In this document: in pieces, positions 1 through 64,000 of the stretch
Position numbering within the stretch: position 1 is the stretch's first letter
How the letters are laid out: each line of letters begins with the position of its first letter
Assembly (NCBI GenBank): GCA_030692515.1
Contig: JAUXZS010000056.1
Location: 62,001-126,000 of the forward strand
Direction of reading: 5' to 3'
From: Bacteroidota bacterium
GTDB taxonomy: Bacteria > Bacteroidota > Bacteroidia > B-17B0 > Aurantibacillaceae
DNA: 64,000 bases
The notes under the pieces: generated by a model
The model's database searches: none
Seen by the model: the letters and a program-made list of their open reading frames with translations, nothing else
Told to the model about the DNA's origin: nothing
Translations under genes and position numbers: made by a program

Positions 1-1
1 T

Positions 2-1237
2 AATAATCTTTGGTCGGATTACCCAATGATAAGCATGACGGATAAAGAATTGTTTTTAAGCATTAATTTACTTTATAATAATCAGCCTTGGCAAACGGGT
101 TTTGTTGAAACATTAGTTTGGCAAATGAAAAAAGATAGCGGTTATGCGGGCTTACCGTTAAACAGTGTTTTACATTCAAATATTAAATTTAACGGAAAAC
201 CTATTCGTAATTTGTGTCCGGTTAAAGGTGGAAGTCAGTTGTATTCTCCAAACATGTATTTTATTTCAAACCGAAATCTTGCCAACCAAAACGACACAGT
301 GTTTTTAGTAAACGTTACAGATACAATTGGCGCACCAACTGGAACTGTAACTACAAAAGCCTTGGTTTCTAACCAACCTTATTATTTCCCTGTAGATGGA
401 AGGCAAACAAATACTTTGCAAACACTTGCTACAAATGATTGCAGAAACCTTGGTGCCTTTTACGAAAACGGTAAAATACAATATGTGCACAACACTAATC
501 ATCCAACTAATAATACACCAACAATTTATTATGGTATTATAAACAACCCCGCAGCCGTTAGTCCAACTGCAACCGGTTACATTATACAAAATGATACCAT
601 GGATTTTGCTTACCCAAACATTTCCTATGCGGGAAATTCTTCAACAGATAACACTTCTATTTTTTCGTTTAACCATAGTTCAAACAAAGTGTTTGCGGGC
701 ACTTCGGCAATACGAGCAGATGGCTTAGGCGATTTTTCGCCAATACTGAGAGTTCAAAATGGCACCACTTACGTAAATCTTTTATCATCTAATCAAGAAA
801 GGTGGGGCGATTATTCTGGTTCGCAAAGAAGATACAACAATCCCGGAAAAGTTTGGATGAGTGGCTATAATAGCTATGTTTACAGTGGCTCATACCCTTG
901 GGCTCATAGAGCTTGGATTACAGAACTATCTTTAACCCAAACAATTTTTACTGGTATAAAAAACGAAACAATAACAGAAGAAGTTTCGGTAAAAGTTTTT
1001 CCAAACCCAGCAAAAGATATTTTTAGTGTTGAATTAAATTTAAGCCAACCAGAATATTTAAGTTTTGAATTGTACGACCAACAAGGCAAATTGGTGGTGC
1101 TATTATTAAGAGACTGGGTTAAGGTAACACAAAACACATTTAGCTTTAGCACACAATCTTTAAGCCAAGGTGTTTATCTTTTAAAAATAAAAGGCAATTA
1201 CAATACAGCTATTTCTAAAAAGGTAGTTGTAGAGTAA
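2..1237 (+). CDS. T9SS type A sorting domain protein, 5' partial
   Basis: The first ATG is at 26, but the same frame is open back to base 2, so the gene very probably begins before the window and this is its C-terminal part. The last 80 or so residues form a type IX secretion sorting domain: a VKVFPNPAKD motif, then a beta-rich stretch with LYDQQGKLV and LSQGVYLLKI, ending in KKVVVE. Proteins with this tail are exported through the outer membrane and released or anchored at the surface in Bacteroidota. The part upstream is rich in N, T, S, Y and aromatic residues, as in extracellular beta-sandwich or propeller proteins, but I recognise no catalytic domain. Function is unknown beyond being a secreted surface protein. 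Confidence 0.85.
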   Translation, partial: NNLWSDYPMISMTDKELFLSINLLYNNQPWQTGFVETLVWQMKKDSGYAGLPLNSVLHSNIKFNGKPIRNLCPVKGGSQLYSPNMYFISNRNLANQNDTVFLVNVTDTIGAPTGTVTTKALVSNQPYYFPVDGRQTNTLQTLATNDCRNLGAFYENGKIQYVHNTNHPTNNTPTIYYGIINNPAAVSPTATGYIIQNDTMDFAYPNISYAGNSSTDNTSIFSFNHSSNKVFAGTSAIRADGLGDFSPILRVQNGTTYVNLLSSNQERWGDYSGSQRRYNNPGKVWMSGYNSYVYSGSYPWAHRAWITELSLTQTIFTGIKNETITEEVSVKVFPNPAKDIFSVELNLSQPEYLSFELYDQQGKLVVLLLRDWVKVTQNTFSFSTQSLSQGVYLLKIKGNYNTAISKKVVVE

Positions 1238-1308
1238 AAATATCATTTAACCGATTACTTACAAATGCATTTTTTATTTACAAATAACCAAAGTGCTTTT
1301 AGCGAGTA

Positions 1309-1318
1309 GTTAGCGGTA
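1309..1318 (+). repeat. Left copy of a 10-bp inverted repeat flanking the next gene
   Basis: GTTAGCGGTA lies 4 nt before the ATG at 1323. Its exact reverse complement, TACCGCTAAC, lies at 1901-1910, 5 nt after the TAA stop of that gene. The gene is therefore bracketed by a perfect 10-bp inverted repeat. The arrangement is like integron cassettes, in which a GTTRRRY core site precedes and an RYYYAAC inverse core follows the ORF, although neither copy matches that consensus at all positions. Confidence 0.6.
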
Positions 1319-1322
1319 ATTT

Positions 1323-1895
1323 ATGAGGACACCGAAATTTATAATGATTTTTTTCTTCGGACTTAGCTTCCTCGCCTTTACTTACACTAAACCAGACAAA
1401 ATTAAGTCGGGACAAATTTCTTTCTCCTATTATTGTAACGTTCCCAAAGACATTGTTGTAAAAGGTATTTCTCGCTTCGACAATTACGGCGAAAAACAGC
1501 TTATTGAATTTGACAAAAAAGCCGACACTGAAACTAAAAAGACTCTTAAGCTCGACACTTGTGAGTTTAATTACATTTCCAAAACACAATTTATTTCAAA
1601 ATCAAAGAGGGAGACCGACGTGTTTTTCGACCCTGTTATTGACCTGGACGGAACTGACAAATCATGGGGCAAGTACAACACGACAAATAAGCGCGACACA
1701 ATTTATCTTGGCATTAAATGTCATGCTTACGACATAATTTTTACCAAACATAAAATTCAAGGACTTTTAGTTACTTTGAAAAATATAAAGCTTTATCTTA
1801 ATGTAGACATTGGTGATATTATAAATAGGTACTCGGCGACAAAAGTGGACACTCTTCTTGCAGACACAAAAGCGGACATATTTGCGAGACCTTAA
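1323..1895 (+). CDS. Hypothetical exported protein
   Basis: A 190-residue protein I do not recognise. Residues 1-22 look like a signal peptide (basic start, then a hydrophobic run FIMIFFFGLSFLAF). The mature part has alternating hydrophobic residues suggesting beta strands (QISFSYYCNV, DTIYLGIKCHAYDIIF), three cysteines (in SYYCNV, LDTCEF and GIKCHA), and a hydrophilic C-terminus. It could be a periplasmic or outer-membrane-associated protein. The ATG at 1323 is chosen because it gives the signal peptide and follows the repeat at 1309-1318 directly. It sits alone between repeat-rich spacers, which suggests a single-gene mobile cassette; no function can be assigned. Confidence 0.6.
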   Translation: MRTPKFIMIFFFGLSFLAFTYTKPDKIKSGQISFSYYCNVPKDIVVKGISRFDNYGEKQLIEFDKKADTETKKTLKLDTCEFNYISKTQFISKSKRETDVFFDPVIDLDGTDKSWGKYNTTNKRDTIYLGIKCHAYDIIFTKHKIQGLLVTLKNIKLYLNVDIGDIINRYSATKVDTLLADTKADIFARP

Positions 1896-2255
1896 TAAAC
1901 TACCGCTAACACCAAGCAAGCGACCACTTTTTGCGGGTTAGCGCTCAAATGTGTAACTTGACAAAGCAAAAAGCGGACGCCTGCTTGGAGAACGTTACAA
2001 GCAAGTGTAGGACGACCGACAACTCGACAACAAACCGACCGAAACAAAGACGAAAATGCCAACGCTTCGCAAAATTAAAAGAGCTGCAAGCCGACACACA
2101 AGCCAACGTTTTTGCAGCACATTTAATTTTACCCAACCGCGCCCAAAGCCCACCCACCACCCGACTGTATTGACTGTTGAAAGTTTGATACATCAAAGTA
2201 CATTAAATAGCCATTTTTTTACGAACTTGCAACTGAATAATTGAATATAAAATCA
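1896..2255. other. 360-nt gene-free spacer with a long imperfect hairpin
   Basis: No convincing gene. The spacer starts with TACCGCTAAC (1901-1910), followed by a 23-nt imperfect inverted repeat: 1912-1934 pairs with 1966-1988 at 20 of 23 positions around a 31-nt loop. The rest (1990-2170) is clearly richer in G and C than the flanking genes and has many ACCGAC, GCCAAC and GCCGAC words. The word AAAAGAGCTGC followed by AAGCC recurs near 5837 after the restriction operon. Short ORFs on both strands here have no gene-like composition and are treated as chance. Confidence 0.6.
1912..1988. repeat. Imperfect inverted repeat (23-nt arms), attC-like
   Basis: Arms at 1912-1934 and 1966-1988 match at 20 of 23 positions. 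All three mismatches are single and scattered, so the strand could fold into one long stem with isolated mispairs. The loop is 1935-1965 and itself contains GGTTAGCG. A long imperfect stem just after a stop codon is the shape of integron attC sites; this is an analogy from architecture, not a database match. Confidence 0.6.
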
Positions 2256-3518
2256 ATGAAAACAAAAGAGAAAATAAGCATAGACGAATTTGATGGCAAA
2301 CGCTTTCAAATCAGACTTGTCGAACCTAAAGACAATAAAAAAGCTGTATTGACTCATTATCTGCACAACATTCACAATGGGGTTTCAAAGCATTATAAAA
2401 AAGACGCTTTGAAAGTTTTAAAAGAATATGTACAATACAAAGAGGAAGACGAGAATATTTCAATGGTTGCAGAGGACGCTCTTCAACAACTACTTTTTGA
2501 GGTTGAAAACGTTCCATTCCCAACCCCAGACAATTACTCTTTTAAATTCATAGACTTGTTCGCAGGTATTGGCGGTTTCAGACTTGCAATGCAAAATCTT
2601 GGTGGAAAATGTGTATTTACAAGCGAGTGGGACAAAGAGGCACAAAAAACATACAGAGCAAATTTCGGAGAAATCCCATTTGGTGACATCACGAAAGAAC
2701 AAGTTAAAAACTACATTCCCGACAAATTTGATTTATTGTGCGCTGGTTTTCCTTGCCAAGCATTTTCAATTGCGGGCAAACGCGGTGGTTTTGAGGATAC
2801 AAGAGGAACATTATTTTTTGATGTAGCCGAAATAATTAAACGCAAAAAACCCAAAGCAATCTTTTTAGAAAATGTAAAAGGATTGAGAAATCATAACGGA
2901 GGCAGGACACTTGAAACAATTTTAAATGTTTTACGGAATGACTTAAATTATTTTGTCCCTGAACCGAAAATAATAAATGCAAAAGAATTTGGAGTTCCAC
3001 AAAACAGAGAACGAATTTACATTGTTGGTTTCCGCAAAGACTTAAAAATTACCGAATTCGAATATCCAAAAGCAACGAAAAAGAAAGTAACATTTGCGAA
3101 TGTAAAAGAGAAAAAAGTTCCACCAACAAAGTATTTCCTTTCAACACAATATGTGCAAACCTTAATTAATCACAAAGAAAGACACGCAAACAAAGGGAAT
3201 GGTTTTGGGTATGAAATTATTCCGGACACAGGCATTGCAAATGCAATCGTAGTAGGTGGTATGGGACGAGAAAGAAATTTAGTTTACGACCACAGAATAA
3301 CTGATTATACTCCTACAACTCACATAAAAGGAACAGTGAATAAAGAAGGTATTCGCAAAATGACACCAAGAGAATGGGCAAGACTTCAAGGTTTTCCAGA
3401 CAAATATGTAATTCCTGTTGCTGACGCATCGGCTTACAAGCAATTTGGCAACTCCGTTGCCGTTCCTGCAATACAGGCGACAGCAAAGAAAATTTTAGAA
3501 CTAATTTTAGAGAAATGA
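2256..3518 (+). CDS. DNA (cytosine-5-)-methyltransferase of a type II R-M system
   Basis: This enzyme transfers a methyl group from S-adenosylmethionine to C5 of cytosine in a recognition site, protecting host DNA from the partner nuclease. The motifs are complete and in order: DLFAGIGG (motif I, about residue 100), GFPCQAFS with catalytic Cys near 167 (motif IV), FLENVKGL (motif VI), QNRERIYIVGF (motif VIII), and REWARLQGFP with QFGNSVAVP (motifs IX-X). The variable region between VIII and IX should set the target site. About 95 residues precede motif I, an extension that may regulate or bind DNA. I chose ATG at 2256 over the TTG at 2241. The stop overlaps the nuclease start by 4 nt, showing a translationally coupled operon. 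Confidence 0.95.
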   Translation: MKTKEKISIDEFDGKRFQIRLVEPKDNKKAVLTHYLHNIHNGVSKHYKKDALKVLKEYVQYKEEDENISMVAEDALQQLLFEVENVPFPTPDNYSFKFIDLFAGIGGFRLAMQNLGGKCVFTSEWDKEAQKTYRANFGEIPFGDITKEQVKNYIPDKFDLLCAGFPCQAFSIAGKRGGFEDTRGTLFFDVAEIIKRKKPKAIFLENVKGLRNHNGGRTLETILNVLRNDLNYFVPEPKIINAKEFGVPQNRERIYIVGFRKDLKITEFEYPKATKKKVTFANVKEKKVPPTKYFLSTQYVQTLINHKERHANKGNGFGYEIIPDTGIANAIVVGGMGRERNLVYDHRITDYTPTTHIKGTVNKEGIRKMTPREWARLQGFPDKYVIPVADASAYKQFGNSVAVPAIQATAKKILELILEK

Positions 3519-4138
3519 ATAAATTAAACCAATTAGGAATTACTGTAGGAAAGGACAATAAAGCAGAGGTGGTTTTTGATAGCCTATTTCCAAGTTTTAT
3601 GACCGTGAAATATAAAAAGCCATCGGATTATATCACGACTTATTGGGATGCATTCCAGAAACATCCAGAAGGGAATAATAATTTAAACGGAAAAATATTT
3701 GAATACATTTTAGCAACATTGTTTGTTCGTGAAAATATTTTGCCTTTGTATATGAGTGCTAAAGTTGCATTTGTTCCAAATGTAATTTACGACCTAATGT
3801 TTTATACCACAGAGCGTGGACCAATTTGTATTTCGGCAAAGACAAGTTTGCGTGAACGATACAAGCAAGCCGATCTTGAATCTATTGCATTAAAATATGT
3901 TCACAGAAAAGCATTAAGTTATTTGGTAACACTTGAAGTCAACGAAGCAAAAAGTGTTAAAGCCAAAATTAAAAGTGGGGACGTTATCGGGCTTGACAAT
4001 GTTATTGTTGCGACCAGTAATGACTTCAATGATTTAATTGATGAATTGAAAACATTTAAGTTTTCAGAACCGCCAACAGTGAAAGTAATTGAGAGCAACC
4101 AAATAATTACAAAAGAAAAAGTTTTAAGCTTAAAATAG
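3515..4138 (+). CDS. Probable type II restriction endonuclease
   Basis: A 207-residue protein encoded directly after the methyltransferase with a 4-nt ATGA overlap, the usual place for the cognate nuclease. A PD-(D/E)XK-like core is visible: Glu63 in GKIFEYIL, Asp93 in VIYDLMFY, then the strand ICISAKTS with Lys109, and Glu122 in ADLE. The position normally holding the acidic residue of ExK is Ser107, and Glu122 lies 13 residues after the lysine. This is the permuted arrangement known from the EcoRII/SsoII/Cfr10I/NgoMIV nucleases. The family assignment is inference from spacing; target site unknown. It would cut DNA lacking the partner's methylation. Confidence 0.75.
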   Translation: MNKLNQLGITVGKDNKAEVVFDSLFPSFMTVKYKKPSDYITTYWDAFQKHPEGNNNLNGKIFEYILATLFVRENILPLYMSAKVAFVPNVIYDLMFYTTERGPICISAKTSLRERYKQADLESIALKYVHRKALSYLVTLEVNEAKSVKAKIKSGDVIGLDNVIVATSNDFNDLIDELKTFKFSEPPTVKVIESNQIITKEKVLSLK

Positions 4139-4139
4139 T

Positions 4140-5765
4140 ATGAGCGAAAAACAATTAATAATGTCGTTTGAGGCTAATACCATACAACATCTTGGTGTTA
4201 AAATGTATTCAACTATACCTCCTGCATTAGCAGAACTTATTGCAAATGCTTATGATGCTTGCTCTACTGAAGTTCATATTAAATTCTATGATGGTGAAAA
4301 TAAAAAAGTAATTGTTGAAGACAATGGCACTGGAATGTCTTTTGACCAAGTCAATGATTACTTTTTAAGAATAGGCAGAAACCGAAGGGAAGAAAAACAA
4401 AAATCAGCGTGCGGCAGAATACCCACAGGAAAAAAAGGACTTGGCAAATTAGCATTGTTTGGAATTGGTGATACAGTTAACATAATAACATGTCAAGGAA
4501 GTGAAGCGGTAAGTTTTACGATGGATTGGGAAGAAATTAATGCATGGGAAAATGGAAAACCATATACTCCAAAATTTGACATTATACCTGCTGGAAAATT
4601 CAAAAATGGAACAACAATTATCCTCTCCAATTTAAAAAGAAAAACAGGGTTCCCAATTCAAGATTATTCTGAGAGTATCGCCAGGCTATTTAATTTCAAT
4701 GATGATTTTGTTGTTTACTTATCATTAAATGATGGCGAACCAATAAAAATTGACAACAAATTAAAGTATCAAAATATTGAACCGGAATTTCGTTGGGACA
4801 TTTCTATTATAAATGAAATGAATCCAATCGTTTATAACGACAAAGCACAAATTGTTGGAACAATTGTTACAACTGAAAAACCACTGAAAGCAAATCTACG
4901 AGGTGTCACGTTATTTGCAAATGGAAGAATGGTTAATGCTCCAGAATTTTTTGGCCCTTCCGAATCAAGTCACTTTTATTCATATGCAACAGGTTGGTTA
5001 AATATTGATTTTATTGATAATTGGGAAGAGGATGTAATTTCCACTAATCGACAATCCATTGATTGGGAAAATCCACTTACTACAGAACTACGCGAATATC
5101 TTGCTAGCTGTTTGTTGATTATAGAAAAGCAGTGGAGGGAATATCGGAAGGAAAAAAAACAAAGTTTAATTTCAGAAAAAACAAATATAAATGTAACAGC
5201 ATGGGTAGATACTTTAACTGGCAAAGTTAAAGATGATGTTGAAGCACTAATAAATATTTTAGATGATACTCCTGAAATATCAGAGAATATACAGCAAAAA
5301 TCAATGTTACTATTAAATAGTTTGGTGCCTGAATATCCTAATCTTCATTGGCGACATTTACATACTGAAATTCAAAACGCATCAGAAAACGACTATAAGA
5401 ATCAAGATTATTATAGAGCATTTATAGAATCAGTAAAAAGATACATTAACCAAGTTCGAGCAAAATCAAATAGTACTAATGCATCAGACCAAGGTATGAT
5501 GGGTGCGGAATTTGGCTTGGGGAAAATATTGCAAGTTGCGGCAAAATATAATAAACCAAATGGTAATCCATTTCACGTAGACACATACAAATGTATTGAA
5601 GAAGGACAAAAATTGCTCTCGATGGGCATTGTTTCTGGGGCTAGAAATCCAATTTCTCACGAAGAAATTGTAGACTTAAGAGATTCTGGTTTATTTTCAG
5701 AAAAAGACTGCTTAGATATGCTAAGTTTATTATCTCATTTGTTTAAACGACTAGATGATGTATGA
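4140..5765 (+). CDS. GHKL-type (MORC/MutL-like) ATPase of the R-M operon
   Basis: A 541-residue ATP-binding protein of the Hsp90/gyrase/histidine-kinase/MutL superfamily. The N-terminal Bergerat fold is clear: N-box ELIANAYDAC with Glu32 and Asn36, G1 box VEDNGTGM (61-66), and lid GKKGLGK (97-103). The middle part resembles the S5-like transducer region of MutL/MORC ATPases; the C-terminal 200 residues are helical and unfamiliar. It starts 1 nt after the nuclease stop, so it belongs to the same operon. GHKL ATPases of the MutL/MORC type are reported in bacterial restriction-modification clusters, where ATP-driven clamping or remodelling of DNA is proposed. A role in cleavage control here is inference. 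Confidence 0.85.
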   Translation: MSEKQLIMSFEANTIQHLGVKMYSTIPPALAELIANAYDACSTEVHIKFYDGENKKVIVEDNGTGMSFDQVNDYFLRIGRNRREEKQKSACGRIPTGKKGLGKLALFGIGDTVNIITCQGSEAVSFTMDWEEINAWENGKPYTPKFDIIPAGKFKNGTTIILSNLKRKTGFPIQDYSESIARLFNFNDDFVVYLSLNDGEPIKIDNKLKYQNIEPEFRWDISIINEMNPIVYNDKAQIVGTIVTTEKPLKANLRGVTLFANGRMVNAPEFFGPSESSHFYSYATGWLNIDFIDNWEEDVISTNRQSIDWENPLTTELREYLASCLLIIEKQWREYRKEKKQSLISEKTNINVTAWVDTLTGKVKDDVEALINILDDTPEISENIQQKSMLLLNSLVPEYPNLHWRHLHTEIQNASENDYKNQDYYRAFIESVKRYINQVRAKSNSTNASDQGMMGAEFGLGKILQVAAKYNKPNGNPFHVDTYKCIEEGQKLLSMGIVSGARNPISHEEIVDLRDSGLFSEKDCLDMLSLLSHLFKRLDDV

Positions 5766-6149
5766 AGTCATTAGCCAACGCTTTTGGTAACACATTTGTA
5801 TTTTTTGCCAAATCACAAAGTCAAACAAAAAAATACAAAAGAGCTGCCAAGCCAACGCGCCAAGACAGTAGTAGAAATGGACAACACAGCAATGACAGAC
5901 AGAACACCAGCTTGTAACAGCAACTACAAGAAATTGGCGGTTCAGTGGTTAAATAAAGCTTTGTGCTTCGTATCAAGTTCAGTGGTGGCAGACAGTTTTC
6001 GTCTCCGAAATCGCCAACTTCTTGTAGCTGCCAACCGTTAGGTGGTAGGACAAGCTTTTTTAGACATTTAACCAAACAAAATTTAATAATAAATATTATG
6101 CTATACTATTTTAATGAACTACAAATACTGAATAAAACAACTTGAATAA
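5766..6149. other. 384-nt spacer with hairpins; no gene
   Basis: No credible ORF. The spacer begins with GCCAACGCTTTTGG just after the ATPase stop and holds a TTTGG...CCAAA hairpin (about 5781-5813). It then has AAAAGAGCTGCCAAGCCAAC (5837-5856), shared with 2077-2094, and a long inverted repeat (5924-6027). It ends with CCGTTAGGTGG (6035-6045) and an AT-rich leader before the ATG at 6150. The same building blocks recur in other spacers of the first 15 kb. Confidence 0.6.
5924..6027. repeat. Spacer element with 19-nt imperfect inverted repeat
   Basis: Arms at 5924-5942 and 6009-6027 match at 17 of 19 positions, enclosing a 66-nt loop. An outer CAGC/GCTG pair (5918-5921, 6027-6030) extends the stem past a small bulge. 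Part of the loop (5941-5990) aligns at about 70 percent with 7171-7220. The left arm word at 5928-5946 matches 11305-11323 at 18 of 19 positions. This marks a dispersed intergenic repeat family. Confidence 0.65.
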
Positions 6150-7139
6150 ATGAAAACATTAATTTATAGCACTCACAGGTTTGAGAAACCTTTTCTGGAA
6201 AGGGCAGCAAAGAATAAACACGAATTGGTTTTTTCTGAACTACCATTGCAGGTAAATTCTGTTCATCTTGCAAATGGATTTGAGGCGATTGCGCTTTTTA
6301 GTTCTGACAACGCTAACGAAGAAGTATTGGAGCTATTACAAAAAATTGGAGTGAAATTTGTTGCACTTCGTTCTGTTGGTCACGACCATGTAGATTTAAT
6401 AAAGGCAAAACAATTGAATATTAAAGTAGCAAATGTTCCTGCTTATTCGCCATACGCTATTGCCGAACATACCGTTGCCTTGTTATTAGCACTAAATCGA
6501 AATATTTTACTTAGTCAAGAGTTAATTAAAAAAAATGATTTTCGATTAGACAAATTAGTTGGTTTTGATTTGCATGGAAAAACTATCGGCATTGTCGGTA
6601 CCGGAAAAATTGGAGCCTCTTTTGCTAAAATTATGCACGGGTTCGGTTGTAAATTAATAGGTTCAGATATTTTAGAAAACGAAGAACTAAAAAGCCAAAC
6701 GAAAATAATCTACACTTCCCTTGAAACATTATGCAAAACTTCTGATGTTATTTCAGTTAGCTGTCCTTTAAATTCAGAAACAAAATATTTATTTGACAAA
6801 AAAGTGTTTTCAAAAATGAAAAGAGGCGTGGTATTTATTAACACAGCACGTGGTGGAATTGTAAATACTCTTGATTTGTTGGATGCCTTAGATGAGGGAA
6901 TTGTTGCTTCCGCTGGATTAGACGTTTATGAAAACGAAAGGTCACTATTTTTTCATGACCATTCGATTTCAAAAATTAATGATGAATTATTTGAAAAATT
7001 GCGTTCTCATTCAAAGGTTTTAATTACAGGACATCAGGCGTTTTTGACTAATGAAGCATTACAAGGAATTGCAGATACTACGATTGAGAATTTAACAGAT
7101 TGGATGAAAAGTGGAGTTTCAAAAAATGATATTTACTGA
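6150..7139 (+). CDS. ldhA: D-lactate dehydrogenase (D-2-hydroxyacid dehydrogenase)
   Basis: Reduces pyruvate to D-lactate with NADH in the cytoplasm, regenerating NAD+ during fermentation. At 329 residues it has family length. The Rossmann motif GIVGTGKIG lies at 147-155. The catalytic set of D-2-hydroxyacid dehydrogenases is visible: Arg234 in NTARGG, Glu263 in ENERS and His295 in ITGHQAF. The substrate-side ALRSVGHDHVDL (72-83) and YSPYAIAEHTV (99-109) segments are typical of D-LDH rather than glycerate or formate dehydrogenases. ATG at 6150 is the only suitable start. It stands alone between two repeat-bearing spacers, so it may have arrived by transfer. Confidence 0.92.
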   Translation: MKTLIYSTHRFEKPFLERAAKNKHELVFSELPLQVNSVHLANGFEAIALFSSDNANEEVLELLQKIGVKFVALRSVGHDHVDLIKAKQLNIKVANVPAYSPYAIAEHTVALLLALNRNILLSQELIKKNDFRLDKLVGFDLHGKTIGIVGTGKIGASFAKIMHGFGCKLIGSDILENEELKSQTKIIYTSLETLCKTSDVISVSCPLNSETKYLFDKKVFSKMKRGVVFINTARGGIVNTLDLLDALDEGIVASAGLDVYENERSLFFHDHSISKINDELFEKLRSHSKVLITGHQAFLTNEALQGIADTTIENLTDWMKSGVSKNDIY

Positions 7140-7275
7140 TTTTGTTAGAACGCAGTTTCTCGAAGACAGTTTTGTGGTTAATCAAAGTTTGGTTCTCCGC
7201 ATCAACATTTGTGGTAAAAATCGCGATCATCGTCAAGCCAGAAACCTTTAGCAAAAACATAACCCAAATAAAACA
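7140..7275. other. Spacer carrying a copy of the dispersed repeat
   Basis: This 136-nt gap starts GTTAGAACGC right after the ldhA stop. Its segment 7171-7220 aligns with 5941-5990: GTGGTTAA, then AAAG(C/T)TT, then ATCAA, then GTGGT occur in the same order and spacing. There is no inverted repeat as long as the one at 5924-6027, so this copy may be degenerate. Confidence 0.5.
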
Positions 7276-7983
7276 ATGAAACTCAAACTATTCTTTTTAA
7301 GCTTATTTTTTTTAGCGTTGCAGTTTTCTGCGCAAAAAAATGCCATTAGTCCAATTATTTTATCGCGCGCAGAAACTAAACAACTATTTTCTGACGAGGC
7401 TCTAAAAAAATTTAATATTGATTATCCCATCTTTAGGGTTTATAATTATACTGATAATACCGGCAACTATTATGTTGTGCTTACCGAAAAAATGGATAGC
7501 ATTAAGCCTTCTAAAGACACACTTCATTACAAAATAAAGGCCTTTAACTTTTATCAAAACAAAAATGAACTAATTAAAAAATGGGAGCTAACTGATTTTA
7601 CAGCCAAACAATCCGCGGGTGGTGATATGGAAAATTCTATTTGGTTTTGGACTAAATACTGCGAGTTTCAAGATATAGATGATGACGGACTAGTGGATCC
7701 AATTATAGTTTACGGCACTTCAGGAATGAATGGTTATGAAGACGGTAGAATAAAAATTCTAGTTTATTATAAAGGCAGAAAAAATGTAATCAGGCATCAA
7801 AACGGTTCTCTAGACCATGAAAGAAATACACAGGTGGATGAAACATTTTATTTGCTTCCAGAAACCATACAAGACCACACGAAAAACATTATACAAAAAA
7901 TGATGGATAACTCTCTTGCAATATTCCCTTACGAATGGAAAGAAGCAATGAAAAAACACAAAACAAAGTTTCAGGAAAAATAA
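7276..7983 (+). CDS. M949_RS01915 family surface polysaccharide-linked protein
   Basis: A 235-residue exported protein with a signal peptide (KLFFLSLFFLALQFSAQ, residues 4-20). The C-terminal half, with DIDDDGLVDPIIVYGTSG, DGRIKILVYYKG, IRHQNG and the ending FPYEWKEAMKKHKTKF, is the signature of a family named after Riemerella anatipestifer M949_RS01915. That gene was linked to surface polysaccharide synthesis by mutant phenotype. The biochemical role is not known. The DxDxDG-like acidic loop may bind calcium. It is a monocistronic unit between repeat spacers. Confidence 0.7.
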   Translation: MKLKLFFLSLFFLALQFSAQKNAISPIILSRAETKQLFSDEALKKFNIDYPIFRVYNYTDNTGNYYVVLTEKMDSIKPSKDTLHYKIKAFNFYQNKNELIKKWELTDFTAKQSAGGDMENSIWFWTKYCEFQDIDDDGLVDPIIVYGTSGMNGYEDGRIKILVYYKGRKNVIRHQNGSLDHERNTQVDETFYLLPETIQDHTKNIIQKMMDNSLAIFPYEWKEAMKKHKTKFQEK

Positions 7984-8016
7984 ATGGATAAATAAAAAGT
8001 TGCTTGCCATAAACTC

Positions 8017-8061
8017 TTCAATATTTCATAAAACTCACTGCACAATATTGAAAACCGTTAG
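8017..8061. repeat. 9-bp inverted repeat followed by CCGTTAG
   Basis: TTCAATATT (8017-8025) and AATATTGAA (8044-8052) form a perfect 9-bp stem with an 18-nt loop. CCGTTAG follows at 8055-8061, 10 nt before the next ATG. Hairpin then GTTAG then gene is the same order seen before the genes at 6150 and 10444. Confidence 0.5.
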
Positions 8062-8071
8062 TAATACTTAT

Positions 8072-9049
8072 ATGAAATATCTCCTCCAAATATTTATACT
8101 TTTCATAATCTCAACAAGTAATTTCTATTGCCAGCAAATAACTCCACTAACGGAGATACATGATTTTGGAAATAACCCCGGTAATTTAAAACTGTTTATT
8201 TACGGTAGTTTAACAAAGGACACAGGTAAATTACCACTCGTTGTTGTTTTACATGGCTGTGGCCAAAATGCAAGAGATGCTTCTGTATTAACCGGATGGA
8301 ACAAACTAGCCGACATTAATCATTTTATTGTAGTATATCCACAGCAAAAAATATTTAACAATGCTAACTTATGTTTTAACTGGTTTAATACTCATGATAT
8401 AGAAAAAGGTGAAGGAGAGTGTGAGTCTATTTACCAAATGATTTCTTTTGTTAAACAACATTATGCCATTGATAGTAATAATATATTTATCACCGGGCTT
8501 TCGGCGGGTGCAGCCATGAGTGTTGTAATGGCAGCTACCCATCCTGAATTATTTAAGTCTGGTGCCATTTTTGCAGGAGGCGCCTACAAAATTGCAACAA
8601 ATCCAATAGCTGGCACAAAAGCAATGCTAGGCAAAAAATATATTCCAAAAGAAATATTAGTTGAAAATATAAAAGAACAAAACCCAAATTATAAAGGGCA
8701 ATACCCCTCCTTAATAGTCTATCAAGGTTTAAAAGACCCTGTTGTAAATTATCAAAGTGCAACATCTTTAATTAATCAATGGACAGGGATAAATAAGTCT
8801 GATACCATTCCAGACAAAACTGAAACTGCCTTTATGGGAATTGAAGATATTTCAAGAAGTGAATATACAGACTCGCTAGGAAGAACAAGTGTTATATTTT
8901 ACGAGATTAATAATTTAGGACATAGATTAATGGTAAGGCCTGGAGAAAAAGAAAATGAAGGTGGCCGAACTGGAATATTTGGAGTTGATAAAGGCTTTCA
9001 TTCAAGCTACCAAACAGCCAAAGAATTTGGCCTTATAAAAAATAATTAA
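8072..9049 (+). CDS. Secreted PHB-depolymerase/acetyl-xylan-esterase-like hydrolase
   Basis: An alpha/beta hydrolase of the esterase PHB-depolymerase family, 325 residues when started at the ATG at 8072. That start gives a clean signal peptide (LLQIFILFIISTSNFYC); an upstream start at 8000 would put 24 unrelated residues before it. The oxyanion motif HGCGQ is at 61-65, the nucleophile Ser144 in GLSAGAAMS, the probable acid Asp222 in YQGLKDPVV, and the His284 in NLGHRL. Such enzymes deacetylate or de-feruloylate plant polysaccharides or cleave short polyesters; substrate cannot be told here. It probably acts in the periplasm or outside the cell, and no CAZyme neighbours support a polysaccharide locus. 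Confidence 0.85.
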   Translation: MKYLLQIFILFIISTSNFYCQQITPLTEIHDFGNNPGNLKLFIYGSLTKDTGKLPLVVVLHGCGQNARDASVLTGWNKLADINHFIVVYPQQKIFNNANLCFNWFNTHDIEKGEGECESIYQMISFVKQHYAIDSNNIFITGLSAGAAMSVVMAATHPELFKSGAIFAGGAYKIATNPIAGTKAMLGKKYIPKEILVENIKEQNPNYKGQYPSLIVYQGLKDPVVNYQSATSLINQWTGINKSDTIPDKTETAFMGIEDISRSEYTDSLGRTSVIFYEINNLGHRLMVRPGEKENEGGRTGIFGVDKGFHSSYQTAKEFGLIKNN

Positions 9050-9113
9050 AAGTAACTTTTGCAACAACGCCAACGTTTTACCCTACAAAAGTGTAAGCCT
9101 ATTTTTATTCTTC

Positions 9114-9144
9114 TTTGCAAAACAACAAACCATTTGTATATTTA
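9114..9144 (+). promoter_or_regulatory. Predicted Bacteroidota promoter for the YitT gene
   Basis: TTTG at 9114-9117 and TATATTTA at 9137-9144 are separated by exactly 19 nt, matching the Bacteroidota sigma consensus TTTG-N19-TAnnTTTG at all but the last base. The gene starts at 9235, leaving an untranslated leader of about 85 nt. Confidence 0.55.
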
Positions 9145-9234
9145 AATAATTTGTTCGCAAAACAATACTATTTGCTATTTCTAATAAAAAATTCAGAAGT
9201 AGTAAAACTAAGAAACAAATAACAAAACCGAATT

Positions 9235-10212
9235 ATGAACTCTTTTTGGAAACAAATACTTATACAAACTACCCTTAAACAAAAGGATAAAAAAACAGGC
9301 AAGAAAAAAAAATATTCTGACTTTGTACTTGCAAAAGCTTTTAGAGAGTTTAAGATTACACTTAAACGACACCTAAAAGACGTTGTGTTAATTACAATTG
9401 GCATCTTCTCAGCAGCCTTTGGCTTTAAGGGCTTTTTGTTAACAAATCATTTTATTGATGGCGGAGCAACTGGTGTATCCTTACTCATATCGGCATTAAC
9501 TGAAATTCCTCTTTACATATTAATCATATGTATAAATATCCCTTTTATCATACTTGGTTACATTGTAATGGGCAAACAGTTTGCAATAAAAACTTCTTTG
9601 GCTATTGTCGGGCTTTCGCTTGTTTTAGCCACCGTAACCTTCCCTAATATAACCAACGACAATTTATTAGTGGCGGTTTTTGGCGGTTTTTTTCTAGGAG
9701 CCGGGATTGGATTTGCAATTCGTGGCGGTGCAGTTATTGATGGAACTGAGGTGCTTGCAATTTTTCTGAGTAGAAAATTTGGAGTCACAATTGGTGACCT
9801 AATCATTGTAATAAATGTAATAATATTTGGATTAGCAGCATACTTATTGGGTGTAGATATTGCTCTTTATTCAATGATTACCTATTTAGCTGCTTCCAAA
9901 ACATTAGACTTTATTGTTGAAGGCATTGAAGAATATATTGGTGTAACAATAGTTGCCACACGCAGCGAAGACATTAGACAAATGATTATTAATAAAATGG
10001 GGCGTGGCGTAACACTATATCAAGGAAAGCGCGGCTACGGCAAGCGAGGTGAAACAAAAGAAGTTGAAATAATTTATACGGTTATTACCAGACTTGAACT
10101 GTCTAAACTAAATACTGAAATTGAAAAAATTGAACCAACTGCCTTTGTAGTAATGAACAGCGTGAAAGACACAAAAGGTGGTATGATTAAAAGACGACCA
10201 TTAAAACATTAA
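9235..10212 (+). CDS. YitT family membrane protein (DUF161 plus DUF2179)
   Basis: A 325-residue integral membrane protein. A basic N-terminal tail of about 45 residues precedes five or six hydrophobic helices between roughly 50 and 230, with the glycine-rich FGGFFLGAGIGFAIRGGAVIDGTEVLA motif region (about 145-170) typical of the YitT family. The C-terminal 80 residues form the DUF2179 domain (GRGVTLYQGKRGYGKRG then EVEIIYTVITR), a small cytosolic ligand-binding-like fold. The family's transport or regulatory role is not established. A promoter-like site lies upstream and a GC-rich repeat spacer follows. Confidence 0.88.
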   Translation: MNSFWKQILIQTTLKQKDKKTGKKKKYSDFVLAKAFREFKITLKRHLKDVVLITIGIFSAAFGFKGFLLTNHFIDGGATGVSLLISALTEIPLYILIICINIPFIILGYIVMGKQFAIKTSLAIVGLSLVLATVTFPNITNDNLLVAVFGGFFLGAGIGFAIRGGAVIDGTEVLAIFLSRKFGVTIGDLIIVINVIIFGLAAYLLGVDIALYSMITYLAASKTLDFIVEGIEEYIGVTIVATRSEDIRQMIINKMGRGVTLYQGKRGYGKRGETKEVEIIYTVITRLELSKLNTEIEKIEPTAFVVMNSVKDTKGGMIKRRPLKH

Positions 10213-10443
10213 TAACTTACTAGAGGCAAAGCGTCGGCAGGTAACGGCGGCCTCACTTAACTGGGCGTGATACCCGCCAGAGATCAAACCATTTATCCGC
10301 TTCGCAGATATTTTTTTGTGGCTCACTAAAAAACATTTACCTTTAAATAAACGTTTCGGTAGACAGAATTTCATTAATCGAAAGTGCAAAACCACAAGCC
10401 GCTATAAGCAAACCGTTAGTGCAAACAAAAACAAGCCAAAAAA
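10213..10443. other. Spacer with GC-rich conserved-looking element
   Basis: A 231-nt gap. The part at about 10225-10320 is conspicuously GC-rich compared with the genes around it, with words GTAACGGCGGCC, ACTGGGCGTG and TACCCGCCAG, while the rest is AT-rich. It ends in CCGTTAGTGC (10413-10422) before the ATG at 10444. A minus-strand ORF (10201-10395) crosses it but has no start context or protein-like features; a repeat element is more likely than a gene. Confidence 0.5.
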
Positions 10444-11283
10444 ATGAACATTAAAGATTTCATCCCGCCAATTATTCTCAAAGTAAAAAACAAAATCTTA
10501 GGCAAACAGAAAGTCGATGGTGTAATAGAAGAAGAATATGAAAGTTATCAATCCGCACAAACAAAGTGTGTAAACGGAGATTATCAAAACATTGAATTGT
10601 GTGATATGATAGCAGAAAAAACTATCGTATACAAAGACAGCTTAATTCAACAACCAAATTCTTTAACCGCAACTAATGTATTTCTTTTAGCTGCCATTAA
10701 TAATATAAGAATTACTGATTCTTTAAAATCCATGACCATACTTGATTTCGGCGGAGCCTGCGGTGCACATTTTTTTGAAATTAGAAAGTTTTTGCCTGAA
10801 ACATTTAATTTAAAATGGATTGTTGTTGAAACACCACAGATGGTTTTATCCGCTAAAACCAAACACATTGAAACTAAAGAATTAATATTCATAGACAATA
10901 TGAATAATCTACCCCCAATTGATTTTATTTATAGTTCAAGTACTTTACAATACACAGCAAAGCCCTATGAGTTTCTGGAAAACTTACTAAAAGTTGGAGC
11001 AAATTCTATTCTTTTTAATAGAATGATGTTTAATGAAAACGATAGGGATTTAATTACAATTCAAAAATCATCACTATCAAACAATGGGCCGGGTCCAATG
11101 CCCAAACAATTTACTGATAAAATAATATCTTATCCACATACTACCCTATCATTTAACAAATTCAATTCGGTCGTTTTAAAATCATATAATTTAACCTGGG
11201 TTTTTAATGAAGCTACTGGTAGTTATAAAATTGGCAATGAATCAATAATTGGGCGTGGATTATTCTATACGAAGATATCTTAA
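10444..11283 (+). CDS. TIGR04325 family putative SAM-dependent methyltransferase
   Basis: A 279-residue protein matching the LIC12133-type methyltransferase family: an N-terminal YESYQSAQTKC region, the SAM-binding loop ILDFGGACGAHF (about 99-110), the acidic strand IVVET (about 127), and the later DFIYSSSTLQYTAKPYEFL segment, in which the methyltransferase D/N-PP-like position is replaced by YSSS. Members usually lie in polysaccharide or nonribosomal pathways and the substrate is unknown. Here it stands alone, preceded by CCGTTAG at 10413-10419 and followed by a spacer with the dispersed repeat, so context gives no pathway. Confidence 0.8.
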   Translation: MNIKDFIPPIILKVKNKILGKQKVDGVIEEEYESYQSAQTKCVNGDYQNIELCDMIAEKTIVYKDSLIQQPNSLTATNVFLLAAINNIRITDSLKSMTILDFGGACGAHFFEIRKFLPETFNLKWIVVETPQMVLSAKTKHIETKELIFIDNMNNLPPIDFIYSSSTLQYTAKPYEFLENLLKVGANSILFNRMMFNENDRDLITIQKSSLSNNGPGPMPKQFTDKIISYPHTTLSFNKFNSVVLKSYNLTWVFNEATGSYKIGNESIIGRGLFYTKIS

Positions 11284-11304
11284 CTGGATATAACAAGTGG
11301 GTTT

Positions 11305-11323
11305 AAGAAATTGGCGTTTCAGT
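11305..11323 (+). repeat. Third copy of the dispersed spacer word
   Basis: The 19 nt here match 5928-5946 at 18 positions (one G/T difference). Both lie in spacers that follow a plus-strand gene of the accessory region. The match is too long for chance in a few hundred bases of intergenic DNA. Confidence 0.55.
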
Positions 11324-11407
11324 TTTCCAATCAAACATTTATTCTAACAGATAATTACATTTAGCTATATGCTAAAATTTGCAAAACTCAAATTTGAAAT
11401 AAGTTTA

Positions 11408-11439
11408 TTTGTTGCCGCTAATTCTCTTTTGTATCTTTA
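11408..11439 (+). promoter_or_regulatory. Predicted promoter for the SRPBCC gene cluster
   Basis: TTTG at 11408-11411, then 20 nt, then TATCTTTA at 11432-11439, close to TTTG-N19-TAnnTTTG. The first gene of the following run starts at 11494, about 50 nt downstream. Confidence 0.45.
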
Positions 11440-11493
11440 AATAAAAATTTTAGGTTTAAGAAACACACTATAAATAGCAAAAAGGAAATAAAG

Positions 11494-11934
11494 ATGAAAC
11501 TTATATCTCAAGCAACTTTGCAAATTCAAAAACCTGTAGAAGAAGTTTTTGAAGGAATTGTGACCCCAACAAAAATGACTCAGTATTTTATTTCAGAAAG
11601 TAGCGGGCGACTCGAATCAGGAAAAGAAGTGATTTGGAAATTTCCTGAATTTGCTGACAGGTTCCCCATCACAAACATTAAGGTTGAATCTAATCGATCA
11701 GTATCATTTGTTTGGGATCCAGAAACTATTGTAACTATTACACTAGAATCCTTGCCCGACAAAAGTACCTTAGTAAAAGTAACCGAAACTGGAAAGGACT
11801 TTAATGAACAAAACCTAAAATGGCTTATTGAAAATACAGGGGGCTGGGCAAATTTTCTTGCCTGTATGAAAGCCTATTTGGAGTATGGAATACAACTTAG
11901 AAAAGGTGCATTTGATTTTATGAGGAAAAACTAA
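11494..11934 (+). CDS. SRPBCC (AHSA1/START-like) family protein
   Basis: A 146-residue single-domain protein of the SRPBCC helix-grip fold. The N-terminal strand and helix QATLQIQKPVEEVFEGIVTP, the W-containing ESGKEVIWKF segment, the SFVWDPE strand and the terminal amphipathic helix with WANFLACMKAYLEYGI are typical of AHSA1-type proteins. These bind hydrophobic ligands or resemble Hsp90 ATPase activators; ligand unknown. It opens a run of four small genes (SRPBCC, DUF1801, DUF2200, SRPBCC). A promoter-like site lies about 55 nt upstream. Confidence 0.82.
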   Translation: MKLISQATLQIQKPVEEVFEGIVTPTKMTQYFISESSGRLESGKEVIWKFPEFADRFPITNIKVESNRSVSFVWDPETIVTITLESLPDKSTLVKVTETGKDFNEQNLKWLIENTGGWANFLACMKAYLEYGIQLRKGAFDFMRKN

Positions 11935-12012
11935 ATCAACTAGATATAAAATATTGTAACACGAAAAAATTGCTGGAGCTTATTGAAAGGAAGGCCAAAT
12001 TGATAGCACGCT

Positions 12013-12405
12013 ATGAACAAAGAAATTGAAAAATATAACAATCAACAAACCCCAACTGACAAAGAAATTTGCGACTTACTTGCCAATACAATAAAGAGCG
12101 ATTTGATTGAAGCTGAAAATAAAATTTGGCATGCTCATCCAGTTTGGTTTTTAGATGACAACCCTATTGTTGGTTACAGCAAACAAAAAAAAGGAATTAG
12201 ACTTATGTTTTGGAGTGGCGCAGATTTTGAAGAGGAAAATCTAAGCGTAAAAGGTGAGAAATTTAAAGACGCTTCTATTTTCTATAACACTATTTCTGAA
12301 ATTAAAACCAAAGACGTAAAGCGTTGGCTAAAAAAATCAAGAGAAATACAATGGGATTATAAAAATATAGTTAAAAGAAAAGGGCGATTAGATAGGTTGA
12401 AATAA
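12013..12405 (+). CDS. DUF1801 family protein
   Basis: A 130-residue cytoplasmic protein resembling the YdhG/DUF1801 fold: an N-terminal helical part, then AENKIWHAHPVWFLDDNPIVGY (about 35-56, with HAHPVWF as the family hallmark), KGIRLMFWSG, and a C-terminal helix containing DVKRWLKKSREI. The function of the family is not established; members are often accessory or cassette-borne. It follows the SRPBCC gene by about 78 nt and precedes DUF2200 by 30 nt, so the last two probably share a transcript. Confidence 0.8.
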   Translation: MNKEIEKYNNQQTPTDKEICDLLANTIKSDLIEAENKIWHAHPVWFLDDNPIVGYSKQKKGIRLMFWSGADFEEENLSVKGEKFKDASIFYNTISEIKTKDVKRWLKKSREIQWDYKNIVKRKGRLDRLK

Positions 12406-12434
12406 TTTGAGCAATTAATATTAAAGCTTGCAAT

Positions 12435-12800
12435 ATGAAAACAACACCTGAACACGATGAGCGAATTGCAAAAATGACATTCGCATCAGTATATCCACAT
12501 TATATTACAAAAGTTGAAGGCAAAGGAAGAACAAAAAAAGAATTGCTTCAAGTAATAGAGTGGCTAACCGGTTTTAATGAAAAAAAACTGAAAGAACTAA
12601 TTGATGATAAAGTAACTTTTGGAACATTTTTTAAGAAAGCCAAATTAAACCCAAACGCTAACTTAATTAAAGGTGTTATTTGTGGTTACCGCGTGGAAGA
12701 AATCGAAAATCCTTTAACGCAGCAGGTAAGATATTTAGATAAGTTGGTGGATGAATTGGCAAAAGGCAAAAAGATGGACAAAATTTTACGAAATGTATAA
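12435..12800 (+). CDS. DUF2200 family protein
   Basis: A 121-residue protein covering the whole DUF2200 family. Its hallmarks are [26 protein letters not shown] near the N-terminus (described by its [10 protein letters not shown] core), the helix [12 protein letters not shown], the [16 protein letters not shown] loop and [12 protein letters not shown]. The family has no known biochemical role. It starts 29 nt after the DUF1801 stop and ends 11 nt before the next SRPBCC gene, consistent with one small operon. Confidence 0.85.
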
Positions 12801-12811
12801 ACACAAAAAAA

Positions 12812-13246
12812 ATGAATAAAAACTTAAAAGCGACAAGTAGTATTGAAATAAACTCCGCTTCAGAAGAAGTTTGGGGCGCATTAACAAAACCTGAAAAAAT
12901 AAAAGAATATTTATTTGGAACAGAAACAATAACCGATTGGAAAATTGGATCTCAAATAGTTTTTCAAGGAGAATATAATGGACAAAGTTATAAAGACAAA
13001 GGCAATGTATTAGAGAATAAACAAAATGTGCTTTTAAAATACAATTATTGGAGTGGTTTTTCAGGACTTGAAGACAAGCCTGAAAATTATTCACTCATAA
13101 CTTATGAAATTGTGCCGCTATCTAAAAGCAAAGTTAAATTTACTTGGTCGCAAGAGGGTTTTGCAAATGAAGAGAACCAGAAGCATTCTCAAAGTGGATT
13201 ACCAGCATTACTTGAGCAAATAAAAAAATTAACAGAGAAAAAATAA
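12812..13246 (+). CDS. SRPBCC (AHSA1/START-like) family protein, second copy
   Basis: A 144-residue helix-grip protein. SIEINSASEEVWGALTKPEKI (core SASEEVWGAL) gives the first strand and helix, ETITDWKIGSQIVFQGEYNG the following hairpin, and VKFTWSQEGF with LPALLEQIKKL the last strand and helix. It is the same superfamily as 11494-11934 but clearly a different subfamily by eye, so it is not a recent duplicate. It starts 11 nt after DUF2200 and ends 32 nt before an SDR gene, so it probably lies in the same transcript. Ligand unknown. Confidence 0.82.
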   Translation: MNKNLKATSSIEINSASEEVWGALTKPEKIKEYLFGTETITDWKIGSQIVFQGEYNGQSYKDKGNVLENKQNVLLKYNYWSGFSGLEDKPENYSLITYEIVPLSKSKVKFTWSQEGFANEENQKHSQSGLPALLEQIKKLTEKK

Positions 13247-13278
13247 ATTTTTACTTTCGCTTAAGCTGCCATAATACA

Positions 13279-14070
13279 ATGAAAAAAACTATACTCATTA
13301 CCGGAGCCGGCACAGGAATTGGCAAAGCCACAGCGTTTGAATTAGCAAGAAAAGGTCATGATGTCATTGCAACAACCGAAACCGAAGAACAAAGCCTTGA
13401 CTTAAAAAATGAAATTAAGTCTGCAAATATTTTAATGGAAGTTTTTAAATTAGATATCACTAATAAAACCGATCGTAAAAAAATAGAAAATTATAATTTG
13501 GATGTATTAATAAATAACGCCGGCATTGGAGAATCTGGATCATTAGCGGAAATTGATATTAATAAAGTAAGAAATAATTTTGAAGTTAATGTTTTTAGCA
13601 CTTTAGAAATTAGTCAATTGGCATTAAAAAAAATGTTAGTTAGAAAACAAGGCACAATTATATTTATTAGTTCTTTGGCAGGAAGAATAACTATGCCCTT
13701 TTTAGGCCCCTATTGCATGACTAAATTTGCCTTGTCGAGTGGCGCAGAAACGTTGAGGCGTGAAATACATCGAGTGCGTGAAAATGTTCATATTAGCATA
13801 ATAGAGCCTGGAGGATACCATACAGGATTTAATCAAAAAAATATTGCTAAAAAATATGTTTGGATGAACGAACAATCTGTTTTTTATTCAATTATTGATA
13901 AAATAAAAATTGAAGAAGAGAAACTGTTTAAATTTACAGAATCTAAAACAACCACAAGCATTGTACAAAAAATTGTAAAAGCTGCGGAAGCAAAAAAACC
14001 CAAATTACGTTATTCAGCCCCTTGGTGGCAAGCAGTTGGAACTCAATTATTACGTATTTTCGGGAAATAG
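13279..14070 (+). CDS. SDR family NAD(P)-dependent oxidoreductase
   Basis: A classical short-chain dehydrogenase of 263 residues. The cofactor loop TGAGTGIG lies at 8-15, NNAG at 79-82, and the catalytic Ser131/132, Tyr145 and Lys149 in ISSLAG and PYCMTK. TETEE after the second strand suggests no clear NADP-binding arginine, so cofactor preference is open. The C-terminal part (SIIEPGGYHTGF) is typical of SDRs acting on steroids, lipids or sugars; substrate unknown. Its 3' end lies 53 nt before the ATG of the MDR gene, and the two may be cotranscribed. Confidence 0.88.
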   Translation: MKKTILITGAGTGIGKATAFELARKGHDVIATTETEEQSLDLKNEIKSANILMEVFKLDITNKTDRKKIENYNLDVLINNAGIGESGSLAEIDINKVRNNFEVNVFSTLEISQLALKKMLVRKQGTIIFISSLAGRITMPFLGPYCMTKFALSSGAETLRREIHRVRENVHISIIEPGGYHTGFNQKNIAKKYVWMNEQSVFYSIIDKIKIEEEKLFKFTESKTTTSIVQKIVKAAEAKKPKLRYSAPWWQAVGTQLLRIFGK

Positions 14071-14122
14071 TATTAAAAAAACTACTAAAACACTGTTTGA
14101 ATTAGTTGAAAATAAATTTAAA

Positions 14123-15088
14123 ATGAAAGCAGTAGTATATAAAAAGTATGGTCCGCCAGAGGTTGCGAAATTAATGGAGGTAGATAAACCTGTACCAAAA
14201 GAGAATGAGTTGTTAGTGAAAGTTTATGCAACCACAGTAAACCGAACAGATTCTGGTTTTCGGAGTGCAGAATATTTTATTTCGCGGTTTTGGAGTGGGC
14301 TTTTGCGTCCAAAGTATACTATATTAGGCTGTGAGTTTGCAGGTGTTATAGAAGAAATAGGAAGGAATGTAACTACATTTAAAAAAGGAAATAAAGTATT
14401 TGGTTATAATGACAAAACCTTTGGGGGGCATGGAGAATATTTAACGATATCTGAAAATGATTCAATCACTTTTTTACCCAATAACCTAAGCTTTGAAGAA
14501 GCTGCACCAATGACTGAAGGTTCGCATTACGCATTAAATAATATTAGAGCATCCAAAATAAAAAAAGGACAAAATGCTTTAGTATATGGCGCCTCTGGTG
14601 CAATAGGCTCAGCAGCGGTTCAGCTATTAAAATTTTTTGAAGTAAATGTTACGGCAGTTTGTAACACCAAAAACGTAGAGCTTATCAAATCTCTCGGTGC
14701 AGATGTTGTATTTGATTATCAAACTCAAGATTTTACAAAAACAGAAACAAAATTTGATTTTATTTTTGATGCTGTTGGTAAAACTTCATTTGCAAAATGT
14801 AAACCACTTCTCACTAAAAAAGGAATTTATATTTCCACAGAATTAGGCAAGAATGCAGAAAACATTTTTTTTGCACTTTTCACTCCTATTTTTAATGGCA
14901 AAAAGGTGCTGTTTCCAATACCCACAATTAACAAGGAGGATGTCGTATTTCTGAAGGAGCTTGCTGAAAAAAGAATGTACAAACCTGTAATTGAAAGACA
15001 ATATACATTGGAACAAATAATAGAAGCATACAAATACGTTGAATCGGGACAAAAAACTGGAAACGTAGTAATTAAAATAGTGGATTAA
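14123..15088 (+). CDS. MDR-type NAD(P)-dependent alcohol dehydrogenase / quinone reductase
   Basis: A medium-chain dehydrogenase/reductase of about 321 residues from the ATG at 14123 (an upstream TTG at 14036 would overlap the SDR gene and adds no conserved residues). MKAVVYKKYGPPEV is the standard family start. GCEFAGVIEEIG and the nucleotide-binding loop YGASGAIGSAAVQLLKFF (core GASGAIGSAA) are clear. The cysteine and glutamate zinc ligands of true alcohol dehydrogenases are absent, so it is the zinc-independent quinone-oxidoreductase type. Substrate unknown. It ends the accessory plus-strand run; a repeat motif GCGTTAG follows before the next gene. Confidence 0.85.
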   Translation: MKAVVYKKYGPPEVAKLMEVDKPVPKENELLVKVYATTVNRTDSGFRSAEYFISRFWSGLLRPKYTILGCEFAGVIEEIGRNVTTFKKGNKVFGYNDKTFGGHGEYLTISENDSITFLPNNLSFEEAAPMTEGSHYALNNIRASKIKKGQNALVYGASGAIGSAAVQLLKFFEVNVTAVCNTKNVELIKSLGADVVFDYQTQDFTKTETKFDFIFDAVGKTSFAKCKPLLTKKGIYISTELGKNAENIFFALFTPIFNGKKVLFPIPTINKEDVVFLKELAEKRMYKPVIERQYTLEQIIEAYKYVESGQKTGNVVIKIVD

Positions 15089-15202
15089 CGATACCCCCTT
15101 CGCGCCGAGCTATTGCATTTAGCTTATCTTTTACCTATTAAAAAAAACTGTTAGCATTTTAGATGAGGCCATTACAATAGGTTTATTGTCGTAAACAATT
15201 AA

Positions 15203-15210
15203 TATATTTG
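15203..15210 (+). promoter_or_regulatory. Predicted -7 box for the transglutaminase-like gene
   Basis: TATATTTG is an exact match to the Bacteroidota -7 consensus TAnnTTTG, 28 nt before the ATG at 15239. No good TTTG lies 19 nt upstream (GTTTATTG at 15181-15188 is the nearest candidate), so only half the promoter is well supported. GCGTTAG (15216-15222) lies between this box and the start codon. Confidence 0.4.
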
Positions 15211-15238
15211 AAGTAGCGTTAGTAAATGCTAATTGAAA

Positions 15239-16540
15239 ATGAAAAAAATTTATACTGCATTTTTAAAAGACAGGTTTTTTATTTTCTTCACGCTGCTTAT
15301 AATTTTACTTTTTTTCATTAATCGTTACATGTATATTAACCGGTTTTCGGGTTATTTATATACAGAAAGACTAAACTACAATGAGTTTTATTATTCCGAA
15401 AAAACACTTAGAGTTCAAGGTTTTCAAGCAGAACAAAATGATTCTTTAAAAATAAAAATACTTCCGCTTCCCAAAAAATCTATTTGGATAATTAAAGATT
15501 CTAAAGGCAATTCATATACCGTAATAAACGAACTGCCAACAATTAAACTCTTAAAAGGTAAGGCAAACTACACCTTAACTGCAAGCGGAGACAATAATTT
15601 ACCAGTGATTACTTTAGAAATAGAATCGCTTCCTGAACAGGAATATACTGATGTTTTATTTTGTAGTTTGCCCTTGCTTGAGTACCAATTATTCCCTATT
15701 GAACGCTGGACAAAACTAAACAAAACTATTTCGGAAAATGAAATTAACGAAGTAAAAAAGATCATTAAAAATGAAATATTAATTACCGATAGCAACACTA
15801 CTCTTGAAAAGTTAGAAAAAATTGGACTGTATTTAGTCTCTAAATTACGTTCAGCCGAAGGTGCTCCGTCTGGCGAAATAAAACAACTTAGCCCATTAAC
15901 GCAATATAATTTAGCCTGTTCTAAAAAAGATGAAATAGATTGCGGAAACTATGCTGATATTTTTCACTTGTTTGCCAATTGCGCTGGAATTCCAACAAGA
16001 AAAATTGGTGTTGCCGGATGGATAGATTACATAACCACTTCGGGGCACGTGTTTAATGAGAGTTATATTTCAGAACAAGAAAAATGGGCTTTTGTAGATT
16101 TAACTTCAAAAAAATTAATGGTCCTTAACTCTACCAATGAAGTACTAAATACAATCGACCTTTTAAATGCTAGAATTTCAAAAACCTTTGAGGGTAAAAC
16201 AGCTATTGTAGTTAATTCTAAAAACGAAATTGACTCGGTTCCGTACGCACAAATTAATCAAGCAGAAGATGAACATTTTAAAAGAACCGCCTCCTTTTAC
16301 ATCATAAAGGAAGACATTAATAATGAGATGAATTTTAAAGAAACCTTTAAAGAATATTTAAGCACTACTAGTCATTATGGTCCGTATTACAACGGCACTA
16401 TAAAAGTTGATAATAGTAAACATTATTTAAAGTTATACACTTTTCAAATAAGTGTTTTTCTTTTTTTTATATGGGGTTTTGTTCTTGCAGTTAAACTAAT
16501 TTTAGGATTATTAAAATCAGTAAAAAGAAAAATAATTTAG
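15239..16540 (+). CDS. Membrane-anchored transglutaminase-like domain protein
   Basis: A 433-residue protein with a hydrophobic helix at each end (about 14-30, and near the C-terminus in FQISVFLFFIWGFVLAVKLILGLL). The papain-like transglutaminase core is in the middle, with Cys235 in DEIDCGNYADIF, His270 in TSGHVFNE and Asp287 in WAFVDLTS, a full catalytic triad. Such domains cleave or transfer peptides or sugars outside the cytoplasm, here most likely in the periplasm. I chose the ATG at 15239 over the TTG at 15233. No recognised partner lies next to it. Confidence 0.75.
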   Translation: MKKIYTAFLKDRFFIFFTLLIILLFFINRYMYINRFSGYLYTERLNYNEFYYSEKTLRVQGFQAEQNDSLKIKILPLPKKSIWIIKDSKGNSYTVINELPTIKLLKGKANYTLTASGDNNLPVITLEIESLPEQEYTDVLFCSLPLLEYQLFPIERWTKLNKTISENEINEVKKIIKNEILITDSNTTLEKLEKIGLYLVSKLRSAEGAPSGEIKQLSPLTQYNLACSKKDEIDCGNYADIFHLFANCAGIPTRKIGVAGWIDYITTSGHVFNESYISEQEKWAFVDLTSKKLMVLNSTNEVLNTIDLLNARISKTFEGKTAIVVNSKNEIDSVPYAQINQAEDEHFKRTASFYIIKEDINNEMNFKETFKEYLSTTSHYGPYYNGTIKVDNSKHYLKLYTFQISVFLFFIWGFVLAVKLILGLLKSVKRKII

Positions 16541-16660
16541 CTAAAACTAATTATCTAAGCGTTTCTCAAAGCTCCTAAATTCTTCATGAGTCCTTATCTA
16601 ATTGATTTTTTTGAATATAAAAGTCAAAAAAAATTAGAAAATGGGTGTCAATAAAACCGT

Positions 16661-16668
16661 ACCTTTGC
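16661..16668 (+). promoter_or_regulatory. Predicted -7 box for the J-KTSC gene
   Basis: TACCTTTG matches TAnnTTTG exactly, 33 nt before the ATG at 16702. The -33 region is poor (no TTTG at 18-20 nt), so the call rests on the -7 box. Confidence 0.4.
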
Positions 16669-16701
16669 AATGACGTAATTATATAATTACTAAAACAAAC
16701 C

Positions 16702-17148
16702 ATGAAACGCATAACAGATTACCGAAAATTATTTAATATTTCAAAAGAAACTAATCTCGCAGAATTAAAACTTATTTACCGAGGTTTAATGAAAGAGTGG
16801 CATCCTGATAAATTTGCTGATGAAGAATTAAAAGCTGACGCAGAAGCAAAAAGCAAAACTATTATTGAAGCCTATCATTTTTTAGTGAGCATATCTCCTG
16901 AAACTCATGCCGCCTCATTAGAGGATTATAAACTTACCTCAGCAACATCCGGCATTGATGATTTTTTATATAAAGGCTCAACCTTGCACATAACATTTAA
17001 TGATGGCAGTAAATACGAATATTTTGGCGTTCAAAAAAACACCTATAATAAACTCATTAACTCTGGCAACCTGGCGCGATTTGCAAGACGACACATTTTT
17101 GATTCACACATTTACAGAAACGTTTTTAAACCTACAGTGGTGCAATAA
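16702..17148 (+). CDS. DnaJ-domain plus KTSC-domain protein
   Basis: A 148-residue fusion. Residues 1-60 form a J domain with YRKLFNISKE, the HPD triad at 34-36 (EWHPDKF) and a following helix. Residues about 78-145 form a KTSC domain: LHITFNDGSKYEYFGVQ and the ending HIFDSHIYRNVFKP. J domains stimulate Hsp70 (DnaK) ATPase; KTSC domains occur in small proteins, often with nucleic-acid-linked partners, and have no settled function. This pairing occurs in Bacteroidota. It should be a cytosolic co-chaperone that brings DnaK to an unknown client. Confidence 0.85.
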   Translation: MKRITDYRKLFNISKETNLAELKLIYRGLMKEWHPDKFADEELKADAEAKSKTIIEAYHFLVSISPETHAASLEDYKLTSATSGIDDFLYKGSTLHITFNDGSKYEYFGVQKNTYNKLINSGNLARFARRHIFDSHIYRNVFKPTVVQ

Positions 17149-17193
17149 TTTTGGATATAGACTTTTACGTTAAGCCATTTTAAAAACAAACTT

Positions 17194-17427
17194 ATGGAGC
17201 AAGACGAAAAACCAAGTAAAGAAACACTCCAGCAATGGCATGATGACCCTGCTAACTGGAAGCTTAAAATTTTTTATTTCAATAAAAAAGATAAACGTAT
17301 TTTTCCTCCTAAAAAAATACAGGCATTTGGGTGGACAGTAAACTTTGCAAATCCGCTATCTATTTTAGCATTATTAGGATTGATTATTTTAATCATCGTT
17401 ATTCAAAAATATTTTTTTAAGAATTAA
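17194..17427 (+). CDS. DUF5808 small membrane protein
   Basis: A 77-residue protein. The N-terminal half carries the DUF5808 motif DDPANWKLKIFYFNKKD then RIFPPKK and GWTVNFANP; the C-terminus is a single transmembrane helix (ILALLGLIILIIVIQKYF). The family is of unknown role and often forms part of larger membrane proteins. It lies 45 nt after the J-KTSC gene and 19 nt before rlmF, so it may be cotranscribed with rlmF. Confidence 0.75.
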   Translation: MEQDEKPSKETLQQWHDDPANWKLKIFYFNKKDKRIFPPKKIQAFGWTVNFANPLSILALLGLIILIIVIQKYFFKN

Positions 17428-17446
17428 TTCTACCACACAAATTTAA

Positions 17447-18406
17447 ATGCTCCCCAAAAAAGAACATCCTAAAGAAAAGACAAAATTACACCCTCGCAAT
17501 AAACATCGGGAGCGTTATGATTTTAAAGAGCTTATAAAAAATTGTCCTGAGTTAGAACAATACGTTGAGCTAAATGATTACAACGACGAGTCTATTGATT
17601 TTTTTGATGCTGAAGCTGTAAAAACCTTAAACAAAGCGCTTTTAAAACATTTTTATGCGGTAAATTATTGGGAGATCCCTCAAAATTATTTATGTCCACC
17701 AATACCAGGCAGAGCAGATTACATACACTATGCTGCGGATTTATTAGCAAGCATTAATAATGGAAAGATTCCAACAGGCGAAAAAATAACATGTTTGGAC
17801 ATTGGTGTAGGTGCAAACTGTGTTTATCCCATTATTGGAAATAAAGAATATGGTTGGAATTTTATTGGAACAGAAATTGATTCGGTTGCCGTTGATTCTG
17901 CCAACAAAATAATTGACATGAATGCTCAATTAAAAGAAAAAATTGAAATTAGATTACAACAAAATCCTAAAGATATTTTATACGGTGTGCTAAAAAAAGA
18001 TGAGCGTATTGATATATCATTTTGCAACCCTCCCTTTCATGCATCCTTAGAAGAAGCGCAAGCGGGTACGTTGCGTAAGTTGAGTAATTTAAAGGGTAAA
18101 AAAATAACCACGGCTTCTTTAAATTTTGGAGGTAAAAATAATGAGCTGTGGTGTAAGGGGGGCGAAATTGGATTTGTGCGTGATATGATTCGCCAAAGCA
18201 AACAGTTTTCAGAATCGGTATTCTGGTTTACAACTTCAATTTCTAAGCAATCTAATTTAAATGCTATTTACCAAGAATTAGAAAAAGCAAATGCAATAGA
18301 AGTAAAAACAATTCCAATGGGACAAGGAAATAAAACTAGTCGTATTGTTGCCTGGACTTTTAAAACAAAAGAAGAACAACAAAAATGGGTTAAAGAAAAA
18401 TGGTAA
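17447..18406 (+). CDS. rlmF: 23S rRNA (adenine(1618)-N(6))-methyltransferase
   Basis: Methylates N6 of A1618 in 23S rRNA during 50S assembly, with SAM as donor. The protein has 319 residues, close to family length. SAM-binding motif CLDIGVGANCVYP lies at about 116-128 and the N6-adenine catalytic motif NPPF at 194-197. LHPRNKHRERYDF at the N-terminus and NYWEIPQNYLCPPIPGRADYIHY (core PPIPGRADYIHY, about 84-95) are characteristic of RlmF. No partners are required. It closes the plus-strand run that starts at the window's left edge. Confidence 0.95.
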   Translation: MLPKKEHPKEKTKLHPRNKHRERYDFKELIKNCPELEQYVELNDYNDESIDFFDAEAVKTLNKALLKHFYAVNYWEIPQNYLCPPIPGRADYIHYAADLLASINNGKIPTGEKITCLDIGVGANCVYPIIGNKEYGWNFIGTEIDSVAVDSANKIIDMNAQLKEKIEIRLQQNPKDILYGVLKKDERIDISFCNPPFHASLEEAQAGTLRKLSNLKGKKITTASLNFGGKNNELWCKGGEIGFVRDMIRQSKQFSESVFWFTTSISKQSNLNAIYQELEKANAIEVKTIPMGQGNKTSRIVAWTFKTKEEQQKWVKEKW

Positions 18407-18454
18407 ACAAAATTTCTTAGCTCCTAAAAAGACAGTTTCGGCTAGCAAAAAATC

Positions 18455-19102
18455 TTAATTACTCTTTGAAAATTTTTCTTTTAAAACTGCGCTAATACTA
18501 GTAGGATTGTTTCGGTAATAAATATAAGTTCGCAAATCTACTTTTTGTGTTTTAAATTTTTTTGAAGCATTTTCAAAAAAAAGCGCATCAGCAGCATATC
18601 TACTTTCAAATTTTACTTTTTCAAAAACTTCTTTTTTTCCAAATAGGGTTGCAAATAAAATACAATCATCAACATGAATTAACTTGCTAGGATTTTTTTT
18701 ATCTGGAACAAAATAATCTTCCTCTCTATCAACTACTGTTTGAGTTGTTGAGGCAATTAAATCTGCTCCACTCATTTCTTGCAAACACTTGGTAAGGTGA
18801 TTAACCTTGTACTCATCATCGGCATCAATGATAGCAATGTATTTGCCACTACTCATTAAAACCCCTTTGTTAATAGATTCAGATTGACCGCAATTAGCAT
18901 GATAAACATATTTTATTTTATCGCATTGATTGGCATAATTAAGCAAGTCGTTCTTATAATCTCCCACGCTACCATCATCGATTACAATAAATTCGAAATC
19001 TTTAAAATCTTGATTTAAAACTGAATCTATAGCTCTTTTAACTAGAGTAAATTCTGCGTCTTTTACCGCCATAAGAATTGTTACTAAAATAGTGCTATTC
19101 AT
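18455..19102 (-). CDS. Family 2 glycosyltransferase
   Basis: A 215-residue GT-A fold enzyme. The N-terminal strand VTILMAVKDAE, the segment AIDSVLNQDFKDFEFIVIDDGS (core QDFKDFEFIVIDDGS, about 29-43) and the metal-binding IIDADDEY (about 94-101) define family GT2. It is shorter than many GT2 enzymes and lacks transmembrane helices, so it is a compact cytosolic transferase. Donor and acceptor sugars are unknown; no polysaccharide cluster surrounds it. It lies downstream of sucB in the same orientation but behind a terminator-like hairpin, so separate transcription is likely. Confidence 0.88.
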   Translation of the reverse strand: MNSTILVTILMAVKDAEFTLVKRAIDSVLNQDFKDFEFIVIDDGSVGDYKNDLLNYANQCDKIKYVYHANCGQSESINKGVLMSSGKYIAIIDADDEYKVNHLTKCLQEMSGADLIASTTQTVVDREEDYFVPDKKNPSKLIHVDDCILFATLFGKKEVFEKVKFESRYAADALFFENASKKFKTQKVDLRTYIYYRNNPTSISAVLKEKFSKSN

Positions 19103-19129
19103 ATTATTTTACTTAAAAGTTGATTATAT

Positions 19130-19160
19130 AAAAACCCTCTCCGTTTTGGAAAGGGTTTTT
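19130..19160 (-). terminator. Hairpin terminator after sucB
   Basis: AAAAACCCTCTCC (19130-19142) and GGAAAGGGTTTTT (19148-19160) pair at 12 of 13 positions around GTTTT, with an A/T-flanked stem. Read on the minus strand it lies 45 nt after the sucB stop. Confidence 0.7.
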
Positions 19161-19205
19161 AAATTTATCATCGCCTTTACTTAGGCAAAAGTCGACTATT
19201 AAAAA

Positions 19206-20450
19206 TTACAATCCCAATAAAACTTCTTCAGGATTTTTACCACCAAATAAAATACGATTTGGATTTTCTAACATTTCTTTAACCTTAACTAAAAACCCAA
19301 CGCTTTCTTTTCCATCAATAATTCTGTGGTCGTAACTTAATGCAACGTACATCATGGGACGAATAACAACTTGTCCGTTTATTGCCATTGGGCGATCAAC
19401 TACATTATGCATTCCTAAAATTGCGCTTTGTGGTGGGTTAATAATTGGCGTACTCATCATGCTCCCGAAAACTCCACCATTTGTGATAGTAAAAGTTCCG
19501 CCGGTCATCTCTTCAATAGTTAACTTACCATCACGCGCTTTAATTGCTAATTCTTTTATACCAGCTTCAATTTGCGCTATACTCATTAATTCTGCATTAC
19601 GCAAAACAGGAACCATTAAACCTTTTGGTGCACTTACCGCAATTCCAATATCACTGTACTTATGATATACAATCTCTTCTCCATCAATCATGCCATTTAC
19701 AGCCGGAAAATGAAATAATGCTTCGGTAACTGCTTTGGTAAAAAAGCTCATAAAACCAACATTGGTGCCATACACTTCTCTAAATTTGTCCTTGTACTTA
19801 GCTCTAATGTCATAAATAGCGCTCATGTCAATCTCGTTAAACGTAGTTAACATAGCTGTCTCGTTTTTAACAGCCACTAATCGCTTAGCAACTGTTTTAC
19901 GAAGAGACGTCATTTTAACATTTTCCTTTTCTCTTCCTCCTTGCCATGAATTAGAAAGAACACTGGCGGCAGTTGGTAAACCGTTAGATAAAGCAGCTAA
20001 AACATCTTGTTTTGTAATACGTCCATCTTTACCCGAACCATTTAATTGGTTAGATTTAATATTGTTTTCTGCCATTATTTTTGCGGCAGAAACACTTGGT
20101 GTTCCGGTAGCATAAGTGCCCGTACTAACAACAGCTTCTTTTTTTGGCTCCGCTTTTTTGGCCTCAACTTTTACTTCTACTTTAGGTGTTTCTTTTTTAG
20201 CTTCAGGCTTAAACGAAGTGTCTATTTTTACAACTACTTGTCCCACCTTTACGGTATCACCTTCCGCGGCTAACACTTCTATTTTACCTGACTCTTCCGC
20301 ATTTAAAGTTAGAGTTGCTTTATCAGAATCTATTTCTGCCAATACCTCATCCTTTTCAACCACATCTCCAGTATTTTTTACCCAACGCGCTATTACCACT
20401 TCTGAAATTGATTCTCCCGGACTTGGTACTTTTAATTCTACAATTGCCAT
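19206..20450 (-). CDS. sucB: 2-oxoglutarate dehydrogenase E2, dihydrolipoyl succinyltransferase
   Basis: The E2 core of 2-oxoglutarate dehydrogenase transfers the succinyl group from E1 through its lipoyl arm to CoA in the TCA cycle. The 414 residues hold a lipoyl domain with Lys44 in EIDSDKATL, a Lys/Glu-rich linker, an E1/E3-binding domain ([14 protein letters not shown], about 118-155), and the catalytic acyltransferase domain with His375 and Asp379 in SYDHRIIDG. It is the succinyl type, judged by its pairing with sucA 91 nt upstream. E3 is not in the window. A hairpin terminator follows. Confidence 0.96.
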
Positions 20451-20541
20451 AATTTTATTTAATATTTAAGACCTATGATTTAAGATTTTCTTGATTCATA
20501 AATCGGATTATTTTTATTTCTACCTTCTAAAATTTAAATTC

Positions 20542-23262
20542 TTACTTAACTAAAACTTTACTAAAAATAGCTGTCATTATTTCTTCGTTTTCTGCCGCAT
20601 GACGTTTTGCAAAACCTGTAGCCGGGCTCGCAGATTCTTCTCTGCCAACATATTTTAAGTTCATTGAACGTAAATTTTTGTCGATAAAACGCCAAGGACC
20701 CATGTTTTCAGGCTCTTCTTGAACAAACAAATATTCTTTTGCCTGATTATATTTTTTTATAATAGCATCAATTTGTTTTTTAGGAAAAGGATATAATTGT
20801 TCTAAACGAATAAAAGCAATGTCTTGAACGCCTTCTTTTTCTCTACGCTCAATTAAATCATAATAAACTTTACCTGAACAAAAAGCAACACGCTTTATTT
20901 TTTTTACATCAAGTGTATCGTCAATTACTTCTTGAAAATTCTTTTTTGTAAAATCACTTAGCTTACTAACACAGCTTGGATAACGCAATAATTTTTTTGG
21001 AGTAAAACAAATCAAAGGTTTACGGAAATCGCGTTTTAACTGGCGGCGAATAACATGAAATTGTTGAGCTGGAGTTGTAGTATTTACAATTTGCATATTG
21101 TTCTCTGCACAAGCTTGTAAAAAACGTTCCATTCTGGCGCTTGAATGTTCTGGCCCTTGTCCTTCGTAGCCGTGAGGCAACAATAAAACCAAGCCATTCA
21201 TACGGCGCCATTTATATTCAGCCGACGTTAAATATTGGTCAATAATAATTTGAGCTCCATTAAAGAAATCTCCAAACTGTGCCTCCCAAATAGTTAATGT
21301 ATTTGGCGCTGCAAAAGCATAACCATATTCAAAACCTAAAACGCCGTATTCACTTAGCAACGAATTATAAATACTTAATTTTTCTTTTGCATCAATATTA
21401 TTTAATGGTGTGTATTCTTCTTCGCTATCTTCAACTTTAATAACTGCGTGACGATGAGAAAATGTACCACGCTCAACATCTTGCCCACTAAAACGAACAG
21501 GAAAACCTTCCTTCATTAAACTAGCATATGCGATAAGTTCGCCCATTGCCCAATCATAATTATCGTTGGTAATCATGGCTTTTCTATCTTCAAATACTTT
21601 TTTAATTTTATTAAAGAATTTTTTGTCGGTAGGCAGCTCAGTAGATTTTTTGGCAATTTCTAAAAACAATTTTTCGTCGATTGCAGTTTTAGGAGACTCT
21701 TCAAAATCCTTATCAGTAGACATTTTTACGCCTTTCCAATTTCCTTCTAAGAAAGATGTTATTTTGGCTTTATCTGTTTTTTTAGCTTCGTCTAAATTGG
21801 TATCTAATTCGGCTTTAAATTGATTTTCAATTTCTTTAGCTTCATTTGCTAATTCAGAACCTTCTGCAATTAATTTTTTTACATAAATATCTTTTGGATT
21901 TTCGTGTGCCGCAATTGCTTTGTAAAGCAGTGGCTGAGTAAAGCGTGGTTCATCACCCTCGTTGTGTCCGTATTTACGATAACATAAAATATCAACAAAA
22001 ACATCTCTGTGAAAAGTTTGACGGAATTCAATAGCTAGTTTTGAAATAAAACATAAAGCCTCAACATCATCACCATTAACATGAAACACTGGGCATAAAA
22101 CAACTTTTGCAATATCGGTACAATACGTTGAAGAACGCGCATCAATAAAATTAGTTGTAAATCCAACTTGATTATTTATTACGTAATGAATTGTTCCGCC
22201 GGTTTTGTAACCATCTAACTGGCTCATTTGTAAAACCTCATAAACAATACCTTGTCCGGCCACTGCACCATCGCCATGTAAAATAACTGCACAGGCTTTT
22301 GAATGATCTCCTTGATGTAAATTATCGATTTTTGCACGAATAATTCCTTCAACAACCGGAGCAACTGTTTCAAGGTGCGAAGGGTTAGGTGTTAAACTAA
22401 TATGAACTTTTTTTCCATCATCACTTATTTGATCGGAAGAATAACCCATGTGATATTTTACATCGCCGTCAAATAAAGAATCTTCGCTTGGTCTTCCTTC
22501 AAACTCTGTAAAAACATCCTTATATGTTTTATTCATGATATTTGTAAGCACATTTAAACGGCCGCGATGAGCCATTCCAATTACATAATCTTGAATACCT
22601 AAATTAACACCATGCTCCATTAAGGTATTAATAGCCGGAATTGCTGCCTCTGCGCCCTCTAAAGAAAATCGTTTTTGACCAACAAATTTAGTGTGCAAAT
22701 AATTTTCGAATACAACAGCTTGTGTTAATTTTTTAAGAATTGTTTTTTTCTCTTGTTTATTAAAAGTGGGTGTGTTACGGTTTTTTTCCATGCGGTCTTG
22801 TAACCATTTAACCACTTGCGGGTCGCGCATGTATAAATACTCTACTCCAATACTTTCGCAGTAAGTTTCTTCGAGATGAGCAACAATATCTTTCAGTTTT
22901 GCGGCGCCGATGCCAATAACATTTCCTGCTTGAAAAACAGTTTCACTATCTTTTTCGGATAAACCAAAATTTTCTAAATCTAGGGTTGGTGAGTACTTGC
23001 GGCGTTGACGAACAGGATTTGTTCTGGTAAATAAATGTCCACGCTGACGGTATCCATGTATTAAACCAATCACTTTAAATTCTTTACTTACATTTTCGGG
23101 TATTGCTCCGCCATCTGTATCATAAGAAGTTCTTGCAAATTCAAATCCTTTAAAAAAATCGCGCCAAGAAGCATCTACCGAATTGGGGTCTTGCGAATAC
23201 TGTAAAAACAACTGTTCAATCGCGTTTACATCGCTAGTTCCAACATATGAAAATTTGTCCAT
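20542..23262 (-). CDS. sucA: 2-oxoglutarate dehydrogenase E1 component
   Basis: Thiamine-diphosphate-dependent decarboxylase of 2-oxoglutarate, 906 residues, full length. The N-terminal E1o segment DKFSYVGTSDVNAIEQLF and ASWRDFF, the GMAHRGRLNVL motif, the ThDP/Mg motif from GDGAVAGQG to NNQVGFTTN, and the C-terminal pyrimidine domain (GYEGQGPEHSSARMERFL core GPEHSSARMERF) are all present. The SSYDT-type linker after the N-terminal segment is normal. It is cotranscribed with sucB. A promoter-like site lies just upstream (23267-23297), back to back with a plus-strand gene. Confidence 0.97.
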   Translation of the reverse strand: MDKFSYVGTSDVNAIEQLFLQYSQDPNSVDASWRDFFKGFEFARTSYDTDGGAIPENVSKEFKVIGLIHGYRQRGHLFTRTNPVRQRRKYSPTLDLENFGLSEKDSETVFQAGNVIGIGAAKLKDIVAHLEETYCESIGVEYLYMRDPQVVKWLQDRMEKNRNTPTFNKQEKKTILKKLTQAVVFENYLHTKFVGQKRFSLEGAEAAIPAINTLMEHGVNLGIQDYVIGMAHRGRLNVLTNIMNKTYKDVFTEFEGRPSEDSLFDGDVKYHMGYSSDQISDDGKKVHISLTPNPSHLETVAPVVEGIIRAKIDNLHQGDHSKACAVILHGDGAVAGQGIVYEVLQMSQLDGYKTGGTIHYVINNQVGFTTNFIDARSSTYCTDIAKVVLCPVFHVNGDDVEALCFISKLAIEFRQTFHRDVFVDILCYRKYGHNEGDEPRFTQPLLYKAIAAHENPKDIYVKKLIAEGSELANEAKEIENQFKAELDTNLDEAKKTDKAKITSFLEGNWKGVKMSTDKDFEESPKTAIDEKLFLEIAKKSTELPTDKKFFNKIKKVFEDRKAMITNDNYDWAMGELIAYASLMKEGFPVRFSGQDVERGTFSHRHAVIKVEDSEEEYTPLNNIDAKEKLSIYNSLLSEYGVLGFEYGYAFAAPNTLTIWEAQFGDFFNGAQIIIDQYLTSAEYKWRRMNGLVLLLPHGYEGQGPEHSSARMERFLQACAENNMQIVNTTTPAQQFHVIRRQLKRDFRKPLICFTPKKLLRYPSCVSKLSDFTKKNFQEVIDDTLDVKKIKRVAFCSGKVYYDLIERREKEGVQDIAFIRLEQLYPFPKKQIDAIIKKYNQAKEYLFVQEEPENMGPWRFIDKNLRSMNLKYVGREESASPATGFAKRHAAENEEIMTAIFSKVLVK

Positions 23263-23266
23263 TTTA

Positions 23267-23297
23267 TAGAATTAGTATAGACGGTAAAAATAACAAA
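23267..23297 (-). promoter_or_regulatory. Predicted promoter for sucAB
   Basis: On the minus strand, TTTG (23294-23297) is followed after 19 nt by TAATTCTA (23267-23274), a spacing match to TTTG-N19-TAnnTTTG with two mismatches in the -7 box. The leader before the sucA ATG would be almost absent. Confidence 0.4.
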
Positions 23298-23326
23298 TTT
23301 TGCAAGAAAATGAGCTAATTTTAGCT

Positions 23327-23334
23327 TACTTTTG
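23327..23334 (+). promoter_or_regulatory. Predicted -7 box for the SPOR-like gene
   Basis: TACTTTTG matches TAnnTTTG exactly and lies only 5 nt before the ATG at 23340. The likely transcription start therefore falls at or next to the start codon, suggesting a leaderless mRNA. The nearest TTTG (23299-23302) is 24 nt upstream, longer than usual. Confidence 0.4.
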
Positions 23335-23339
23335 TATTA

Positions 23340-23735
23340 ATGAAATTGCTTTTTAAATCCCTTTTAGTTGTTGTTTTATCGGCTATACTAAGCCCTTTAA
23401 CCGTTTTAGGCCAAAATAATCCAAGCCAAACAGAACTAAAGGTAAACCAGCTTATTGAAAAAAGGGCTGAATATTCGCGATTAACGAATGGGGAAATTGA
23501 CGGATACCGTATTAAGATTCACTTTGGTGGCGATAGAGAAGAGGCTAAAACAATTGAAACCAAATTTTCGGCCAAGTTTTCTGATTATTCAATAGATACA
23601 GAATATCAGCAGCCAAATTTTGTTGTTTTAATAGGAGATTTTAAATCGAAACTAGAGGCTTTTGAGTCTTTGAAAAAAATTCAGATAGAATTTCCAAATT
23701 CATTTATCGTTAAAGGGAAAATTAGAGTAAGGTAA
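23340..23735 (+). CDS. Exported SPOR-like domain protein
   Basis: A 131-residue protein with a signal peptide (residues 1-24, LLFKSLLVVVLSAILSPLTVLG). The mature part GYRIKIHFGGDREEAKTIETKF and NFVVLIGDFKSKLEAFESLKKI shows the two half-repeats of a SPOR fold, ending in SFIVKGKIRV. SPOR domains bind denuded peptidoglycan glycan strands, usually at the division site; here it is alone, without a membrane anchor, so it would be periplasmic. Short SPOR proteins of this kind are common in Bacteroidota. It is divergent from sucA. Confidence 0.7.
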   Translation: MKLLFKSLLVVVLSAILSPLTVLGQNNPSQTELKVNQLIEKRAEYSRLTNGEIDGYRIKIHFGGDREEAKTIETKFSAKFSDYSIDTEYQQPNFVVLIGDFKSKLEAFESLKKIQIEFPNSFIVKGKIRVR

Positions 23736-23748
23736 GTTTTTAGAGAAC

Positions 23749-24615
23749 TTACATATTTTGCAAAAGTAAATTCCTAATTAATTCGGGTTTCTCATACGTA
23801 ATTAGATGCCCCGTATTTTGCAACTTTAAAAAAACAGATTCACATTTGTTTAAGTGCGTTCGCGCAAAAGAAAAATTACAGGTGTCGGCTATCTTATCAT
23901 TTTCGCCAGTAATTACAAATGTTGGCGTGTGAAGTTTTTCCCATTCGGGCAACATTAATGTCATTTCATGCTCGTGAGAATATTTTTCCTCAGTAGCTAC
24001 ATTAAACATTTTTGGCAACATCCACTGTATAGCTTTCCATTTTGCGATGCCACTAAACCAATAAAACTTTTCGTTTTGAGGATCGATTACTGGAGATACC
24101 ATAAATAATTTTTTAATTTGCTTTGGATAATTAATAGAAAGCCAAGCTGCTATTGGCGCGCCGTAGCTTCGTCCCAACAACACAACTTTTTTACCGGTAA
24201 AATTTTCTTTATCAATAATTTCTTTGATTGCTAATGCCTGAAGTTGGGTAGAAGTTTCTGCTACTCCATAATTTGATTTTCCATAACCTAAACGATCAAT
24301 AGCAATGAGCTTATAATTTTGCTGCAACAATGTATCATCCATTAAATTTAAATAACCATACCATGCACCAGGCGCGCCATGCACAAATACTAATAAGGGT
24401 AAAGAGTCACTTTTACTAATTACCGCATAATGTAAGGCATGATTTAAGAATAGTACTTTTTTATAACTTGGCTTTAAATTTTCATTCTCGAAGTGGGCAG
24501 ACAATTCTTTATCGGTATAAATATATTTATTAAGCATAAAACAACTGCTCATAATTAGAACGCTGATAATGAATAAGAAATAATATAGTACCTGTTTTTT
24601 AATACGCACAAACAA
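23749..24615 (-). CDS. Alpha/beta hydrolase, probable lipoprotein
   Basis: A 288-residue alpha/beta hydrolase: oxyanion motif HGAPGAWYGYL, nucleophile Ser in LLGRSYGAP, acid Asp in GENDKIAD, and His in NTGHLITYEKP. The first 30 residues are a hydrophobic signal (YYFLFIISVLIMSSC) with a lipobox-like SSC, so it may be lipidated. The start codon is not ATG: TTG at 24615 (or the GTG two codons on) is needed to keep the signal, as the first ATG is within it (residue 21). Substrate unknown; esterase, lipase or epoxide-hydrolase-like activity are all possible. Confidence 0.75.
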   Translation of the reverse strand: MFVRIKKQVLYYFLFIISVLIMSSCFMLNKYIYTDKELSAHFENENLKPSYKKVLFLNHALHYAVISKSDSLPLLVFVHGAPGAWYGYLNLMDDTLLQQNYKLIAIDRLGYGKSNYGVAETSTQLQALAIKEIIDKENFTGKKVVLLGRSYGAPIAAWLSINYPKQIKKLFMVSPVIDPQNEKFYWFSGIAKWKAIQWMLPKMFNVATEEKYSHEHEMTLMLPEWEKLHTPTFVITGENDKIADTCNFSFARTHLNKCESVFLKLQNTGHLITYEKPELIRNLLLQNM

Positions 24616-24740
24616 AGATAGTTAAACGGTTGCGAAGGCGTCTGTTAAAAATTGCTTGGCATAAATAAATACTGTTAATCGTAGTAAAATTAGAGCTTAA
24701 AACAAATCAGATTTCGTTTTCCGACTTTCTAGGATGGAAT

Positions 24741-24917
24741 TTATTTTTCACTTGGTAAAAGTGCAGACTGAATTCGTTTAGCATATCGAATGCTATCTAA
24801 AATTTCTTTTTGTTATTCTTCAATTAAAGACTTCTGTTGTTGCATTTCTTTTTCCTTTAATTCAATAATGGTTTTTTGCATTTGAGTTAGTTTAAACCTT
24901 CGATAAGAAAAAAATTT
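24741..24917 (-). pseudogene. Remnant of a SpoIIE-family signalling protein
   Basis: Read on the minus strand from 24917, the frame gives FFSYRRFKLTQMQKTIIELK, then a coiled coil, then a stop (TAA at 24813-24815), then QKEILDSIRYAKRIQSALLP and SEK, then a second stop (24741-24743). The segment DSIRYAKRIQSALLP is the conserved junction between a signalling helix and the SpoIIE/PP2C phosphatase domain, almost the same as DSIKYAERIQQAILPP in the intact gene at 28067-30160. Stops interrupt where family members normally read K and Y, and no phosphatase domain follows. It is therefore a decayed fragment with both sensor and catalytic parts lost. Confidence 0.75.
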
Positions 24918-25014
24918 ATTAAGCTTAACGCGGAAACAAATTCAAAACTATTATTGGTCATGTTTTTACTTCTATTTTGATAATTGCAGAAAACCACTTT
25001 CTTTTAAAATTAAA

Positions 25015-25042
25015 AAAGCGGTAACCTATCGGAAACCGCTTT
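25015..25042 (-). terminator. Hairpin terminator after gcvP
   Basis: AAAGCGGT (25015-25022) pairs with ACCGCTTT (25035-25042) around 12 nt, flanked by A and T runs. It lies 22 nt after the gcvP stop in minus-strand direction. Confidence 0.7.
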
Positions 25043-25063
25043 ATTTAAAAAATTAGAAAAGCA

Positions 25064-27937
25064 CTATGCGCTTACAGATTCCTCCATATAAGCTTCAATT
25101 GGTGCGCAAGAACAAACTAAATTTCTATCACCATAAGCACTATCAACTTTTGCCACGCTTGGCCAAAACTTATTATCACGCACCCAATTTAACGGGTAAG
25201 CTGCTTTTTGACGAGTATATTTTTTTGTCCAATTATCCGCCACAACAAATTTACAAGTGTGAGGTGCATTTTTTATAACGTTATCAACTTTATCGTATTT
25301 ACCTTCTTCAATTTCCTTTATTTCTTTACGAATAGAAATCATAGCTTCACAAAAACGATCTAATTCTATTTTACTTTCGCTTTCTGTTGGCTCAATCATT
25401 AATGTATCATGAACAGGAAAAGCAACTGTTGGTGCATGAAAACCATAATCCATTAATCGTTTAGCAATATCACCAACCTCAACACCAGAAGACATCTTAA
25501 AATCATTACAATCTAAAATCATTTCGTGGGCACACCTTCCGTTTTTGCCAGTATACAATATTTTATAGCTTCCTTGTAATAACTCTTTCATGTAATTAGC
25601 ATTTAAAATAGCCATTTCCGTAGCTTCTTTTAAACCCTCATTTCCTAACATTTTAATGTATCCGTAAGAAATTAATAAAATTAAGGCGCTTCCATATGGG
25701 GCTGCAGAAACTGCTGTAATTCCTTTATCACCACTGGTATTTATAATTGTATGCGATGGTAAAAAGGGAACTAATTTTTCTACTACTCCAATTGGTCCCA
25801 TTCCAGGACCCCCGCCGCCATGAGGTATTGCAAATGTTTTATGTAAGTTTAAATGGCAAACATCAGCACCAATATTTCCCGGAGAAGTTAAGCCTACCTG
25901 CGCATTCATATTTGCACCATCCATGTAAACTAAGCCACCATTATCGTGAATCATTTTTGTGATTTCGGTAATTGACTCCTCGTAAACACCATGCGTTGAA
26001 GGATAAGTTACCATTAAACAGGATAAATTATCTTTATGTAATTCTGCTTTTTCTTTTAAGTCAATTAAATCAATATTTCCTTTAGCATCACATTTTGTTA
26101 CTATAATTTTCATTCCTGCCATGGCTGCCGAAGCAGGATTTGTTCCGTGCGCAGACGAAGGAATTAAAGCAACGTTACGATGTGCATTACCATTTGCAAT
26201 GTGGTAGGCTCTAATAACCATTAAGCCAGCATATTCACCTTGAGCGCCAGAGTTTGGTTGAAAACTCATGCGAGCAAAACCGGTAATTTCTGATAAATCT
26301 TTATTTAGTTGTTCAATCAACTCCGTATAACCCTGGGCTTGATTTACTGGAACGAAAGGATGAATGTTTGCAAATTCAGGCCATGTAATAGGTAATAATT
26401 CTGAAGCTGCATTTAATTTCATGGTACATGAGCCTAAAGAAATCATAGAGTGAACTAATGACAAATCTTTATTTTCTAATCGCTTAATGTAACGCATCAT
26501 ATCACTTTCGCTATGATAGGAATTAAATACAGGGTGGCTTAAGTAGGATGATTTTCTTTCTGCGAATGTTCCCTTAATTAAATTTTGTATGTCACAACCG
26601 CTGTCTTTATATGACTTTCCTGTTGCCTCTGCAAAAACATTGATGATGTCATTTATATCTTCTTCCTCAACAGTTTGGTCTAATGAAATAGAAATGTTTT
26701 TATCATCAACATAACGGAAATTAATTTTTTTTGCTTCGGCTAAAGCGCGAATTTTTTTTGAATCAGCCGCAACAACAATCGTATCAAAAAATAATTTTGT
26801 TTTTATTTCGTAACCTAATTTTTTTAATTCAGATGCAACAAAAGCTGTTGCACTATGAACGCCTTCTGCAATTGCCTTTATTCCTTCTTGCCCATGATAC
26901 ACAGCATACATGCTTGCCATAATGGCTAGTAAGGCTTGCGCGGTACAAATATTAGAAGTTGCTTTATCGCGTTTAATATGTTGTTCGCGCGTTTGTAATG
27001 CCATGCGCAAGGCTTTATTACCCTCGGCATCAACAGACACTCCAATAATTCTTCCAGGAATTAAACGTTTGTAATTTTCTCTGCAAGTAAAAAATGCCGC
27101 ATGTGGGCCACCATATCCTAAAGGAACACCAAAACGCTGAGAGTTACCAACTACACAATCTGCGCCCCATTCTCCGGGAGGAGTTAATAGTGCAAGCGCT
27201 AATAAATCAGTTGCAACTACAACTTGCACATCATTTGCTTTTGCATCTGCAACAAAATTTTTATAATCGTTTACCTCGCCATTAATATCCGGGTATTGAA
27301 TTAATGCGCCAAAAAAAGAATCATCAAATTTAAAATTGTTTGCATCACCAATAACTAACTCTATGCCATACGGAACGGCGCGAGTGCGAACCACATCAGT
27401 AGTTTGAGGGAAAACTGTGTTGCTGATGAAAAATTTCTTGGAATTATTTTTTACTTTTTCTTTGCTACGATTACTATAAAACATAAACAGCGCTTCTGCA
27501 GCGGCTGTTGCTTCATCTAATAAAGATGCGTTTGCAATTGGCATGGCAGTTAAGTCCATCACCATGGTTTGAAAATTTAATATTGCTTCCAAACGACCTT
27601 GAGAAATCTCCGCTTGATAAGGCGTATAAGCAGTATACCATCCTGGGTTTTCTAAAACGTTACGCTGAATAACGGCTGGTAAAATATTATTGTAATACCC
27701 TAAACCAATATAAGAACGAAACACTTTATTTTTTTTACCAAGCGCTTTTAAATGTTTGCTATATTGAAACTCACTCAATGCAGAAGCAACTTTCAAAGGT
27801 TGTTTTAAACGAATGTTTGCTGGTACAGTTTGATTAATTAATTCATCAACTGAAGAAACACCAATTTTAGTTAGCATTTCTTTTATCTCATTTTTACGAG
27901 GGCCGTTGTGACGGGAAGCGAATTTATCAGTAGTCAT
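25064..27937 (-). CDS. gcvP: Glycine dehydrogenase (decarboxylating), glycine cleavage P protein
   Basis: The PLP-dependent P protein decarboxylates glycine and passes the aminomethyl group to lipoylated H protein. At 957 residues it is the single-chain homodimeric form, with N-terminal inactive half (FASRHNGP, SYIGLGYYNNILP, YTPYQAEISQGRLE) and C-terminal active half. The PLP lysine is in HLNLHKTFAIPHGGGGPG, core HLNLHKTF. The start ATG is well placed before the family's N-terminal motif. Of the glycine cleavage system, gcvT lies about 6 kb away at 33582-34685 on the same strand; gcvH is not in the window. Confidence 0.97.
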   Translation of the reverse strand: MTTDKFASRHNGPRKNEIKEMLTKIGVSSVDELINQTVPANIRLKQPLKVASALSEFQYSKHLKALGKKNKVFRSYIGLGYYNNILPAVIQRNVLENPGWYTAYTPYQAEISQGRLEAILNFQTMVMDLTAMPIANASLLDEATAAAEALFMFYSNRSKEKVKNNSKKFFISNTVFPQTTDVVRTRAVPYGIELVIGDANNFKFDDSFFGALIQYPDINGEVNDYKNFVADAKANDVQVVVATDLLALALLTPPGEWGADCVVGNSQRFGVPLGYGGPHAAFFTCRENYKRLIPGRIIGVSVDAEGNKALRMALQTREQHIKRDKATSNICTAQALLAIMASMYAVYHGQEGIKAIAEGVHSATAFVASELKKLGYEIKTKLFFDTIVVAADSKKIRALAEAKKINFRYVDDKNISISLDQTVEEEDINDIINVFAEATGKSYKDSGCDIQNLIKGTFAERKSSYLSHPVFNSYHSESDMMRYIKRLENKDLSLVHSMISLGSCTMKLNAASELLPITWPEFANIHPFVPVNQAQGYTELIEQLNKDLSEITGFARMSFQPNSGAQGEYAGLMVIRAYHIANGNAHRNVALIPSSAHGTNPASAAMAGMKIIVTKCDAKGNIDLIDLKEKAELHKDNLSCLMVTYPSTHGVYEESITEITKMIHDNGGLVYMDGANMNAQVGLTSPGNIGADVCHLNLHKTFAIPHGGGGPGMGPIGVVEKLVPFLPSHTIINTSGDKGITAVSAAPYGSALILLISYGYIKMLGNEGLKEATEMAILNANYMKELLQGSYKILYTGKNGRCAHEMILDCNDFKMSSGVEVGDIAKRLMDYGFHAPTVAFPVHDTLMIEPTESESKIELDRFCEAMISIRKEIKEIEEGKYDKVDNVIKNAPHTCKFVVADNWTKKYTRQKAAYPLNWVRDNKFWPSVAKVDSAYGDRNLVCSCAPIEAYMEESVSA

Positions 27938-28066
27938 TTATAAGTTTTTTAGAGACGCTAATTTACTCAAAAAAGATGGTTATTTCGGCCAAAAAATTTA
28001 AATATTTATTCGTTAAAAAAACCTATTCTCACAAGAGACAGGACATGGATATAGAAGAGAAGGTCT

Positions 28067-30160
28067 TTAAACTTTTATACCAATTAAACAAACGTCATCC
28101 ACCTGATCGTAATCACCTTTCCATTCAAGAAATGCCTGGTTTACTTGCTCTTTTTGTGCGTCAACCGGCAAATTAGAAATATTTACAAGAATCTCTTTCA
28201 GTAATTTATATTTTAATTTTTTTCCGTTTTGTCCGCCAAACTGATCGGCTAAACCATCGGTAAATAAATAGATAATGTCGTTTTCTTTTAGTGCTATTTT
28301 TTGCGAAGTAAAGTTTTGGGGATTATCTTCGATGAAGGCACCAACAGGAAATTTATTTCCTTTGTATTCTTCTAAATTATTTTCAGAAACAACGTAAATG
28401 GAATTCATTGCGCCGGCATAAACCACTTCTTTATTTTTTTTATTAATGGCAAGAAGTGTTACATCCATTCCATCTTTTACTATGTCTTCATTAAAACTTT
28501 GGTGCAGTACTTGAGTTAACCAACCGTTTACTGCATTTAAAATATCTGCAGGATTGCTCAGGTGTTGTTCGAGCACAGCTTTGTTTAATAAATTGTAATT
28601 GATGATAGAAATAAGTGCTCCCGGAACACCGTGCCCCGTGCAATCAGCTACCGCTAAAAAAATATGGCTTTTGGTTTCTTCCATCCAATAAAAATCGCCA
28701 CTTAAAATATCTTTTGGTTTAAAATATACAAAAGAGTTAGGCAAAGTAGACTGCACTAATTTTGCAGGAGGAAGAATTGCCTGTTGAATTCGCTCAGCAT
28801 ACTTTATGCTATCGGTTATATCTTTATGTTGTGCTTCAACTAACTTATTTTTTTCTTCAATAATATTGTTTTTTTCGCCGAGCTCGAGATTGATCTTGTT
28901 CTTTTGGCGATTCTGTTTAATTAGTACAAAAACTACAATAGCAACAATTAATAAAATTATACCAATTAAAATAATAGTTATTTGTTGACGACTACTTTCA
29001 ACCTCATTTACACGTAATTTTTCGTTAAGCAATTGATTTTCTTTTTCCTTTTCGCTGAGTTCATATTTTTTTTCGAGTTCTGAAATGGCTTTTTGGTTAT
29101 CCGAATTAATTAAGGAATCTTTTATTTCAATGTGTTGCTTAATGTCTTCATACGCTTCTTTGTTTTTTCCAACATCAGAATAAATAGCCGCTCTATTTAA
29201 ATATAAACTGCTTAAATTACTTTTGTTCTCTCTTTGGTTTTCGTATTCAAAAGCTTTATTAATATAAATCAACGCTTCGTCGTATTTTTTTATGCTTCTC
29301 GCTAATTCAGCACCATTCGAATAACCATTACTTAAATGGTTAACAGCATTTCCTTTTAAATAATACTCCATGGCTTTATTATTGTATTCTATGGCCCTCT
29401 GAATATTTCCTTTTTGATATTCTAATTTGCAGAAATTAGTATACGCAGAAGCAAGATTATTGAAATTTTTTTCTTCGAAGTTTAATGTTATTGCTTCGTT
29501 CAAAGCCACCTCTGCTTTATAATAATTTTTTAATTCGATATAGGCTAAGGCTAGATTTCCGATATTACTCGCGATTTGTCTTTTATCTTTTTCTAATCGA
29601 TAAATCTCTACACTTTTTTCCCAATACATGGCAGCTTTATCGTTATTACCAAGATAAAAGTTTATCATTCCCAAATCGCTATAACCAATTGCCAAGTGAG
29701 GCAGTGTACCACACTTTTTCCATACTGTTAAAGCCTCATAATATAATTCCGCGGCCTTTTCGTACTGGCCGGAATAAAGATTAATTAATGCTTTTGTCCT
29801 TAGACATTTTGCCTGAATAATAACGTTTTTTATTGAGACTGCCTGAACCATTATTTTATTAATAGAATCAGTTGCTAGAGAATAATTTTCTTGAGCAATT
29901 AATATATTCACATATTGAATCCCTAAATTAATTTGTAATCTTTTATCGCCTTTAGAAAATGTTTTTGCCAAACGATAATACTTATTTGCTTTTTCAAAAT
30001 CACCCTTATCTTTAAAGGGAATGATAATTTGCTCGATAACAATTGAAAGTTTTACGGAGTCGGCTTTTGAAGTATTTATTATTTTTAATAAGGAATCTAT
30101 GTTTTGAGAAGATCCAACAGAAACATAAAAAGCAAAAACTAATAATAAAATTTTGCGCAT
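28067..30160 (-). CDS. TPR-repeat SpoIIE-family (PP2C-like) protein phosphatase
   Basis: A 697-residue membrane signalling protein. It has a signal peptide (1-18), about 8 TPR-like repeats in the periplasm (roughly 40-350), a coiled coil, one transmembrane helix near 390-412 (ITIILIGIILLIVAIVVFVL), a second coiled coil with DITDSIKYAERIQQAILP, then the cytosolic SpoIIE phosphatase domain with GDFYW, VADCTGHGVPGAL, DGMDVTLLAI, YLFTDGLADQFGG and DQVDDVCLIGI. The acidic metal-binding positions of PP2C enzymes appear conserved. Such proteins sense through TPRs and dephosphorylate regulators such as anti-sigma antagonists; no partner is adjacent. A decayed relative lies at 24741-24917. Confidence 0.9.
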   Translation of the reverse strand: MRKILLLVFAFYVSVGSSQNIDSLLKIINTSKADSVKLSIVIEQIIIPFKDKGDFEKANKYYRLAKTFSKGDKRLQINLGIQYVNILIAQENYSLATDSINKIMVQAVSIKNVIIQAKCLRTKALINLYSGQYEKAAELYYEALTVWKKCGTLPHLAIGYSDLGMINFYLGNNDKAAMYWEKSVEIYRLEKDKRQIASNIGNLALAYIELKNYYKAEVALNEAITLNFEEKNFNNLASAYTNFCKLEYQKGNIQRAIEYNNKAMEYYLKGNAVNHLSNGYSNGAELARSIKKYDEALIYINKAFEYENQRENKSNLSSLYLNRAAIYSDVGKNKEAYEDIKQHIEIKDSLINSDNQKAISELEKKYELSEKEKENQLLNEKLRVNEVESSRQQITIILIGIILLIVAIVVFVLIKQNRQKNKINLELGEKNNIIEEKNKLVEAQHKDITDSIKYAERIQQAILPPAKLVQSTLPNSFVYFKPKDILSGDFYWMEETKSHIFLAVADCTGHGVPGALISIINYNLLNKAVLEQHLSNPADILNAVNGWLTQVLHQSFNEDIVKDGMDVTLLAINKKNKEVVYAGAMNSIYVVSENNLEEYKGNKFPVGAFIEDNPQNFTSQKIALKENDIIYLFTDGLADQFGGQNGKKLKYKLLKEILVNISNLPVDAQKEQVNQAFLEWKGDYDQVDDVCLIGIKV

Positions 30161-30254
30161 AAACTTTGCTTGTAGGCTAAATATAGGAAAATATTTTTTA
30201 TTTAGAATTATAATTTTTATACTTGTTACCTAAACAATTTAAAAATAAAAAAAC

Positions 30255-30863
30255 ATGGCATTAGGTAAAGTAGAAACAATTGATGCGGTTGACCCATCAA
30301 ACGGAACAATTATTGAAGATGAGTCTGGGATGAGTTATGCATATAACGACCCAAATTTTAAATTAACGGGCTTAGTGGTTGGTAGTCCGTGCACATACGA
30401 TATTGATTATTCTGCAAAGATTCCTGTAGCCACAAATCTTAAACCTTATACGCCAACGACAACAGACATCACAACTGTAGTCTCTGGTCCGATTACTGTT
30501 AACCCAGGCGAAACATTAACCGTAAATAAAGGCGGTGTTGTTAACGGAGTAATTAACGTTAATAATGGAAACTTATTGATTGTAGATACTGGTTTAGTAA
30601 ATGGTGACGTAACTATAAATAATCAGGGGAGTATGGTTGTAAAAAAAGGCGGGATAGTAAATGGTACAGTTATCGTAAATAGCGGTAGCGCTTTAAAAGT
30701 AGTAAACAAAGGTACTGTTAAGGGTAATGTTATTGTTGCCTCTGCTAACCGTTTTATTATTGGTAATGCCAATGGCGGCGGAATTATTAATGGCGAAATT
30801 ACCATTGATAAAATAAGAAAAGTAACCATAACAGCTACCTCAACAATTAACTGCGGTGCTTAA
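30255..30863 (+). CDS. Beta-solenoid repeat protein with cold-shock-like N-terminus
   Basis: A 202-residue protein without a signal peptide. Residues about 1-62 (LGKVETIDAVDPSNGTIIED) resemble an OB/cold-shock fold: a GKVE start, a GTI strand and a LVVGSPCTYDIDY strand. Residues about 75-200 are tandem units of roughly 20 residues with the pattern G-x-V-x-G-x-V-x-V-N-x-G-x-x-L-x-V: GGVVNGVINVNNGN, GLVNGDVTINNQGS, GGIVNGTVIVNSGS and GTVKGNVIV. This predicts a right-handed beta-helix like bactofilin. I recognise no family with this combination. A cytoplasmic scaffold or filament-forming role is only a guess. It ends before a bidirectional terminator. Confidence 0.7.
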   Translation: MALGKVETIDAVDPSNGTIIEDESGMSYAYNDPNFKLTGLVVGSPCTYDIDYSAKIPVATNLKPYTPTTTDITTVVSGPITVNPGETLTVNKGGVVNGVINVNNGNLLIVDTGLVNGDVTINNQGSMVVKKGGIVNGTVIVNSGSALKVVNKGTVKGNVIVASANRFIIGNANGGGIINGEITIDKIRKVTITATSTINCGA

Positions 30864-30882
30864 TACTATTAGATTCTTCATT

Positions 30883-30914
30883 AAAAAAGCCTTAGAAAAA
30901 TCTAAGGCTTTTTT
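30883..30914. terminator. Bidirectional hairpin terminator
   Basis: A perfect 14-bp stem, 30883-30896 with 30901-30914, loop AAAA, with A6 on the left and T6 on the right. It lies 20 nt after the beta-solenoid gene and 28 nt after the helicase gene on the other strand, so it serves both convergent genes. Confidence 0.85.
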
Positions 30915-30941
30915 ATTTTACGTTTCTAAAAAATTATTCTC

Positions 30942-32255
30942 TTATGTAGAAATCTCTACTTTAATTTTTTTGTTTTTAATTTTTTCTTCGCGAATTAATT
31001 TTACGGTATTTACAATTTTATCTGCACTAATTGCCACATACGCGGAATGATCAAGTACTTCAATTTTTCCTACTTCATCTTTTTGTAAATTACCTTTTTG
31101 CAGAAGCGCGCCTACAATATCCATTTTATTTATTTTATCTTTTTTACCAGCAGCAATATAAAGTGTTTTCCATTTACTTGGTTTTGGAGCAATAAATTTA
31201 CTTGGTAACGTTTCTTCCTCTGGTGTAATTTCTAAAAACGGCGGAAGGTAATCTTCTAAATCCAACAAAAAATAAACTGTTCCGCTTGCGTGCATTCTTG
31301 CTGTTCTGCCGTTACGGTGTATCATCGCGTCTTCTGTTGTGGGTAGTTGATAATGAATAACCGCTTCTATTTCCGGGATATCAAGTCCTCTTGCGGCAAG
31401 ATCGGTTGTGATTAATAAATTTGTACTTCCGTTACGCAACTTAATTAATGTTTTTTCTCTGTCTATTTGCTCAAGCCCTCCGTGATAAGTTCCGTGCCCA
31501 ACTTTATAATAATCTAATTGTTCACTTATTCTATTTACAGCATCGCGATGGTTACAAAATACCATTGTAGATTTATCTCCAATTTTACTTATCAATAACA
31601 TTAACGCTTCTAGTTTATCATCGCCTAATACTCTAACTGATTTTATTTTTAGTGTGTTTTTTGTTTGTTGTTCTGACGGAGTATAGTTAAGTGTCTCGTG
31701 TTTTTTTAATCCAACAAAAGATGGAATTTCTTTTAAAGGAGTTGCAGAGGTAAGTATGCGTTTTTTTATTTTTGTGCTGTTTTTAATAATGAACGACATT
31801 TCTTCATGGAATCCTGCTTCCAACGATTTATCAAATTCATCTAAAATCAATGTATGAACATTTTTTGTAGTTAAATTTTGTTTTCTAAGATGATGCGCTA
31901 TTCTTCCTGGTGTACCAATTAATAAAGCTGGTGGATGTTGCAAATTATTTTTTTCGATTTTTATATCGTGCCCTCCATAACAAGTATTTACTTTAAAACT
32001 TGTGCTCATTTGTTTAAACACCTGCTCAATTTGCAAAGCTAATTCTCGAGTTGGCACTAAAATTAAAACTTGAACACCTTCAGTTTCTTTGTCGAACAAT
32101 TCTAAAAGCGGGAGAAGAAAAGCTAAGGTTTTGCCTGAGCCTGTTGGTGAAATTAAAATTACATCGTTAGGTTTTGAAATTGCAGTGATGGTAGCATTCT
32201 GCATTTCATTTAAAGATTCTATTTTAAAAAGAGAGAGGATGTTGGAAAAGTTCAT
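30942..32255 (-). CDS. dbpA: DbpA-like DEAD-box ATP-dependent RNA helicase
   Basis: A 437-residue RNA helicase. The motifs run SPTGSGKTLAF (motif I), PTRELALQ (Ia), GTPGR (Ib), LDEFDKS (II), TSATPL (III), TTDLAARGLDIP (V) and HRNGRTAR (VI). Motif II reads DEFD instead of DEAD. The last 75 residues (KWKTLYIAAGKKDKINKMDIVGALL core LYIAAGKKDKI; VAISADKI) form the DbpA RNA-binding domain, which in the family recognises hairpin 92 of 23S rRNA during 50S assembly. It stands between a bidirectional terminator and tRNA-Ala. The gene symbol is by family; orthology to E. coli dbpA is not tested. Confidence 0.85.
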   Translation of the reverse strand: MNFSNILSLFKIESLNEMQNATITAISKPNDVILISPTGSGKTLAFLLPLLELFDKETEGVQVLILVPTRELALQIEQVFKQMSTSFKVNTCYGGHDIKIEKNNLQHPPALLIGTPGRIAHHLRKQNLTTKNVHTLILDEFDKSLEAGFHEEMSFIIKNSTKIKKRILTSATPLKEIPSFVGLKKHETLNYTPSEQQTKNTLKIKSVRVLGDDKLEALMLLISKIGDKSTMVFCNHRDAVNRISEQLDYYKVGHGTYHGGLEQIDREKTLIKLRNGSTNLLITTDLAARGLDIPEIEAVIHYQLPTTEDAMIHRNGRTARMHASGTVYFLLDLEDYLPPFLEITPEEETLPSKFIAPKPSKWKTLYIAAGKKDKINKMDIVGALLQKGNLQKDEVGKIEVLDHSAYVAISADKIVNTVKLIREEKIKNKKIKVEIST

Positions 32256-32266
32256 AGTATAAAAAT

Positions 32267-32294
32267 AAAAAAGCCCCTAGGTTATTGGGCTTTT
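32267..32294 (-). terminator. Hairpin terminator after tRNA-Ala
   Basis: AAAAGCCC (32269-32276) and GGGCTTTT (32287-32294) pair perfectly around CTAGGTTATT, with an A-run on the left (T-run in the minus-strand transcript). It lies directly after the tRNA 3' end. Confidence 0.7.
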
Positions 32295-32307
32295 GATGAA
32301 ATTATTG

Positions 32308-32381
32308 TGGAGAATATCGGATTCGAACCGATCACCTCTTCACTGCCAGCGAAGCGCTCTAGCCAAATGAGCTAATCCCCC
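32308..32381 (-). tRNA. tRNA-Ala (anticodon GGC)
   Basis: A 74-nt cloverleaf on the minus strand. The acceptor stem pairs GGGGGAT with ATTCTCC (two G-T pairs), with discriminator A at 32308. The anticodon stem CTTCG/TGAAG holds loop CTGGCAG, giving anticodon GGC, which reads Ala codon GCC and wobble GCT. The T arm is ATCGG-TTCGAAT-CCGAT. CCA is not encoded. A -7 box TACTTTTG lies upstream at 32400-32407. Confidence 0.95.
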
Positions 32382-32399
32382 AATTTTAAATAACTGTTG

Positions 32400-32407
32400 C
32401 AAAAGTA
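32400..32407 (-). promoter_or_regulatory. Predicted -7 box for tRNA-Ala
   Basis: TACTTTTG on the minus strand matches TAnnTTTG exactly and ends 18 nt before the tRNA 5' end. No clear TTTG is seen at -33. Confidence 0.45.
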
Positions 32408-32456
32408 GGATTAATTCTTATCTATTTAGATTATTTTTTAAACTTGGAGAAATAAA

Positions 32457-32479
32457 AAAGGCGCTAAAAAAGCGCCTTT
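32457..32479 (-). terminator. Hairpin terminator after the YwqK-like gene
   Basis: AAAGGCGCT (32457-32465) and AGCGCCTTT (32471-32479) form a perfect 9-bp stem with loop AAAAA, flanked by A and T runs, 7 nt after the stop of the gene at 32486. Confidence 0.8.
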
Positions 32480-32485
32480 AATGTT

Positions 32486-33388
32486 TTAATTTTCAACTTG
32501 CGTGTCGCCAATGTAAATACCATTTTTATACACTGCTATTCGAGTTAATATTCCATTGTCATCGTAAAGATAAGCTTTACCTTCCATAAAACGATTGTCT
32601 TTAAAGATTCCGTCTTTAGTGATTTGTTTGTTTTTGTTATATAATGTTTGTTGACCATTTAATACCATAGGACCAGCTCCTTTTTTTACCGCCTCATTTG
32701 GTTTTTCATCTGCCTTCACTATAATTTTTGGTGCATTATCTGCAGGAACGTCCGATTTAGCTACTAAAGGCTTTTTAGGTTCAAATTCTTTAATTTCTCC
32801 AACCGTACCATCAGCAAAATTCTTTTCTGCTTTAATATCTCCGTTTTCGTAATACTCTTTTATTAATCCGGCTTCTTTTCCAGAAGAAAAATTACCTTCA
32901 ATAGCTAATTGGCCATTATCATAAAAATATTTTTGTGCTCCTTCACGTTTTCCGCTTGGATTAAAAACAAATTCATGTTGAACTTGACCATTATCATAAT
33001 ATAATTTATAATTTCCTACCCATCTATTGTTCTTCCAATTTCCTTCTTCGCTAATTTTACCATTTTCGTGATACATTATTGCGTAACCATCAGGACGACC
33101 GTTAGTGAAGGTTAATTTATTTCTCATATTACCATTACAAAAAAATTCAACCCAAATTCCGGCCTTTCTATTGTCTTGGTATTTCCCTTCTTCAACCTTT
33201 GATTCAACAGCGTAACAAGTTCCCGGCTTATGTCTTCCGAACAAAATCCACTTACCTTGCTTTTTGCCGTCGGCATCAATTTTATTTATTGTATCCTTTC
33301 CATTAACTGGTGGGTTAAGTTCATAAGTCTGAGACTGGGAGAACCCTATGGAAGAAACGAAGATTAAAAAAAGTATAAATTTTTTCAT
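32486..33388 (-). CDS. MORN-repeat (YwqK-type) exported protein
   Basis: A 300-residue protein with a signal peptide (KKFILFLIFVSSIGFSQ). It is built of MORN-like repeats of about 22 residues: YHENGKISEEGNWKNNRWVG, YYDNGQVQHEFVF, YFYDNGQLAIEGNFSSGKEAG and YYENGDIKAEKNF, with one more unit after a low-complexity linker (about 205-240). Proteins like this are annotated YwqK-family antitoxins by similarity, but in Bacteroidota they are usually exported and alone, and an antitoxin role is not supported here. They may bind membrane lipids or cell-wall components. No toxin gene is next to it. Confidence 0.75.
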   Translation of the reverse strand: MKKFILFLIFVSSIGFSQSQTYELNPPVNGKDTINKIDADGKKQGKWILFGRHKPGTCYAVESKVEEGKYQDNRKAGIWVEFFCNGNMRNKLTFTNGRPDGYAIMYHENGKISEEGNWKNNRWVGNYKLYYDNGQVQHEFVFNPSGKREGAQKYFYDNGQLAIEGNFSSGKEAGLIKEYYENGDIKAEKNFADGTVGEIKEFEPKKPLVAKSDVPADNAPKIIVKADEKPNEAVKKGAGPMVLNGQQTLYNKNKQITKDGIFKDNRFMEGKAYLYDDNGILTRIAVYKNGIYIGDTQVEN

Positions 33389-33581
33389 GGCTATATCAAA
33401 TTTATTAATAATTTTTGTTAGTTAGCTGCTTTTTAGATTAAAATCGTAAAACAATCGATAAATGACTAATATCACAATTACAAACTCTAAAACCCTTTAA
33501 TATTAACTATTTTAAACAACTTTCAACAGCAATTTTTACGTTTTAAAATATTAAAAGTTTCAAAAGGAGGTGAAATATTTG

Positions 33582-34685
33582 TTATTTTTTGAGAAAAGGG
33601 ATTTTACACACTTTTGCCTTTATAGATTTATCTCGAATAAGAACAAAAATTTCGGTTTCAGGTTTTGAAAATTCTGTTTTAACATAGCCTAAGCCTATGG
33701 CTTTATTTAAGCTTGGCGATTGTGTGCCAGAAGTAACTTTTCCAATAACTGCGCCGTTTGCATCAACAATTGGGTAATCGTGGCGAGGAATTCCACGGTC
33801 AACCATTTCAAAACCCACAAGTTTTTTTGTAACCCCTTCTGTCTTTTGCTTTTCGATGTTGGCCTTGTTTGTAAATTCTTTGTTAAATTTCGTTATCCAA
33901 CCTAAACCTGCCTCAATTGGTGAGGTAGTATCGTCAATATCATTCCCATATAAACAGAAACCCATTTCTAAACGCAAAGTATCGCGTGCGCCTAAACCTA
34001 TAGGTTTAATATCAAATTCTTTTCCTGCTTCAAAAATGGCATTCCACATTTTTTCTGCGTCTGCGTTTAAAACATAAATTTCAAATCCCCCAGCACCGGT
34101 ATATCCCGTGTTTGAAATAATTACATTATCAATTCCAGCCATAGTATCTACTTTAAAAGTATAATATTCCATCTGTGAAAGATCAACCTTTGTAAGTTTT
34201 TGTAATGCCAATATTGCTTTGGGGCCTTGTACTGCTAACAAACTCATGTTTTCAGACATGTCAAGCATCTCTACTCCATAAGTATTAAACTTACTTATCC
34301 AGTTCCAATCTTTTTCAATATTTGAAGCATTAACTACTAAATAATACTCATCGGCCTTAAAACGGTAAACTAATAAATCATCTACAATCCCTCCGTTTTC
34401 GTTGGGTAGACAGCTGTATTGTACTTTTCCATCCTCAAGTTTTGAAGCATCGTTAGATGTAACTTGTTGAATAAGATCTAAGGCTTTTGGTCCCCTTAAT
34501 CTAAATTCTCCCATGTGACTCACATCAAAAACTCCAACGCTAGTTCTCACTGTTAAATGCTCATCATTTAATCCGGAGTATGAAACTGGCATATTATATC
34601 CTGCAAAAGGAACCATTTTAGCGCCAAGTGCAATATGAATATTAGTTAGCGCTGTGTTTTTAATTGTTTGAGTGGGTGTGTCCAT
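33582..34685 (-). CDS. gcvT: Aminomethyltransferase, glycine cleavage T protein
   Basis: Transfers the methylene unit from the aminomethyl-lipoyl H protein to tetrahydrofolate, releasing ammonia. At 367 residues it is full length. Family motifs are [18 protein letters not shown] near the N-terminus, [11 protein letters not shown], then [32 protein letters not shown] (core [12 protein letters not shown]), and [21 protein letters not shown] (core [15 protein letters not shown]). It is a separate transcription unit from gcvP, bounded by hairpins. gcvH is not in the window. Confidence 0.96.
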
Positions 34686-34716
34686 AATTTTTTTTCTAGA
34701 GGGACTAAATGTAAAT

Positions 34717-34754
34717 AAAAAACCCCGAATAACAATTGCTATTCGGGGTTTTTT
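34717..34754 (-). terminator. Strong hairpin terminator after the thiolase gene
   Basis: A perfect 15-bp stem, 34717-34731 with 34740-34754, with an 8-nt loop and A6/T6 ends. It follows the thiolase stop (34789) by 35 nt in minus direction and isolates gcvT. Confidence 0.85.
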
Positions 34755-34788
34755 GATTGACGAATTAATTATTTAAGCTAAACCTTTT

Positions 34789-35964
34789 TTAAACACTTTC
34801 AATTACCATTGCGCTTGCTCCACCGCCACCATTGCAAATTGCAGCTGCGCCAAACTTTGCATTGTTTTGTTTTAAAACATTAATTAAAGTAACAATAATA
34901 CGTGCTCCACTTGCCCCTAAAGGATGTCCAAGTGAAACTGCGCCGCCGTTAACGTTAACTTTTGAAGCATCTAAATTCATTAATTTAATGTTTGCTAAAC
35001 CAACAACACTAAACGCTTCGTTTAATTCGAAATAATTAATATCGTTCATTTTTAACCCCGCTTTATCTAACGCTTTTGGTAACGCTAAACTTGGTGTTGT
35101 TGTAAACCACTCTGGTGCTTGTTCTGCATCAGCAAATCCTTTTATTTTTGCAATTGGTTTTATACCTAAAGCATCGGCCTTTTCTTTACTCATTAATATT
35201 ACTGCGGCAGCTCCATCATTCATGGTGCTTGCATTAGCAGCTGTAACAGTTCCGTCTTTTTGAAATACCGGTTTTAAAGTTGGAATTTTTTCAAACATTA
35301 CATTTTTGTATTCTTCGTCTTCTGCAAACTCAACATCACCTTTTTTTGTTTTTACAGTAACAGGAACAACTTCGTTTTTAAATTTTCCTGCGCTCCATGC
35401 AGCCGCTGAACGTTTGTAAGATTCAATTGCAAAAGCATCTTGTTCTTCGCGTGTAAACTTCATGTCTTTTGCGCAAAGTTCAGCGCAATTTCCCATGGGT
35501 ACATTACCATATACATCAATTAAACCATCCTTAGCTAAACCATCAATTAATTTTACATCCCCGTATTTTGCTCCCCAACGGGTGCTATCTGAATAAAACG
35601 GAACAGAGCTCATGTTTTCCATTCCGCCTGCAACAACTATATCATTTTCTCCAAGCATAATGCTTTGAGCAGCTAACATAATAGATTTCATGCCGCTTGC
35701 GCAAACTTTATTAATGGTTGTGCAGTTTACGCTATCGGGCAAACCTGCAAATTTTGCTGCTTGACGAGCAGGTGCCTGACCAAGATTTGCCTGAAGTACT
35801 GAACCCATAAAAACCTCGTTAACCAATTTACCATCTAAATTAATTTTTGCTAATGCGCCTTTAATTGCAACCGCCCCAAGTTGTGTTGCCGATGTGCTGG
35901 CTAATGTTCCACCGAAGGAACCTAAAGCAGTTCTAACTGCAGAAACTATATATACTTCTTTCAT
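34789..35964 (-). CDS. Acetyl-CoA C-acyltransferase (thiolase)
   Basis: A 391-residue thiolase catalysing condensation of two acetyl-CoA or thiolytic cleavage of 3-ketoacyl-CoA. The nucleophile Cys88 is in NKVCASGMKS, His347 in LGHPLGASGARI and the second Cys377 in ICNGGGGAS. GQAPARQAA (62-70) and the NEAFSVV motif fit the biosynthetic, atoB-like group more than FadA, but the substrate range is not certain from sequence. It stands alone between a strong terminator and the divergent rsgA; no fatty-acid oxidation genes are adjacent. Confidence 0.95.
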   Translation of the reverse strand: MKEVYIVSAVRTALGSFGGTLASTSATQLGAVAIKGALAKINLDGKLVNEVFMGSVLQANLGQAPARQAAKFAGLPDSVNCTTINKVCASGMKSIMLAAQSIMLGENDIVVAGGMENMSSVPFYSDSTRWGAKYGDVKLIDGLAKDGLIDVYGNVPMGNCAELCAKDMKFTREEQDAFAIESYKRSAAAWSAGKFKNEVVPVTVKTKKGDVEFAEDEEYKNVMFEKIPTLKPVFQKDGTVTAANASTMNDGAAAVILMSKEKADALGIKPIAKIKGFADAEQAPEWFTTTPSLALPKALDKAGLKMNDINYFELNEAFSVVGLANIKLMNLDASKVNVNGGAVSLGHPLGASGARIIVTLINVLKQNNAKFGAAAICNGGGGASAMVIESV

Positions 35965-36099
35965 TGTTTTTGTTTTTTATCGCGCCTAAATTAGCATTTT
36001 AATTAAAAGAACTACGTTAAATATTATAAACAGTTTTTATAGAAAATCTTTAATTTAAATGTTAAACAGTTTCTTAGTATTTTTAGGATTGTTAAAATT

Positions 36100-37032
36100 A
36101 TGGAGGGATTAGTAATAAAATCAACAGGAAGCAGTTATTTTGTAAGAAGTAATAACGTTGTTTATTTATGCAGATTAAAAGGAAAAATCCGTTTGGAAGG
36201 AAGAAAAACGACAAATCCTATTGCAGTTGGAGATATTGTAGATTTTGAATTAGAAGATAATAACGAAGCCAACATTGTAAAAATTCATCCGCGTAAAAAT
36301 TATATAATTCGAAAATCAATTAACCTAAGTAAACAATCACAAATAATTGCAAGCAATTTAGATCAAGCTGTTTTAATTGCAACATTAGTTTCGCCAAGAA
36401 CAAGTTTAGGTTTTATTGATCGTTTTTTAATTACTGCAGAAGCTTATAGAATTCCTGCAAAAATTATTTTTAATAAATGTGATCTTTTGAATGAAGAGCA
36501 AATGGCGATTCAAAAAAAAACAATTGACATTTATACAAAAATTGGTTACGAGTGTTTTGAAGTTAGCAGTTACAATTTAGAACAAATTAAAAAATTAGAA
36601 CATCTGTTTAAAGATAAAATTACTTTAGTTGCCGGCCATTCGGGTGTTGGCAAATCTACTTTTATAAATGCATTGGAACCAACCTTAACTATTAAAACTG
36701 GTGAAATTTCTGCGGCTCATGCAAAGGGAATGCACACAACCACTTTTGCAGAGTTACATCCTTTAAGTTTTGGCGGAAATATTATTGATAGTCCGGGAAT
36801 TAAAGAATTGGGTTTGGTTGAAATGAAAAAAGAAGAAGTTGGTCATTATTTCCCTGAAATAAGAGAACGCATGAATGATTGCAAGTTTAACAATTGCATT
36901 CACGTAAACGAACCAAAATGCGCAATAATAGAGGCTGTTAAAAACGGAGAAATAAGTGAAGAACGTTATATAAGTTACTTAGGAATTTTAAGTGGCGAAG
37001 AAATGGATTGGAAAGAATGGGAGTTGAAATAG
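36100..37032 (+). CDS. rsgA: Ribosome small subunit-dependent GTPase A
   Basis: A circularly permuted GTPase acting late in 30S assembly. 310 residues: N-terminal OB fold (1-68), then G4 motif NKCD (125-128) ahead of the P-loop GHSGVGKST (179-187) and DSPG (230-233), the permuted order typical of RsgA. The C-terminal zinc site is Cys261, Cys266, His268, Cys274. Start ATG at 36100 gives the family start. It is divergent from the thiolase gene and followed by a repeat-rich gap. Confidence 0.97.
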   Translation: MEGLVIKSTGSSYFVRSNNVVYLCRLKGKIRLEGRKTTNPIAVGDIVDFELEDNNEANIVKIHPRKNYIIRKSINLSKQSQIIASNLDQAVLIATLVSPRTSLGFIDRFLITAEAYRIPAKIIFNKCDLLNEEQMAIQKKTIDIYTKIGYECFEVSSYNLEQIKKLEHLFKDKITLVAGHSGVGKSTFINALEPTLTIKTGEISAAHAKGMHTTTFAELHPLSFGGNIIDSPGIKELGLVEMKKEEVGHYFPEIRERMNDCKFNNCIHVNEPKCAIIEAVKNGEISEERYISYLGILSGEEMDWKEWELK

Positions 37033-37388
37033 TAATTAATTACTAAGGTTTAAAATAAATTTGATTTAGCTAATGGCATTTATTGAATCTGTCATCCCGA
37101 GGAACGAGGGATCCAAATACAGATTCCTCCTATCGTCGGAATGACAAGGCGGTAAGCGTTAGTAAACGTTTTGTTATATCAAAATAACATTACGCAGAAT
37201 TACAAATTCTGCGGAGCGCGTTTGCTCGTCATTGCGACGAAGGAAGCAATCTCATACAATGGTTGAGGCTTATGTTTTAACATTTTCATCCCGAGGAACG
37301 GGTGCGCATGCTCTTCGACTCCGCTCAGAGTGACAATGCGGTAAGAATCAGTAAAAGTAATGCAATAGCGAAGTGACCATTCTCAGAA
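37033..37388. other. 356-nt gap with a duplicated repeat element
   Basis: No gene. Two related units of about 120 nt, at 37092-37217 and 37286-37406, share TCATCCCGAGGAACG at the start, a G(T/G)AATGACAA/GTGACAATGCGG-type middle ending CGGTAAG, and AGAATT(A/T)nAAATTCTGCGGAGC at the end. Between them lies CGTCATTGCGACGAAGGAAG, a common dispersed repeat word. The second unit runs into the 3' end of rdgB. Confidence 0.65.
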
Positions 37389-37406
37389 TTAAAAATTCTG
37401 CGGAGC
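37092..37406. repeat. Tandem pair of imperfect intergenic repeat units
   Basis: Unit A 37092-37217, unit B 37286-37406. The first 15 nt are identical. The ends are close to identical and contain an AGAATT...AATTCT mini-palindrome (37195-37210 and 37384-37399). The middle has diverged. Unit B's end supplies the last three codons and stop of rdgB. Confidence 0.65.
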
Positions 37407-37985
37407 TAAGAAATTTATTAGCTGTTTTATCGCTAATGCCCTATGGCTTATCGAATTTTTTACCTCTGCCCCTAATTCTGCGAAGGTACTGCGATATCCT
37501 TGTGGAATAAATAATGGGTCATAGCCAAAGCCGTTAGTGCCTCTGCCTTCAAAAGAAATAGTTCCTTTTATTTCTCCTTCAAAATAATGAACTTCGCCGT
37601 TAATGATTAAGGTAATTACAGTTACAAATCTTGCTTTACGGTTTGTAATTAATTTTAAATCTTCTAATAATTTTTTGTTGTTGTTTGCATCATTTTTTGA
37701 CGCTCCAGCGTATCTAGCGCTATAAACTCCAGGGGCATTATTTAAAACGTCTACTTCCAATCCGCTATCGTCTGAAAATACGGCGCAATCCTCATTTGCT
37801 TGTTTTAAAAAATCTAAAACGTATTTTGCTTTTAAGAAAGAATTTTCTTTGATTGTAGTTCCAGGTTCGGGAATCTCTTCGTAAATACCAATGTCTTCTA
37901 ACCCTAATAAATTAAAATGCTCAGGCAATAAGGCTTTAATTTCTTTAATTTTATTTTTATTTGCAGAGGCAAAAATAAGTTTCAT
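37389..37985 (-). CDS. rdgB: Non-canonical purine NTP pyrophosphatase (XTP/dITP)
   Basis: A Ham1/RdgB enzyme hydrolysing XTP, ITP and dITP to monophosphates, keeping them out of nucleic acids. 198 residues, normal length. ASANKNKIKEI at the N-terminus, FSDDSGLEV (about 70-78) with catalytic Asp, GRGTNGFGYDPLF and SHRALAIKQL near the C-terminus define the family. The final residues PQNF come from repeat unit B (37286-37406), an unusual end. The start ATG overlaps the lptB stop by 1 nt, so the two are cotranscribed with translation coupling. Confidence 0.95.
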   Translation of the reverse strand: MKLIFASANKNKIKEIKALLPEHFNLLGLEDIGIYEEIPEPGTTIKENSFLKAKYVLDFLKQANEDCAVFSDDSGLEVDVLNNAPGVYSARYAGASKNDANNNKKLLEDLKLITNRKARFVTVITLIINGEVHYFEGEIKGTISFEGRGTNGFGYDPLFIPQGYRSTFAELGAEVKNSISHRALAIKQLINFLAPQNF

Positions 37986-38716
37986 TAACTATTTTTTCTT
38001 AATTCGAAATTTTGACCAAGATACACTCTGCGAACCTGCTCATCGTTTGCTAACTCTTCGGCGCTACCGCTTTTGATAACACTTCCAGAGTACAACAAGT
38101 ATGACCTATCAGTAATGTTTAATGTTTCATGCACATTATGGTCGGTAATTAAAATGCCAATATTTTTTTCTTTTAATTTTCGCACAACACTTTGAATATC
38201 TTCCACTGCAATAGGATCAACACCAGCAAATGGTTCGTCGAGCAAAATAAATTTTGGGTCAGTTGCAAGTGCTCTCGCAATTTCAGTTCTTCGGCGCTCG
38301 CCTCCACTTAATTGATCGCCAAGATTTTTTCTTACATGCTGTAAACCAAATTCATCTAACAAACTTTCAACTTTTAACTCTTGTTCTTTTTTGGTGAGTT
38401 TTGTCATTTCCAAAACTGCTCGCAAATTATCTTCGATGCTTAATTTTCTAAATACAGAAGCTTCCTGAGGTAAATACCCAATACCTAATTGAGCCCTGCG
38501 ATACATTGGTTCTTTTGTGATATCTAAATCATCTAAAAATATTTTGCCGCTATTTGGTTTTACCATGCCAACAATCATATAAAAAGAGGTTGTTTTACCT
38601 GCGCCATTAGGCCCAAGCAAACCAACAATTTCGCCTTGCTTAACTTCTACCGAAACGTTATTAGCAACAGTTCTGTTTTTATATTTCTTTACTAAATTCT
38701 CGCTTCGTAAAATCAT
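37985..38716 (-). CDS. lptB: LPS export ABC transporter ATP-binding protein
   Basis: Cytoplasmic ATPase of the LptBFG complex that extracts lipopolysaccharide from the inner membrane. 243 residues. Walker [10 protein letters not shown] (35-43), Q-loop [16 protein letters not shown], signature [13 protein letters not shown], Walker [13 protein letters not shown] and switch His in ITDHNVHE. The LPQEASVF and ERRRTE sequences are LptB-specific within ABC ATPases. It lies 2 nt after the DUF5686 gene and 1 nt overlaps rdgB. lptF/G are not in the window. Confidence 0.95.
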
Positions 38717-38718
38717 GT

Positions 38719-41190
38719 TTATAATGCTAATTGGAATCCAAATTTAAATCCAAAATTGTCTATTGCTCTAGGTAATTGATAATTCAATCTCCAAAATGCA
38801 TCAATCCTAAATACTTTAAAAATATTTTCTATTCCTAAGCTTGCTTCTGTGTAAGGTCCCTTATCTAATGAAGAAAGCGTTGACGGAAAAAGTAAAGTTT
38901 TTCTATTTTGATTATTTACTGTGCCCCAAACACTTTTTATAGTTGCTACTTCACGCCATTTTAATTTTCTTAATAAAGGTACCTTATTTAAAAACAAACC
39001 TTCGAAGTGATGGTAGAGTGCAACGGTAACAAATTCATCGCTCACAAACTCATAATATTTCATCATATTAAACGCTAAATAATCATATAAATAAGTTTCG
39101 TTTCCACCATGTAATTGCATGATTGGATAAGGTACTGCCCCCCAAATTTTTCCGGCTTCGATAGAATAATCGGTGTATCCTAAAATTGGTGTTATTCGAA
39201 TTCTATCGCTTACATTAATAACGAGTTTGTGATAATCATATTCTCCTTTAAAGGCATTTTGCAATGACTTTGCATAGTTTAACTGTACTATAGGGTATCT
39301 AGTGCCTATTGACAAACGCGAAAATCCTTCGCCAACAAATTTTTCTTTCCATCCAAACCTAACATTTATGCGCGCCTCGGTGTTATTAATATACTCTCTC
39401 TCGCCTATCGCTCCGTCGCTTTTAGCATATAAATACTGGTTTGATCCTAGTGGTGTAAATTTTCTTCCAACAATTGTAGCTCTTGTTATTAATCCTTGAA
39501 ACCATTCTCTTTCATAATAACCTTCGGCATGATCAACTCTGGTTAAATTGGTTAGCGGATTAGTTCTAAAAAATGAAGCTAAAACATTATCCTGCGAAAA
39601 GCCGTTTGTACTTTGCCCCAATATTTCGTAATCGCTTTTATAATTGGCGCCTACAATTTGCCGGACGGGTTTTTTTGTAATAAAACTTTTAAAACCAATT
39701 GCATACTTCCATTTTTCATCTAACAAACCATAAGCAACAAAACCATTTAACTCATACCATTTGCTAAACAACTCGCTGGTGCGTCCGCCAAATCTAAGGC
39801 GTAACCCCTCCACTCTATTATATGAAACTAAATTTGAGTAGGGACCTATTTCAAAATTATTTACTTTTTTATATCCTGCCACTAACAAATAAAAAACATC
39901 TACCCACGTTTTATAAATAGGTAAAGATTGAATTGTATCAATCATTTTAAATATTTTTAATTCGCGCTGAGTTAAACTATCGTGTCGGTTCTCTGCCCAA
40001 AACTCATCAGATTTTTTTGTAGCGCCTTCTTCAACAACAATTTTATCTGCGAATTCATAGAACTTATCGTCTTTTGGTTTATTTAATTTTATTTTTTTAT
40101 AGGATGTTGTTTTCCGTCCATAAAAACCAATTGCTTTTTTTGTTGGCGCAAAATCAATTACCAAGCGATCTTTACTTAACATCCAAACACTATCGGTATA
40201 AGAAAACTCTTGAACAACATTTACGCTATTAATAAAATTAATGTTTGCGTCTTTTGGCAAACTCATTTCTAAGCGTTTAACGCCCCAGGTAGTGTCCGCT
40301 ATCCAAATATTGCCTGTAAAACTTAATTCTTGTACGCGCTTTGGTTTAAAGCGCAAATGGTAAATGTATTGGTTGTTTTCAAATGCACTGTCTACAATAT
40401 AATATTTGTAATAAAACAAACCATTCTCACTAACAGGACTCGGCAATTGTTTATTAAACACTAAAATATTATTGTCATAAATATTAATGTTTTGATACAT
40501 ATCTCCCAAAACTTGTGATACACTAGCGTTTTCGATACCTGTTATTTTACTTGCAATAACCACTTCTTTTTTTCGGGTTGGGTTTTTCTTATAATAGAAT
40601 TGAGATAAGTTTTCGATTATAAAAAAAGGTAGCGAAGCTTTTTCGCCACTAAAACTACTGTCTACGTTGTCAAAAATAAAGCTAATGGGTTTTAATAATT
40701 TTTTCTCTCGCATTTCTTTTGGAATACGATTTAAATCAAACTCTATTTTATTATAGGTTTCATATTCATAAGCCGCTAAATTATTTCTATCGTTTACAAT
40801 TTTTTCTTTGACGCAATTTCTAATAATTCGGTGAGCGGGATTATCTCCCGCTTTAATAACCACTTCATCCAAGGCAACGCCGCCTATACTTTCTAATGGA
40901 AAATTAATTTCTTGGTCCGTTAAGTTTTTATTTATTGGTCGAGCCATCCTCTTATAGCCAACGTAGGAAGCAATTATGGAGTCGGTAAGTTTTGATGCCT
41001 TAATAACAAAAACACCATCAAAATCTGCTTGTGCACCAGAAGTTGTTCCTTTAATTAATACGGGTACGAAAGGTAATGCTTCTTTATTATCGGCAGCAAA
41101 AACTTTTCCGTGAATGGTATATTGTGCATTTAGGGAAAACGATGTAACCAGAAAAAAAATTAAGCACTTGGTAATAGTTCTAAATTTCAT
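38719..41190 (-). CDS. DUF5686 outer-membrane protein with carboxypeptidase-regulatory-like domain
   Basis: An 823-residue protein with a signal peptide ([16 protein letters not shown]). Residues about 25-105 form a CarboxypepD_reg-like beta-sandwich ([25 protein letters not shown], core [17 protein letters not shown]), the domain often preceding TonB-dependent receptors. The rest is DUF5686, rich in aromatic alternating strands to the C-terminal [11 protein letters not shown], typical of an outer-membrane beta-barrel. No TonB plug is seen. Its role is unknown; it is common in Bacteroidota. It sits 14 nt from the peptide-binding lipoprotein gene and 2 nt from lptB, an envelope-related operon. 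Confidence 0.88.
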
Positions 41191-41204
41191 GAAAGGCTAT
41201 AGTT

Positions 41205-42926
41205 TTATTTTTTCTCTTCAACCTTTTTGTCTTCAATAATTACTTGGGTGAAATCAAAATATCTAATTGGGTTAACATGAAAGTTTTTTAAACGAGTTTT
41301 AATTAATCTGCAATTACTTTCATACCACAATGGTATTAAAGGAGCATCGTTCATTAATATTTGTTCAGCTTTTAAAAAATAAATGGCTGCTGTATCTCTA
41401 TTCAAAGCGTCACGCCCCTTCTTATAGTATTTATCGTACTCGCTATTTTTATATTTAATTGTGTTTGGATATGACATTCTAGTTGTGTCATTTGTAACAG
41501 GCTCACCATAAAATATTGATAAAAATGATTCTGGGCTAGGATAGTCGGCTACCCATCCATCTCTAAAAATATCGCCTTTACCCTTTAACTGAAGCGCAAA
41601 TTTTTCAGGATTAGGAAGCGACTCGAATGTAATGTTAATATTTAAGTTGTTTTTTAGTTGTTTTTGGATTTCGCCAGCAACTGTATTATTTCTTGAGTTC
41701 CCCGAATTTACAATTAATTGAATTTCTGCTAAACCTTTACCATTAGGGTATCCAGCCTCTGCTAATAATTTTTTTGCCTTTTCAATATCTAAATCGTAGC
41801 CTTTTATAGAATAGGATTTATAAAAATCAAAGGTTGGCGGAACAATTCCATTTATTGCGGGCCCATAAGCTTGTCCGTTTAATACTCTGTCTATTATTTT
41901 AGCTCTATCAATACCATAATTTATTGCTTGCCTAAGTTTAATATTGTTGAATGGAGGATGATTTACATTAAAAACGTAATATGAAGTCCCCATTTCGGGG
42001 CGTTGGTCTAATATAAACAATGCAGGGTTGCCTTTAAATGATTTAATATTCTCCTCAACAACTTGCCTAAGCTGATTGCTTGGAACAGACCCGATAAAAT
42101 CAATATTACCATGTTGAAATCTTTGTAGGGCAACCTCTGTTGAAGAAACGATATCAATAATAACGGAATCAATGTAGGGTAAAGACTTGCCAGCTTTATC
42201 TTTTCCATAATAATTAACGTTTTTATATAATGCGAAGTGAGTTTTGGTTGATGATTTTTCATCTAACACAAAAGGACCAGCACCTACCTTTGTATCCTCT
42301 TTCTTAAGCTTGTAGCCTTGTTCGCTAATAATCGAAGCTACAGGATTAGCAAGAATCTCCAAAAAAATGTTAGGCGAATTTAATAGTTCAATTGAAAAAG
42401 TGAGTTCGTCGATTATCTTAAGTCCTTTTAACTGAGCCTTTTGCCCTTTAATATTGGCTTGAAAATACTCGTTTGCCCCCACAATCCTATCTTTACAAAC
42501 GGTTTCAAATTGTACATTTCCGGGTCTGTCTGTGCATAAGAGTTCAAAAGTAAACTTTACGTCTTTAGACGTAATATTTCCTTCAACACCATCTTTATTT
42601 TGAAATTTAAGTCCTTTTCGTAAATGAAATGTTATTGTTTTTCCGTCCGGGTTTATTTCCCATTTTTCGGCCAATCCTGGTACTATAGAGAGGTCTACGG
42701 GGTTAATTCTCACTAATCCTTCATGAATCTGGGAAGCGATAAGCCCTTCAACAACATTTGTTATTCTATGAGGAAAGATGCTAACTGGTATTATTACTTC
42801 AGCAATCCTAACAACCTTCTCTCCACCGGCAAAATCATCTGAATTAGAGCCAGAACCACCACTCTTACACGATTCTAAAAATAATACAAGCGTCAATAAA
42901 ATTGGCGTAAATAGGGAAATCCTCAT
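41205..42926 (-). CDS. ABC transporter substrate-binding lipoprotein (peptide/nickel, SBP_bac_5)
   Basis: A 573-residue family-5 solute-binding protein that captures oligopeptides or similar ligands for an ABC importer. The signal peptide ends in a lipobox FLESC with Cys20, so it is lipid-anchored. Hallmarks of the family: GLAEKWEINPDGKTITFHLR (core EKWEINPDGKTITFHLRKG, about 85-103), VKFTFELL, RQAINYGIDRAKII, and FRDGWVADYPSPESFL near the C-terminus. No permease or ATPase genes are adjacent; in Bacteroidota these lipoproteins are often orphans. Ligand unknown. Confidence 0.92.
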   Translation of the reverse strand: MRISLFTPILLTLVLFLESCKSGGSGSNSDDFAGGEKVVRIAEVIIPVSIFPHRITNVVEGLIASQIHEGLVRINPVDLSIVPGLAEKWEINPDGKTITFHLRKGLKFQNKDGVEGNITSKDVKFTFELLCTDRPGNVQFETVCKDRIVGANEYFQANIKGQKAQLKGLKIIDELTFSIELLNSPNIFLEILANPVASIISEQGYKLKKEDTKVGAGPFVLDEKSSTKTHFALYKNVNYYGKDKAGKSLPYIDSVIIDIVSSTEVALQRFQHGNIDFIGSVPSNQLRQVVEENIKSFKGNPALFILDQRPEMGTSYYVFNVNHPPFNNIKLRQAINYGIDRAKIIDRVLNGQAYGPAINGIVPPTFDFYKSYSIKGYDLDIEKAKKLLAEAGYPNGKGLAEIQLIVNSGNSRNNTVAGEIQKQLKNNLNINITFESLPNPEKFALQLKGKGDIFRDGWVADYPSPESFLSIFYGEPVTNDTTRMSYPNTIKYKNSEYDKYYKKGRDALNRDTAAIYFLKAEQILMNDAPLIPLWYESNCRLIKTRLKNFHVNPIRYFDFTQVIIEDKKVEEKK

Positions 42927-43007
42927 AATTAATTGCTTTAATTAACAAATTTAATTAAATTAGTTTAGATAAAAAGTAAATAAAGTGTAATTTTCCTAAA
43001 AATATAT

Positions 43008-43038
43008 TTTGTAATTCAAAAAATTGATTATAATATTG
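43008..43038 (+). promoter_or_regulatory. Predicted promoter for the exported protein gene
   Basis: TTTG (43008-43011), 19 nt, TAATATTG (43031-43038): a full match in spacing to TTTG-N19-TAnnTTTG with one mismatch in the -7 box. The ATG at 43065 is 26 nt further. Confidence 0.55.
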
Positions 43039-43064
43039 CAACGTTAAGAATTGAACTTTTGTCG

Positions 43065-43883
43065 ATGAAAAAATTTATACTTTATTTACTTTTCTGTTTT
43101 ACAAGCATAAACTTTGTAAGTGCTCAAGGCGGCGTAATAATTTTAGAAGGTAATTACCAAGGAAAGAACCTTTATGTTCAAAATCCATTTGGTAGTGGTG
43201 GTGTTGGTTTTTGTGTAACAGAGGTAAAAGTTAATGGAAACATTACAACCGACGAAACTCAATCAAGCGCTTTTGAAATTGATATGAAGCCTCATAGCTT
43301 AAACATTGGAGACAAAGTAGAAATAAAAATTTATCACAAAGAAGATTGCAAGCCAAAAGTATTAAATCCTGAAGTTTTAAAACCAAAAAGCACTTACGAA
43401 GTTATTGCTATGACAGCTGATAAAGACGGTAATATTAAGTGGACAACAAAATCAGAAACAGGGAAATTAGCATTTGCAGTTGAACAATTTCGTTGGAACA
43501 AATGGGTAAAAGTTGGGGAAGTAGATGGTATGGGCACACCAACAAGCAATGATTATTCTTTTAAAGTTGTGCCCCACAGTGGCAACAACCAAGTTCGTGT
43601 TCGTCAAACAGATTATAGTGGTCAGCCTCGTTTAAGCAAACCAGTTGCATACGCAAGCGAAGTTCCTGAAATTGATTACGCACCAATTAAAGCAAGTAAA
43701 GACATTACTTTTTTCCAAAAAGGAAAATCAGATAAACAAATTGAAACCATGTATGAAATTTATGATCAATATGGTAACATTGTTAAAAAAGGATTTGGAA
43801 GTAAGTTAGATGTAAGCAATTTACCAAAAGGAGCTTATTTTCTTAACTACGACAACAAAATGGGTGAGTTTGTCAAAAAATAA
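43065..43883 (+). CDS. Hypothetical exported protein
   Basis: A 272-residue protein with a signal peptide (KKFILYLLFCFTSINFVSAQ, about 1-22). The N-terminal part (GGVIILEGNYQGKNLYVQNP) and the run to 110 look like a beta-sandwich. Residues about 110-205 resemble a fibronectin-III-like fold (QFRWNKWVKVGEVDG, NQVRVRQTD). The C-terminal 60 residues (MYEIYDQYGNIVKKGFGSKLDVSNLPKGAYFLNYDNK) resemble the Por sorting domain layout, but the usual PNP start is replaced by ITFFQKGKS, so type IX export is only possible. I recognise no specific family. ATG at 43065 is preferred to the upstream TTG at 43059; a promoter and terminator bound it. Confidence 0.65.
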   Translation: MKKFILYLLFCFTSINFVSAQGGVIILEGNYQGKNLYVQNPFGSGGVGFCVTEVKVNGNITTDETQSSAFEIDMKPHSLNIGDKVEIKIYHKEDCKPKVLNPEVLKPKSTYEVIAMTADKDGNIKWTTKSETGKLAFAVEQFRWNKWVKVGEVDGMGTPTSNDYSFKVVPHSGNNQVRVRQTDYSGQPRLSKPVAYASEVPEIDYAPIKASKDITFFQKGKSDKQIETMYEIYDQYGNIVKKGFGSKLDVSNLPKGAYFLNYDNKMGEFVKK

Positions 43884-43902
43884 TATCCTAATAAAAAATT
43901 TC

Positions 43903-43937
43903 AAAAACCCTTTTCTAATGCCGAAAAGGGTTTTTTT
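43903..43937 (+). terminator. Hairpin terminator
   Basis: AAAAACCCTTTTC (43903-43915) pairs with GAAAAGGGTTTTT (43923-43935) around 7 nt and is followed by a T-run, 19 nt after the preceding stop. Confidence 0.8.
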
Positions 43938-43961
43938 ATTTTAATATTTTAAATTTGTAGT

Positions 43962-44471
43962 ATGTATTCAATAACAATAAACGGAGGTCAAACGCTTAAG
44001 ACGGATTTAAACGTCGCAAATAATGAGTTTGAAGGGACATTAAATGACGCTATAATTAAAGGGAACTTCGAAAAAATTAATCCTTATCAATTCCATTTTT
44101 TATTGAACAATAAGTCTTATAACATTGATGTTATAAAATTAAATGTTGAAGAAAAAACTTTAGTAGTTAAAATAAATTCTGTAAAATTTAACCTTCAATT
44201 AAAAGACAAGTACGATGAGCTACTTCATTCATTAGGCTTAGATAACTTGGCAATAAAAAAAGTTAATGACATTAAAGCTCCCATGCCAGGTATGGTATTA
44301 AACATTCTTGTAGCTGAAGGAGAAGAAGTAAAAAAAGGTGATGCATTAATTATTTTGGAGGCCATGAAAATGGAAAACATTTTAAAAAGTCCATGTGATG
44401 GGACAATAAAAAAAATAGCGATAAATAAAGGAATTGCTGTAGAAAAAAATCAACTATTAATTCAATTTTAA
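43962..44471 (+). CDS. Biotin carboxyl carrier domain protein
   Basis: A 169-residue biotin-attachment protein. The biotinyl domain lies at about 104-169 (KAPMPGMVLNILVAEGEEVKKG, core PMPGMVLNILVAEGEEV), with the biotin-accepting Lys136 in EAMKMEN. The N-terminal 90 residues form the small beta-rich domain seen in carrier subunits of propionyl/acetyl-CoA carboxylases or oxaloacetate decarboxylase-like enzymes. Which carboxylase it serves cannot be said, because no carboxyltransferase or biotin carboxylase gene is here. It ends exactly where the superoxide dismutase ATG begins (TAA directly followed by ATG). Confidence 0.85.
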   Translation: MYSITINGGQTLKTDLNVANNEFEGTLNDAIIKGNFEKINPYQFHFLLNNKSYNIDVIKLNVEEKTLVVKINSVKFNLQLKDKYDELLHSLGLDNLAIKKVNDIKAPMPGMVLNILVAEGEEVKKGDALIILEAMKMENILKSPCDGTIKKIAINKGIAVEKNQLLIQF

Positions 44472-45236
44472 ATGGGCGATAACAGAAGAGACTTTTTAAA
44501 AAAGGGGGCATTGCTTGGCTTGGCTGGCATAGCAAAAGGACTCGTTGGTGAAAATAAAATTAATCAACTAGAGTCGATTAGTGCGAATCTTGAAGAAAAA
44601 GACAAGTTTACGCTTTTGCCTTTGCCATATTCTTACAATGCTTTAGAGCCATATATAGATGCTCAAACAATGGAAATTCATTATTCAAAACACCATCAAG
44701 GATATGTAAATAATTTAAATAAAATTGTTTCTACAAATATTGATTACTTAAGTTCAGACGAAATTAAATGCACACATGTAGATAAGTTTACCTCGCCTGC
44801 TGTGCGAAATAATTTAGGCGGACATTTTAATCACACATTATTTTGGACATTATTAAAACCAAATCCTAAAGGTGAAGCAAATTTACCAACTGGAAAAATT
44901 GCAGAAGCAATTAAAAAAGAATTTAAATCCTTTGATGATTTTAAAAAAGATTTTTCTGAAAAAGCCGGCAAAATTTTTGGTAGTGGTTGGTGCTGGTTAG
45001 TTGTTCAAGATGGAAAATTAAAAATTATTACTACTCCTAATCAAGACAATCCTTTAATGAAAGTACAACAAGAGAATGAAGATCTTTTTGCACCACAAAA
45101 AAAACCGATTCTTGCATTAGATATTTGGGAACATGCCTATTATTTAAAACACCAAAACAAACGTGCAGATTACATTGCTAATTGGTGGAATATTGTAAAC
45201 TGGGAAATGGTAGAAAAATTATTTAATTCAAAATAA
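44472..45236 (+). CDS. sod: Fe/Mn superoxide dismutase with Tat signal
   Basis: Dismutates superoxide to oxygen and hydrogen peroxide. 254 residues, about 50 more than cytosolic enzymes because of an N-terminal extension: RRDFLKKGALLGLAGIAKGL carries twin arginines (5-6) and a hydrophobic stretch, a Tat signal. The catalytic domain has metal ligands His70, His121 (GGHFNHTLFW), Asp217 and His221 (DIWEHAYY). Metal preference (Fe or Mn) is not decided by eye. It would therefore act folded, in the periplasm. It starts directly after the stop of the biotin carrier gene, with no spacer, so the two are coupled although unrelated in function. Confidence 0.92.
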   Translation: MGDNRRDFLKKGALLGLAGIAKGLVGENKINQLESISANLEEKDKFTLLPLPYSYNALEPYIDAQTMEIHYSKHHQGYVNNLNKIVSTNIDYLSSDEIKCTHVDKFTSPAVRNNLGGHFNHTLFWTLLKPNPKGEANLPTGKIAEAIKKEFKSFDDFKKDFSEKAGKIFGSGWCWLVVQDGKLKIITTPNQDNPLMKVQQENEDLFAPQKKPILALDIWEHAYYLKHQNKRADYIANWWNIVNWEMVEKLFNSK

Positions 45237-45552
45237 GCCACGAATAAAATAAGCCACAAATTGCACTAAACTAAATTTAAAATTAGCCACTAATTGCACG
45301 AATTTTCACTAAACTATACTTAAAAAAAAGCCACAAATTACACTAATTAACACTAAACTATACTTAAAAAAAATAGCCACAGATTACACTAATTAACAAC
45401 AAAACAAACCGCACAAAATTAATTACCACTTAGTGAAAATTAGTATAATTAGTGGCAGAAAAAATAAATATTGATTAATGAAAAAAATAGCCGCGCAAAA
45501 TTAATTATCGCTTAGTGAAAATTCGTGCAATTAGTGGCTAAAAACATAAACT
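45237..45552. repeat. 316-nt repeat array with direct and inverted copies
   Basis: No gene. Five direct copies begin GCCAC(A/G/T)A at 45237, 45253, 45286, 45330 and 45376, with a body of the type AATTrCACTAATTnnCACTAAAC followed by an A-rich tail. Two inverted copies lie at 45430-45456 and 45512-45539. The copy at 45285-45312 is an exact 28-nt reverse complement of 45512-45539, so the whole region could fold into one large hairpin. It separates the superoxide dismutase from the KdnB-like gene. Confidence 0.8.
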
Positions 45553-46635
45553 ATGCTACACAAAAATTTTAAAAATATTGATAAAGTTACTTATGGAAGA
45601 GGTTCTTTTTCGCAACTAACCGAAACCATTGAACCTATTAGAAAAGAAAACAAAAATTATTTTGTTTTTATTGTAGATAATTATTTTAACGGAAAACCTT
45701 TAAGTACAAAACTTCAAAACAAAGCCGAAGATTTAGTTTATTTTATTGATGTTGATCCTTACGAACCAACAACGGAATTAATTGACACATTACGCGATGA
45801 AATTCTTGCTCAAAAAGGATTGCCAAGTGGCGTAATTGGTATTGGCGGCGGAAGCATTATGGATATTGCAAAAGCATTATCGTTAATGTTAACCAACGAG
45901 GGTTCTTCTACTCTTTATCAAGGATTAAACTTAATTAAAAAGCCAAGTGTTTATCATATAGGTGTGCCAACTATTAGTGGTACAGGTGCCGAAGTATCAA
46001 TGACAGCAGTACTTACAGGCCCTGAAAAAAAATTAGGGCTTAAATGTGATTGGACAGTTTTTAACCAGGTAATATTAGACCCAGAATTAATTGCAAGCGT
46101 GCCAACCGATTGGTGGTTTTACACAGGCATGGATACTTACATCCACTGCATAGAATCACACAGTGGCATTCGCAACAATGCTTTTAGTTTAGCCTATGGC
46201 GACCAAGCATTAAGTTTATGCAGAGAAATTTATTTAAATGATGGTGCAGGACAAACTCCCGAGAATAATGATAAATTAATGGTGGCCTCTTTAATGGGCG
46301 GCCTAAGTTTAACTTATAGCGAAGTTGGCGTTTGCCATGCTTTAAGTTATGGTCTTTCTAAAATACACGGTACACGCCATTGTTTTGCTAACTGTGTCAT
46401 CTTTCAACATCTTGCAGACATTTATCCAAAAGGTCACGCAGAGTTTTCTCAAATGATTAAAAAACATAATATTGATTTACCGCAAGGATTAAGTAAACAG
46501 TGGGACGAAGATACATTAGACAAGATGGCAACCGTTAGTTACAATTTACCTTTTATGTGGAACCATGCTTTTGGCGACAACTACAAAGAAATTGCCACTA
46601 TGGATTATATTAAAGATTTGTTCAGGAGGCTTTAA
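45553..46635 (+). CDS. kdnB: Iron-type alcohol dehydrogenase, KdnB-like 3-deoxy-octulosonate 8-oxidase
   Basis: A 360-residue iron-dependent group III alcohol dehydrogenase. NAD-binding GVIGIGGGSIMDIAKA (about 94-109) and PTISGTGAEVS are typical. Metal ligands lie in GMDTYIHCIESHSG (Asp and His), VCHALSYGLS and WNHAFGDN. The WWFYTGMDTYIHCIESHSG context matches KdnB, which oxidises the 8-hydroxyl of Kdo on the way to 8-amino-Kdo in Shewanella-type LPS. The partner aminotransferase KdnA is not in the window, so the specific role is inference; the general class is secure. Confidence 0.8.
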   Translation: MLHKNFKNIDKVTYGRGSFSQLTETIEPIRKENKNYFVFIVDNYFNGKPLSTKLQNKAEDLVYFIDVDPYEPTTELIDTLRDEILAQKGLPSGVIGIGGGSIMDIAKALSLMLTNEGSSTLYQGLNLIKKPSVYHIGVPTISGTGAEVSMTAVLTGPEKKLGLKCDWTVFNQVILDPELIASVPTDWWFYTGMDTYIHCIESHSGIRNNAFSLAYGDQALSLCREIYLNDGAGQTPENNDKLMVASLMGGLSLTYSEVGVCHALSYGLSKIHGTRHCFANCVIFQHLADIYPKGHAEFSQMIKKHNIDLPQGLSKQWDEDTLDKMATVSYNLPFMWNHAFGDNYKEIATMDYIKDLFRRL

Positions 46636-46696
46636 AAAATATTGAAAATGCTAAACTTCAATTACTGGAGTAAAGATATTTCTAAATAAATACTTT

Positions 46697-48088
46697 TTAA
46701 AAACTAAACATCTCTGCAACAATGCCCGGCACAATACCAATAGCAATAGTTGCAGCGGTAGTTAAAACAATAACTAATACGTTAGATTTTTCTATAGGCA
46801 ATGGCTCGTGTGTATCTTGCTTTTTAAAGTACATGGCAATTATTACTCTTAAATAATAATATACACCAACGGCAGAAGTTAATACTGCTACAATTAATAA
46901 CCACTTGTATTGAGTTCCTATCATGGCAGTAAATACAAAATACTTAGCAAAAAATCCCGATGTAATTGGAATACCCGCTAACGATAACATAGCAATAGCC
47001 ATACACAATGCTAAACTCGGATTACGTTTTGCTAGGCCGTTAAAGGCATCAATGTTTTCGTTTCCTTTTCTGGTAACATTATATAAAATTCCAAATGCTG
47101 CAATGCTGCCCAATGAATATGCCAATGAATAATAAATTAAAGCATTAACAGATAAGTTACTTCTAACATTTGCTAAAACCACCATTAACATAAATGCACC
47201 ATGACTAATACTTGAATAAGCTAACATTCGCTTGACATTGTTTTGCATTGCTGCAGAAAAGTTTGCTACGACTAAAGATAAAGCAACAACGCCCGCTAAA
47301 ATTCCTGTCCATACAGCACTTACATCTGCAAAACAAACCATAAACAATCGCATAAACGCGGCAAAGGCAGCGGTCTTAACAACGGTGCTCATTAAGGCCG
47401 TGATTAACGTTGGAGAGCCTTGGTATACATCTGGCGCCCAAAAGTGAAATGGTGCAGCAGAAACCTTAAATAACATGGCTATTAACATAAATACAACGCC
47501 CACATAAAAGAACATTGGTAATGTTGTAGAATTTTCTGAAACAAAAGCGCGAATTTGCATTAAATCAAAACTTCCGGTTGCGCCGTATATTAATGCAATA
47601 CCAAATAATAAAAAGCCACTTGCAAAAGAGCCCATTATTAAATATTTAAAACCTGCTTCGTTACTTTTAATATCATTCTTTTTACTTGCTGCAAGAACAT
47701 ATAAGGGAATACTCATTATCTCAACACCTAAAAATAAGGTGGTCATGTTTTTAAAAGAGGTTAACATTAAAGCGCCAACCAATGCAAATAATACTAAAGC
47801 AAAATGGTCAACCAAATTTGTTTCTTCCTCAAAATAATCATTAGCTAAAATAAACCATAAAAATGCGGTTGCAAGAATAATACCCGAAAAAGCTAAACCT
47901 AGTTTGTCAAAACCAATCATGTTGTCAAAATACGGAATACTCATTCCGGTTTTCCACTCCATAAAATTGAAAGCGTAAGCCGCAACAACTCCAAGTAAAA
48001 CCATTGGAAACAATAATTTCTTAAACTTGAAAATTTCGGCAAGCATTGCTAAAATTCCTAGTCCGCTTATAATTAATAATCCTTTCAT
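46697..48088 (-). CDS. nuoN: NADH-quinone oxidoreductase subunit N
   Basis: Proton-pumping antiporter-like membrane subunit of complex I. 463 residues with 13-14 predicted helices. The conserved region [16 protein letters not shown] (with Glu), [21 protein letters not shown] (core [17 protein letters not shown], about 208-224, with functional Lys) and [16 protein letters not shown] are typical of the Mrp-like family, N branch. It is the last gene of the operon; a perfect 18-bp palindrome separates it from nuoM. Confidence 0.96.
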   Translation of the reverse strand: [463 protein letters not shown]

Positions 48089-48125
48089 ACAATTTATTTA
48101 CATTTTATTGATTGCCAATTTTTTG

Positions 48126-48164
48126 ATTTACAATTTACAATTGGGGCAATTGTAAATTGTAAAT
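48126..48164 (-). repeat. Perfect 18-bp inverted repeat between nuoM and nuoN
   Basis: 48126-48143 and 48147-48164 are exact reverse complements separated by GGG, built of two ATTTACAATT units. A third half-copy (AAATTGTAAAT) lies at 48170-48180. The hairpin is very stable for AT-rich DNA and lacks a following T-run, so it is more like an mRNA processing or repeat element than a terminator. Confidence 0.75.
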
Positions 48165-48184
48165 TTTTTAAATTGTAAATCCAT

Positions 48185-49645
48185 TTACTTTAAGTTTAAC
48201 ATTATCGTTTTAACAGCTTCTTCTGCAATATCGTTTAATGGTTTTGGATAAAAACCAAAAGCAATAACAACTATGCAAATTACGCCTAACACAATTTTAT
48301 CTGTTCCTGCTAAAGAGCCAAACGCAACATTAGAATCTTTACGCTCGCCCAACATAATTTTTTGGTATGCACGCAACATGTATACCGCGCCAAGAATTAC
48401 AGTTAATCCGGCAATAGCAGCCATTGTAGCGCTAAATTGATAAACGCCGTTGATTAATAAAAACTCGCCAACAAAACCATTTGTTAAGGGTAGAGCAACT
48501 GAACCTAATAAAATAATTAAAAATAACACTGCAAAATTTCCATTCATACCACGAATACCACCAAGCTTATCCATCTCACGGGTTCCAGTATGACGGAATA
48601 AAATATCTGCAATAAAAAATAAACCAACCACATTTACACCATGCGCTAACATTTGCATAATAGCGCCTTGCAAACCTTGCTGGTTAGCAGAAAGGATTCC
48701 GGCACTAATTAATCCAACGTGAGCAATAGATGAATAAGCGATTAAACGTTTAAAATCTTTTTGGCTTAAGGCAATTATAGATGCGTAAACAATTCCTATA
48801 ACAGAAAGTGCAATCGCTATTCCACCCCATTTTTCTAGACCTAATGGAACTACCGGAAGCAACCATTTAATTACTCCAAAGGTTCCCATTTTTAGCATGA
48901 TCCCCGAAAGCAGCATGGTGCCTTGTGTTGGAGCTGTTACATAAGTATCAGGTTGCCAAGTATGCAAAGGAAAAATTGGCATCTTAATAGCAAAGGCTAT
49001 AAATATCATCCAAAAAACAGCGCTTTGTTGTGTTTCAGTTAATGCTCTTCCGGCTTCATATAAAGCTTGTACATTCCAGGATTTAATTCCGTCAACATTT
49101 GTATGGTTATATAAATAAATTAAACCAACCAACATAAACAACGAGCCTAATAATGTATAAACAAAAAACTTAAAGGTAATTTGTCCGCGATTTTCTCCAC
49201 CCCACAACAGGCAAATAAAATAAATTGGTATTAATGCTAATTCCCAAAACACATAAAACAAAAAGCCATCGTTAGCAGTAAAAACTCCTACTAAAGCCAT
49301 TTGCATTAATAAAATTAAGCCGTAAAAATTATTAGAATTACTATAGTCGTTTTTAAAAGATGACAAAATAATTAATGGTACTAAAAATGTAGTTAAAAGA
49401 ATCATTAATAAAGCCATGCCATCTATACCAACCGAGAAATGTATTCCAAGAGATTGTACCCAAGCATGATCGAAGCTCAACAAGCAAGAATCCGGATTGT
49501 GCTTAAACATAAAGAAAGCGCCTAGCGCGAGCCCAAATTCAATGATTGAAAGTCCAAGCGCCAAATTACGAGCAGCATTTCCTTTTACGAAGAAAACTAA
49601 AAGACCTGCAAGCAGTGGAAATAAAATTAATAAAGCTGTTAACAT
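48185..49645 (-). CDS. nuoM: NADH-quinone oxidoreductase subunit M
   Basis: Antiporter-like membrane subunit of complex I, 486 residues with about 14 helices. FSVGIDGMALLMILLTTF, the FYVFWELALIPIYFICLLWGG helix (core FWELALIPIYFI, with key Glu), FAIKMPIFPLHTWQPDTYV (core KMPIFPLHTWQPD) and FKRLIAYSSIAHVG are family hallmarks of NuoM. It lies between nuoL and nuoN with 16 nt to nuoL. Confidence 0.97.
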   Translation of the reverse strand: MLTALLILFPLLAGLLVFFVKGNAARNLALGLSIIEFGLALGAFFMFKHNPDSCLLSFDHAWVQSLGIHFSVGIDGMALLMILLTTFLVPLIILSSFKNDYSNSNNFYGLILLMQMALVGVFTANDGFLFYVFWELALIPIYFICLLWGGENRGQITFKFFVYTLLGSLFMLVGLIYLYNHTNVDGIKSWNVQALYEAGRALTETQQSAVFWMIFIAFAIKMPIFPLHTWQPDTYVTAPTQGTMLLSGIMLKMGTFGVIKWLLPVVPLGLEKWGGIAIALSVIGIVYASIIALSQKDFKRLIAYSSIAHVGLISAGILSANQQGLQGAIMQMLAHGVNVVGLFFIADILFRHTGTREMDKLGGIRGMNGNFAVLFLIILLGSVALPLTNGFVGEFLLINGVYQFSATMAAIAGLTVILGAVYMLRAYQKIMLGERKDSNVAFGSLAGTDKIVLGVICIVVIAFGFYPKPLNDIAEEAVKTIMLNLK

Positions 49646-49661
49646 AAATTTCTAAATTCTA

Positions 49662-51548
49662 TTAAATTAAAAAGGTTAGTAAAATAATAAACACAATACC
49701 TATTACCATGCTAGTAATGTAAAAACCAATGTTTCCGTTTTGTAATAATCTAATAGCAGAACCTAAGGACTTAACAAAGCCTCCAACGCCATTCACTAAA
49801 CCATCAATAATTTGAATATCAAAAAACTTATGAAATACAACAGACAAAACATCTAACGGCTTTCGAATTAACGCATCATAAATTTCATCAACATAATACT
49901 TATTGTAAATAACGGTTTGTAAGCCCGGCATTTTATCGCCTTCTTTAATTGGCAAGGTTTTCTTTTGTCTGTATACTATATAAGCAAAATAAATTGTGGC
50001 TAAAGCTGCTAAAACAGCAATTCCCATTAACATCCACTCTGTTTCGTGATGTAGTGTGCTCGGGCTTTTTCTAATAATTACACTTTCTAAATTGTTACTC
50101 ATCCAATTTGGTAAATGCCAGAACTCAGGCAATCCTAATAAACCACCAGCTACAGATAATATTGCTAAAACAATTAAAGGAAAAGTCATTGAGCTTGGAG
50201 ATTCATGTAAATGATGCTCTTGTTCGTGAGTTCCTCTAAACTTACCAAAAAAAGTAAGGAATAATAAACGGAACATATAAAATGCAGTTAGCATAGAAGC
50301 AATTGAGCCAAACATCCAAAGAACAGGATTGTGCTCATATGCATGCGCTAAAATTTCATCCTTACTAAAGAAACCACTAAAAGGAGGTAAGCCGCTTATT
50401 GCAACAGTGCCTAATAACATAGTAACAAAGGTGATTTTTATTTTACCACTTAATCCTCCCATTTTACGAATATCTTGTTCGCCACCCATGGCATGAATTA
50501 CCGAACCCGCACCTAAAAATAATAATGCTTTAAAAAAAGCATGTGTTGTAACGTGAAAAACCGCAGAGCTATATGCCCCAACGCCCAATGCTAAAAACAT
50601 AAATCCTAATTGAGAAACAGTTGAATAAGCTAAAATCTTTTTAATATCATTTTGAAACAACCCGATTGTTGCCGCGAACAAGGCTGTTAGAACACCAACA
50701 ATTGCAACAGTTTCACTTGCAACTTCACTAATAGAATAAAATATATTTGAACGAACAATCATATAAATACCAGCCGTTACCATTGTTGCTGCGTGTATTA
50801 ATGCAGAAACTGGAGTTGGACCAGCCATTGCATCAGGTAACCAAGTGTATAAAGGAATTTGAGCAGACTTACCCATTGCTCCAACAAATAATAATAAAGC
50901 AATTGTGGTAATTACACCTGTTGAAACAGTTCCTGCTTTTAAGAAAACTTCGTTATAAGAAATACTTCCAAAGGTTACAAAAATTAAAATGATGCCTAAT
51001 AAAAATCCAAGGTCACCTATTCTATTCATCACAAATGCCTTGCGAGCAGCATCGTTATACGCATTATTTTTAAACCAAAATCCAATTAATAAATAAGAAC
51101 ATAAACCAACACCTTCCCAACCAACAAACATAATCAAGTAGTTGTTTCCTAAAACTAACAACAACATAAAAAACACAAATAAATTTAAGTAAGTAAAGAA
51201 ACGCGCAAATCCCGCATCGTGAGACATATAGCCAATAGAGTAAACATGAATTAAAAATCCTATACCTGTAATGATTAATAAAAACAAAGAAGAAAGCGGG
51301 TCAACTAAAAACTCGAAAGGAATTTGAAGTGTACCTGAATTTATCCAAGAAAATAAATTTACAATGTGTGATTTATTTGTTGAGCCATTTAATTCAACAA
51401 AAATTAAAATAGATAAAATAAAAGAAGCTAAAATACTTACCGAAGCAATAACGCCACTTAAGCTTTTGCTAATTTTTTTACCAAAGAATCCATTTATTAA
51501 AAACCCTATTAAAGGAAATAATGGAACTAAACCAATTAACTTAATCAT
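49662..51548 (-). CDS. nuoL: NADH-quinone oxidoreductase subunit L
   Basis: The largest and most distal antiporter-like subunit of complex I, 628 residues with about 16 helices including the long lateral helix HL near the C-terminus. FVGWEGVGLCSYLLIGFWF (core VGWEGVGLCSYLLIGFW, with Glu), FVGAMGKSAQIPLYTWLPDAMAGPTPVSALIHAATMVTAG (core KSAQIPLYTWLPDAM then ALIHAATMV) and IKKILAYSTVSQLG define NuoL. It is 10 nt from nuoK and 16 nt from nuoM. Confidence 0.97.
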   Translation of the reverse strand: MIKLIGLVPLFPLIGFLINGFFGKKISKSLSGVIASVSILASFILSILIFVELNGSTNKSHIVNLFSWINSGTLQIPFEFLVDPLSSLFLLIITGIGFLIHVYSIGYMSHDAGFARFFTYLNLFVFFMLLLVLGNNYLIMFVGWEGVGLCSYLLIGFWFKNNAYNDAARKAFVMNRIGDLGFLLGIILIFVTFGSISYNEVFLKAGTVSTGVITTIALLLFVGAMGKSAQIPLYTWLPDAMAGPTPVSALIHAATMVTAGIYMIVRSNIFYSISEVASETVAIVGVLTALFAATIGLFQNDIKKILAYSTVSQLGFMFLALGVGAYSSAVFHVTTHAFFKALLFLGAGSVIHAMGGEQDIRKMGGLSGKIKITFVTMLLGTVAISGLPPFSGFFSKDEILAHAYEHNPVLWMFGSIASMLTAFYMFRLLFLTFFGKFRGTHEQEHHLHESPSSMTFPLIVLAILSVAGGLLGLPEFWHLPNWMSNNLESVIIRKSPSTLHHETEWMLMGIAVLAALATIYFAYIVYRQKKTLPIKEGDKMPGLQTVIYNKYYVDEIYDALIRKPLDVLSVVFHKFFDIQIIDGLVNGVGGFVKSLGSAIRLLQNGNIGFYITSMVIGIVFIILLTFLI

Positions 51549-51558
51549 ATAACAAAAA

Positions 51559-51870
51559 CTAATTTTTTAAATTACTTAATATGTCCGTATCAATACTTTT
51601 TACATTTCTGTATATCATACTCAAAATAGCCAAACCAACAGCCACCTCAGCGGCAGCAACGGCCATAACAAAAAACACAAATACTTGTCCGCTTGCATCA
51701 CCATGCAGAGTGCTAAATGCGACTAGCAATAAATTAACAGCGTTAAGCATTAATTCGATGCACATAAAAATAATTATTGAGTTACGACGTGCCATAACAC
51801 CAACAGCGCCAATTATAAACAACACTGTGCTTAGTAGCAAATAATAATTTATTGAAATTCCGTTTATCAT
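51559..51870 (-). CDS. nuoK: NADH-quinone oxidoreductase subunit K
   Basis: A 103-residue membrane subunit of complex I with three helices. [25 protein letters not shown] (core [13 protein letters not shown], with the conserved Glu) and [17 protein letters not shown] (second Glu) match NuoK; these acidic residues form the hydrophilic axis coupling quinone reduction to pumping. Its 5' side is separated from nuoJ by a non-Nuo gene and short repeats. Confidence 0.96.
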
Positions 51871-51877
51871 ATCCTTT

Positions 51878-51905
51878 GATTTACAATTTTTTGATTTACA
51901 ATTTT
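51878..51905. repeat. Two direct copies of GATTTACAATTTT
   Basis: Copies at 51878-51890 and 51893-51905 lie between nuoK and the four-helix-bundle gene. The reverse complement AATTGTAAATC is found on the other side of that gene (52291-52301, and AAATTGTAAAT at 52313-52323), so the inserted gene is flanked by inverted copies. Confidence 0.65.
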
Positions 51906-52284
51906 ATGATTGCGTTTGTTGTTTAACTTTATTATTTTTTGCGGTTATCGCCGAAGCTGAAAATATTCTTTCTAGCTCCTTAGATTCTTTTAATAATGTT
52001 TCATAATTTGAATCATTTATTTTATTGTGAGATTTGACTAATTCTAACCAATAAACAGATTCGTCAGACTCTTCTTCCACAATTTTTAATTTGTTGATAA
52101 AATCCGCTGTTGATTTAGCTTTGCAAGCAGCCCTGTAATTTGCGCCAACAGAAGTAGAAGACCTAATTAATTGGCGACCCATAACTTCGTTTGCTGTTGT
52201 CTTTTTTAACACATCAATAGTTTTTAATGCGTTTAAGGCAAAATCAAATGTTCTTTTTTTCAATATTTCAGGTGTTATCCCCAT
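51904..52284 (-). CDS. Four-helix-bundle (S23-like/IVP) protein inserted in the nuo operon
   Basis: A 126-residue all-helical protein. RTFDFALNALKTIDVL, the hallmark RQLIRSSTSVGANYRAACKAKS (core SSTSVGANYRAA, about 42-53), FINKLKIVEEESDESVYWLELV (core KIVEEESDESVYWLEL) and a last helix with LLKESKELERIFSASA match the four-helix-bundle family first seen inside 23S rRNA intervening sequences. Its function is unknown. It is not a complex I subunit and lies between nuoJ and nuoK, bounded by inverted GATTTACAATT repeats, which suggests it is a mobile insert. Confidence 0.88.
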   Translation of the reverse strand: MGITPEILKKRTFDFALNALKTIDVLKKTTANEVMGRQLIRSSTSVGANYRAACKAKSTADFINKLKIVEEESDESVYWLELVKSHNKINDSNYETLLKESKELERIFSASAITAKNNKVKQQTQS

Positions 52285-52290
52285 TCTTCT

Positions 52291-52323
52291 AATTGTAAAT
52301 CGTCAATTCTTTAAATTGTAAAT
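52291..52323. repeat. Inverted copies of the GATTTACAATT repeat
   Basis: AATTGTAAATC (52291-52301) and AAATTGTAAAT (52313-52323) are reverse complements of the copies at 51878-51905, on the other side of the four-helix-bundle gene. Confidence 0.6.
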
Positions 52324-52337
52324 ATTTTTTTATCTTT

Positions 52338-52850
52338 TTACTTAATCTCCTTCTTACCGATCATAATCGATCCCACTAAAGCTGCCAATAATAAAATACT
52401 AGCAATCTCGAATGGAAATAAAAATTCGCTAAACAACACTTTACCAAGATTTTTTACAAGACCAATCTGAGAAGAGCCGTAAGATTGTAATCCTAATTGT
52501 TCGCCACCTTTTAGTGAACCCACTAACACAACCAATAACATTCCTCCTGAAACACCAGCTATAATTTTATTTAGCGTAGCGCGCTGAGGTTCGTTGTCTT
52601 GATTTAAATTCATTAACATAATAACGAATAAAAAAAGCACCATAATAGCTCCTGAATAAACTACAATGTGAACTACAGCTAAAAATTGTGCGTTTAATAA
52701 TAAGTAAAGACCCGCGATACAAAAAAATGTAAGCACCAAATATAAAATGCTATTAACCGGGTTGCGACTAAACACTACCATTAAAGCAAACATGATGGAA
52801 AGGAATGAAAGTATTCCGAAAAGCCATTGTGTAATTGTGTATCCTAACAT
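52338..52850 (-). CDS. nuoJ: NADH-quinone oxidoreductase subunit J
   Basis: A 170-residue membrane subunit with five helices. NPVNSILYLVLTFFCIAGLYLLLNAQFLAVVHIVVYSGAIMVLFLFVIML is the conserved core (recognisable by LNAQFLAVVHIVVYSGAIMVL, stated here as positions about 47-68), including the pi-bulge helix TM3 that rotates during turnover. The C-terminal helix and the KEIK end are normal. It is followed by the four-helix-bundle insert instead of nuoK directly. Confidence 0.95.
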   Translation of the reverse strand: MLGYTITQWLFGILSFLSIMFALMVVFSRNPVNSILYLVLTFFCIAGLYLLLNAQFLAVVHIVVYSGAIMVLFLFVIMLMNLNQDNEPQRATLNKIIAGVSGGMLLVVLVGSLKGGEQLGLQSYGSSQIGLVKNLGKVLFSEFLFPFEIASILLLAALVGSIMIGKKEIK

Positions 52851-52861
52851 ATTATAATTTT

Positions 52862-52888
52862 GATTTAAGATTTAAGATTTAAGATTTT
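52862..52888. repeat. Short tandem heptamer GATTTAA
   Basis: Three exact GATTTAA units plus GATTTTT lie in the nuoI-nuoJ gap. A related ATGATTTAAGATTTTC is seen in the sucA-sucB gap near 20475, showing that the word recurs between genes of operons here. Confidence 0.55.
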
Positions 52889-52935
52889 TCAGTCTAAACC
52901 CAAAATCAGATTTCATTTATTTTTAATTCTTACTT

Positions 52936-53538
52936 CTAATGTTTTCCTTTTTTCAAACTTTTACCCTCCCATAAGGTATTGTGTTTTAATCCCGGCAATT
53001 TTTTAAATTCTGCAACCTCTAATGTTTGACGCTTTGACACATCAATACGTTTATCTATTTTTTCTGTTAACTTACTTTTACCGTAAATAAAATCTTCTCT
53101 TTCGTATTCAGTATCAACTAATCTGTCAGTTAAAAATATGGCTTCTTTAGGGCAGGCCTCTTCACATAAGCCGCAAAAAATACAACGCAACATATTTATT
53201 TCGTAGGTTTTCGCATACTTCTCTTCTCTATACAAACTCTCTTCTCCTTTTTTCCTTTCCGCACTCTCCATTGTTATTGCCTCGGCAGGACAAGCAACCG
53301 CGCATAAGCCACATGAGGTGCATCTTTCAGCACCATTTTCATCTCGTTTTAATACATGCCAGCCTCTATAAACAGCAGCTCTTGGTCTAGTTTCTTCCGG
53401 ATATTTTACCGTCACCCTGCGTTTAAACAAATGGCTTCCGGTAATTAACATCCCCTTTATAATACCAGGCAAATAAAGTTGCTCCATTGCGGTTTGCACT
53501 TTATTTGATACTACTTTGCTTCTGTTAGTTAATTGCAT
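52936..53538 (-). CDS. nuoI: NADH-quinone oxidoreductase subunit I
   Basis: Peripheral-arm subunit carrying clusters N6a and N6b, which pass electrons from NuoG to NuoB. 200 residues. Two ferredoxin motifs are intact: CTSCGLCAVACP (Cys73, 76, 79, 83) and CIFCGLCEEACP (Cys119, 122, 125, 129). The N-terminal TVKYPEETRPRAAVYRGWHVL (core YPEETRPRAAVYRG) is a family hallmark. The start ATG at 53538 is 6 nt after a micro-ORF stop. Confidence 0.97.
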   Translation of the reverse strand: MQLTNRSKVVSNKVQTAMEQLYLPGIIKGMLITGSHLFKRRVTVKYPEETRPRAAVYRGWHVLKRDENGAERCTSCGLCAVACPAEAITMESAERKKGEESLYREEKYAKTYEINMLRCIFCGLCEEACPKEAIFLTDRLVDTEYEREDFIYGKSKLTEKIDKRIDVSKRQTLEVAEFKKLPGLKHNTLWEGKSLKKGKH

Positions 53539-53544
53539 TTCTTT

Positions 53545-53613
53545 TTATTTAAATAATGATACAACAGCAATAATAACGAGTGCATATATTTCTGCACTTT
53601 CAATTATTCCCAT
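53545..53613 (-). CDS. Possible 22-residue membrane peptide ORF
   Basis: In the 103-nt nuoH-nuoI gap, an ATG at 53613 opens MGIIESAEIYALVIIAVVSL and ends FK at TAA 53545-53547. AAGGAG lies 11 nt upstream of the ATG. The sequence is one hydrophobic helix with acidic residues. ESAEIYALVI looks like the ion-binding C-terminal helix of ATP synthase c/K subunits, so it may be a degraded fragment. Too short for confidence; it may be noise. Confidence 0.3.
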   Translation of the reverse strand: MGIIESAEIYALVIIAVVSLFK

Positions 53614-53641
53614 TACTATTTTAACTCCTTTTTTCAATGTC

Positions 53642-54697
53642 TTAAAAACTAATATTTCCTCTAAAAAATTCAACTACTACTGTTATTGCTAAATTTAAAA
53701 GTGAAAGTGGTAATAAAACTTTCCATCCTAATTTCATTAATTGATCGTAACGGAAACGTGGTAAAGTCCAACGAATCCACATAAATACAGAAATGAAAAT
53801 TACAATTTTTGTAAAGAAGGCTAAGAAGCCAATTAAGGCAATCCATTTAGAACCATCTTGTAATCCCATTGCATCGTACAATTCGTGTGAGAAAGGAAAA
53901 TTATATCCACCAAAATAAAACGCACTCATTATGGCTGACGAAATAAACATGTTAATGTATTCGGCAAATAAAAACAAACCTAATTTCATGGAAGAATATT
54001 CTGTATGATAACCTCCAACTAATTCAGCTTCACATTCAGGTAAATCAAATGGCGCACGATTAGTTTCTGCTAAAGCGCAAACAAAAAATATTATAAAACC
54101 TAAAGGTTGCCAAACAATATTTGCAAAACCCGCATCTTGTGTTTCTACAATTTCGCGTAAACTTAAGGTTCCACCAGATGTAATAATTAAAGCGATAACA
54201 GCAATACCCATTGCTATTTCATAACTAATCATTTGACTTGAGGCACGAATTGCTCCTAATAAAGCATACTTATTATTAGAGGCCCAACCCCCAATCATAA
54301 TACCATAAACGCCCATAGATACCACACCAAACAAATACAAAACGCCAATATTAATATCGGTAATTTGCATACTATATAATGCTCCTCCAATATATACATC
54401 TTTTGCCCATGGAATAACGGCGCCAGTCATTAAAGCAGTTAGCATTACTAAACTTGGACCAAGAATAAATAAAAAACGATTTGAAACGTTTGGAATTATT
54501 TCTTCCTTAAAAAACATTTTGCCACCATCTGCTAACGGTTGCAATAATCCAAACGGACCTGCTCTATCCGGACCAACACGGTCTTGCAGCAAAGCAGAAA
54601 GTTTACGTTCCCATAATGTTGAGTAAGCTGCAATTCCCAACGATATGGCAAATACAACAACGCACAGAATAAGTTTATAAATTAAAAAAGTAATCAT
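53642..54697 (-). CDS. nuoH: NADH-quinone oxidoreductase subunit H
   Basis: Membrane subunit forming the quinone entry with NuoB and NuoD. 351 residues, eight helices. YSTLWERKLSALLQDRVGPDRAGPFGLLQPLADGGK (core RKLSALLQDRVGPDRAGPFG, about 31-50), ASNNKYALLGAIRASSQMISYEI (core LLGAIRASSQMISYEI), FDLPECEAELVGGYHTEYS (core LPECEAELVGGYHTEYS, with the charged loop) and WIRWTLPRFRYDQLMKLGWK (core TLPRFRYDQLMKLGWK) are all present. 14 nt from nuoG. Confidence 0.97.
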   Translation of the reverse strand: MITFLIYKLILCVVVFAISLGIAAYSTLWERKLSALLQDRVGPDRAGPFGLLQPLADGGKMFFKEEIIPNVSNRFLFILGPSLVMLTALMTGAVIPWAKDVYIGGALYSMQITDINIGVLYLFGVVSMGVYGIMIGGWASNNKYALLGAIRASSQMISYEIAMGIAVIALIITSGGTLSLREIVETQDAGFANIVWQPLGFIIFFVCALAETNRAPFDLPECEAELVGGYHTEYSSMKLGLFLFAEYINMFISSAIMSAFYFGGYNFPFSHELYDAMGLQDGSKWIALIGFLAFFTKIVIFISVFMWIRWTLPRFRYDQLMKLGWKVLLPLSLLNLAITVVVEFFRGNISF

Positions 54698-54711
54698 ACT
54701 ATCTTTTTTTA

Positions 54712-55695
54712 TTAAGGTTGTTTATCAATTGGCATAAATCCTAATGCTTTTTGTTGTTTCATTATCTGCACTTTTAATTCATTTAAATGCTCATAATGAT
54801 TTTGTGAAATAACAGAGTTTCTGTGAATAGGAGATGGTCCTTCAATAACCCAATCACTTTTTTTCTTGTGGTCGAAACGACAAGCGTTACAAATAAATTC
54901 TTCCACCTCATCCCACTGATCTTTACGAGCGGTAACACGAACAACTTCTTCACCCTTTAACCAAACGCGTGTTTTACCACAACAAGTCTTACAATCTCTT
55001 TTTGCATCTACCGGTTTTGTAAACCATACACGTTGTTTAAAGCGAAATGTTTTATCGGTTAATGCACCAACCGGACAAACATCAATTACATTCCCAGAAA
55101 AATCATTATCAATAATATTTTCAATATAGGTTGAAATTTCAGACTCATCACCTCTTGCAATAACACCATGCACACGATCGTTCGTAATTTGATCGGCGGT
55201 TTTTACACAGCGATAGCAAAGTATGCAGCGCGTCATATGTAATTTAATTTTATCGCCAATATCAATTTCTTCAAATTCGCGACGTTTAAATTCGTAACGC
55301 GTTTTTGAAGAACCATTTTGAAAACCCAAATCTTGTAATTTACATTCGCCCGCTTGATCACAAATTGGGCAATCTAAAGGATGATTAATTAATAAAAATT
55401 CTACTACGCCTTTACGCGCTTCAATAATTTCTGGACTAGTATTGTTTTCAACAACCATACCATCCATAACCTCTGTTCTGCAAGAAGCAACCGGTTTAGG
55501 CATTGGGTTTGGGTTGGCAGTGCTACCTTGAGTAACTTTAACTATACAGGTACGGCAATAACCACCGCTGGTTTTTAATTTAGTATAATAGCACATGGCA
55601 GGTGGAGCTACCTCCGGACCAATCATTCGTGCTGCCTGAAGAATAGTAGTCCCTTTTGGTACATCTATTTCTATTCCGTCTATTGTTACTTTCAT
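54712..55695 (-). CDS. nuoG: NADH-quinone oxidoreductase subunit G, short form
   Basis: Iron-sulfur subunit of the N module. 327 residues, far shorter than the 700-900-residue form with a full molybdopterin-like domain. The [2Fe-2S] site is Cys35, Cys47, Cys50, Cys72; then HPLDCPICDQAGECKLQD (N5-type His-Cys), then CILCYRCVK with DVCPVGAL (N4), and then the start of the Fe4S4 domain CKTCCGKTRVW and CNACRFD. It stops where the large catalytic-like domain would begin. This shortened NuoG is known in Flavobacteriia-type Bacteroidota. It begins 3 nt after the TonB-C gene. Confidence 0.93.
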   Translation of the reverse strand: MKVTIDGIEIDVPKGTTILQAARMIGPEVAPPAMCYYTKLKTSGGYCRTCIVKVTQGSTANPNPMPKPVASCRTEVMDGMVVENNTSPEIIEARKGVVEFLLINHPLDCPICDQAGECKLQDLGFQNGSSKTRYEFKRREFEEIDIGDKIKLHMTRCILCYRCVKTADQITNDRVHGVIARGDESEISTYIENIIDNDFSGNVIDVCPVGALTDKTFRFKQRVWFTKPVDAKRDCKTCCGKTRVWLKGEEVVRVTARKDQWDEVEEFICNACRFDHKKKSDWVIEGPSPIHRNSVISQNHYEHLNELKVQIMKQQKALGFMPIDKQP

Positions 55696-55698
55696 TAT

Positions 55699-56706
55699 TT
55701 AATTACAATATTGATTATAATATTTGTCACTGTTTTTATAAATACTACTTCCTTTATCTGCTAGTTGATTTATTTTTTCGAATATTTCGCATGATTTTTT
55801 TCTGTCTGTATATGTAAAATATAAAATGGCTTTGTCATATAAAAGGTCTATATCAGCTTTAGTATCATCAACGTCTTTAACTAAAAAATAGGCTTCAGAA
55901 GCTTTTCCTTCAAAAATTAAACTAGCAATCTTTAAATACTGTTCGTTTTTATTAAATATGTTATAGGTATAAAAAGGTTCGGTAAGAGAAAAACTCAACG
56001 GAAGATTGAAATAACATTTTACATTTTCACCTTTCATACTAGCAGGCTTCCATTTTGGCATAAGCTTTAAGACTCTAATTGCCTCTTCGTCCATTTCTTT
56101 ATTTCCAGTTCCTTTAATTATTTCCGTATTATTAATATTTCCATCTTCATTAACTACAAACTTAAGAAAAGCCTTACCTCCAAGAAGCAGTTTTCTGGCG
56201 TTTTCTGGATACTTTAAATTGTTTTGAATGAACTTGATCATTTCAGAAATTCCTCCAGGAAATTCTGCTTGCACCTCTACTATTGTATAAATCTCTTGTT
56301 CAGAACTCCTTCTAATCACTTCAGAACTTCCATCACTTTTGTATCTTGTAATTGATGAGTCTTTTCCACCATTAAAATATTTTACCCAATCACCTATTTT
56401 ATTATTATCACTATAATTCCCTTGCTCAACTTTAATACCATTGCTATAGAAATAAATTCCATGTCCATTTTTCATGAGTTTTGGGTTTATCGCTGTGGCT
56501 TCAACAACCATTTGGCTTTGATTATTCAAATATTTATCATGTACTAAAAAACCGTTTTTTGTCTTCTTATATACCCTATAAAATTGAGCATTAGTTTTAC
56601 CTGACACTTTCCAATCAAGATCGAACCAAGTAGTATCTTTAAAATCCTCTTGGCAAAAAGAATTAAAACAAATTAATAAAATAAATATTTGTATAACTAA
56701 CTTCAA
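55699..56706 (-). CDS. TonB C-terminal domain protein inserted between nuoF and nuoG
   Basis: A 335-residue exported protein. Signal peptide VIQIFILLICFNSFC; residues about 75-120 have MORN-like units (HGIYFYSNGIKVEQGNYSDNNKIGDWVKYF, core YFYSNGIKVEQGNYSD); residues about 150-240 form a TonB-C-like domain (PGGISEMIKFIQNNLKYPENARKLLLGGKAFLKFVVNEDG, core IKFIQNNLKYPENARKL; LMPKWKPA). The last 90 residues are helical. It has no transmembrane anchor of a real TonB. The start codon is TTG at 56706, directly after the nuoF TAG, needed to keep the signal peptide. Not a complex I component by family; the link is only positional. Confidence 0.8.
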   Translation of the reverse strand: MKLVIQIFILLICFNSFCQEDFKDTTWFDLDWKVSGKTNAQFYRVYKKTKNGFLVHDKYLNNQSQMVVEATAINPKLMKNGHGIYFYSNGIKVEQGNYSDNNKIGDWVKYFNGGKDSSITRYKSDGSSEVIRRSSEQEIYTIVEVQAEFPGGISEMIKFIQNNLKYPENARKLLLGGKAFLKFVVNEDGNINNTEIIKGTGNKEMDEEAIRVLKLMPKWKPASMKGENVKCYFNLPLSFSLTEPFYTYNIFNKNEQYLKIASLIFEGKASEAYFLVKDVDDTKADIDLLYDKAILYFTYTDRKKSCEIFEKINQLADKGSSIYKNSDKYYNQYCN

Positions 56707-58044
56707 CTACGCATTAATTTTATTTAATCTATCATAATGACTAACGTCAACAAACTTTTTGCTGCGTGCCACATCTAAAAATTCTTGCTTAAAATGGCGA
56801 ATAGCTGCTGCAACTGGCCAGGCTGCCGCTTCACCAAGTGGGCAAATTGTTTTACCTTCTATTTTACTTTGAATATCCCAAAGCAAATCAACATCACTTT
56901 CGTTGGCAGTTCCATTTAAAAATTTCTTTAATATTTTTTCCATCCAACCTGTTCCTTCACGGCAAGGTGAGCATTGTCCGCAAGACTCATGATGATAAAA
57001 ACGCGTAAATGTAAATAGATTTTTAACAATGCTTGTATCTTCATCCATTACAATAAAACCACCAGAACCTAACATGGTACCAGTTGCAAAACCTCCGTCT
57101 GCCAAACTTTCGTAAGTCATTAACCGCGGTTCGCCTTTAGCTGTTTTTAAAATTAATTCTGTAGGAAGAATTGGCACCGAAGAACCACCGGCAACAACCG
57201 CTTTCATTTTTTTTCTATTGCGAATTCCGCCACAATATTCTTCGCTATATATAAATTCTTCAACTGGGATTCCTAATTCAATTTCGTAAACACCGGGTTT
57301 ATTAATATGTCCCGAAGCAGAAATTAATTTTGTACCGGTTGATTTTCCAATTCCAATTTTTGCATACGCCTCGCCTCCATCATTAACGATAGGAACAACT
57401 GCCGCAATTGTTTCAACATTGTTTACTACTGTTGGGCAACCCCATAATCCAGCAACGGCAGGAAATGGCGGTTTAATGCGTGGGTTACCGCGTTTCCCCT
57501 CTAATGATTCTAATAAAGCAGTTTCTTCTCCACAGATATAAGCGCCACCACCAACTTGTACATAACAATCGTGAGAAAAATCTGTTCCTAAAATGTTTTT
57601 TCCTAACCAACCAGCAGCGTAAGCTTCTGCTAGTGCCTTTTCTACAATACGCGCTACATAAAAATATTCTCCACGAATGTATATGTAAGAGGTGTTTGCT
57701 CCTAATGCATAAGAAGAAGTAATCATTCCTTCAATTAAAGCATGAGGAATAACTTCCATTAAATAACGATCCTTAAAAGTTCCCGGTTCAGATTCGTCGG
57801 CATTACAAACTAAATAACGCGGCACACCTTCTGGCTTTGCTAAAAAGCTCCACTTCATTCCTGTTGGAAATCCGGCGCCACCACGACCACGCAGACCAGA
57901 TTTTTTTACCTCATCAGTAACTTGGTCTGGCGTCATTGTTTTTAATGCTTTTTCAACTGAAGCATAACCACCATGTGCACGATAAACATCAAGTGTGTGA
58001 ATGTTTGCTACTTTATCGTTATGTATTAATAATTTTTTTCCCAT
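56707..58044 (-). CDS. nuoF: NADH-quinone oxidoreductase subunit F
   Basis: NADH- and FMN-binding subunit with cluster N3. 445 residues from the ATG at 58044. SGLRGRGGAGFPTGMKWSF (core GRGGAGFPTGMKW) binds NADH, NADESEPGTFKDR binds FMN, and SCGQCSPCREGTGW plus ICPLGEAAAWPV hold four cluster cysteines. A frame-open extension to 58068 would add MERAGVRL, but those codons come from a palindromic repeat (58061-58075), so I reject it. It ends next to the inserted TonB-C gene. Confidence 0.96.
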   Translation of the reverse strand: MGKKLLIHNDKVANIHTLDVYRAHGGYASVEKALKTMTPDQVTDEVKKSGLRGRGGAGFPTGMKWSFLAKPEGVPRYLVCNADESEPGTFKDRYLMEVIPHALIEGMITSSYALGANTSYIYIRGEYFYVARIVEKALAEAYAAGWLGKNILGTDFSHDCYVQVGGGAYICGEETALLESLEGKRGNPRIKPPFPAVAGLWGCPTVVNNVETIAAVVPIVNDGGEAYAKIGIGKSTGTKLISASGHINKPGVYEIELGIPVEEFIYSEEYCGGIRNRKKMKAVVAGGSSVPILPTELILKTAKGEPRLMTYESLADGGFATGTMLGSGGFIVMDEDTSIVKNLFTFTRFYHHESCGQCSPCREGTGWMEKILKKFLNGTANESDVDLLWDIQSKIEGKTICPLGEAAAWPVAAAIRHFKQEFLDVARSKKFVDVSHYDRLNKINA

Positions 58045-58060
58045 AAGCCTCACCCCCGCC

Positions 58061-58075
58061 CTCTCCATTGGAGAG
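58061..58075. repeat. Palindromic repeat element at the nuoE-nuoF junction
   Basis: CTCTCCA-T-TGGAGAG is a perfect 7-bp palindrome with one central base, followed on the left by a GC-rich CCTCACCCCCGCC stretch (58048-58060). In the minus-strand reading it contains an ATG in the nuoF frame. The phrase resembles a dispersed repeat often seen in Bacteroidota intergenic DNA. Confidence 0.6.
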
Positions 58076-58089
58076 GAGTTTGGATTTTT

Positions 58090-58671
58090 TTATAGTGTGT
58101 TTTTATAATCTAAATCAGTATAACTTTTTAATTTTCCTTCAGCTTTATAATCGTCTAAAATTTTATCAACTTTATCATAAGTCAAGTTTTCATGATAACT
58201 GGCTCCGCATTGTAGCATAGGAGCAGTCCCACAAGAACCTAAACACTCAGCAACTTTTAACGAAAACATTCCGTCTGTAGTTGTTTCGCCAACTTTAATG
58301 TTTAATTTTTTCTCGATATATTTTACAATATCTTCTGCGCCATTTAGCCAACAAGAACTTGTTTGACAAACCTCTAAAACACATTTGCCCATTGGCTTTA
58401 AATTATACATGGTATAAAATGAAGCAACTTCAAAAACCTCTATTGGTTTAATTTTTAAAACAGAAGCAACGTAATCCATTACTTCGGGGCTTAACCATCC
58501 GCCAAACTCAGCTTGTGCAACATGTAATACTGGCAACAATGCAGATTTAATTTTTGCTTCAGGATAATGCGAAATAATTGTTTGTACTGTTTGCATAGCC
58601 TCCGGGCTAAACTTTATTTCAGCGCGCTTTGCTTTATCAAAATGTTGTGTTCCGTGTACTTGTGAACTCAT
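58090..58671 (-). CDS. nuoE: NADH-quinone oxidoreductase subunit E
   Basis: Thioredoxin-like [2Fe-2S] (N1a) subunit pairing with NuoF. 193 residues. The cluster ligands are Cys102 and Cys107 (VCQTSSCW) and Cys143 and Cys147 (ECLGSCG). N-terminal helical part with KSALLPVLHVAQAEFGGWLS (core LPVLHVAQAEFGGWLS, about 46-61) is characteristic. 30 nt from nuoD. Confidence 0.96.
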   Translation of the reverse strand: MSSQVHGTQHFDKAKRAEIKFSPEAMQTVQTIISHYPEAKIKSALLPVLHVAQAEFGGWLSPEVMDYVASVLKIKPIEVFEVASFYTMYNLKPMGKCVLEVCQTSSCWLNGAEDIVKYIEKKLNIKVGETTTDGMFSLKVAECLGSCGTAPMLQCGASYHENLTYDKVDKILDDYKAEGKLKSYTDLDYKNTL

Positions 58672-58701
58672 CTTATTTCTTAATTCTAAATTCTTAAATC
58701 T

Positions 58702-59916
58702 TTACGCGTCTAACTCTCCAGCAATTACATTCATGCTACTCATTGTAATAATAGCATCAGAAAGCATAATTCCTTTTATCATTTCGGGATAAGCTTGGTA
58801 GTATATAAAACACGGTCTTCTAAAATGTAAACGATATGGCGTTCTTCCTCCATCACTTACTAAATAAAAACCTAGCTCACCATTTCCACCTTCAACACAG
58901 TGGTAAACCTCTCCTTTTGGAACATCAGATTCTCCCATCACAATTTTAAAGTGATAGATTAATGCTTCCATATTATTATACACCTCCTCTTTAGGTGGTA
59001 AAAATAATTCAGGAATATTGGCATGCGTTGGTTGATCTTTTGGCATGTTTTTAATTGCCTGCTCAATAATTTTTAAGCTCTGCCACATTTCCTCTTGGCG
59101 AACCATGAAACGATCATAAGTATCACCAGAAGTACCAATAGGAATAATAAACTCAAAATCTTGATAAGAAGAATATGGAGTAGCAACCCTTACATCATAA
59201 TCAACACCTGCGGCGCGTAAGTTTGGTCCGGTAAAACTATAGTCTAAAGCCATCTTTGCAGATATTGGTCCGCAATTAACGGTGCGATCCATAAAAATTT
59301 TATTGCGCTCTAGCAAATTCGAAAATTCTTTTAACGCTTTAGGATATTCTTTTACAAAGTTGTGGATTTTATCCCATACATCTTTTGTCCACTCACGTTC
59401 AAAACCGCCAATTCGTCCAATGTTAGTGGTTAAACGAGAACCACAAATTCCTTCATAGATATCATAAATTTTTTCGCGCCATTGAAAGATGTATAAAAAA
59501 CCTGTCATAGCTCCAGTATCAACACCAACAACAGAATTACAAACTAAGTGATCGGAAATGCGCGCTAATTCCATAATAATTACACGCATATAATCTACAC
59601 GCTTTGGAACAGTACAACCAATTAATTTTTCAACGGTCATGTGCCATCCTAAATTATTAATTGGCGAGGAGCAATAATTTAAACGATCGGTAATTGGTGT
59701 GATTTGGTTGTAAGGACGGCGCTCTGCCAGCTTTTCAAATGCACGGTGAATATATCCAACAGTAGGCTCCGCCTCGTGAATAATTTCGCCATCCATTTTT
59801 AAAACATTTTGGAAAATTCCATGGGTTGCAGGATGTGTTGGCCCAAGATTTAGAATGGAATATTCTTTCTCCATTGCATCTTCTGGTTCCGTAATAATAT
59901 TTTCTTTTTTATTCAT
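58702..59916 (-). CDS. nuoD: NADH-quinone oxidoreductase subunit D
   Basis: 49-kDa subunit that forms the quinone-binding cavity with NuoB. 404 residues. LNLGPTHPATHGIFQN near residue 23-38, IGYIHRAFEKLAERRPYNQ region (core HRAFEKLAERRPYNQ), INNLGWHMTVEKL, GGFEREW and the C-terminal YRLHFRRPCFIY with SMNVIAGELDA (equivalent to the DPVLGEVDR end) are all present. Start ATG at 59916. NuoC is a separate gene here, not fused. Confidence 0.97.
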   Translation of the reverse strand: MNKKENIITEPEDAMEKEYSILNLGPTHPATHGIFQNVLKMDGEIIHEAEPTVGYIHRAFEKLAERRPYNQITPITDRLNYCSSPINNLGWHMTVEKLIGCTVPKRVDYMRVIIMELARISDHLVCNSVVGVDTGAMTGFLYIFQWREKIYDIYEGICGSRLTTNIGRIGGFEREWTKDVWDKIHNFVKEYPKALKEFSNLLERNKIFMDRTVNCGPISAKMALDYSFTGPNLRAAGVDYDVRVATPYSSYQDFEFIIPIGTSGDTYDRFMVRQEEMWQSLKIIEQAIKNMPKDQPTHANIPELFLPPKEEVYNNMEALIYHFKIVMGESDVPKGEVYHCVEGGNGELGFYLVSDGGRTPYRLHFRRPCFIYYQAYPEMIKGIMLSDAIITMSSMNVIAGELDA

Positions 59917-60001
59917 CTTAAAGTCGGTTCTTAGTTTTTAGTGCTTAGTTTTTAATCGGATATTTTATTAAACACTCATAACTAAACATTAAAAATTATA
60001 A

Positions 60002-60502
60002 TTATCGTCCAAACATTTTATCACTCTTGTCATCACGAGATTGGTCTTCTAAAGGATATTCTTTTCTCATTGGAAAAATATCCATTTCATCCACATTTAG
60101 TATTCTTTTTAAATTTGGATGACCTTTAAATCTTACACCATAAAAATCAAACGTTTCGCGCTCCATCCAATTTGCTCCAGGCCAAATGTCTGTTGCTGTT
60201 GGGATTTCTGGTTTATTGATGTCGAAATAAGTTTTAATTCTAACACGGTAGTTTTTTTGCATGTTATGCAAATGATAAATAACAGCCAGCTGTTTTTCAT
60301 CTTCGGTTTGAAAACCAGTAAGGTCGGTTAAAAAATGAAAATTTAAATCTTCGTCGTTCTTTAAATAAACCAACACTTCGTGTATGTTTTCTTTTTTAAT
60401 TGTAAATGATGGGAAATCGAAAGGTATTTCTGCTACCTCAATGGCATCAGGAAATTTTTCGTTTAATCTTTCGTTTACTTTTTTAAATAAATCTTCGTTC
60501 AT
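60002..60502 (-). CDS. nuoC: NADH-quinone oxidoreductase subunit C
   Basis: 30-kDa peripheral-arm subunit. 166 residues, typical for unfused NuoC. FHFLTDLTGFQTE near 54-66, AVIYHLHNMQKNYRVRIKT (core IYHLHNMQKNYRVRIK), ATDIWPGANWMERETFDFYGVRFKGHPNLKRIL (core WMERETFDFYGVRFKGHP) and MRKEYPLED near the C-terminus are strong hallmarks. 10 nt from nuoB. Confidence 0.96.
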   Translation of the reverse strand: MNEDLFKKVNERLNEKFPDAIEVAEIPFDFPSFTIKKENIHEVLVYLKNDEDLNFHFLTDLTGFQTEDEKQLAVIYHLHNMQKNYRVRIKTYFDINKPEIPTATDIWPGANWMERETFDFYGVRFKGHPNLKRILNVDEMDIFPMRKEYPLEDQSRDDKSDKMFGR

Positions 60503-60512
60503 TTTTAAATTT

Positions 60513-61076
60513 TTATTCTAAACCATAACTGTTAAGTAAACGCTTGTACTCATCGGAATTACGTCTTCTAAAAGATTCGTTTTTTGCTAACTCCTGAATT
60601 TTAATAATACCATCAATGATTTGTTCAGGGCGTGGTGGACAACCTGGCACATACACATCAACAGGAATAATTCTATCAATACCTTGCAAAACACTATAAG
60701 TGTCAAATATACCACCACTGCTGGCGCAAGCACCAACTGATAAAACCCATTTTGGTTCTGCCATTTGATCGTAAACTTGTCTTAAAGTTGGGCCCATTTT
60801 TTTTGCAATGGTTCCCATAACCATTAATAAATCGGCTTGTCTTGGCGAAAAACTTAAACGCTCTGCGCCAAAACGACCTAAGTCATAATTAGAAGCCATG
60901 GTAGCCATAAATTCAATACCACAACAAGAAGTAGCAAATGGCAAAGGCCATAAAGAATTAGCTCTTGCTAAGCCAATAACATCTTCTAGTTTAGAGGCGA
61001 AAAATCCAGGCCCTTCTAAGCCTTCCGGACTTTTTGCGATTTCTAGCTTTGTACGTTTAATAATTTCTTTGCTCAT
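60513..61076 (-). CDS. nuoB: NADH-quinone oxidoreductase subunit B
   Basis: Carries terminal cluster N2 next to the quinone site. 187 residues. The four ligands are Cys51 and Cys52 (tandem cysteines in ATSCCGIEFMA), Cys117 (VGACASSGG) and Cys146 (VPGCPPRPE). FGAERLSFSPRQADLLMVMG (core RLSFSPRQADLLMV) is conserved. It follows nuoA by 59 nt. Confidence 0.97.
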   Translation of the reverse strand: MSKEIIKRTKLEIAKSPEGLEGPGFFASKLEDVIGLARANSLWPLPFATSCCGIEFMATMASNYDLGRFGAERLSFSPRQADLLMVMGTIAKKMGPTLRQVYDQMAEPKWVLSVGACASSGGIFDTYSVLQGIDRIIPVDVYVPGCPPRPEQIIDGIIKIQELAKNESFRRRNSDEYKRLLNSYGLE

Positions 61077-61135
61077 TTTAAATAATTTAAGAGTTGATTT
61101 TTAGAAATTACTTCTAAAACTTTCGTCTATACTTT

Positions 61136-61510
61136 TTATTCTTCCCACTTTAATGCTTTTTTCGAAAGCATATAATAAAAACCAACCAGTAATAATGCTA
61201 TAAAGCTAAAAACCTCGATTACACCTAACATTCCAAGTTCTTTAAAATTTACTGCCCAAGGATACATAAAAATTACTTCTATGTCGAAAAGAACAAATAA
61301 AATAGCCACCAAAAAATATTTTATTGCAAAGGGCACACGTGCATTACCCTGCGCTTCAATACCACACTCAAAAGAATCTAACTTAATTTTTGTGTTACGT
61401 TTTGGCCCTAATAAGTGTGAAGCCACCATTGTAGTTACAACAAAACCTAAGGCTACTAAAAACATTAGCACAATAGGCAAATAGGCTATTGGTGAAGAGT
61501 CGTAATTCAT
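61136..61510 (-). CDS. nuoA: NADH-quinone oxidoreductase subunit A
   Basis: First gene of the operon. 124-residue membrane subunit with three helices. The conserved loop KLDSFECGIEAQGNARVPF (with the switch Cys) and FDIEVIFMYPWAVNF are diagnostic. The start ATG at 61510 has an upstream promoter-like site (61533-61564). The gene order A to N is complete in this window. Confidence 0.96.
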   Translation of the reverse strand: MNYDSSPIAYLPIVLMFLVALGFVVTTMVASHLLGPKRNTKIKLDSFECGIEAQGNARVPFAIKYFLVAILFVLFDIEVIFMYPWAVNFKELGMLGVIEVFSFIALLLVGFYYMLSKKALKWEE

Positions 61511-61532
61511 AAAGTATTATTGTTTTAGACTG

Positions 61533-61564
61533 TAAGATTAACGAATTTTATATAAATCGTCAAA
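61533..61564 (-). promoter_or_regulatory. Predicted promoter of the nuo operon
   Basis: On the minus strand TTTG (61561-61564), then 20 nt, then TAATCTTA (61533-61540), then the nuoA ATG 22 nt further. It fits TTTG-N19/20-TAnnTTTG with two mismatches in the -7 box. Confidence 0.45.
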
Positions 61565-61600
61565 CAATTCTATCTAAAAAATAACATTTATTTCGGATAC

Positions 61601-64000
61601 TTATTCTTGTTTAATAAATTTATACACCGACTGTTTATTTCCTTGCTTTAAATTTAAAAAATAAACCCCATTTGACAAGCTCTGCGTGGCGATTTTAGCT
61701 TTGTTTCCTGAGATGGATTTAATTTTAGATTTTAGTATGGTTTGCCCTAAATTATTTTGAATTTCATAATCTATTTCGTCGTTTAATGAATTCTCAAACT
61801 CAAGGTTTAATTCTTCATTTACCGGGTTTGGTCCGATTGAAATATTGGTAAAAACAGACTTAAGCTCATTTAAACCCAAAACAGTTACCAATTGTGAATT
61901 AGATGATGCAGAACAGTTTCCATTAGAAACCCAAATACTATAGTAACCACTAACAGTTGGAGCATAAGTAAAAGTGGTTGCTCCTACAATTGGGCTTCCA
62001 TTTAAATACCACTGATAACTTCCCGCCAAAACATAAGTAACCAAATAGCCTACAGCCACTATTACTGTTGGCGTTAATGGTGGCGGGCTTACAAAAAGTG
62101 TTGAGCTTCCTGTTGTGCTACACGCACCTAAAGAAGCTGTAAAGTTATAAACCGCATCAACAGTGTTTGAAACTCCTATAGTAAGGCCTTGTTGACCCGT
62201 ATCCCAATTAATAATATTAGCATTTGTATTTACACTTATGTTACCCGTTTGGTTAACACAAACTGATGCTGATACCGGCAAAACAGTTGGGGTGCTTACA
62301 ACTGAGATAGTTGAAACATAAGGTAAACTTGGTCCGTTACCATTTACGGTTGTTAATGAAACCGAATAAATTCCTGTAGCGGTATAAGTAACCGATGGGT
62401 TTTGAACCGTTGATGTTGAAGGGCTTCCACCTGAAAAAGCCCAGTTCCAAAATGTTGGTGTGTTGCCCGACATATCATTAAACTGTATTGGTGTGTTTAT
62501 ACAAGCGGGAGAAAAAACAGTACTAAACGCAGAAACTGGTGCTGCGGTAGGATTGCTATAAAGATCGGTTTCCCATACACCTCTTGCGTAAGTGGCTGCT
62601 CTTAATTTTCCTGTTGGATAATAAATTTCCATGTCCTGAACAACTATGTTTGGAAGACCATTAAAATAAGGTATCCAGCTTGTCATACTAGCTTCTCGGT
62701 AGTATACGCCAACATCGGTTCCAACGTATAATGCCTGTGTAGAATTATTTGTGTAAACGATACAGTTTGTTGGGATGTTTGGTAGACCTGCAGAATAGTT
62801 AGTCCATGTTGCCCCTCCATTACTCGAAGCAAAAACTTTGTTTCCATTAGAGTAGCCAGAAACCGTAACATAAATCTGGTTTGGATTTAAATTATCCATA
62901 GCTAAATCTGTAATTTGTCCTGAAACCGTAGGAAGGCTTCCGTTAATATTTGACCATGTATTTCCACCATTTTGCGTTTTCCAAATTCCTCCAAAAGATG
63001 TTACATAAATAATATTTGGATTTGAAGGGGATACTTTTATTTCATCTAAAGAAGCGCCAATGTTACCAAGCTGAGTCCAAGTAGTCCCCTGATTTGTTGA
63101 TTTAAATAGTTGTTGATATCCGCAATAATATGTGGTTGGTGTTTGAGGGTCTTGAACAATTGGTGCAACCCAAGGTCCATTTCCGGTCAAGCCGTTTGTA
63201 ATTCCAACAAATGAAGCACCACCATTGGTAGATCTTGCAAAATTTCCATTTTGAGATGAGGCAACCATTGTATTATCATTGTTCCAATCAATAAAACAAT
63301 CCATTCCATCTCCCCCATAAACCGAACTCCAACTAGCCCCATTCAATAAATTCGTGCCATTATCTTGATGTCCAGTTATAATTTTATTGGGATTAGTTGT
63401 TGATTGCCCCATTTTATAAATCTGGGCAATGTTCATGTTTCCGTTAATGGTTGTCCATGAGGAACCGCTATTGGTTGTACGCGCCACGCCACCATCAGTT
63501 CCTAAATAACATGTTGTTCCGGATGTGTATAATACAAAGTGCAAATCGGCATGAACGTAGGGCTTTCCGCCTCCGCCATACCAATGTGTATTTAATGTCC
63601 AGCTTGTCCCGCCATTAAGCGATTTCCAACTATTAACACCGCCAACTGTAATTTCGTTTTTATTGGTTGGCGAAGCGTCAATAGCGATATCATACCAAGC
63701 CTGACCACCAACGTCGGAACCATTCGTAGACCATCCCATTATATTTGGAGAAGAGCTCATTAACGTCCAATTAGCACCTGTGTTTGTAGAGCGATATAAC
63801 CCACCAAAACCATTGTTTGTTGAACCTGCCATAATATAGATATAATTATCGTCTGCCGGAGTTACAGCTAAGGATAATCGTGAACTTTGTAATGAAGTTG
63901 CAATAGATATATTTGAATATGAAGATCCCCCATCTGTAGATTTTATAAAACCACCGTTGCTTACCGCATAAACAGTGGTTGTGTCGCCCGGACGATATTC
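61601..64000 (-). CDS. T9SS sorting-domain protein with BNR/sortilin-like beta-propeller and PKD, 5' partial
   Basis: The frame runs open from the stop at 61601 to the window's right edge; the ATG at 63832 is internal, as in-frame codons upstream encode another propeller blade (VYAVSNGGFIKSTDGGSSY). At least 800 residues are visible. Many BNR/Asp-box blades occur (NGGTSWTLNT, NSGSSWTTI, NQGTTWTQL, NGGNTWSNI, NGGATWTNY), followed by a PKD-like domain (PTFWNWAFSGGSPST and NPSVTYTATGIYSVSLT), an Ig-like region, and the C-terminal sorting domain (ISIGPNPVNEELNLEFEN, SNGVYFLNLKQGNK). It is an exported surface or secreted protein, possibly glycan- or protein-binding. No sialidase active-site residues are evident. 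Confidence 0.9.
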   Translation of the reverse strand, partial: EYRPGDTTTVYAVSNGGFIKSTDGGSSYSNISIATSLQSSRLSLAVTPADDNYIYIMAGSTNNGFGGLYRSTNTGANWTLMSSSPNIMGWSTNGSDVGGQAWYDIAIDASPTNKNEITVGGVNSWKSLNGGTSWTLNTHWYGGGGKPYVHADLHFVLYTSGTTCYLGTDGGVARTTNSGSSWTTINGNMNIAQIYKMGQSTTNPNKIITGHQDNGTNLLNGASWSSVYGGDGMDCFIDWNNDNTMVASSQNGNFARSTNGGASFVGITNGLTGNGPWVAPIVQDPQTPTTYYCGYQQLFKSTNQGTTWTQLGNIGASLDEIKVSPSNPNIIYVTSFGGIWKTQNGGNTWSNINGSLPTVSGQITDLAMDNLNPNQIYVTVSGYSNGNKVFASSNGGATWTNYSAGLPNIPTNCIVYTNNSTQALYVGTDVGVYYREASMTSWIPYFNGLPNIVVQDMEIYYPTGKLRAATYARGVWETDLYSNPTAAPVSAFSTVFSPACINTPIQFNDMSGNTPTFWNWAFSGGSPSTSTVQNPSVTYTATGIYSVSLTTVNGNGPSLPYVSTISVVSTPTVLPVSASVCVNQTGNISVNTNANIINWDTGQQGLTIGVSNTVDAVYNFTASLGACSTTGSSTLFVSPPPLTPTVIVAVGYLVTYVLAGSYQWYLNGSPIVGATTFTYAPTVSGYYSIWVSNGNCSASSNSQLVTVLGLNELKSVFTNISIGPNPVNEELNLEFENSLNDEIDYEIQNNLGQTILKSKIKSISGNKAKIATQSLSNGVYFLNLKQGNKQSVYKFIKQE

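Follow-up and report, generated by a model that had tools for sequence, protein, structure and literature searches.

A predicted CCGG-type restriction-modification operon carrying a GHKL ATPase with a C-terminal Ymh/HEPN domain

The window, i.e., the whole stretch of 64,000 nucleotides of Bacteroidota DNA analysed here, includes an operon on the + strand with, in the order 5' to 3', genes for a C5 methyltransferase, a 207-aa nuclease and a 541-aa GHKL ATPase. The question raised by this locus is what an ATPase of this type does in a restriction-modification (R-M) operon; does it act with the neighbouring nuclease, or does it control an effector of its own? Fusions of paraMORC ATPases to Ymh domains in R-M neighbourhoods were reported in 2013, and a PrrC/RloC-like role was proposed for them (Anantharaman 2013, PMC3710099). 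While such fusions have been known since then, the present analysis adds the gene combination and its modular exchange. Gene order, domains, catalytic residues, conservation, linkage and exchange were all established by sequence comparison.

Layout and recurrence of the three-gene block

The first gene (positions 2256 to 3518, + strand; ATG at 2256, stop at 3518) encodes a C5-cytosine DNA methyltransferase of 420 aa, the second (3515 to 4138, +) a predicted CCGG-family type II restriction endonuclease of 207 aa and the third (4140 to 5765, +) a paraMORC-type GHKL ATPase of 541 aa with a C-terminal Ymh/HEPN domain. As noted in the preliminary description of this DNA, the methyltransferase and nuclease genes overlap by 4 nt (ATGA is common to both) and the nuclease and ATPase genes are separated by 1 nt. 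That the three genes form a real operon, as was also proposed there, and not a chance arrangement is borne out by L131, a locus from another family of the same class, which carries all three in identical order with protein identities of 86.0% (methyltransferase), 80.7% (nuclease) and 70.8% (ATPase), and with pN far below pS (0.087/0.693, 0.131/0.656 and 0.183/0.680 for genes 1, 2 and 3, respectively). Hence, the three genes are under purifying selection between the window and L131. The block common to both (2218 to 5760, +) shows 74.6% DNA identity in a 3571-column alignment; homology ends at the block edges, and the block is the only match between L131 and the first 12 kb of the window.

Pieces of the intergenic flanks on both sides recur in other contigs of the same genome, and among 40 genomes of the genus only 4, this genome counted, contain a close match to the dehydrogenase encoded downstream. 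An integron was considered but not supported; the integron-integrase model gave 20 matches, none above the cut-off, and matches below the cut-off were also obtained in 14 of 14 control genomes.

The restriction-modification pair and its predicted target

The assignment of gene 1 as a C5 methyltransferase was confirmed (PF00145, 9e-104). Adjacent genes for a DNA methyltransferase and a restriction endonuclease, as in type II R-M systems, are therefore present, with the nuclease recognized by profile and motif only. Specifically, D93, K109 and E122 of the nuclease are invariant in 9/9 aligned nucleases (window counted), which upholds the earlier suggestion of a swapped active site, and the same applies to the recognition motif R113-E114-R115. 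These residues agree with the permuted PD...K...D/E active site and the R-(D/E)R motif as given for the CCGG family in PMC6344858. When the nuclease profile A2 (nine rows) was compared with PDB, Ecl18kI was the best solved relative (8.1e-5), followed by PspGI (0.027) and EcoRII (0.12); the Ecl18kI match is modest, spanning profile positions 28-115 and stopping short of E122. Moreover, the nuclease matched PF18643 (RE_BsaWI) at 6e-4, below the cut-off. The single nuclease sequence retrieved no restriction enzyme from PDB, no nuclease model in PADLOC or NCBIfam matched it, and AlphaFold2 modelling on alignment A3 (4 rows only) failed (pLDDT 46.6). The nuclease fits the CCGG family and is predicted to be a type II restriction endonuclease. 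It has the permuted active site and the R-(D/E)R motif in common with Ecl18kI, PspGI, EcoRII and BsaWI, which also gave the best profile matches, but differs from them in being shorter (207 aa) and in adjoining an HpaII-type methyltransferase.

The methyltransferase is 80% identical to its homologue in genome G245, which is followed by an RE_HpaII gene, and apart from L131 its nearest relatives precede HpaII nuclease genes. Its target-recognition region (TRD; residues 263-362, positions 3042 to 3341, +) is predicted to be of CCGG type. In a comparison made without L116, L117, L119 and L120, this TRD has 52-72 identical residues in 100 columns with HpaII-paired methyltransferases (5/5), as against 9-18 in 54-94 aligned columns with 10 methyltransferases having other partners. 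Both halves of the pair, the nuclease by its family and the methyltransferase by the kinship of its TRD to HpaII-paired enzymes, thus point to a CCGG-type target, and we infer that this is the target of the operon. Among methyltransferases paired with relatives of the nuclease, those of L065 and L066 presumably resemble M.MspI, while no type could be assigned to the TRDs of L061 and L062, which we count against the interpretation favoured below. We also count against it that CCGG was not depleted in the window (84 observed, 81.6 expected) or in the overlapping 19.5-kb stretch L134 (32 observed, 22.2 expected).

The GHKL ATPase and its Ymh/HEPN tip

The ATP-binding domain of the third protein (residues 27-135, positions 4218 to 4544, +) matches HATPase_c_3 (PF13589, 2.2e-20). 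Its motifs are intact as described before, i.e., the N-box ELIANAYDA, G1 DNGTGM and the lid TGKKGLGKLALFG, and the key motif residues are common to the 7 full-length rows of alignment A1. The label "MORC-like" holds in that the ATPase is a MORC-related GHKL protein, but it is not a MORC in the strict sense. The S5-domain motif GhXhhpXXRhl, which according to Iyer 2008 (PMC2292703) unifies MORC proper, has no strict match in the ATPase; GVTLFANGRMV at 255 fits all defined positions except the polar one (A260). The GHKL half is also common to the BbrUII/HgiDII family (NF050001; 1.2e-66 over residues 8-415), but the score of 225.6 bits is below the equivalog cut-off of 550 and the match ends at model position 437 of 659, the C-terminal part here being Ymh. 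No relative of the ATPase was confirmed in viral contigs (131 pattern matches, 0 confirmed) or detected in the phage collection, and a genome search centred on G502 gave no new full-length copy. An AlphaFold2 model of the ATPase (alignment A4, 5 rows only) failed (pLDDT 37.8).

The C-terminal domain, which the preliminary description overlooked, covers residues 405-538 (positions 5352 to 5753, +) and matches both PF09509 (53 bits, cut-off 25; 3.8e-14) and TIGR02391 (43.1, cut-off 39.45); PF09509 was found in 10/10 members of alignment A5. Published sequence analysis places Ymh among the HEPN families, and R-NPIS-H (positions 5643 to 5660, +), which conforms to the catalytic Rx4-6H motif with R502 and H507 (Rx4H), is invariant in 10/10. 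With this motif intact the tip is a predicted RNase. Residues 402-540 also match PD-Lambda-3_B (8.4e-6), a PADLOC model belonging to the tested defence system PD-Lambda-3. The HEPN and GHKL parts of the ATPase gene have different nearest relatives (the GHKL tree was built without L005, which is cut by a contig end), and hence HEPN tips have been exchanged.

Partner exchange and the role of the third gene

Upstream sequence was readable for 10 ATPase-HEPN loci, from one phylum and a few named genomes, and in all 10 the gene run includes a C5 methyltransferase. The ATPase is accordingly linked to R-M genes, as had been proposed, and the opposite outcome, that its homologues are mostly unlinked, did not occur. 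No support was obtained for the further proposal, a specific joint action of the ATPase and this nuclease: the nuclease type is present in 2/10 readable loci (the window and L131), 9/10 nuclease relatives (all but L131) are without a GHKL ATPase in the fetched flanks, and the ATPase has a predicted effector of its own, HEPN. Overlapping methyltransferase-nuclease pairs with no ATPase nearby are found on plasmids of B. subtilis (L065) and Desemzia (L066) and in two viral contigs (L061, L062). For these counts L059 (nuclease match 4.1e-4, 2 stops) was dropped beforehand and a second gonococcal record was not included; L063 has a partial nuclease frame and was kept out of A2, and L067 (broken) was counted among the loci and placed in no alignment.

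These numbers bear on the possibility that the ATPase is a working restriction subunit that moves or loops DNA for ATP-dependent cutting by this nuclease, the HEPN-like tip being a structural or RNA-binding leftover. The tight operon with its overlap and the recurrence of the block in L131 are in keeping with this, as is the proposal that the MORCs and paraMORCs of R-M systems loop DNA (Iyer 2008, PMC2292703). We nevertheless consider it unlikely, given the 9/10 nuclease relatives without the ATPase, the 8/10 readable ATPase-HEPN loci without this nuclease, and a tip that was exchanged, not lost, and whose invariant R502 and H507 are unexpected for a leftover.

Ten ATPase-HEPN loci other than the window were compared; eight have a different methyltransferase and seven of these eight also have Vsr. 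In L004, L006, L007, L008, L009 and L132 the methyltransferase is directly followed by ATPase-HEPN, with a Vsr gene in five and an HNH gene in three of the six (fetched DNA). In L133 the same type of methyltransferase precedes a GHKL protein that lacks Ymh and weakly matches a DNase domain, a probable natural effector swap. ATPase-HEPN thus occurs beside at least two methyltransferase/nuclease sets unrelated to each other, which suggests that it is a portable module.

The six direct neighbourhoods and L133, together with the GHKL part common to the BbrUII/HgiDII model (a restriction enzyme according to NCBIfam), would also suit a system with the methyltransferase and ATPase-HEPN as its core and the nuclease as an add-on, in which DNA lacking the mark triggers opening of the GHKL clamp and thereby HEPN. 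This we regard as doubtful, since Vsr in 5/6 and HNH in 3/6 of these loci leave room for DNA cutting, the methyltransferase of the window is of another type, and partner exchange is hard to square with an ATPase that directly recognizes a single specific mark. Partner exchange could in turn indicate that ATPase-HEPN is an independent abortive-infection gene merely travelling with R-M genes; this is very improbable with 0/10 R-M-free copies among the readable loci and, from 5 C5 methyltransferase genes in the 4.33 Mb of this genome, approximately 0.012 such genes expected per 10 kb picked at random.

The interpretation that we favour for the operon, at somewhat better than even odds, is a CCGG-type type II R-M system with a built-in GHKL-gated HEPN second line of defence. 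The methyltransferase would mark host CCGG-core sites and the small CCGG-family nuclease, acting alone, would cut unmarked DNA. The third protein would be an ATP-driven GHKL clamp holding the predicted HEPN RNase, shut in normal cells and opened on overload or inhibition of restriction, or in response to DNA that is unmodified or broken; once open it would cut RNA and thereby halt translation and phage growth. The trigger, the RNase activity and the second-line role are inferred along with the target. More tentatively, and with the balance of probability against it, GHKL-HEPN might act as a gate between self and non-self, such that RNA is destroyed where the host DNA mark is not found, i.e., a GHKL chassis whose tips can be interchanged (HEPN here, DNase-like in relatives of HgiDII type), plugged into unrelated methyltransferase/nuclease sets, with HEPN tips swapped between sets, and with DNA and RNA cutting wired here to one CCGG-type mark.

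The protein resembles the paraMORC-Ymh proteins of PMC3710099 in having a GHKL paraMORC ATPase, a C-terminal Ymh HEPN domain and an R-M locus; the order methyltransferase, CCGG-family nuclease, ATPase, the partner exchange and the exchange of HEPN tips are not described in the portion of that account used here. As presented there, PrrC and RloC work in a similar way to this protein in that a HEPN RNase is held by an ATPase, PrrC inside an R-M system, but their ATPase is of the ABC and not the GHKL type. VcSduA, a GHKL-Shedu fusion from Vibrio cholerae (paraMORC3), likewise combines an N-side GHKL ATPase with a C-side nuclease effector in one protein, and its phage defence is reported to need both an ATPase residue and a nuclease residue (PMC12137116). 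Its effector is a PD-(D/E)xK domain (DUF4263), whereas the predicted effector here is HEPN; the C-terminus matches PF09509 and is not the restriction-fold nuclease domain that characterizes paraMORC3.

Two kinds of swap are seen across the loci, one methyltransferase type followed by a GHKL protein that is either HEPN-tipped or DNase-like, and one ATPase type with different nucleases. Natural swaps of this kind are ready-made experiments on how effectors are controlled by MORC-related ATPases, and the predicted CCGG-type target keeps the biochemistry simple. If the favoured interpretation is true, this would be a compact three-gene system uniting restriction and abortive infection in one operon, with the GHKL ATPase as the likely switch, and the paraMORC-Ymh proposal of 2013 would become directly testable.

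Operon layout and the domains of the third gene

The three genes are on the plus strand and encode a C5 methyltransferase of 420 aa (from the ATG at 2256 to 3518; PF00145, 9e-104), a nuclease gene product of 207 aa (3515-4138) with a RE_BsaWI Pfam match below the cut-off (6e-4), and an ATPase-HEPN protein of 541 aa (4140-5765). The methyltransferase and nuclease genes have ATGA in common and a single base separates the nuclease and ATPase genes. In Pfam, the third protein carries HATPase_c_3 (residues 27-135, 2.2e-20) and Hypoth_Ymh (residues 405-538, 3.8e-14, 53 bits vs a cut-off of 25). Its preliminary description as a GHKL ATPase stands: the window protein has intact ATP-binding motifs, which the seven full-length rows of the ATPase alignment share. 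The C-terminal Ymh domain had been missed. Anantharaman and others (2013, PMC3710099) place Ymh (PF09509) among the HEPN families, with Rx4-6H as its conserved motif. In the window this motif is R502-NPIS-H507, and R502 and H507 are invariant in the ten members of the ATPase-HEPN alignment. All ten match PF09509 and nine match HATPase_c_3, the exception presumably being L005, the N-terminal part of which is off its contig. The PADLOC PD-Lambda-3_B model matches residues 402-540 (8.4e-6). On the basis of the Ymh domain, the Rx4-6H motif and the intact ATP-binding motifs the third gene product combines an ATPase with a predicted RNase.

Pieces of approximately 29-104 bases in both intergenic flanks of the operon (1890-2220 and 5765-6060) recur elsewhere in the same genome (contigs C9, C10, C15, C16, C32, C41, C56 and C58), and a follow-up search for an integron integrase gave no match over the cut-off. 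The 5-kb contigs C9 and C10 (L150 and L151) have end sequences in common and ≈170-190-base repeats between small single ORFs, some of which, judged by eye, we take to resemble toxin-antitoxin genes; the arrangement looks like a repeat-separated cassette array.

Nuclease family, methyltransferase and candidate target

The single window nuclease sequence gave no restriction enzymes in the PDB. For the profile of nine sequences (window and eight relatives) the PDB matches with E of 5 or better were Ecl18kI (8.1e-5), PspGI (0.027), EcoRII (0.12), CREB (0.28) and a second EcoRII (0.32). Two features characterize the CCGG family: a permuted active site, PD...K...D/E, and the motif R-(D/E)R, which contacts the CCGG bases (PMC6344858). 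Since D93, K109, E122 and R113-E114-R115 are invariant in all nine sequences, the swapped active site proposed for this nuclease is borne out at the motif level.

The window C5 methyltransferase (METHYLTRANSFERASE) has matches at 1e-60 or better in 40 of 390 genomes, its own included, and the loci of 14 of these matches were fetched. The related methyltransferases of L107-L120 precede HpaII, AAA_5, NgoFVII, MvaI/BcnI or EcoRII-type genes, and several have in common with the window an N-terminal extension of ≈94 residues. HpaII cuts CCGG. In five of five loci (L107, L108, L109, L110 and L112) the methyltransferase is followed by a RE_HpaII gene, and identity to the window target-recognition region (TRD, residues 263-362) is 72, 65, 53, 57 and 52 of 100 columns, respectively; for L111, with an interrupted methyltransferase and no nuclease gene seen beside it, it is 73 columns. 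As a control, L113 and L114 (followed by AAA_5 genes) and L115 and L118 (followed by NgoFVII-type genes) resemble the window in the N-terminal extension no less than the HpaII-paired methyltransferases do (58/92, 55/94, 64/94 and 44/94), with TRD identities of only 18, 16, 10 and 9 of 84-85 columns. The corresponding values are 15-18 of 54-74 for methyltransferases adjacent to window-nuclease relatives and 14-16 of 93-94 for MTase6, another methyltransferase type. As the nuclease family and the TRD agree, we infer that the operon has a CCGG-type target.

Linkage, distribution and apparent exchange of effector tips

ATPase-HEPN genes were studied at 11 loci: the window, L131, L003 (Chryseobacterium), L004 (Smithella), L005 (Bacteroidetes MAG), L006 (Methanoperedenaceae archaeon), L007, L008, L009, L132 and L067 (Neisseria gonorrhoeae, broken copy). 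The L005 contig begins inside the ATPase and upstream counts use the other ten, all of which have a C5 methyltransferase upstream in the same gene run; the own 4.33 Mb genome has five such genes (six rows, two in one reading frame), i.e. ≈0.012 expected per random 10 kb. In 8/10 it is MTase6, matching the L006 query at 7.1e-123 to 3.2e-134 in six and at 5.9e-40 and 1.6e-52 for the broken L067 pieces, and the window methyltransferase at only 3.9e-5 to 2e-17; an HpaII-like methyltransferase with a CCGG-family nuclease is present in two (window and L131). A Vsr gene was detected by phmmer at 9/11 loci (three also by Pfam) and not in the window or L004, where the contig stops 1.2 kb downstream, and an HNH_2 nuclease lies near four of the 11 (L003 and the regions of L007, L008 and L009). 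In L003 (1347-5934) a HEF_HK and a Response_reg_2 protein are encoded between methyltransferase and ATPase-HEPN, a gene run joining two reported GHKL-R-M associations. L067 (5107-8072) has an open Vsr frame after its broken methyltransferase-ATPase-HEPN copy.

Conversely, at 1e-4 no GHKL gene was found in the fetched DNA (140 bases to 6.8 kb per side) of nine nuclease-relative loci besides L131 (L060-L066, L069 and L070). Methyltransferase and nuclease genes overlap at four of these loci, L061, L062, L065 and L066, of which the last two are plasmid sequences (Bacillus subtilis and Desemzia incerta), and the fetched flanks of the other five gave no C5 methyltransferase beside the nuclease. L069 (3941-4606; 47.8% identity to the window nuclease) comes from an uncultured phage record of 636 kb, and neither type of C5 methyltransferase was found in its 4-kb flanks. 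Since nuclease relatives occur without the ATPase, the window nuclease is probably sufficient for cutting. The earlier proposal that the ATPase acts with, and drives, this nuclease is the weaker reading because each is mostly found without the other.

L131 comes from a different family within the class, and its gene order is Vsr, methyltransferase, nuclease and ATPase-HEPN. DNA similarity to the window covers 2218-5760 (74.6%), the sole match in the first 12 kb compared, and protein identities are 86.0, 80.7 and 70.8% in gene order; the three-gene block moves as a unit. All three genes are under purifying selection (pN/pS 0.087/0.693, 0.131/0.656 and 0.183/0.680, with dS near saturation and the omegas rough). 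Full-length ATPase copies are present in one of 40 genomes of the genus (its own; one more has a partial match), 4/395 of the phylum, 3/325 of the class and 4/385 in an overlapping draw, and nuclease matches in 3/395 phylum genomes, one weak.

The nearest relative of ATPase residues 1-404 is L131 (77% identity; L003 70%), and of residues 405-541 L003 (79%; L131 54%), while the L131 tip, i.e. the C-terminal effector domain, has its closest relative in L005 (82%). The GHKL tree (nine rows, L005 left out) supports window+L131 (100/99) and rejects window+L003 (p-AU 6.2e-4), and the HEPN tree (ten rows, 141 columns) rejects window+L131 (p-AU 3.7e-60) with support for window+L003 (94/98.6) just under the tool's star; these groups were picked after the identities were known so the p-values flatter the case for exchange, yet 79% vs 54% is still a wide difference. 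L003 is one of the MTase6 loci, so ATPases that sit in unrelated R-M sets appear to have swapped HEPN tips.

Other tips occur on the GHKL chassis. None of ten longer relatives (619-683 aa) matches PF09509 at 0.05, and four (L010, L014, L016 and L133) have weak, below-cut-off nuclease-domain matches (HSDR_N_2, SduA_C, NucS_C). Aligned C-termini of nine longer relatives and L068 show RxD and then an E-containing strand. The PD-(D/E)xK lysine (ExK) is present in 6/10 (L010, L015-L018 and L068) and replaced by M or V in L011-L014, so that some tips may be inactive or differently built. In L133 (4923-7887) an MTase6-type methyltransferase directly precedes a 633-aa GHKL protein with a weak nuclease-domain match and lacking Ymh, probably a natural swap of effector tips.

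Proposed function

Most likely, the methyltransferase and nuclease would be a conventional CCGG-type restriction-modification pair, and the third gene would encode an ATP-gated HEPN RNase, predicted to be active when the first line fails or unmarked or broken DNA builds up. A bolder reading, and the novel one, is that the ATPase itself may sense absence of the mark, with HEPN as the main effector. The GHKL half matches the BbrUII/HgiDII model (residues 8-415). VcSduA is a GHKL-Shedu fusion, whereas the window protein combines GHKL with Ymh/HEPN; VcSduA protects against phages, and both an ATPase and a nuclease residue are needed (PMC12137116).

The ATPase-Ymh/HEPN fusion and its likely role were already described in 2013 (Anantharaman and others, PMC3710099), the one paper pairing paraMORC with HEPN in the openly licensed collection searched, and among the papers listed by further searches of that collection no title announces the three-gene operon. 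New here are the three-gene combination and its recurrence, the two-way argument for CCGG, the partner exchange and the apparent exchange of HEPN tips.
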